DNA of 20,466 bases, taken from the IMG/VR virus record IMGVR_UViG_3300010354_000874, positions 1 through 20,466 of that record, one strand, 5' to 3'. Position 1 is the first letter of the stretch. Each line of letters begins with the position of its first letter. Of this stretch, positions 1 to 20,466 are shown one piece after another. Under the pieces are notes generated by a model. It was not told where the DNA came from. It ran no database searches and saw only the letters and a program-made list of their open reading frames with translations. A program made the translations under genes and the position numbers. Source of the stretch: a virus.

Positions 1-227
1 ATTACACGACGGATAACAGGCAAAATAACCTTGTTCAGGGTTGCAATGTTACCGGCGCTGGTGCTACCAGGAGAGGCAGTTTCGAACAAAATGCCACTCA
101 TTTTGTTTAGCTCGCGCTTGGTGTTGTCAAGGACTACGTCCATGACCTTCTTGCGGTTGCCACTGAGACCTTCGCATAGGGCCTGTTTTGTAGCTGCCCA
201 GTGTGTCTCAAAGAGATTTTTACTCAT
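1..227 (-). CDS. 23: Major capsid protein, N-terminal part only (gp23-like; runs off window)
   Basis: Seventy-five N-terminal codons are visible, beginning with ATG at 227; the gene continues beyond base 1. The start is supported by AAGGAG eight bases upstream, overlapping the end of the scaffold gene. The segment NIATLNKVILPVIRRV resembles the region of T4-family gp23 around the start of the mature protein, where the ordered shell domain begins. Residues 47-49 (LFE) followed by TASPG match the (L/I)-x-E cleavage rule of the T4 prohead protease, so about 49 residues are probably removed during head maturation. The order gp21, gp22, gp23 is that of T4 and supports the call. In the family, gp23 forms the hexamers of the icosahedral head. 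Only the N-terminus is available, so the call relies on synteny plus this short similarity. Confidence 0.82.
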   Translation of the reverse strand, partial: MSKNLFETHWAATKQALCEGLSGNRKKVMDVVLDNTKRELNKMSGILFETASPGSTSAGNIATLNKVILPVIRRV

Positions 228-241
228 TTTAATAGTTCTCC

Positions 242-1444
242 TTATTCTCTATGAATACCTGCCAGATACAGAATTTGGCCCAGGTCAGCCTGAGTTTCTT
301 CTGATACTGATTCTGCAAGTTTGTTGGTTCTGTTGCCTGTTACCACTGCTCGCTTTTCTTGACTTTCAGCAAGGGCTTGTTTGCCACGACCAGCAGGAGC
401 AACATTACCCTGCATGACAGTGGGTAGATATCTGTTAAATGCTTCGCGCAGGTTTTGTGTGCGAATACCTTTTAACAAATCTTCCATCACTTCTCGCTTT
501 TCACGACCCAAAGGTGCCATGATGTCCTGCATGATTTCCAAACGCTGGGCGCGGTCTTCAGCAGTCTTTATTCGAGCTTGTGCGTCTTCCACCAAACGAG
601 TCTGTGATTGCTTTTGACGGTCTACTTGACGTAGAGCAGCGTCTAAACGACTGTTGGTTTCAGTAAGTTGACGATTTAGCTTGCGCACTTCACTATGTTC
701 AGCTAGGTAGCTGTTCATATACTCAGCAGTATATGCTTCAAAGATCTTGCGTCCAAAGTTGTTTTCTCTTGCAACTTTGATATCATCACGCCATTGACTG
801 AGTTCATCACGAATCACAGTATTTAGAGTGTTTTCCACAAGATTTTTGGCTCGGTTAATAAACTGAGCACGAGTTTCTTCAATACGTTGACGTCCTTGCT
901 GTGCAAGTTTAACACGTTGTTCTACAAGTGCTTTCTTGTCAGCGTGGAATTCAGCTATTTCCTCACTTAGTTGTTTGAGAATGAATTCTTCCAGTTTGCG
1001 AACACGTTGACTGTATTCCAAGCTGGTGTTTTCCCGAATGTTCTCAAGTTCTTTTGCCATTTGTTGACGTTGAACTTTTAGTTGACGGCGATCTTTTACA
1101 AATTCAGTCAGCTCTTCATTGAGTTGACGTGCAATAAAACCATTTATGGACTTCATGTGCTCACGCAAACGAGCATGATAACGTTTGTTGGCGGTTTTTG
1201 TTGCAGTTTTGAACTTTGCACGATCTTCAGCAAACTCACTGAGTTCGCTGCGAATTGTGTCATTCAACATCTTGTCCATGGCTTCAACTAACACTGCTTT
1301 GTCATTTTGATAACGAGCAGCGTAGTCCTCATGGAGACGAGTCTCCATGCTGCGAATTTTGTTTTCAAAAGCCTCTTGGAGAGTGGCCTTGAGTTCATCA
1401 CCCAATGCCGTGTTCTCTAGGAGATCTTTCAATGTAGTTTCCAT
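242..1444 (-). CDS. 22: Prohead core scaffold protein (gp22-like)
   Basis: A 400-residue, highly charged, almost entirely helical protein that probably forms the internal scaffold around which gp23 assembles, and is then degraded by the prohead protease. Residues 1-30 (METTLKDLLENTALGDEL...) look like the short N-terminal helix typical of gp22. Four spaced copies of a motif ending E-(L/I)-x-(E/Q)-(F/W) occur near residues 67, 111, 162 and 214, each followed by an acidic/basic helix, giving a repeat of about 44-52 residues. Residues 250-300 are coiled-coil-like. Several L-x-E tripeptides (for example 358-360 and 376-378) are candidate protease sites. The start at 1444 is preceded by AAAGGAG; the gene lies 16 bases after the protease gene and 14 before gp23, as in the T4 head cluster. 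It is longer than T4 gp22. Confidence 0.82.
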   Translation of the reverse strand: METTLKDLLENTALGDELKATLQEAFENKIRSMETRLHEDYAARYQNDKAVLVEAMDKMLNDTIRSELSEFAEDRAKFKTATKTANKRYHARLREHMKSINGFIARQLNEELTEFVKDRRQLKVQRQQMAKELENIRENTSLEYSQRVRKLEEFILKQLSEEIAEFHADKKALVEQRVKLAQQGRQRIEETRAQFINRAKNLVENTLNTVIRDELSQWRDDIKVARENNFGRKIFEAYTAEYMNSYLAEHSEVRKLNRQLTETNSRLDAALRQVDRQKQSQTRLVEDAQARIKTAEDRAQRLEIMQDIMAPLGREKREVMEDLLKGIRTQNLREAFNRYLPTVMQGNVAPAGRGKQALAESQEKRAVVTGNRTNKLAESVSEETQADLGQILYLAGIHRE

Positions 1445-1460
1445 TGGACGGTCGCTCCTT

Positions 1461-2099
1461 TTAAAGTTTCAGATCATCAATCCAGCTGAGCAGGGCTTTT
1501 TTCAAGTGCTTTTGTGCCTTGGGGTCGTGCCTGACGCTTTCTGCTAGATCCAGAGTCCGATATCCATGTCTGCGATTCATTATTTGTTCATAAACAGGTG
1601 TAGGGTATGCATTGGGCGCACTGGGGTTGGCGACAATGTCCACAGTAAGCATGTCGAAATCACTTACTGTGCCACTGTCATCAACGTTGCCACTGCCGCG
1701 GCTGCTAACACCAAGTTTGCATCCACAATCAAGTAGAGTTTTTACGATATTACCAACTGGTGTTGGTAGGATCTGCAACTTGCCTATACCGTTATCTCCG
1801 TCCATCCACATGTCTGTTATTTTGTGGCTGACACGATCTAAATGAATCTGTAGTTCTTGAGGATGATCACATTCGCCTAAAACACTGTTGTTTTTGCGAA
1901 TCTGTTCTTTGATTTGTTCTACTGCTCGACGTATTTCATTGGCAGGATACACTCTGCCATTTTGGTTTCTGCGGGAACCTTCTATGAAGATTCCTTTCAT
2001 ATACATGTTTTTGGTTTGACCGTTGCCGTCTGTTTCAGTCAGGACTTCCGCAGCAGCTCGTTCATAAGTAAGATGTTCTATTAGCAGAGCACTAGCCAT
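1461..2099 (-). CDS. 21: Prohead core protease (gp21-like)
   Basis: A 212-residue serine protease of the T4 prohead protease family, about the size of T4 gp21. It acts inside the prohead, cleaving scaffold, core and capsid proteins after (L/I)-x-E. Seen in the sequence: GRVYP (48-52), the histidine motif GECDHP with His79, and GVSSRG with Ser132/133, the likely catalytic pair, followed by VDIVANPSA (153-161), the conserved strand and turn of this fold. Which of the two serines is the nucleophile cannot be settled by eye. An LIE tripeptide at 6-8 could be an autoprocessing site. The start is preceded by CGAGGAT, and a late-promoter element lies 28 bases upstream. A strong terminator separates the gene from the upstream core-protein gene, so protease, scaffold and capsid appear to form their own late transcription unit. 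Confidence 0.9.
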   Translation of the reverse strand: MASALLIEHLTYERAAAEVLTETDGNGQTKNMYMKGIFIEGSRRNQNGRVYPANEIRRAVEQIKEQIRKNNSVLGECDHPQELQIHLDRVSHKITDMWMDGDNGIGKLQILPTPVGNIVKTLLDCGCKLGVSSRGSGNVDDSGTVSDFDMLTVDIVANPSAPNAYPTPVYEQIMNRRHGYRTLDLAESVRHDPKAQKHLKKALLSWIDDLKL

Positions 2100-2127
2100 T
2101 TTTATCCTCGGACATTTTCTTGTCAGA

Positions 2128-2137
2128 GATATTTAGT
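2128..2137 (-). promoter_or_regulatory. Late-type promoter element upstream of gp21
   Basis: The minus strand reads ACTAAATATC, sharing TAAATAT with five other elements in this window and close to the T4 late consensus TATAAATA. It lies about 28 bases upstream of the gp21 start and downstream of the terminator at 2221-2246, so it would restart transcription for gp21, gp22 and gp23. No -35 element is expected for gp55-type promoters. The call is an inference from position and similarity. Confidence 0.6.
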
Positions 2138-2214
2138 AAGCAGGGTCTAAACCCTTATAAAATAGCCAGATTTTCCTGTATTTTGGGGTGATTTCTTTAT
2201 ATTTTGATTTTCAC

Positions 2215-2246
2215 AAAGAAAAACGGCTGCTTTGCAGCAGCCGTTT
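2215..2246 (-). terminator. Rho-independent terminator after the acidic core-protein gene
   Basis: The stem AAACGGCTGC / GCAGCCGTTT is a perfect 10-bp inverted repeat (2221-2230 with 2237-2246) around a six-base loop. On the minus strand it runs into a T-tract (TTTTTC). It begins 24 bases after the stop of the gene ending at 2270. This GC-rich stem is one of the strongest terminators in the window. Confidence 0.85.
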
Positions 2247-2269
2247 GGTAAAAATAAACTGTTTAAAGT

Positions 2270-3247
2270 TTATTTTGCAGGGGCGCGAGTTAGCGGACTT
2301 TTTTTGTTGCCCTCTGTGCTTTTGTTTAGCATTGCACCACTTGCACCTTCTTTGCTAACTTGACTCATGTGATCAGTTGCCTTTTTACGACGATTGTCAC
2401 CTTGAGTATGCTTTAGTGTGGCGCTGCTGGGAGCAGATTCACGGTTGTATCCAGAGTGATGTCCACCTTTTGTGGGATCAACTGGCTTTGCACCCATGCG
2501 TTCTCTTTGGCTGGCAGGAACAGGACTTTTGGCACGAGCACCCACGTCGCTAGCAAACTTGCCGCTACCAACTTCTCCTGGTGTCTTTTGAGATTGCATG
2601 GGATTTTGATCCACTACGTCTAGACTCACGGCCTCACTTAGCGCATCCCAATCTTCTTCCACTTCCTCAACTTCTTCTTCCTCTTCCTCTTCTTCACCTT
2701 CTGGTTGATCCATGACGTCCATGTCTTGATCCATTTCTAGATCGTCATCTTCGCCTTGATCATCCTGTTCTTCTCCACCTTCAGCTTGCAGGCGTTGGAA
2801 TTCAGCTTCTAGTTCTTCTAGAGCTTTTGTTAATGCATCAATACCCTTTTCCATGCCACTTAGTTCGCCGCTGGCACTGTGGGGTTCAGCACTATCCATT
2901 TCCATGTCGTCCATGGATTCCATGTCATCACTTGGTTCATCACCAACTTCAGTTTCCATGTCCATGTCCATGACTTCGTCTTCTTCTTCACTCATGACTT
3001 CTTCGAACTCAATCTCCGCGTCGTCATCGGAAATATCATCAGACATTTCTTCAACATTATGCATGAAGTCGTCACCTTGGTCGCCGCTGCCATGAATTTC
3101 CATCATGTCTTCATCTTCTTGCGTCATTAGTTCTTCATGAATAGCACGAGCTTTTTCAATAAAGATTTGATGCAAAAGGGCTTTTGCTTGACCTTCTTGA
3201 TTATTGAGAAGGTGTTCTAATACCTTCTCTAACTTAGTTTTACTCAT
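2270..3247 (-). CDS. Acidic prohead core protein (gp67-like position)
   Basis: A 325-residue protein in the place T4 gives to the small acidic core protein gp67, between portal and protease genes. Residues 1-41 form a helical segment (EGQAKALLHQIFIEKARAI) that resembles the start of T4 gp67 in pattern. Residues 42-125 and 156-209 are strongly acidic, with runs of Glu and Asp and many Met; 131-155 look like a short coiled coil. Residues 220-325 switch to a basic, Ser/Lys/Arg-rich, probably disordered tail. T4 gp67 is only about 80 residues, so this is a much enlarged version, or a gp67-like head with an unrelated tail. Its likely role is in the internal core of the prohead, followed by proteolysis. 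The start at 3247 has AAGGAG at good spacing and a late-type element 36 bases upstream. The function rests on position and composition. Confidence 0.6.
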   Translation of the reverse strand: MSKTKLEKVLEHLLNNQEGQAKALLHQIFIEKARAIHEELMTQEDEDMMEIHGSGDQGDDFMHNVEEMSDDISDDDAEIEFEEVMSEEEDEVMDMDMETEVGDEPSDDMESMDDMEMDSAEPHSASGELSGMEKGIDALTKALEELEAEFQRLQAEGGEEQDDQGEDDDLEMDQDMDVMDQPEGEEEEEEEEVEEVEEDWDALSEAVSLDVVDQNPMQSQKTPGEVGSGKFASDVGARAKSPVPASQRERMGAKPVDPTKGGHHSGYNRESAPSSATLKHTQGDNRRKKATDHMSQVSKEGASGAMLNKSTEGNKKSPLTRAPAK

Positions 3248-3282
3248 TTCTTGCTCCTTGTTAAAAAGCTTACAGACTCAAC

Positions 3283-3291
3283 GATATTTAC
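3283..3291 (-). promoter_or_regulatory. Late-type promoter element upstream of the acidic core gene
   Basis: The minus strand reads GTAAATATC about 36 bases upstream of the start at 3247. It shares the seven-base TAAATAT core with the elements before gp21, portal, the tape-measure-like gene, gp26 and the baseplate operon. It follows the weak hairpin at 3303-3329 that may end the upstream unit. Confidence 0.5.
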
Positions 3292-3302
3292 ACTATGGTG
3301 AC

Positions 3303-3329
3303 AAAAATCACGGTAAAACAGTGATTTTT
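3303..3329 (-). terminator. AT-rich hairpin at the end of the tail-fibre gene
   Basis: AAAAATCAC (3303-3311) and GTGATTTTT (3321-3329) form a perfect 9-bp inverted repeat with a nine-base loop. It overlaps the stop codon of the tail-fibre gene at 3328-3330. The U-rich arm could act as terminator tail on either strand, but the stem is AT-rich, so termination may be partial. Confidence 0.4.
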
Positions 3330-4416
3330 AACTAATTCTCATGATAAATGTAGTAGAACCCAGGGTAAAGGTTCTTAAATCTGGTGTAGTAATAGTCTGC
3401 CCGTCGGGACCTGTTGCTGACTGCCCATTGCAAACTCTAAAGTTGCTGGGAACAGGATAACTTTGCGGCCACATGATTATGCCGTAAAGCGGCATGTCCA
3501 AACTAATCTGTCCTTGTGTGACTATGCCTTTGGCATTTACAGTAACACTATTGTAGGTACCTGCTGTAACACCGCTGTTTGCAAGATTTACTGTGAGATC
3601 CACATTTGTGCCGTCAGTTACCGCAGTGGACACGCTGGCATCTCCTGACAAACTCACGCTGGCCAGTGGCGTATATCCCAGTGCTGTTGTAATGTCTACA
3701 TTTCCTAAATTAACATTGCCAGCAATAACTCGCCCACCGTTGTCTACAACTACCTTGTTGTAAGTTCCAGCTACATTGATGTTGCCAAAAGTCACAGCAA
3801 TATTGATATTTTGACTGCCATCAAATATAGCAGTGCCCTGCGCATCACCAGATATACTAATAGCGCGAGGTGTGGATAAAACGTCTGCTGAACTGGCACG
3901 GCCTTGCATGGCAAACAAGTTGCCAGCTTCTGTGGCCATGGTCAAACCCTGGATTAGACCAGTGGGAAATCTGCTGCTGAATGCATATTGCAGGCTGCCA
4001 ATTTCTATTACTGCTGGTAACAGAGCAGGTGAAAAAACAATCTCACTAAAAGCCGCTACCACTTGAGCATTGCTTAACAACACAGTAATATAATAGTTTG
4101 TAGCACCAACAGGAATAGCAACACTGTGACTGCCAGCGTTGCTGTCACTGCTGGGTGTAATAGAACTCCAGCTGCTGCCAGAATAAATCTTGAGTTCTTG
4201 TGTGCTGGTTTCATACCAAAGCTGTCCTTGAACAGCATGAGCTGGTGCATTGATACTGGCAAAGTTTTGCAGGAGATTAACAAGGTTTTGATTTAAACTT
4301 AGCCCGTAGTTACTGGTATTTCTTCCTGGCAACGCCAAACTGGTAAAAGTAGTATTAAGCTTGCTGTCTGGCAGACTGACATTACCAGTGCCAGCAATAT
4401 AGATGTTGTAAACCAT
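3328..4416 (-). CDS. Tail fibre-like / tail collar protein
   Basis: A 362-residue protein with the modular layout of a phage fibre. After the N-terminal segment there is a QGQLWYETSTQELKIYSG module, common in fibres of T4-like phages. Two later segments share AGTYNxVxV(D/N)xxGxV, a typical fibre repeat. The C-terminus (MPLYGIIMWPQSYPVP...RVCNGQ) resembles the phage tail-collar domain. It probably forms a trimeric fibre or whisker used for host contact. An upstream in-frame ATG at 4458 is possible, but ATG at 4416 is preferred: it lies one base after the stop of the 71-residue gene, with AAGGAGG about 14 bases before it. A fibre gene inside the head-assembly operon, between portal and core genes, is not the T4 arrangement. 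The exact fibre identity is unknown. Confidence 0.7.
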   Translation of the reverse strand: MVYNIYIAGTGNVSLPDSKLNTTFTSLALPGRNTSNYGLSLNQNLVNLLQNFASINAPAHAVQGQLWYETSTQELKIYSGSSWSSITPSSDSNAGSHSVAIPVGATNYYITVLLSNAQVVAAFSEIVFSPALLPAVIEIGSLQYAFSSRFPTGLIQGLTMATEAGNLFAMQGRASSADVLSTPRAISISGDAQGTAIFDGSQNINIAVTFGNINVAGTYNKVVVDNGGRVIAGNVNLGNVDITTALGYTPLASVSLSGDASVSTAVTDGTNVDLTVNLANSGVTAGTYNSVTVNAKGIVTQGQISLDMPLYGIIMWPQSYPVPSNFRVCNGQSATGPDGQTITTPDLRTFTLGSTTFIMRIS

Positions 4417-4417
4417 G

Positions 4418-4633
4418 TTAGATACCCAGGCCTCCTTGTTGCTCTTGCGGAGCGCCATACATCAACTGCAAGAGATCTTGTTTCATTAGAGTTTCCAAAT
4501 CTCTTGCAGCACGCATTTTCTTCAAGCGATTTAAATGTGCCAATGTAATTTTGGGCTTTCTGCTGTCATCAAGCTGTCTCTGACTGTATTGATCTTGACT
4601 GACGTCTGTGTAACCAATTTCCTGTGCTTGCAT
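4418..4633 (-). CDS. Small conserved-looking protein downstream of portal
   Basis: A 71-residue basic helical protein. Its central part (KPKITLAHLNRLKKMRAARDLE) is an amphipathic, Lys/Arg-rich helix, followed by LMKQDLLQLMYGAP and a Gly/Gln-rich end. The start is supported by AGGAG at about nine bases, embedded in the last codons of the portal gene; only two bases separate the portal stop from this ATG, so translation is probably coupled. Its location directly after gp20 suggests a role in prohead initiation or core assembly. I do not recognise a characterised family. Confidence 0.7.
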   Translation of the reverse strand: MQAQEIGYTDVSQDQYSQRQLDDSRKPKITLAHLNRLKKMRAARDLETLMKQDLLQLMYGAPQEQQGGLGI

Positions 4634-4635
4634 GG

Positions 4636-6381
4636 TTATACTCCTGGTGCTTCTGTTGGGGCTGGGGCGGCGGCAGGTTCACCTGCAGGCGGGGCGGCTT
4701 CGGGAGGTGCTAGCTCTTCACCACCCGGCAATGCAGGTTCCTCTAGACCCGAGGTATCTCTAATACCCACACTTGCCAAATCCATGTTTGTTTCATCACT
4801 TGGTGCTTGTCCGGTTTTTTCTTTTACTCGGTCAGCGTTTTCTTCCCGGAATCTGCGTTCATTTTCAATAACATCTTCTTCAGTCCAGCCCAGATAACGC
4901 ATCAAGGCGTATCTTTTGCTGATATAACGATTGGCTTCGCTTCCCATGATGCTGGTAAACAAGTTGATTTGCTCGCTTTCTTTTTGCATGCGGCGATAAT
5001 CACTAAAGCTTTGAGGTTCCCAAAACTGCAAATCAAACAAGTTGCTGGATATTTCTATACCACGATGTTTTAAAAACAGTTTGAACTCTCTGTCTAAAAC
5101 AGGGGCGACTAGGTTTTGCAATCGCTGGCAATACTTGGTAAAGCGATATTCCTGGACAAATGCGGTGCCAATTTTGCCATCACTGAATACAGTGGTGCCA
5201 TCCTCGGGGCCTGTGGGCAAGTAGCTGCTGGGAATACCCAAGCCGCGTATCATTTTGTTGTTGAAATATTTTAAATCGTCAATCTGACCAAGATTTTCAC
5301 CGCCCGGCAAAGTATCAATTCGGCTGCCTTTTCCCTCGGCATTTTGTGCTAGGAAAAAATCTTCGTTAATGGCAATGGGACTATAAGCCGCATCTAAAAT
5401 GCTTTGTCCACCACCTGTTCTATTGGGTATTCTGCGCTGATAGATTTCATTTTTTATTCTCTCCACGTATTGCATGGCACGAGGTCCGCTGAGATTACCA
5501 ACATCAATATAAAATATTCTGCGCTCGGGTGCTCTAACAATACGATAGATAATAATGCTATCTTCCAAGAGGTCTTTTTGTTTGTAAACCTTGTAGATGC
5601 TCTCCAGGATACTAGTGCCAAAAGGCCATTGGCTGTCCATGCCTTCACTCAAACTAAGATGTATCACATGTGTGGCATCAATCGCATAGTTGTTTTCTGG
5701 TAAGTTGAAACGTGAGTTTCTACTGCCGGGACTACTAGCTACACCATAGTTCACTGTGCCTGCACCAGCAGCAGGATTGCTGCTGCGGGGATATCCGCCG
5801 GGAAAGCTATATTGATCATGAACCAACATGCTGGTAGCAACTAAACTTTGCAAGTTTAGATCTATATCACGAATAACATATTGCTCAATGTCCTTGCCGC
5901 GGTTTTCGTTTACTATGATTTTTTCCACTTTGGTGGGATCAACCCAAATAAGCTCAAAAGTTTCTGGATCACGAATGTAAATTTGATCACCATACTTGAT
6001 GACATTTCTAAAAGCACGCCACAGACGTTGTTGCCATTTGTTTAAACTGCACCATTGTCGCAAGCTGTCTTTTAACAGGCTGATTTCTGTGTCTGTTAAC
6101 TCATCATGATAAACTATGTCAAAGGGATCGCTGTCGTTTTCAAAGTTCTGTGTGGAAAAATCACTAATTACATCAAGAGCTTTGCTGATCTCGCTATCTA
6201 AATCCATTTGTTCATATTGTATATAACGCTCAACTCGGTTGGGCGCACCGCTATAAACTTCCGGCAGAAAGCTACTGTATTTTCCACTTGTTCCGCCTTG
6301 TCCTGCTCCCGAACCAGTGGTTTCACGACTAGTTCGCACAGTAGTAGGCGCAGCACTGAAGTATTTTTTCCAAGAAGACAT
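4636..6381 (-). CDS. 20: Portal vertex protein (gp20-like)
   Basis: A 581-residue protein with clear gp20 features. The N-terminal region contains RVERYIQYEQMDLDSEISKA followed by ALDVISDFSTQN, the conserved start of the portal clip/stem region in T4-like phages. Further on are VIKYGDQIYI, IWVDPTKVE, YVERIKNEIYQRR and DDLKYFNNKMIRGLGIPSSYL, all typical of gp20. In the family, twelve copies form the ring at the unique head vertex, which initiates prohead assembly, is the DNA entry channel for the packaging motor and docks the tail. The C-terminus (about 530-581) is Pro/Ala-rich and probably disordered. The ATG at 6381 has CAGGAT upstream and a late-type element 22 bases away. The gene heads the head-assembly operon. 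Confidence 0.95.
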   Translation of the reverse strand: MSSWKKYFSAAPTTVRTSRETTGSGAGQGGTSGKYSSFLPEVYSGAPNRVERYIQYEQMDLDSEISKALDVISDFSTQNFENDSDPFDIVYHDELTDTEISLLKDSLRQWCSLNKWQQRLWRAFRNVIKYGDQIYIRDPETFELIWVDPTKVEKIIVNENRGKDIEQYVIRDIDLNLQSLVATSMLVHDQYSFPGGYPRSSNPAAGAGTVNYGVASSPGSRNSRFNLPENNYAIDATHVIHLSLSEGMDSQWPFGTSILESIYKVYKQKDLLEDSIIIYRIVRAPERRIFYIDVGNLSGPRAMQYVERIKNEIYQRRIPNRTGGGQSILDAAYSPIAINEDFFLAQNAEGKGSRIDTLPGGENLGQIDDLKYFNNKMIRGLGIPSSYLPTGPEDGTTVFSDGKIGTAFVQEYRFTKYCQRLQNLVAPVLDREFKLFLKHRGIEISSNLFDLQFWEPQSFSDYRRMQKESEQINLFTSIMGSEANRYISKRYALMRYLGWTEEDVIENERRFREENADRVKEKTGQAPSDETNMDLASVGIRDTSGLEEPALPGGEELAPPEAAPPAGEPAAAPAPTEAPGV

Positions 6382-6402
6382 TCTATATCCTGATTGTTAC
6401 CT

Positions 6403-6412
6403 GATATTTATC
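6403..6412 (-). promoter_or_regulatory. Late-type promoter element upstream of portal gene
   Basis: The minus strand reads GATAAATATC, 22 bases upstream of the portal start and in the short gap after the tape-measure-like gene. Seven of eight positions match TATAAATA. It is the best placed of the minus-strand late elements and would drive the head operon. Confidence 0.65.
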
Positions 6413-6434
6413 AAGGAAACCAGGCATGTGAAAT

Positions 6435-8951
6435 TTATCCCGGAGGCATGCCAGCACCTTGTACAGGACTAGCAGATACCATGGAATCCATACTTCCAGC
6501 TATGCGCGACAACAAACCCACCATGACCTCATTTAACTCTTTGATGGATATCCAAGTTCTTTTAACGTCGGTTTGCCAGTTTTCTGCTCCATATTCAGCT
6601 GGAGTTACAGCACTGGCTCGGGGTTGACTGGCAAGTGCCAACAATCTCTGTACGCTGGACAAATCGCCAGCAGCAGGCAAGCTCACAGCACTGATAAGCT
6701 CGCGATATCCTGTGCTGAAATCTCTCAAAGCTTGGCCAGTTTCTGTGTATTGCACGTTAAGGCCCTGACGGTTTGCCAACATGTTGTCGATTTGCTCAAG
6801 AACACTCATTTGACCAGCAGCTTGTTCGGGATTTCGTTGCCCTCCAGCACCTGCTCGTGCAGCAATATCTGCAGGACTTGATCCTAATAGACCAAAGCTC
6901 AAACCGCTTAAGGCGCTGCTACCAGCATTCAGGAGTTTTCCACCAAAACCTGCACTGGGATCGGCAGTAAAACCTTGAAACGCATCAAATAAACTCATGC
7001 CTATTGCCAAGGGGCCAAACGCACGACCCAGCAATCTTCCTGCCCCGCCCAACATGCTGCCCAATCTGCCTCCTCGTCCAGCTGCTCCTGCTGGTCCACC
7101 ACCGCCCCCCATTCCCGGGATACCCGGTGCTGCACTAGGTAAACCGGCTGGTCCTACAATAGACACAAACAAAGGATCGCTTGCAGTCATACCTTTATCC
7201 ATGCCGGGAATAAGTGGTGCCTCACTGGGAATACCTTTGCGACCAAAACGCGACCGCACACCACCAATAAGCGAGCGTGTTCCACGATATGCGAGATACC
7301 CTGCTGTGGCCATACCGGCCATGCCTAGTAAACCTCCCGCCCCACTAGTCGCATCAGGACCACTTTTGGTAGGTAGTAAGCTAGCTATTAAACCTGTTTT
7401 GTCTTTGTCTGCTGTAGGAAGAAAAGAAGTAATAAACTGGTTAACACGCAGCATGACATCTGCTAGTCCACCAACCGCTGTTGATACTATTTTCAAAACT
7501 GGAGTAAGTCCCTCAGCTAGGCTTGTATAAACTCGTGTTAATTCGTTATTGAACTGGTTCATGCTGCTTTCATATTCAGTCATGATGCCTTTGCGACGTT
7601 GAAGCTCCTCTTTTTCCATCCTATCTTGATCTTCGTAACGCTTCTTTATAATGGCATAACTAACACCAGTTTCCCTTTCTTCTTTAAGAATGCGTTCGTG
7701 ACGATCTTTTTCTTGTTGTGCTACTCTTTCGGCATTTTGTATTAAATCTCCTAAAACACCAGCAACTTCTGGCATGGCAGCTAAAAGCTGCTGCCTAAGA
7801 GCCTTGGGCGCTCCCACTAGTGTCTTGGCAAAATCATTCAAGGCTTCATCAGTCATTTTGCCATCTTTTTGGAACGATTCAGCCAGATTCTGGAAACTGT
7901 TACCAAGTCCAGGAACTGTTGCAACAAGTTTAAGCATGCTGTCATCTAGCAGGCCAAAAGTCCCACCACCGGCAATATACTTTTGGATGTTGTCATACAG
8001 TAACTTGCCGCCAGCTTGTCCAAACTTTGCAAGTTGAGCGCTGGCATTAACAAAGTTTTCTCTGGCCTTGTCAGTCATTGTACTCAGTAACAAAAACGAT
8101 CCACCAGTCTTGGTAAGACTGCCAACAAAATCCAAGAGAGATTTTCTTGACATACCTGTTGCTTCACTGGCTTTGGTAATCTCGCCAATGAACCTTCTGC
8201 TGCTTCCAACTAACTGATCATTAGTCAAACTTGCAGTAATACCCGACTGTTGATAGATTTCTGCTGTTTGCAGGAATGTTTCGGCATTTTCCTGCAAACT
8301 CATGATAAATTCGCCACCACTAGATGTGGCTTTTTGGAAACTTTCTATTAATCGGGGAACACCACGACCACTAAGAGCTGCTATAGTTGTGCTGTTTTTG
8401 GTCATCAAACTGCCAAAATCTTGCAAAGTCATACCAGCTAGACTGCTGCTGGTGATTAAACCCTGTAGGCCTCCTTCCAGTCTCACCCCACTGCCATATA
8501 TATCTGTGAAAATTTTGTCCACTTCAAACATTTTGTCCACAGCCATTTTGGCAAGGCTCAAACCTAGGGAAAATTTATTCAAATATGTAATTGTTTTTTG
8601 CCATTCAGGAGCAGTTGAACTCAACTGCTGACTTAGTCCTTTACTAGCTTGACTTAGTTGTCCAAAAACTGATCCTCCGGGTCCTAGTCCTGTAGTCAAA
8701 ACTTGACTTATAGCCCCTTTGAGTTGCCAGGGCATTTTCTCAAATTTTTCAGAGAGCGTTTTTTGACCTTTATTGCCTTCCTCTGTGGCTTTGGTCTGAA
8801 CTTTAGTGGCTTGAGTTTGTTCCTCAGTTGCCTCACGCCATCTTTTCGGCAGGGCATTAAAGATTTTGTTTAAGGTAGAATCCTTGGCCCAGGAGTCATC
8901 CCCCATTTTTACATATAGTGGCTTATCTTGCCCACCTAAAGTTCCTGACAT
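6435..8951 (-). CDS. Probable tail tape-measure / baseplate hub protein (gp29-like)
   Basis: An 838-residue protein with tape-measure features. Residues about 40-75 are a charged, Gln/Glu/Lys-rich helix; the next 400 residues are mainly helical. Residues about 420-480 are strongly charged coiled coil (EKDRHERILKEERE...). There is then a hydrophobic Gly/Ala region (GLLGMAGMATAGYLAYRG) followed by Gly/Pro-rich linkers (PGMGGGGGPAGAAGRGG). A hydrophobic stretch inside a long helical tail protein suits a tape measure, which sets tail length and can enter the host membrane during DNA delivery. Its neighbour across the divergent promoters is a gp26-like hub gene, and gp29 plays the tape-measure role in T4. 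No diagnostic motif is visible and it is longer than T4 gp29. The ATG at 8951 has only a weak AGG about 14 bases away. Confidence 0.5.
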   Translation of the reverse strand: MSGTLGGQDKPLYVKMGDDSWAKDSTLNKIFNALPKRWREATEEQTQATKVQTKATEEGNKGQKTLSEKFEKMPWQLKGAISQVLTTGLGPGGSVFGQLSQASKGLSQQLSSTAPEWQKTITYLNKFSLGLSLAKMAVDKMFEVDKIFTDIYGSGVRLEGGLQGLITSSSLAGMTLQDFGSLMTKNSTTIAALSGRGVPRLIESFQKATSSGGEFIMSLQENAETFLQTAEIYQQSGITASLTNDQLVGSSRRFIGEITKASEATGMSRKSLLDFVGSLTKTGGSFLLLSTMTDKARENFVNASAQLAKFGQAGGKLLYDNIQKYIAGGGTFGLLDDSMLKLVATVPGLGNSFQNLAESFQKDGKMTDEALNDFAKTLVGAPKALRQQLLAAMPEVAGVLGDLIQNAERVAQQEKDRHERILKEERETGVSYAIIKKRYEDQDRMEKEELQRRKGIMTEYESSMNQFNNELTRVYTSLAEGLTPVLKIVSTAVGGLADVMLRVNQFITSFLPTADKDKTGLIASLLPTKSGPDATSGAGGLLGMAGMATAGYLAYRGTRSLIGGVRSRFGRKGIPSEAPLIPGMDKGMTASDPLFVSIVGPAGLPSAAPGIPGMGGGGGPAGAAGRGGRLGSMLGGAGRLLGRAFGPLAIGMSLFDAFQGFTADPSAGFGGKLLNAGSSALSGLSFGLLGSSPADIAARAGAGGQRNPEQAAGQMSVLEQIDNMLANRQGLNVQYTETGQALRDFSTGYRELISAVSLPAAGDLSSVQRLLALASQPRASAVTPAEYGAENWQTDVKRTWISIKELNEVMVGLLSRIAGSMDSMVSASPVQGAGMPPG

Positions 8952-8977
8952 TTTATAGATCTACCTAGTTTCAGCAT

Positions 8978-8987
8978 GATAAATATT
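8978..8987 (+). promoter_or_regulatory. Late-type promoter element for the gp26-like gene
   Basis: The plus strand reads GATAAATATT, 28 bases before the preferred start at 9015. It forms the left arm of a near-perfect palindrome with the minus-strand element at 8991-9000. The two elements face each other, three bases apart. Confidence 0.6.
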
Positions 8988-8990
8988 TTT

Positions 8991-9000
8991 AATATTTATG
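8991..9000 (-). promoter_or_regulatory. Late-type promoter element for the tape-measure-like gene
   Basis: The minus strand reads CATAAATATT, 40 bases upstream of the start at 8951. It is the mirror partner of the plus-strand element at 8978-8987. Transcripts from the two would overlap at their 5' ends. Confidence 0.6.
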
Positions 9001-9014
9001 GATGCTTTTCCCTT

Positions 9015-9863
9015 ATGAATCCCCTGCAACCTTACTTTAGAAAACCACAAGTGTATATAACATTGCCCAGTCAAGGGCGGTGGTATAAACCACAGGACAT
9101 TACTTTAACAGCAGACAATGAACTTGCCATATATGGCATGACTGCCCGAGACGATGTTTTGCTTAATACCCCGGACGCCATGCTGAACGGTGAAGCACTG
9201 AAAAAAGTCATTGCCAACTGTGTTCCTGACGTACATAACATCAATGCCCTGGTGACCCCCGACTTGGAAGCTATTTTTCTGGGCATGAAAGTAGCAAGTG
9301 GCGATGGCACCATGGAAATCAACAGAGTTTGCCCACAATGTGGCAATGAATGTAGCTGGGACTTGCAATGCCAGCCTATTTTAGACGGTCAAACCATGAT
9401 TGACCATCAAGACGGTTGTGTAATATTAGATCAAACACTGGAAGTGCATGTGAAACCCTATGATTTCCGGCAACGCGGCATTTTTATACAGCGCGAATAT
9501 CATGAAGAACGTGCCATACGTCAGTGGGAAACTTTAAATCCCGAAAGCAACGATTTACAAAAAGCACAAGTCATGGCACAAGCAGTGGATAATATTGCAC
9601 AACTAACTGTGGCTTTGGTTAGTGCCAGCATATCGCATATTAAAATCCTGGATTCGGGTGAGACAGTTGATAATCCTGAATATATCACAGAATGGTTGCA
9701 GTCAGCGTCACGAGCACAAGCAGAAGCAATCATTTCCGCAGTGGATCAACTTAACAAATGCGGTCCCAATAAAAATCTCGACGTGGAATGTAACAAATGC
9801 AATCACATGTGGCAGGAAACTGTGAGTTATGATCCCATAAGTTTTTTCGTCAAACGCTCCTAA
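9015..9863 (+). CDS. 26: Baseplate hub protein with zinc ribbon (gp26-like)
   Basis: A 282-residue protein of the T4-like baseplate gp26 type. Residues near the N-terminus (FRKPQVYITLPSQGRWY) and LAIYGMTARDDVLLNTPDAMLNGEAL follow the usual family pattern, as does the Ala-Leu-Val-x-Pro-Asp-Leu-Glu region. Four cysteines in two pairs, CPQC (around residue 99) and CNKC (around residue 261), with a third CxW region between, suggest a structural zinc site. It probably helps assemble the central hub of the baseplate. The first in-frame ATG at 8976 overlaps the late promoter element, so the ATG at 9015 is preferred, though its ribosome site is weak. The last codons include T TTT TTC, a predicted -1 frameshift site; a shift gives a product of about 355 residues by joining the downstream frame. 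Confidence 0.7.
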   Translation: MNPLQPYFRKPQVYITLPSQGRWYKPQDITLTADNELAIYGMTARDDVLLNTPDAMLNGEALKKVIANCVPDVHNINALVTPDLEAIFLGMKVASGDGTMEINRVCPQCGNECSWDLQCQPILDGQTMIDHQDGCVILDQTLEVHVKPYDFRQRGIFIQREYHEERAIRQWETLNPESNDLQKAQVMAQAVDNIAQLTVALVSASISHIKILDSGETVDNPEYITEWLQSASRAQAEAIISAVDQLNKCGPNKNLDVECNKCNHMWQETVSYDPISFFVKRS

Positions 9864-9900
9864 GCTGTGATCCAGAGCTGATCCAGGAAATGCTTGGGGG
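9842..9900 (+). promoter_or_regulatory. Predicted programmed -1 frameshift site
   Basis: The slippery heptamer T TTT TTC occupies 9842-9848 in the zero frame (codons AGT TTT TTC). Eight bases later, CTCCTAAGC (9857-9865) can pair with GCTTGGGGG (9892-9900) to form a 9-bp stem, two pairs being G-U, around a 26-base loop. The zero frame stops at 9861-9863. In the -1 frame there is a TGA shortly upstream of the heptamer and then none until 10079-10081, so only the short overlap containing the heptamer allows a shift. Spacing and geometry match known -1 sites. Frameshifting itself is not shown. Confidence 0.7.
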
Positions 9901-10081
9901 CATGAACAAAAACGTAACTACCATTGAACGAGACATTGCCAGTTTGGTTTATTACATGAACGGCGGATTGAATTACAACGATGCTTGGTTGTTGACTGCC
10001 AATCAACGGCGAACTATGATTAAAGTAATTGAAGATCATTATAAAGCCATGAATCCCAATAAGAACTCAGGAAGCATGTAA
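9890..10081 (+). CDS. Short -1-frame ORF, probable C-terminal extension of the gp26-like protein
   Basis: Sixty-three codons from ATG 9890, in the -1 frame relative to the gp26-like gene. The frame is open upstream through the slippery site, and the sequence just before the ATG (RQTLLSCDPELIQE) reads as natural protein that continues into MLGGMNKNVTTIERDIASL, so the ATG may be internal. The segment is helical with a conserved-looking YYMNGGLNYNDAWLLTANQRR. AGGA lies only a few bases from the ATG, too close for a good ribosome site, and a second ATG at 9902 also lacks good spacing. In tail assembly chaperone pairs of other phages a short C-terminal extension is made this way; here the parent is a baseplate protein. 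It could instead be a separate coupled gene. Two terminator hairpins follow. Confidence 0.6.
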   Translation: MLGGMNKNVTTIERDIASLVYYMNGGLNYNDAWLLTANQRRTMIKVIEDHYKAMNPNKNSGSM

Positions 10082-10110
10082 TGGGCTTTACAACCAGGTT
10101 TAAGGATTTA

Positions 10111-10176
10111 AGTGGTTGTGACAAGCACAACCACTGAATAATAACATGCTGACGCATGTTATTATTCTTGTTTTTT
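10111..10176 (+). terminator. Two tandem hairpins with T-tract after the gp26 unit
   Basis: The first hairpin pairs AGTGGTTGTG (10111-10120) with CACAACCACT (10126-10135), 10 bp with a five-base loop. The second pairs GAATAATAACATG (10136-10148) with CATGTTATTATTC (10155-10167), 13 bp with a six-base loop, followed by TTGTTTTTT. Only the plus strand has the T-tract after the stems, so this ends the transcript of the gp26-like gene. Confidence 0.88.
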
Positions 10177-10179
10177 ATA

Positions 10180-10470
10180 ATCAATAATGATGAGTTTAAC
10201 AAGCACTCATGTAGATTGTGATGCCATGATTTTCCCGACCCGGAAAAATCATGGGTCGCAGAGCATCATGTGAGTTGCTCAGCCATGCTGAATACATCTT
10301 TGCTCTGTCCCAGAGCAGCGGGCGGCGTGCCTAATTCCCTGCTTGAAGATGCGGATTTTGATTGTTGCCAATCCACGCGGTTATGGTTGTCCAAGCTGTT
10401 GTTGTTGATATTCAGCCACCAACAACAACATCACAGATGAGGTGTCCCTCAGAGCTGTGATCCTTTTTAC
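10180..10470 (+). ncRNA. Candidate structured noncoding RNA between two terminators
   Basis: This stretch has no convincing gene but contains several strong inverted repeats. They are ATGAGT/ACTCAT (10190-10210); a long arm pairing 10224-10235 with 10242-10254 with one bulged A, enclosed by TGATGC/GCATCA; TGCTCTG/CAGAGCA (10301-10317); GATTG/CAATC (10360-10373); an 11-bp TGTTGTTGTTG/CAACAACAACA (10397-10430); and a terminal hairpin (10430-10461) followed by a T-tract. It starts just after one plus-strand terminator and ends with another, which suggests an independent RNA of about 290 bases. TATAAT at 10176-10181 could be a -10 box, but no -35 is visible. No known RNA family is recognised. It might equally be an extended untranslated region. 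Confidence 0.4.
10430..10468 (+). terminator. Rho-independent terminator at the end of the structured region
   Basis: ATCACAG (10430-10436) pairs with CTGTGAT (10455-10461). Inside it, TGAGG pairs with CCTCA around a TGTC loop, with an asymmetric internal loop between the two helices. CCTTTTTAC follows directly on the plus strand. No gene ends just before it, so it probably ends a noncoding transcript. Confidence 0.65.
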
Positions 10471-10521
10471 TTTACTTTTCCTGGCCAAGGTGTATCTAAG
10501 CTATTATCCTTGGAGTGCAGT

Positions 10522-10695
10522 ATGATATTTCTATCCTTGGGCACTAACGAACTTACTTCGTCACTGATATTGCCAGTATGTGGACTTGTTTATCTAATAA
10601 TGTGCCTGGTGGGTGCCTGTAAGGTTATTGTCTACCAGGAGCAATCTTTCTGGATTGCTCCCAGGGAATTTTTTTATTTACGTCTCGGTATTTGA
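10522..10695 (+). CDS. Possible small membrane protein (57 residues)
   Basis: ATG at 10522 is preceded by GGAG with a six-base spacer. The product has one strongly hydrophobic segment (residues about 14-37, SLILPVCGLVYLIMCLVGAC) flanked by polar residues, consistent with a single membrane helix. The last 71 bases overlap, on the opposite strand, the 3' end of the unknown gene ending at 10625. CCAAGG (10485-10490) and CCTTGG (10508-10513) could pair and cover part of the ribosome site. There is no recognisable family, and a hairpin at 10638-10661 lies inside the frame. It could be chance, though the spacing of the ribosome site favours translation. Confidence 0.33.
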   Translation: MIFLSLGTNELTSSLILPVCGLVYLIMCLVGACKVIVYQEQSFWIAPREFFYLRLGI

Positions 10696-11437
10696 TTAGA
10701 TATCTGTCTCGAGTGGTTCTCAAAGAGATTTGTAGATTTTCATTTTGTGTGAGATCAGGATCTATTTGACTGACAACCAAAATGTCCCAACGTGACTCTT
10801 GAATGTTTTGTTCTGTCAAAAGCAGGGGTTCGCGGCAATAGGGAATGGTTATTTCCGATCTATTTTCCAGGGCATTGTAGGTAACTTTCACCAAACTGCG
10901 TGGGATTTGCACATGGCGCTTGCTGGTCCATTCATGCTGCGGCAGCGTTTGCACAGGAGTTCTGAGTTCTTCGGTTTTTTGCGCAGCATGAAGAATGTCC
11001 GCCTGGTGACAGATTTGATTTAGTATTTCTTCTGCCATGTTGCGACGAACATCAGGATGTAAATGGCAGGTGGTTGCCAAAATGTTCATGACACTTTCCA
11101 TCCCGGAACTCATGATCCAGTTGTTTTTGTTATCAAATGCCACATGCCAACAACCGGCAATTTGTTCGGGCCAAGTTGCACGTGGCTGAGCTTTGAGCTT
11201 GTGGCTGTTCACACTGAACTGTGCGGCAAACAACCAAAGTTGTCTTTGATTATTAGACACATGCACAAAATCTTCAGGAAACGCACGCATGCGTGTTCCC
11301 AGCATTTGGCTCAACACTTGATAGTAAGCCAACTCGTTCTTGATAAAATGCGTAAGTGTACGTGCTTGGCCCGCTGAAACTGAAAGTTCAAAAGTTTTTT
11401 GCCAAGTGTTGCTGCGATTATATGCTGAATGACTCAT
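10625..11437 (-). CDS. Protein of unknown function, early-type promoter
   Basis: A 270-residue soluble protein I do not recognise. The N-terminal half is helical, with a patterned segment ARTLTHFIKNELAYYQVLSQML and then VHVSNNQRQLWLFAAQF; the C-terminal half is strand-rich (ITIPYCREPLLL, WDILVVSQID, YLIKYRDV) and ends with a basic tail. There is no signal peptide or membrane segment. An ATG at 11500 is also in frame, but it lies upstream of a sigma70-like promoter, and the ATG at 11461 falls within its -10 box; the start at 11437, with AGGA about 12 bases upstream and a leader of about 16 bases, is therefore preferred. It stands alone and is divergent from the nuclease gene. The promoter suggests early expression, as for host-takeover or DNA-metabolism genes. 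Confidence 0.7.
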   Translation of the reverse strand: MSHSAYNRSNTWQKTFELSVSAGQARTLTHFIKNELAYYQVLSQMLGTRMRAFPEDFVHVSNNQRQLWLFAAQFSVNSHKLKAQPRATWPEQIAGCWHVAFDNKNNWIMSSGMESVMNILATTCHLHPDVRRNMAEEILNQICHQADILHAAQKTEELRTPVQTLPQHEWTSKRHVQIPRSLVKVTYNALENRSEITIPYCREPLLLTEQNIQESRWDILVVSQIDPDLTQNENLQISLRTTRDRYLIKYRDVNKKIPWEQSRKIAPGRQ

Positions 11438-11459
11438 GATTATTGCTATTCCTGTAGTC

Positions 11460-11488
11460 ATTATTGTATGTTCTGAATAGTTTGTCAA
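11460..11488 (-). promoter_or_regulatory. Sigma70-type promoter for the unknown gene
   Basis: The minus strand has TTGACA (11488-11483), a 17-base spacer, and AATAAT (11465-11460): a perfect -35 and five of six -10 matches. Transcription would start near 11453 and give a short leader before the ATG at 11437. Confidence 0.7.
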
Positions 11489-11516
11489 CACACATGACAA
11501 TGTTTAGGTGAAAAAA

Positions 11517-12029
11517 ATGCCCAGTGCAGGTAAAAATAAAGGTAACACAGGCGAACGTATGATTGCCAGTTTTCTAACTGAGTTATACCAGGCTAAATTT
11601 ATAAGGGTTCCCAACAGCGGTGCGTTCTTGGGAGGTGCCAACAATCACAGACAACAACTCATGGATTCTGGCCAAATAGCCAGCTTCCGGGCTGATATTA
11701 TTCCTCCCAGCCACATGAGAGGATTGGTTATTGAAAGTAAGTTTTACAGTGAGTTTCCTTTTCACAAACTGGTTAAAAATGAAAAGATACCCCTCCTAGA
11801 TGGCTGGATAAAACAACTGGAAGAAAATATAACAGCAACAGATTTCAGTGTGGTTGTTTTCAGAATCAACAGGCAGGGCAGCTTTGCAGTGTTTGATAAA
11901 AAATGGCTGCCGCGCCTGCATGTGGAAAATCACGCCTGTTACAACCGTTATGTAATAACAGAATTTCAGTCATTGTTTGAGAACAACCGAGATGTTATTG
12001 CGGAAATAGCAAAAACTCAGGGCTCATAA
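11517..12029 (+). CDS. PD-(D/E)XK nuclease, possibly Holliday-junction resolvase-like
   Basis: A 170-residue protein with the core of a PD-(D/E)XK nuclease. Glu13 in NTGERMIASFL is the usual N-terminal helix acid, Asp60 (FRADIIPP) is the metal-binding Asp, and Glu73/Lys75 in VIESKFY are the E-x-K catalytic pair. RecB-like and resolvase-like phage nucleases share this layout, so it may act on branched or damaged DNA along with the recombination nuclease gp46/gp47 encoded next to it. It is unrelated to T4 endonuclease VII, the usual T4 resolvase. The ATG at 11517 with AGGTG six bases upstream is preferred over GTG at 11508, which is part of that ribosome site. The 3' end overlaps the convergent gp46 gene by 13 bases. 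The substrate is unknown. Confidence 0.72.
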   Translation: MPSAGKNKGNTGERMIASFLTELYQAKFIRVPNSGAFLGGANNHRQQLMDSGQIASFRADIIPPSHMRGLVIESKFYSEFPFHKLVKNEKIPLLDGWIKQLEENITATDFSVVVFRINRQGSFAVFDKKWLPRLHVENHACYNRYVITEFQSLFENNRDVIAEIAKTQGS

Positions 12030-13789
12030 CCCCAGTCAAATCGGCTGAAGTTGTCCTCTTTGATAACTGTTAAAACATTGGACACTCGTGTAACAAGTTC
12101 TTCTCTGTGACTTACCAGGAAAACATTTTTATTTCTGTCACGGCTGTGAGTTTTGAGTATTTCCACGCTTTTTTCCAAGCCTTGTTGATCTAGACCCTGA
12201 TCCAGCAGTTCATCAACAAAAATCAAGTTGATAGCTTGGTTGTTGTTTTCCCAGATATCACGAAAGCTCCAGCTAAGGCTGAGTATTAAACGAGTGCGTT
12301 CACCTCTACTAAGTTGGTCAAAATCCATCTCGGTGCCAAGGTGAGTGATTTCCACACCAAGATCGTTTTGAAACTTCACTTGATGTGGCAACCCCACTCG
12401 ACTGAGATAGTCATCCAGTCGTGTGTTCAAATAGGCAAGATTTTGATCAATAATCTTTTTTCTGATAAAACTGTCTTTGCTAACAAGTAACTTGAGCAAA
12501 AACTCCTGATGCTCGCGCTGACTGTTGAGCTGATTGAGAATGTTGTGATTAACCGGCTGTAATGTAGCTGTTAAACTGTCTTGTTGATCCAGATAGGGGT
12601 TGGTTTCCTGTTGCAGACGACAGAGTTCCTGTTGGAGGTTTTCCATGCTGTTGAGGTGACTGAGTGCTTGTTCCAGATTGCTATATAAAGTTTCTGGAAT
12701 CACAAAAGCCTGTTCAGCCTGCTGTATTTCTGAAATATAAGCTTGATGTTGTGCAATCTCCTGTGTTACAGGCTGTAGTTGTTCATCCAGTTGCAGAAGT
12801 TGCTGTTCAAGATTATTTAAAATGTTTTGGTGATTGTGATCGCTTAACCCCTGTTGGCACATGGGGCATTGAGCCTGTTGTGCTTGTTGATAACTGGCCA
12901 GAGCCCTGTCAAGTTGAGATTGCAGGTTGCTGAGCAAACGATTTTTGCCAGTTAGCAATCGCTGTTGTTCAGATCTAGCTGATTGAAGTTTGGCAAGATC
13001 TTGAAGATCTCTGTGTGCTTGAATCTCCAGTTCAATGTCCAACTGACTCATGCTGGCCAGGGCAGCTTGTATGTCTTGAATCTTTTCCTGATGTTGAGTT
13101 TGCCATTTTTCACTGCGAGTATTGAGATCAGCCAGTGTGCGAAGTATTTTTTCGTTGCTGGCTTCCAGAGTTTTAATACGTAGATCTTCTTGATCTTGTT
13201 GTATTCGGGTTTCTCTAATCCGTTCTTTCAGTGTTTCAGCTTTGGTGCTGAGCATGGTAATCATCAGGAGTTCTTCGATTATTTCCCGTTGTTTTCCAGC
13301 ACCCTGGCTTAAAAATGGCAGTGTGTAAGTATTCAAGGCTACTACATTACAGAACATGGTATGACTCATGCCCAGCACGGCTTCCACTTGTTTTTGTGTT
13401 TCGCGGTTTTCACCCTGTGCCTCATCAGTATCAGGAGCGTTTACCACGTTGTCATTTACAATAAACCTAAAGAAGGCAGGCCGGCGTCCACGTTCAATGC
13501 GATATGTTTGACCATCGCGACTGAACTCCAGACTCACACTCATGTTTTTGCTGTTGATGCGATTTACCAAGTTGTCTTTTTTAATATTGCTTAGAGCTTG
13601 ACCATACAGTGCATAGCTAATGGCATTTAACAGGGTGGTTTTACCAACGCCGTTGCGATTGCCCTGTCCTCCCATGTCCAAATTCTCACCAAGCACCAGA
13701 GTAAAGCCACTGCGAGTTAAATCCACAGTTTGGGGCACTGACCCCACACTGAGAAAGTTTTTGATTTCCACATTGTGATATTTCAGCAT
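12017..13789 (-). CDS. 46: Recombination nuclease ATPase subunit (gp46, Rad50/SbcC-like)
   Basis: A 590-residue SMC-type ATPase that partners gp47. Seen: a Walker A region GENLDMGGQGNRNGVGKTT (34-52), a long coiled coil of about 180-470, a zinc-hook CPMC (308-311) at its apex, the signature LSRGERTR (493-500), Walker B LIFVDELLD (522-530) and VSHREE (559-564). The order matches Rad50/SbcC and T4 gp46, whose usual size is similar. In the family, gp46/gp47 resects DNA ends for recombination-dependent replication. Start ATG 13789 overlaps the gp47 stop as TAATG, indicating translational coupling and balanced production. It is the third gene of the gp55-gp47-gp46 operon. Confidence 0.95.
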   Translation of the reverse strand: MLKYHNVEIKNFLSVGSVPQTVDLTRSGFTLVLGENLDMGGQGNRNGVGKTTLLNAISYALYGQALSNIKKDNLVNRINSKNMSVSLEFSRDGQTYRIERGRRPAFFRFIVNDNVVNAPDTDEAQGENRETQKQVEAVLGMSHTMFCNVVALNTYTLPFLSQGAGKQREIIEELLMITMLSTKAETLKERIRETRIQQDQEDLRIKTLEASNEKILRTLADLNTRSEKWQTQHQEKIQDIQAALASMSQLDIELEIQAHRDLQDLAKLQSARSEQQRLLTGKNRLLSNLQSQLDRALASYQQAQQAQCPMCQQGLSDHNHQNILNNLEQQLLQLDEQLQPVTQEIAQHQAYISEIQQAEQAFVIPETLYSNLEQALSHLNSMENLQQELCRLQQETNPYLDQQDSLTATLQPVNHNILNQLNSQREHQEFLLKLLVSKDSFIRKKIIDQNLAYLNTRLDDYLSRVGLPHQVKFQNDLGVEITHLGTEMDFDQLSRGERTRLILSLSWSFRDIWENNNQAINLIFVDELLDQGLDQQGLEKSVEILKTHSRDRNKNVFLVSHREELVTRVSNVLTVIKEDNFSRFDWGYEP

Positions 13790-14811
13790 TACAGACTCTG
13801 ATAAATTTCCACTAGTTTTTTACAGTCAATGGTCTTGCTTTCAATACTGTTTAAGTGACTTATCACAATAGTGTCAACGCTTTGAAAGTCTATTTCTTCA
13901 TCTTGTAGCTGAGAAACTTCATCACTTGCAGCAGTTTGAAATGCCAGTTCACTGGTGGGCCATGATGCTTGCAATACATCTCTTAAAAACGTCATGTCCA
14001 GATAATCAAAGTCTCGGGGTATTTGTACCCTGACATGATTTTCAGGTTTTAAATACTTGGCAGGATCATACAGGAGATCCTCTAGTGACAACACTCGATA
14101 TCTAGGAGCCTGCGGCCAAGTTTGATATCTGGGCTCTTGATTTTTTTGCCAAAACATCATGCCGCGATCATCGTCCCAAACGTCACTGTAATTGTGAGGA
14201 AAAGCATTGCCAATATAATGCACATTGCCTTGTATTTGCCGTTTGTGAAAATGTCCACTAAAGACATATTTCTGTTTGCGGAAATGACCACCATTTAGTT
14301 GTCCGTGGTCAGGCATTTCCACCATGGCATTCATTTTAAATCTGGGAAGCTCAAAATGTCCCCAAATATAAGGAGTGGAAATCTCAGTGACTTTTTTCCA
14401 CTCATCACCAACTAACCAGGGCACGAACGTATGGTCTCCCACTGTGGTGATTTTATCAATCAAGTGAATATTGTCAAACTCTTGAATATAAGGGATGCTG
14501 TGTATTTCCAATTTGTCTCGAAAATACAAATCATGATTGCCAATTATAAAAAATACATCATCAAAGGCAGCACTAAGCAAGCGCAAACCAGCCACACTGT
14601 AGTTCAGCGTGGAAATATTAATGGCACTGCGAACATGATGCCAGTCTCCTAGAAAAACACATGTTTTACAACCTTGTTTTTGAGCTTGTTCTATAAACCA
14701 CAACAGAAACTGTTCGCATTGCATGTTATGCTCGCGACTGTTGTTTTTCATTCCAAAATGCAGATCTGTAAAAGCTGCAATGGTGTCAAGATTAGGGGTG
14801 CGATTTGTCAT
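13789..14811 (-). CDS. 47: Recombination nuclease subunit (gp47, Mre11/SbcD-like)
   Basis: A 340-residue calcineurin-like phosphoesterase. The metal-binding motifs are all present in order: DLH (16-18), GDWHH (55-59), GNHD (91-94), GHFE (151-154) and GHFHKR (186-191). It is the nuclease subunit that acts with gp46 on double-strand ends. It ends one base into the gp46 start. The ATG at 14811 has no clear Shine-Dalgarno sequence; instead a perfect 7-bp inverted repeat (14812-14828) abuts the start, so translation may be controlled or coupled to gp55 upstream. T4 also places gene 47 near gene 55, with other genes between. Confidence 0.95.
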   Translation of the reverse strand: MTNRTPNLDTIAAFTDLHFGMKNNSREHNMQCEQFLLWFIEQAQKQGCKTCVFLGDWHHVRSAINISTLNYSVAGLRLLSAAFDDVFFIIGNHDLYFRDKLEIHSIPYIQEFDNIHLIDKITTVGDHTFVPWLVGDEWKKVTEISTPYIWGHFELPRFKMNAMVEMPDHGQLNGGHFRKQKYVFSGHFHKRQIQGNVHYIGNAFPHNYSDVWDDDRGMMFWQKNQEPRYQTWPQAPRYRVLSLEDLLYDPAKYLKPENHVRVQIPRDFDYLDMTFLRDVLQASWPTSELAFQTAASDEVSQLQDEEIDFQSVDTIVISHLNSIESKTIDCKKLVEIYQSL

Positions 14812-14828
14812 AGCTACTGATAGTAGCT
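14812..14828 (-). promoter_or_regulatory. Inverted repeat abutting the gp47 start codon
   Basis: On the minus strand AGCTACT ATC AGTAGCT forms a perfect 7-bp stem with a three-base loop ending at the base before ATG 14811. It occupies the place where the ribosome site should be and no AGGAG-like sequence is seen. It could be an operator for translational control of gp47, or chance. Confidence 0.45.
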
Positions 14829-14861
14829 TAGACAGCAGGGATAATCAAACTACTACTAGAG

Positions 14862-16127
14862 TTATTCAGCAGTTTTTTGGGATATTTCGTTTTCTGTTTG
14901 TCTTGTGTAGCTGGGAGTAGATCCATGCATGATTAACAAGTCATCACGAATGTTTTGGTTTCTTTTTTCTGTGTTTAGTATGCGAGTAAAAGAGTTCTGG
15001 ACAGCACTGGTATAATATGCAAAGGGGTTTTCACTGCGACTTTCATCAAACTGAAGTCCAATCTGGCTTAGCTGCAACAGGGCTTGTCCCTGCATTTCTT
15101 CATTATATGTATTGCCAGTAAGGAAGATTTTGCCGTTGCGGCGAGCCACCCATGATCCCAGTAATGTTTTAGGACACCACACTAACCCAGAATAGAGCAG
15201 ATTGGGTTTTTTCCAATCCCCCTGGAAATCTATGTCTTGAGCTTTTACAGACATAATGTCTTGTTCCAAACAATCAACGTCCAGTGCTGGAGCTTGTACA
15301 AATATTTCATCATGAGGTTTTAAATTTTCCACAGCTATCAATCCTCTATCAGTAACCAGCTTGTGACCTGGTGTGATTACACTGTCGATTAAAGCATGAT
15401 TTAGTTTGAATACCGGTCCTGTGTAATCTTTTTTGACAACATCAATAACCGGCGTCCAAACACAACAGTTATCTGAATAACTCAGAACCAAATCTTGATT
15501 AGTTAGTTCATTGTGTTTTAGCCAACCACGTTGTGTTAGAGCCTGAGTTTGATCATCAACACAATACCCTCTCCAGTTGCCTTTTTTGCTATATTTTTCC
15601 ACTAGTTTCATAAACATCATGGCAAGCTTGGGAGTAATGAATCCGTGGTTGTTACAAAACTCACCATTTTGTAAACCACCTCGCCAGTGACTTTTTCCCA
15701 CGCACAACCAAGTGTCATTTATGTAAACATAATGCTGGAAAGCAGGAAAGTTGATTTTAACATGGCGTTCCGCTGTGGTTTTGCCTGTGGTGTGTTTTAC
15801 AGGATGTGGCGGAATGTGATCATATGTCATCAACCTAACCACAACTTGTTCTATATCCAGACTTTCAGGATCAATTTTACAAATGGGATTTTTTTCACCA
15901 CGACTTTGTGCTTCTTTTCGCAACCGCTGAGTTTGTATCTCGGCTTTTTTGATTTTTGCTTGTTGAAGAGTTTCCGGGCTTATGAGATTTAGATCGTGTG
16001 TGATAATATCAAAGTTACTGTAAATATTTTCCAAGTAGCTGCAATAGGTATTTTTGCTCGCGTGTATTTGTTCTAACAGTTCACGATTGGTTAAGTATTT
16101 GATTTTAATTGCAGCGGTTATAGTCAA
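14862..16127 (-). CDS. 55: Late-transcription sigma factor gp55, interrupted by an intein
   Basis: A 421-residue precursor. Residues 1-188 and 340-421 form the 270-residue extein and 189-339 a mini-intein. The joined sequence KLVEKYSKKGNWRGY/TYNEEM, then the NPFAYYTSAVQNSF region, matches the sigma-like core of T4 gp55 (for example FSGYT...EM and NPHAYIT). gp55 redirects RNA polymerase to late promoters with the sliding clamp. Residues 1 to about 155 are an added N-terminal region absent from T4 gp55 (185 residues), with a segment YLTNRELLEQIHASKNTYC. No good ATG exists; TTG at 16127 follows GGAG by seven bases, with an in-frame stop just upstream, so TTG is preferred. A sigma70 promoter lies upstream. 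The gene is first in an operon with gp47 and gp46. Confidence 0.9.
   Translation of the reverse strand: MTITAAIKIKYLTNRELLEQIHASKNTYCSYLENIYSNFDIITHDLNLISPETLQQAKIKKAEIQTQRLRKEAQSRGEKNPICKIDPESLDIEQVVVRLMTYDHIPPHPVKHTTGKTTAERHVKINFPAFQHYVYINDTWLCVGKSHWRGGLQNGEFCNNHGFITPKLAMMFMKLVEKYSKKGNWRGYCVDDQTQALTQRGWLKHNELTNQDLVLSYSDNCCVWTPVIDVVKKDYTGPVFKLNHALIDSVITPGHKLVTDRGLIAVENLKPHDEIFVQAPALDVDCLEQDIMSVKAQDIDFQGDWKKPNLLYSGLVWCPKTLLGSWVARRNGKIFLTGNTYNEEMQGQALLQLSQIGLQFDESRSENPFAYYTSAVQNSFTRILNTEKRNQNIRDDLLIMHGSTPSYTRQTENEISQKTAE
15111..15563 (-). other. Mini-intein inside gp55
   Basis: The 151-residue segment runs from Cys189 to Asn339 of the precursor. Its block A is CVDDQTQALTQRGWL, followed by LTNQDLVLSY. 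Block B contains TPGH with His255. The end reads VARRNGKIFLTGN, the usual block F/G pattern, with Thr340 as +1 nucleophile. The penultimate position is Gly rather than His, which also occurs in other inteins. Between blocks B and F there are only about 50 residues, so no homing endonuclease is present. It should remove itself after translation by protein splicing; the insertion is at a conserved GY|T point of the sigma core, where it would block function until spliced. Confidence 0.88.
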
Positions 16128-16150
16128 TATAAGTCTCCAAAATCAACTAG

Positions 16151-16179
16151 ATTATACAACCGGTCGGGGTTGTGGTCAA
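16151..16179 (-). promoter_or_regulatory. Sigma70-type promoter for gp55-gp47-gp46
   Basis: The minus strand has TTGACC (16179-16174), a spacer of exactly 17 bases, and TATAAT (16156-16151), the consensus -10. Transcription would start near 16144, leaving a leader of about 17 bases before the TTG start with its GGAG. It is independent of gp55, as expected for the gene that encodes the late factor. Confidence 0.82.
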
Positions 16180-16196
16180 AATCCTGATTTTTCTGC

Positions 16197-16206
16197 AATA
16201 AATATA
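16197..16206 (+). promoter_or_regulatory. Late-type promoter element for the baseplate operon
   Basis: The plus strand reads AATAAATATA, 23 bases before the start of the baseplate gene at 16229. It is divergent from the gp55 promoter 18 bases to the left, so one intergenic region carries an early promoter and a late one. Confidence 0.62.
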
Positions 16207-16228
16207 ATAAAACCTGGAGTTTTTATTT

Positions 16229-17164
16229 ATGGTTGACATTGTAGGACCTTCGGTAGTCCCGGACATAGCACCTGCTGCCCCCAGTGCATACGAAAGACTT
16301 CGTGATCGTTTGGATTTTTCTGGAGCCCTGCGTGAGCGTTTTGATAGCCAGCTGGATGACCGACGGGTCGCACGTCAGTTTAGTGATCGTGGTGCGGGCG
16401 CCGAGGCTGCCGCAGCAACTTCAGCTGCTTTGTTGGCGCAACAAGCTGCTTTGGCAGGTTTAAACCCTGACAAAGAAATGAGCGGAAACCAAAACAACGC
16501 AGCACTTGGGCAAGCTCCTAGTGAAATAGATTTGAGGGCAAGATTGCGTGCTAAACCCAATGTGTATGCATATAACCTTTTATATGCAGATAATCCCTGG
16601 ATGAACTTGCAAAACTATGGAGGCATGATTTGGCCCTATACTCCCACTATTACATACAGCCAAGATGTTACATATGAGAGCATGGGGTCAGTACATACCA
16701 ATCAGGAAATGATGGCTTATACAAGGACGCCAGCAACCAAACTAACAGTGGCTGGTGCTTTTAGCAGTCAAACACAACGCGAAGCACTGTATAATTTGGC
16801 TTGCATACATTTTCTACGTTTGGTAACTAAAATGAGTTTTGGTTCCAGCCAAAATCCTCAGCCCGGCACACCGCCGCCTGTGCTTTACTTTGATGCTCAT
16901 GGTGGTGGTATGTTTAAAAGTCTGCCAGTTGTTGTCACCAATTTCAGTATCACATTACCCAACGAACCCGATTATGTCACTGTTCCTGCTGCTGTAAGTC
17001 AGGGCACTTTGCCAAAAGAATGGACTACCCGAGTTCCTGCACTTTTTGATATCACAGTATCACTTACGGTGCAGCACACACCCAAGCGCCTACGCACCTG
17101 GAGTATAGATGAATTTCGTTCTGGTGATTACATACGTGGCACAGCTCAAGCAGGTTGGATATGA
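16229..17164 (+). CDS. Baseplate tail-tube cap-like protein (gp48/gp54-like)
   Basis: A 311-residue structural protein. Residues 1-90 are Ala-rich and probably flexible (DRGAGAEAAAATSAALLAQQAAL). The folded part starts near residue 108 (KPNVYAYNLLYADNPWMNLQNYG), followed by MMAYTRTPATKLTVAGAFSSQT, MFKSLPVVVTNFSITLPNEPDYV and FDITVSLTVQHTPKRLRTW. This pattern is that of proteins which close the baseplate centre and start tail-tube growth (T4 gp48 and gp54 are of this size and position). The ATG at 16229 follows GGAG by ten bases and a late-type promoter. The stop overlaps the next start (ATGA), so it heads an operon with gp53. Whether it corresponds to gp48 or gp54 cannot be told. Confidence 0.55.
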   Translation: MVDIVGPSVVPDIAPAAPSAYERLRDRLDFSGALRERFDSQLDDRRVARQFSDRGAGAEAAAATSAALLAQQAALAGLNPDKEMSGNQNNAALGQAPSEIDLRARLRAKPNVYAYNLLYADNPWMNLQNYGGMIWPYTPTITYSQDVTYESMGSVHTNQEMMAYTRTPATKLTVAGAFSSQTQREALYNLACIHFLRLVTKMSFGSSQNPQPGTPPPVLYFDAHGGGMFKSLPVVVTNFSITLPNEPDYVTVPAAVSQGTLPKEWTTRVPALFDITVSLTVQHTPKRLRTWSIDEFRSGDYIRGTAQAGWI

Positions 17165-17472
17165 TACAAAAGAGTCTTTATAACAAGCGCAGTCCCTATT
17201 ATAATACTGCACAACAAAATCAGTATGTTACATACTTGGATTACTGGCAACCGCCTCTGTTGGGGTCCAGTAGTGATGATAGCCTGATCATATTGCCTGC
17301 AAAATATCGGCATAGACCAGATCTTTTAAGTTTTGACGCATATGGTACGGCCAAGTTGTGGTGGATATTTGCTGTTTACAATAGTGATGTGCTTCAAGAT
17401 CCCATATATGACATGGTTCCTGGCATACAGCTGGTTGTGCCCAGTAACAACAGTATTTCAGGATTGCTATAA
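17161..17472 (+). CDS. 53: Baseplate wedge protein (gp53-like)
   Basis: A 103-residue protein closely following the gp53 pattern: RSPYYNTAQQNQYVTYLDYW near the start, then a DDSLIILPAKYRHRPDLLSFDAYG segment, KLWWIFAVYN, and DPIYDMVPGIQLVVPS. In T4-like phages gp53 joins neighbouring wedges to each other and to the hub. The start is ATG 17161, overlapping the stop of the previous gene, with AGG six bases away; TTG at 17155 is also in frame. The stop overlaps the next ATG by one base (TAATG), so the operon is tightly coupled. T4 gp53 is larger (about 196 residues), so this is a short form. Confidence 0.82.
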   Translation: MIQKSLYNKRSPYYNTAQQNQYVTYLDYWQPPLLGSSSDDSLIILPAKYRHRPDLLSFDAYGTAKLWWIFAVYNSDVLQDPIYDMVPGIQLVVPSNNSISGLL

Positions 17473-20261
17473 TGGGGTTGTTAACTGATTGGCTTATAGG
17501 TAAACAAAAACCCATTCAGGCTCAACAACAACGTGCACAAAGTAGAGCCGAGGCATCTGGTACACCTGTAAACACTGGCAGGATGGTGGAAAATCCCACT
17601 AATCCCGACGCTTTAACCAACGCTATAACCCGTATTGGGCGAGAAGGTGTTCTAGCAGGAGATCCTGCAGGAGATGCTGAATCCGGAGCAATCAATGCCG
17701 TGGCTTTGGAACAGGAACTGGCTCGCAAACGTGCTTTGCAAGCTCTGCAAGATGCTGATTTACCCGGCATGCAAGCCATGCGTGCAGCTGGTATAGACAT
17801 GGGATCTGGCAGACGGTTTGAGCAACAGTCCATAATAAACAATGCAGATGCCTTTCAGGAAGGGCCCTTAAGGGCAGTAGGGATAGGCCCCCAGACTTTT
17901 GATTTCCAAGCTTTGATAAAACAAAAAGTCACAACCAATCCTCTAGATCAATATGCAAACTACACTTATCACATTAAGTTTTGGATGACCAGTGACAGTC
18001 TTGCAGAAGAGATCCTGGAAACAACTGACAAAAGTCGTATTGATAAGATTCCAAAAGTTGTAACTGCCGAAAGTGGCGTCACAGTGGGTTTTAATATCAG
18101 TGAGTTTACATACAGAAATCTCACAGGCACAACAAAAGAAACCCGCAACATGCCCAGCGTTAGTTGGACCATGAAGATAACCGAACCCTATGGTTTCAGC
18201 TTGCCTGATCGCTTATCTACAGCCAGCAGAGAAATTGGCGTGATTAACTGGCAGCGTGGCAAGTATTTCATACAATTGTGGTTCACTGGATACAATGCAG
18301 ATGGTAGCCCTGTGGCACAGGCCTTGTTCCATCAGGTGTTTCGTGTAAGCATTACCAATATTGATTTCAACGGAAATGAAGGTGGAGGAAACTACGACAT
18401 CAAAGGTTTGTTTGATGGCATGACTGCCTTTACAAATCAGCTTACTTTGGCTCAAAAAAATATCAGTGTCAGCGCCAAAAACGTAGGAGATATGTTAAAG
18501 AATTTTGAACAAGCACTTAACAACAATGCTATCGATACGGCTATGGGCACGGCACCTTTGGAAGAGTATAGAATTAACTTCCCTCCAGAAATGAAAAACT
18601 GGGCCATAAACACAAACCGCTTGTCCGATGATGCTCGTAGCTTGAACATGAATATTAAAGCCGAGGGATCCACAGTTACCGTCTATGCGAATCCCGGGGT
18701 AGATTTCAGTAACATGGTATATAGAATATTAAGTTTAACTGAGGAATTTCAACGCTGGAGTCAGGGAAGTGAAGGACAAAACAACAGCATAGGCACCCTG
18801 AGTCACGGTCTTGTGAGAAATGTGAAAATACACGCCAAAGTCGAACATGTTGGTTATGACACTCTTGCAAAAGATTATGTCAAGCGTATTACATATTCAC
18901 TAGTACCCTATTATGAAGTTAGAGTTCGTGGAGAAGACATATCCACTATTCGCACAGTGGAAAAGAAAAATGTGCAGCAAGACAAGTTGAGATTTTTGTT
19001 TACTGCAAATAGAATTCGCAAGAAATACGAGTGGATCTACACAGGCCAGAATCTAGATATTATCAAATTTGAGTTCAAAGTCAACAACTTCTATGTTATC
19101 GCCACTGTGCCTTTCAGTGGCACAAACATAATCAGCAATCAAACACAAGGGCCTGTTAGCAACGAGGCCAGCAGTGCATGGCAACAGCGACAAGGTAGAT
19201 ATCGCACTGCCAAAAAGAAATATGAAGATTTACAAAAAGATGTCTTGCAAGCAGAACAGGATCTGGAAAAAGCCAAAAGAGATAGAACCCGAATAAACTC
19301 CGCCATTGACAACGCCAGTCAGGAGTTAGAAAATATGTCAGCAAATAGGCGTGGAGAAGATCCTCAACTGCGATTAAAGCAGCAAGCGTTGTATTTTGAA
19401 ATACAAGATTTACGAGCGCAAACAGATACCGCCGCAGAGGAAAGATTGGCAAGTCGTCGGCTGCAACTGGAACAGGCAAGATCAGAGGTAGTTGCAAGTC
19501 GCAGAGATTTTGTCGATTTTTATCAACAAGGTTCTGCGGGAATAGTCAGTAACAATCCGCTAGCACAACAGCGACTGGCACAAGAAGCAGATTTTGAGAG
19601 CAGATATAGGCAGGCTGTAAAACAAGGACAGCGGGACTTATTTGCTGAAGATCAGGATGTAAAAGACATACCCGATCAGCCACCCTATATAAACACAGTA
19701 AGACCCGATCAAGATGCGTGTACTGCAGATTTCAATCAAGGAGCAGCCAGCCGTCAAACTCCAGGAAATGCCACTAACAAAATTAACTATGCTCGTAGCA
19801 ATACTTTGTTTGGATCTGTCATAGGCAACTTAGACAGTGTTAATAAAGAAATGATAAACATTGAATTGGAAATTCGAGGAGATCCATTTTGGTTAGGGCA
19901 TAGCAATATTGATGTTAATGCCAGTGTTCCCAACAACTTATCCAAACTTTCCAATGATTATGCGGAATATACAAGTGGTGACAATCTATTCTATCTGTCC
20001 TTTCGCAGTGGACAAGCTCCAAACGAAAAAACAGGCTTCATGGAGTTCACCTCCAACAATCAGTTTGTAGATGGATTTTACAGTGTTATTGAAGTAAAAA
20101 ACACTTTTAGCAATGGCAAGTTTACACAAGTTTTGAAAAGTTTCAAAGATACATTCAGCTTTACTGGTAACACAATAATGGACAAATACCTGAAAGAAGC
20201 AGACACAAATCAACAGTTGCGAGCTATTGGGTCGGCTGCAACTCCGGCTGTACGAGCGTAA
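17472..20261 (+). CDS. Large baseplate/hub structural protein, exact role unknown
   Basis: A 929-residue virion protein between gp53 and a gp5-like gene, a place that suggests a baseplate hub or hub-associated role, perhaps gp27-like. Residues 1-150 are Gln/Ala-rich and flexible. The region 160-550 is strand-rich (YTYHIKFWMTSD, NYDIKGLFDGMTAF, VKRITYSLVPYYEVRV, KKYEWIYTGQNLDIIKFEFK). Residues about 565-690 form a long charged coiled coil (AEQDLEKAKRDRTRINS...). The C-terminal part contains IELEIRGDPFWLG and FSNGKFTQVLKSF, recurring in large structural proteins of T4-like phages. CAGGA lies about eight bases upstream of ATG 17472. The 28-codon -1 frame after the stop reads as protein-like and ends at the next start; see findings. 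Confidence 0.6.
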   Translation: MGLLTDWLIGKQKPIQAQQQRAQSRAEASGTPVNTGRMVENPTNPDALTNAITRIGREGVLAGDPAGDAESGAINAVALEQELARKRALQALQDADLPGMQAMRAAGIDMGSGRRFEQQSIINNADAFQEGPLRAVGIGPQTFDFQALIKQKVTTNPLDQYANYTYHIKFWMTSDSLAEEILETTDKSRIDKIPKVVTAESGVTVGFNISEFTYRNLTGTTKETRNMPSVSWTMKITEPYGFSLPDRLSTASREIGVINWQRGKYFIQLWFTGYNADGSPVAQALFHQVFRVSITNIDFNGNEGGGNYDIKGLFDGMTAFTNQLTLAQKNISVSAKNVGDMLKNFEQALNNNAIDTAMGTAPLEEYRINFPPEMKNWAINTNRLSDDARSLNMNIKAEGSTVTVYANPGVDFSNMVYRILSLTEEFQRWSQGSEGQNNSIGTLSHGLVRNVKIHAKVEHVGYDTLAKDYVKRITYSLVPYYEVRVRGEDISTIRTVEKKNVQQDKLRFLFTANRIRKKYEWIYTGQNLDIIKFEFKVNNFYVIATVPFSGTNIISNQTQGPVSNEASSAWQQRQGRYRTAKKKYEDLQKDVLQAEQDLEKAKRDRTRINSAIDNASQELENMSANRRGEDPQLRLKQQALYFEIQDLRAQTDTAAEERLASRRLQLEQARSEVVASRRDFVDFYQQGSAGIVSNNPLAQQRLAQEADFESRYRQAVKQGQRDLFAEDQDVKDIPDQPPYINTVRPDQDACTADFNQGAASRQTPGNATNKINYARSNTLFGSVIGNLDSVNKEMINIELEIRGDPFWLGHSNIDVNASVPNNLSKLSNDYAEYTSGDNLFYLSFRSGQAPNEKTGFMEFTSNNQFVDGFYSVIEVKNTFSNGKFTQVLKSFKDTFSFTGNTIMDKYLKEADTNQQLRAIGSAATPAVRA

Positions 20262-20337
20262 GTCCCTTGGCACAACAACAAATACAAGCTCGTCGTACTC
20301 AAGATGCACTTAATGCAAATAGATCCGAGGCACAAGA

Positions 20338-20466
20338 ATGACTCTACTAAGTCGCACAAGCACAACCCCTGCTGAATACAGTCTAGAGCCAGCAGGTCGC
20401 AGTCCCTTATTGACAAAAATGTATGTGGGGTTTGTGAGAGAAACCGACGATGACAGTCGCATGGGC
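20338..20466 (+). CDS. 5: gp5-like baseplate hub/spike protein, N-terminal part only
   Basis: Forty-three codons are visible; the gene runs off the right edge. After a short leader (MTLLSRTSTTPAEYSLEPAG) comes TKMYVGFVRETDDDSRMG, which resembles the start of the OB-fold of gp5/gpV-type spike proteins, where YVGxV is followed by an acidic stretch and G-R-(V/I). In T4, gene 5 directly follows gene 53, and here only one gene lies between them. The ATG at 20338 overlaps the end of a -1 open frame (ATGA) and has GAGGC about eight bases upstream. Without the rest, lysozyme and needle domains cannot be judged. Confidence 0.55.
   Translation, partial: MTLLSRTSTTPAEYSLEPAGRSPLLTKMYVGFVRETDDDSRMG

Follow-up and report, generated by a model that had tools for sequence, protein, structure and literature searches.

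Does a ribosome that reaches the end of a T4-like gp26 gene always stop there? The question is raised by a 20,466-bp IMG/VR virus record (hereafter the window, the whole stretch of DNA that was analysed) from a bacterial virus with a distant relationship to phage T4, in which T4-like genes for the portal gp20 (PF07230, E 4e-101), the late sigma factor gp55 and a gp26-family protein (PF12322) can be recognised. The original prediction held that a programmed -1 frameshift joins the gp26-like protein to a downstream frame, and the comparative sequence data collected here support it. With a probability of about 0.9, we propose that a programmed -1 frameshift at the heptamer T_TTT_TTC yields a short and a long tail assembly chaperone form from this gp26-family gene.

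The slippery site and its predicted products

The gp26-family gene runs from 9015 to 9863 on the plus strand, as do all features of this section, and its zero frame encodes 282 aa, the putative short chaperone (PF12322, E 1.9e-15, 57.6 bits against a cut-off of 24.5; phrog_150, E 7.5e-16; no match in an NCBIfam search). The MNPL start at 9015 is kept in relatives; an alternative upstream ATG at 8976 would lead to a 295-aa product. Because the codons counted from the MNPL start read AGT TTT TTC, the heptamer T_TTT_TTC (9842-9848) lies in frame 0, four codons 5' of the TAA stop codon (9861-9863). In the -1 frame an open stretch begins at 9833 and runs to a stop ending at 10081, and the extension that would be read after a slip covers 9848-10081 (77 codons plus the stop). 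Counted from 9015, the predicted shifted product has 355 residues, with FFRQTLLSCDPE as the predicted peptide across the junction. An ATG inside the -1 frame (9890-9892) opens an ORF of 63 codons and is a possible but poor independent start, with no Shine-Dalgarno word at a usable distance. The in-frame heptamer, the -1 frame opening just upstream of it, the predicted fusion length of about 355 residues and the short ORF without a good ribosome site had all been claimed originally, and each is confirmed here. The claimed 9-bp stem, eight bases downstream, also stands but with revised dimensions: its arms (9856-9865, holding the zero-frame stop, and 9892-9901) form 10 bp including two G-U pairs, and it begins 7 nt after the heptamer.

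Under the proposed mechanism most ribosomes would end at 9861-9863 and release the short form of 282 aa, while a minority would slip back one base at T_TTT_TTC. Re-pairing of the tRNAs after a -1 slip is established for sites of the type X_XXY_YYZ. Here both Phe tRNAs would re-pair with UUU UUU, and the slip should cost little pairing since both heptamer codons are read by tRNA-Phe and both face UUU afterwards. The stem would help the slip and may slow the ribosome; shifted ribosomes would then read the 77 codons of the -1 frame and produce the long form of 355 aa. By analogy with lambda G/GT and T4 gp26/gp51, the short and long forms would jointly coat the tape measure protein, aiding assembly of the tail tube, at a short-to-long ratio set by the slip rate. 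The slipping itself, its rate and the chaperone role are what we infer. In lambda (gpG/gpGT) and P2 (gpE/E+E') a short and a long chaperone are made from one gene via -1 frameshifting near the stop, at heptamers other than the one in the window. The likeness to the window concerns the arrangement of short and long forms through a -1 shift near the stop codon.

Conservation of the heptamer and of the -1 frame

Alignment across related phages, suggested along with the original prediction, bears out the heptamer: among related loci whose gene end is intact, 160 of 163 (a count that includes duplicates) have T_TTT_TT[C/T] at the end of gp26, as have 115 of 116 clusters after clustering at roughly 90% nucleotide identity. 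Past the zero-frame stop the -1 extension in the related loci measures 54-75 codons, against a median of 7 for the +1 frame. The three exceptions, all Ackermannviridae, are Serratia phage 3M and two viral contigs whose gp26 is 97-100% identical to that of 3M. These 3M-type loci (L028, L164, L165) do have a gp51-like frame in -1 after gp26, but their site reads G_GTT_TTC, which may represent a weaker or different slip.

The same picture emerges from the first 24 loci, consisting of the window, 11 viral contigs and 12 named jumbo phages (SCTP-2, Phosso, Atu_ph07, RAS14, PA5oct, Vibrio 2.275, 121Q, RaK2, XacN1, XaC1, GAP32 and Munch). All 24 carry an in-frame TTTTTTC or TTTTTTT at the gp26 end, and just 5' of this heptamer a -1 frame opens that spans 72-86 codons; the distance from the first heptamer base to the zero-frame stop downstream varies between 10 and 40 nt. 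A matching heptamer and -1 arrangement was also found in cyanophage S-RIM8, Methylophilales phage Melnitz, Delftia phage PhiW-14, Vibrio phage phi-ST2 and Aeromonas phage ZPAH1. For comparison, control ORFs of 150 aa or more were taken from the same loci (like the Phe-Phe pairs discussed below, from the 116 cluster representatives only): an in-frame TTTTTTY within the last 46 nt occurs in 1 of 144, and none of the 144 combines such a heptamer with a -1 extension of 50 codons.

The -1 product is aligned and conserved from the heptamer onward (FFRxxLL...). Between the zero-frame stop and any ATG, GTG or TTG, substitutions fall on -1 codon positions 1, 2 and 3 in a proportion of 14/9/33 (p = 1e-4 for 35 disjoint pairs, the fairer version of a 146-pair coding test that reuses sequences); after the first start the counts are 377/209/811. 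Judged by this substitution pattern, the -1 frame is evolving as protein, even upstream of any start codon.

One gene or two: gp26, gp51 and competing explanations

T4 gp26 and gp51 both belong to the PF12322 family (E 8.8e-64 and 3.9e-52) and align over the length of gp26 at 25% identity. The tails of the gp51-type proteins (T4, RB43, Miro) are homologous to the -1 products of the marine-type T4-like phages (hhalign probability 96.9, E 1.7e-10, in a single comparison). By these sequence criteria the two T4 proteins are paralogues, and gp51 consists of a gp26-like domain followed by an extra C-terminal tail. Between the jumbo group, to which the window belongs, and the marine group the gp26 proteins are homologous (profile probability 99.2), and the -1 tails show a weak profile likeness (probability 36.7, E 3.6e-4).

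Gene copy number follows the slippery site among the 21 phage records compared. One PF12322 gene is present in 17 of the 18 records without a fused gp51; the remaining one, SCTP-2, has none by HMM, yet its gp26 was located by tblastn. T4, Miro and RB43 have two PF12322 genes each, and TTTTTTY is absent from all six of these genes. Given this contrast, what one lineage seems to achieve by slipping within one gene, as in the window, is encoded in the T4/RB43/Miro lineage by two separate genes. In Miro (L032) and RB43 (L033) the long gp51-type gene and the short gp26 gene share a strand, with the former directly 5' of the latter; the T4 pair is divergent.

Cyanophage- and KVP40-type phages (S-RIM8, Melnitz, phi-ST2) resemble the window in having T_TTT_TT[C/T] at the gp26 end and a short gp51 in the -1 frame. 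They differ from it by a GAGG-like word upstream of the heptamer, a shorter tail and a next large gene that lies downstream on the same strand (as seen in S-RIM8 and phi-ST2). The jumbo phages of the RaK2/121Q/GAP32-like and PA5oct-like groups share with the window the heptamer, the kind of -1 tail and a divergent large structural neighbour, at only 26-32% identity to the window gp26. The joined product is unannotated there, and across the 12 named jumbo records no annotation joins the frames.

Several points have been published before. Passages of the PRFect paper, citing Vladimirov et al. 2022, state that some T4-like phages carry a short gene plus a long, fused one in place of frameshifting (PMC10885494), and the phage Adele paper, in a passage citing the same work, mentions poly-T slippery sequences in T4-like TAC-N genes (PMC12846349). 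From these citing passages and the PF12322 matches, we take the genes of Vladimirov, Gautam & Davidson 2022 (Virology 566:9-15), a work known to us through the papers that cite it, to be 26 and 51. Frameshifting in the gp26 family is thus already in print. According to the part of Sullivan et al. 2010 consulted, gp51 of cyanophages and of marine vibriophage is without the first ~200 residues and keeps the C-terminal part (PMC3037559); in that text the word 'frameshift' is absent. In the literature searched we found no paper on gp26 frameshifting in RaK2-like phages or cyanophages, and we claim no priority. The family, the mechanism and the poly-T sites are thus already published, and the window adds a case from a lineage whose public records leave the arrangement unannotated.

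The conserved zero-frame Phe-Phe pair (F277 and F278, invariant across 56 sequences) could in itself account for TTTTTT, with the downstream frame being noise. Such a chance overlap can practically be dismissed: of the 209 Phe-Phe pairs elsewhere in the loci no more than 13 are spelled T_TTT_TTY, T4 gp26 retains the pair but spells it TTC TTT, without a site, and homologues of the -1 product are found in named phages at gp26 identities down to 16%. Alternatively, the downstream frame might be a separate small gene of 63 codons, read without any fusion from the ATG at 9890, by reinitiation or translational coupling once ribosomes have terminated on gp26. The downstream ORF is indeed annotated as a gene of its own in 10 of the 12 named jumbo records (in those of RaK2 and PA5oct the second frame has no annotation at all), and 21 of the 23 sequences in the window's clade have the ATG, so that a minor internal start at this place may exist. 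As the sole source of the product, however, it is quite improbable. A start within 30 codons that is preceded by GGAG, GAGG or AGGA at a usable spacing occurs in just 2 of 42 jumbo-type and 4 of 71 marine-type loci, together 6 of 113 (for the start of gp26 itself a Shine-Dalgarno word is found in 24 of 41 and 16 of 70, respectively), so the short ORF mostly has no strong start of its own, in line with the original prediction. Moreover, the protein-like substitution begins 5' of any start, the heptamer is kept far more than Phe-Phe requires, and a tail homologous to the marine -1 products is physically fused in T4 and RB43.

It might also be argued that the frameshift is real but that the long form is a structural part of the baseplate and no chaperone: phrog_150 carries the label baseplate hub, and T4 genetics cited in a review of the T4 tail place gp26 in the hub (PMC3004832). 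We regard this as unlikely, given that passages of the same review count gp26 and gp51 among the chaperones of hub assembly, with gp51 (essential, and of unknown function) being absent from the final particle (PMC3004832), and that the two papers that refer to Vladimirov et al. 2022 regard the T4-like genes as coding for tail assembly chaperones (PMC10885494, PMC12846349). Since gp51 corresponds to gp26 plus a tail like the marine -1 products, and since phages with the site have one gene whereas T4, RB43 and Miro have two without it, gp26 is best read as a tail assembly chaperone, with the short form produced unshifted and the long form shifted. The earlier remark that frameshifted extensions are classic for tail assembly chaperones is therefore upheld, but not the view that gp26 would be an exception: gp26 and gp51 are paralogous and, according to the two citing papers, the literature already describes the T4-like genes as tail assembly chaperones, which would make the window gene a classic case.

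Consequently, the 'baseplate hub' gene of jumbo phages is likely a tail assembly chaperone gene with two products. The contrast with the two genes of T4 lends itself to testing why phages should require a fixed short-to-long ratio, which would be set by the slippery site in one lineage and by the expression of duplicated genes in the other. As a tentative scenario, to which we assign slightly less than an even chance, frameshifting in a single gene would be ancestral in T4-related myophages and the two-gene state of T4 and RB43 derived, by a duplication that erased the site and left T4 gp26 with its Phe-Phe. Two sub-lineages would then have tuned the heptamer differently, the window's group through a stem downstream and the marine group through a Shine-Dalgarno-like word upstream.

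Possible stimulatory elements and neighbouring genes

The stretch downstream of the heptamer folds with a z-score of -2.45 against shuffles. Within the window's subclade 98.3% of the cells of the stem are paired, and 3 pairs are changed on both sides among 6 distinct sequences, with all three doubly changed pairs occurring in one sequence (L010). As a general element the stem was rejected: in the wider clade of 23 sequences only 56% of the cells are paired. Because it holds and covaries in the closest relatives and not in the wider clade, the stem is claimed as a local element, i.e. it is probably a stimulator specific to the window's subclade; on alignment in relatives the originally noted stem is thus upheld for the subclade and not for the wider clade.

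A Shine-Dalgarno-like word upstream of the heptamer was not found in the window (9822-9841) and occurs in 1 of 42 loci of its group. In the marine group a GAGG-like word precedes the heptamer in 72 of 72 loci, at about 10-15 nt in loci such as L026, and GAG is preferred over GAA at that place (42 of 70, against 395 of 1281 elsewhere; p = 1e-6). The word may be a Shine-Dalgarno-type stimulator that takes the place of the stem; as conserved Glu-Gly codons favour and partly force a GAGG-like word, we do not rely on this match.

The large neighbour of gp26 (6435-8951, minus strand, 838 aa) is a candidate tape measure gene. It weakly matches phrog_14121 (E 0.0025), labelled 'virion structural protein'; the XaC1 gene in its place has a weak match to a tape measure PHROG (0.002), and in the RaK2 record the gene at the equivalent place is annotated with similarity to a tape measure protein. 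The large neighbour lies on the strand opposite to gp26 in the window and in the jumbo phages of loci L018, L019 and L021-L023.

A structure model of the window gp26 (pLDDT 88.2) matches models of viral gp26 relatives; the extension modelled alone is poor (pLDDT 55.6). A Foldseek search of the PDB with the gp26 model gave nothing significant, with the HK97 chaperone 2OB9 ranking fourth (E 2.1). In VIA-align the model and 2OB9 reach Z 6.2 and an rmsd of 3.4 over 88 of 107 residues, not above background, so that the modelled likeness is at most suggestive.

Elsewhere in the window the gp55-like late sigma factor gene (14862-16127, minus strand) is seemingly interrupted, with PHROG matches at residues 7-215 and 340-417. 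None of the intein models searched matched the insert. Its ends, which we take to be intein-like, are CVDDQTQALTQRGW ... TPGHKLVT ... NGKIFLTGN before T, and the insert looks like a mini-intein.

Follow-up and report, generated by a model that had tools for sequence, protein, structure and literature searches.

A mini-intein at a conserved junction of the late sigma factor gp55, and its relatives in other phages

Described inteins and the interrupted gp55 gene

Class 1 inteins usually have a histidine at the penultimate position, although it is not obligatory, and class 3 inteins are marked by a WCT triplet, with its tryptophan in block B. Mycobacteriophage class 1 inteins with a penultimate glycine, such as that of the Bethlehem gp51 RDF, combine Cys1 with a terminal Gly-Asn (PMC5050341). 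Kelly et al. found the penultimate histidine to be poorly conserved among class 1 inteins of mycobacteriophages, and in their work an intein with its native glycine spliced faster than the histidine mutant; a penultimate glycine impairs splicing in some inteins, as discussed in the same paper (PMC5050341). T4 gp55 (7d7c, 7d7d) has 185 aa and no intein. Its promoter-pocket residues in the cryo-EM structure include L54 and R57, and the RNAP clamp helices are bound by E70, D74, and E77 (PMC7892883). The gene described here is a gp55 homolog interrupted by an intein that shares Cys1 and the terminal Gly-Asn with these mycobacteriophage inteins. It differs from the Bethlehem gp51 intein, which is in another host protein and has retained its endonuclease (PMC5050341), in being a mini-intein.

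The window is the whole stretch of viral DNA analysed, 20,466 nucleotides long. On its minus strand, the ORF at 14862-16127 starts with TTG and runs for 421 codons without an internal stop, and its translation and PHROG matches identify it as an interrupted gene for a T4-type late sigma factor, gp55. Homology to gp55 is present on both sides of the insert, as shown by PHROG and by tblastn matches to annotated late sigma genes. The N-extein (15564-16127, minus strand) has 188 residues ending in GNWRGY, was delimited with uninterrupted homologs, and matches PHROG 12791 (sigma factor for late transcription, E 7e-79). The C-extein (14862-15110, minus strand) begins at Thr340, the +1 residue, and contains the rest of the sigma-R2 homology region, the C-terminus, and the stop; its residues 340-417 match PHROG 234 (late sigma transcription factor, E 1e-15). 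The neighboring genes are gp47 (13789-14811) and gp46 (12017-13789). When the 151 residues between the exteins are removed in silico, the product is a 270-residue gp55 resembling those of phages in which the site is empty.

The gp55 of this clade is longer than that of T4, whose N-terminal part is far shorter: the part encoded by window positions 15564-16127, ahead of the insertion site, exceeds its T4 counterpart by about 125 residues. The extra part is covered by PHROG 12791, and its fold was modelled confidently over approximately residues 20-165 in the model of the precursor. Elsewhere in the window, a 291-residue ORF (10625-11500, minus strand) had no PHROG match at E 0.01. It almost abuts a resolvase-like gene (11508-12029) in divergent orientation.

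The insert itself (15111-15563, minus strand) is in frame, 453 nt long, and spans codons 189-339, from Cys1 to Asn151 of the intein. It was delimited by translation, homologs, and fold. An initial annotation, made from the sequence alone, had given these coordinates, the 151 residues, Cys189 and Asn339 as the ends, and a spliced length of 270 residues, and translation reproduced all of them. The annotation had also equated the GY/T junction (the slash marks the insertion site) with FSGYT in T4, and T4 gp55 indeed reads NFSGYTQ there. The junction falls between Y63 and T64 in T4 numbering.

The motifs of an intein are complete in the insert. Block A, CVDDQTQALTQRGW, with the nucleophile Cys1, forms its start (15522-15563, minus strand). 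The block B region, DSVITPGHKLVTD, covers residues 60-72 (15348-15386, minus strand), includes Thr64 and His67, and lies around the internal sequence SVITPGHKLVT. Blocks F and G, VWCPKTLLGSWVARRNGKIFLTGN, cover residues 128-151 (15111-15182, minus strand) with Cys130, Gly150, and Asn151; this C-terminal part reads VWCP...RRNGKIFLTGN and is followed by the +1 Thr. DSVITPGHKLVT is present within the insert. No homing endonuclease domain is found in the 151 residues. At the corresponding place there is a short linker of about 21 residues (approximately residues 93-113; 15225-15287, minus strand), where the aligned full-length relatives have a LAGLIDADG-type endonuclease of about 180 residues.

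Splicing residues and fold of the insert

The insert alone matched no family in Pfam or PHROG. Against PDB sequences, phmmer found the Spl DnaX mini-intein as the best match (7cfv, E 0.0015, or 0.0005 with an 80-row profile), although the host protein of that intein is the cyanobacterial DnaX. The AlphaFold2 model of the insert, for which the input alignment consisted of 80 gp55 inteins, has a pLDDT of 95.2 and a pTM of 0.89. When the model was compared with solved structures by VIA-align, 89 chains had Z of at least 5, and almost all of the matches listed were inteins or Hint domains. The top matches listed were AceL NrdHF (6zgq, Z 18.3), Ssp DnaB (1mi8, 15.8), Npu DnaB (4o1r, 15.6), and NrdJ-1 (15.2). 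Solved inteins matched over the whole length of the model at Z 12-18, and thus the insert has the Hint fold.

Eleven positions are invariant in the 80 aligned gp55 inteins: Cys1, Thr10, Gly13, Ser28, Gly49, His67, Trp129, Cys130, Thr133, Arg142, and Asn151. Thr64 and the penultimate Gly150 are each present in 79 of the 80 and Thr149 in 76. The residues expected of an intein are all found in the window copy (Cys1, T64-P-G-H67, Asn151, and Thr340), with Gly150 in place of the penultimate histidine usual in class 1. Since phage inteins tolerate a penultimate glycine (PMC5050341), Gly150 was not counted against class 1 membership. To look for the block B tryptophan of class 3, we took its position as the second residue after His67. 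This residue, number 69, is Leu, Phe, Ile, or Met, and Trp occurs in only one of the 80 inteins. Class 1 is the most likely splicing route, judging from these residues. The 421-residue precursor would be translated, and the 151-residue Hint-fold domain would cut itself out by an acyl shift at Cys1, transesterification to the +1 Thr, and cyclization of Asn151. The exteins would then be ligated into the 270-residue gp55.

Both candidate nucleophiles, Cys1 and the block F Cys130, are fixed in the 80 inteins. The element would also be an intein under a class 3-like or hybrid route, in which Cys130 forms a branched thioester. In line with such a route are Cys130 in all 80 and Thr149 in 76, and the closest solved fold among the matches listed, the class 3 AceL NrdHF intein (138 residues aligned, 15% identity), exceeds the next match by 18.3 to 15.8 in Z. 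However, AceL NrdHF is a split intein, and the gp55 inteins differ from it in keeping Cys1, in 80 of 80, and in having no block B tryptophan. We consider this route unlikely.

The mini-intein is under purifying selection and is less constrained than the gp55 exteins. Its pairwise dN/dS (Nei-Gojobori) was 0.14 against L006 and 0.21 against L004, the latter value being rough because dS was near saturation, while the exteins gave 0.02-0.08 in the same comparisons. These values bear on whether the insert is broken, with gp55 working unspliced or as two pieces or its gene decaying as a pseudogene. The non-canonical penultimate glycine and the lost endonuclease could be read in this way, but every splicing residue is intact, the same glycine is shared by almost all relatives, the Hint fold was modelled confidently, and both intein and exteins are constrained. 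A broken insert is thus scarcely credible.

Inteins at the gp55 site in other phages

Relatives were collected by a scan of viral contigs with the precursor, wider scans, and an HMM pass. At least 82 distinct gp55 inteins of 138-346 aa were found, all at one site, after a WRGY-type motif and before Ser or Thr. A chance insert is excluded, because about 80 homologs at the same site share the invariant catalytic residues. The initial annotation had proposed a mini-intein in gp55 at GY/T without an endonuclease, and the motifs, the fold match, and the homologs at the same site bear this out, the annotation's suggested search of gp55 sequences for an insertion there having yielded the 82. It would have given way had gp55 homologs carried the 151 residues as a functional domain. 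In fact, homologs with an empty site read straight through WRGY/TY, and the conserved residues are those of splicing.

Three states occur at this single site. Empty-site genes (for example L018 and L024-L033) read NWRGY/TYNDEMQ and similar. Full-length inteins of about 330 aa are found in L007-L017, L019-L021, L036, and L039, among others, and mini-inteins in L003-L005 and L022. The majority of the gp55 inteins are 311-346 aa long with a LAGLIDADG-type middle, and a loose block C motif is present in 58 of the 71 that exceed 300 aa. About nine are shortened, with lengths of 138, 147, 151 (the window copy), 151, 152, 167, 180, 236, and 255 aa. Pfam LAGLIDADG_3 matches the full-length relatives weakly, mostly below the cut-off and once above it. 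Pfam Intein_splicing gave only sub-threshold matches in the relatives and none in the window copy. Such weak detection may be the reason that no intein is noted when these genes are deposited.

One gp55 intein comes from an isolate. Synechococcus phage B23 (MN695335.1), a cyanophage of the Kyanoviridae, has a 340-aa intein in b23_0289 (gp289) at the same gp55 junction (NFANY/C...LTGN/SY). Over the shared splicing domain it is 39% identical to the window intein; in contrast to the latter, it has kept a LAGLIDADG-type domain. The entry calls the protein hypothetical, adding 'phage T4-like gp55', and the intein is unannotated. No gp55 intein was described in the open literature searched, and gp55 as an intein host protein appears unreported in that literature. 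The initial annotation had likewise cited none, but the window copy is no one-off, given the other inteins at the site, that of B23 included.

Two further observations concern related sequences. L136 (3001-3948) encodes a gp55-like protein with an NFIGY/C junction, and its intein runs toward the contig end; the C-terminal end of this intein was not found. Beyond gp55, related splicing domains (314-351 aa) are inserted in other genes of phages or prophages (L148, L181, L182-L186, L187, L189, L197-L201, L203, and L204). Most of them end in WCP...RR...GN or HN, and some of their flanks resemble motifs of terminase or DNA polymerase I.

In trees, the window and L003 mini-inteins form one clade (support 100/100), while the 138-aa shortened intein groups with the 340-aa intein of B23 (100/99). 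A single origin of six shortened inteins was rejected by the AU test (p = 0.00044, with long branches in play), indicating that the endonuclease was lost more than once. The window, L003, and L008 inteins as one clade were not rejected (p = 0.565), and the window intein may thus descend within its own lineage from a full-length form like that of L008. Discordance between intein and extein trees had been suggested for the window's clade by 100-row trees as proof of horizontal transfer, and was dropped after the AU test. Accounting for the three states on the extein tree takes at least 22 changes, and the N-extein of the empty-site L018 is about 89% identical to that of L015, which carries a 329-aa intein. 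Such a patchy distribution is what would be expected of intein gain, homing, and loss.

We also considered recent movement of the mini-intein, which is about 94% identical in DNA to that of L006. However, positions of approximately 14600-14717 are equally similar, and ordinary mosaicism suffices. L006 (1-700) aligns with window positions 15557-14860, and a mosaic boundary between these related phages lies within gp55: the intein and the first part of the C-extein are about 94% identical, while beyond the boundary the remainder of the C-extein and the neighboring genes are mostly 70-90% identical. Codon-restricted junction patterns found three occupied and at least 120 empty sites among the matches listed. 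The occupied and empty sets differ in junction codons, and therefore an occupancy fraction from these patterns was dropped. The junction Gly codon was GGG in 21 of 65 occupied and 12 of 118 empty sites (counts uncorrected for kinship).

Taken as a whole, the element itself is conventional, a homing intein with its decay products, widespread at the gp55 site. We are highly confident in reading the window insert as a mini-intein left over, without its endonuclease, from a homing intein that invaded gp55 at one highly conserved codon junction; it would excise itself and probably persists since gp55 needs splicing. The mini form would have arisen by loss of the LAGLIDADG-type part. It would then have been kept, as a presumably essential gene would not survive inexact removal of the insert or a failure to splice.

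Late transcription and the place of splicing in it

The window's phage probably operates a gp55-type late program, because TAAATAT precedes structural genes. This is the most upstream-enriched 7-mer in the window, and 5 of its 7 copies lie no more than 60 nt ahead of a same-strand gene. One late promoter-like copy (16199-16205, plus strand) precedes the structural gene at 16229, and those at 2129-2135, 3284-3290, 6404-6410, and 8992-8998 (minus strand) likewise lie at most 60 nt before structural genes. The total of 7 is a modest excess over the 3.05 in shuffles and was reached by 5 of 100 shuffles. The exact T4 late promoter TATAAATA does not occur in the window. At 8978-9000 there is an inverted pair of late promoter-like sites, ATAAATATT...AATATTTAT, which separates the minus-strand gene at 6435-8951 from a gene near 8976 on the plus strand. 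The start of the latter gene's ORF coincides in part with the plus-strand copy, and thus the true start may lie further downstream.

On T4 gp55, the insert sits between the promoter-pocket set (L54, R57) and the RNAP clamp set (E70, D74, E77), and the precursor model places it between helices 166-182 and 343-359. Since the sigma-R2 homology core is split in this way before splicing, unspliced gp55 should be inactive as a sigma factor.

This position, dividing the core that binds RNAP and the promoter, raises the question, already posed in the initial annotation as a post-translational delay or condition sensing, of whether the intein is a regulatory device, with slow or conditional splicing (redox, metal, or temperature) delaying late transcription until gp55 matures. 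Several shortened, endonuclease-free inteins persist, a change of the penultimate residue shifted the splicing rate of a phage intein (PMC5050341), and conditional splicing is known elsewhere, for example in mycobacterial DnaB (PMC6195587, PMC7360933). On the other hand, related phages are empty, full-length, or mini at the site, so the gp55 program needs no intein, and the full-length majority suggests homing rather than benefit. Purifying selection is accounted for if splicing simply has to occur. Because an essential gene sheds an intein only by precise deletion, neither persistence nor constraint requires a regulatory role, and we consider such a role very unlikely. Its stronger form, in which the gp55 intein was domesticated as a post-translational gate and endonuclease-free forms arose repeatedly and were kept for slow or condition-dependent splicing that times late transcription, is highly improbable.

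With a conventional mini-intein as the preferred reading, the known intein hosts come to include gp55, a transcription factor specific to phages. One site holds inteins in very diverse T4-type late sigma factors, from the kind in jumbo phages to that in cyanophages, and intein-bearing gp55 genes enter the databases unannotated. Close relatives in which the site is empty or holds a full-length or shortened intein lend themselves well to studying intein gain, homing, and loss at a single locus. Since late transcription should need spliced gp55, the system also offers a clear-cut way of asking whether a switch in the life cycle is delayed or made conditional by phage inteins.
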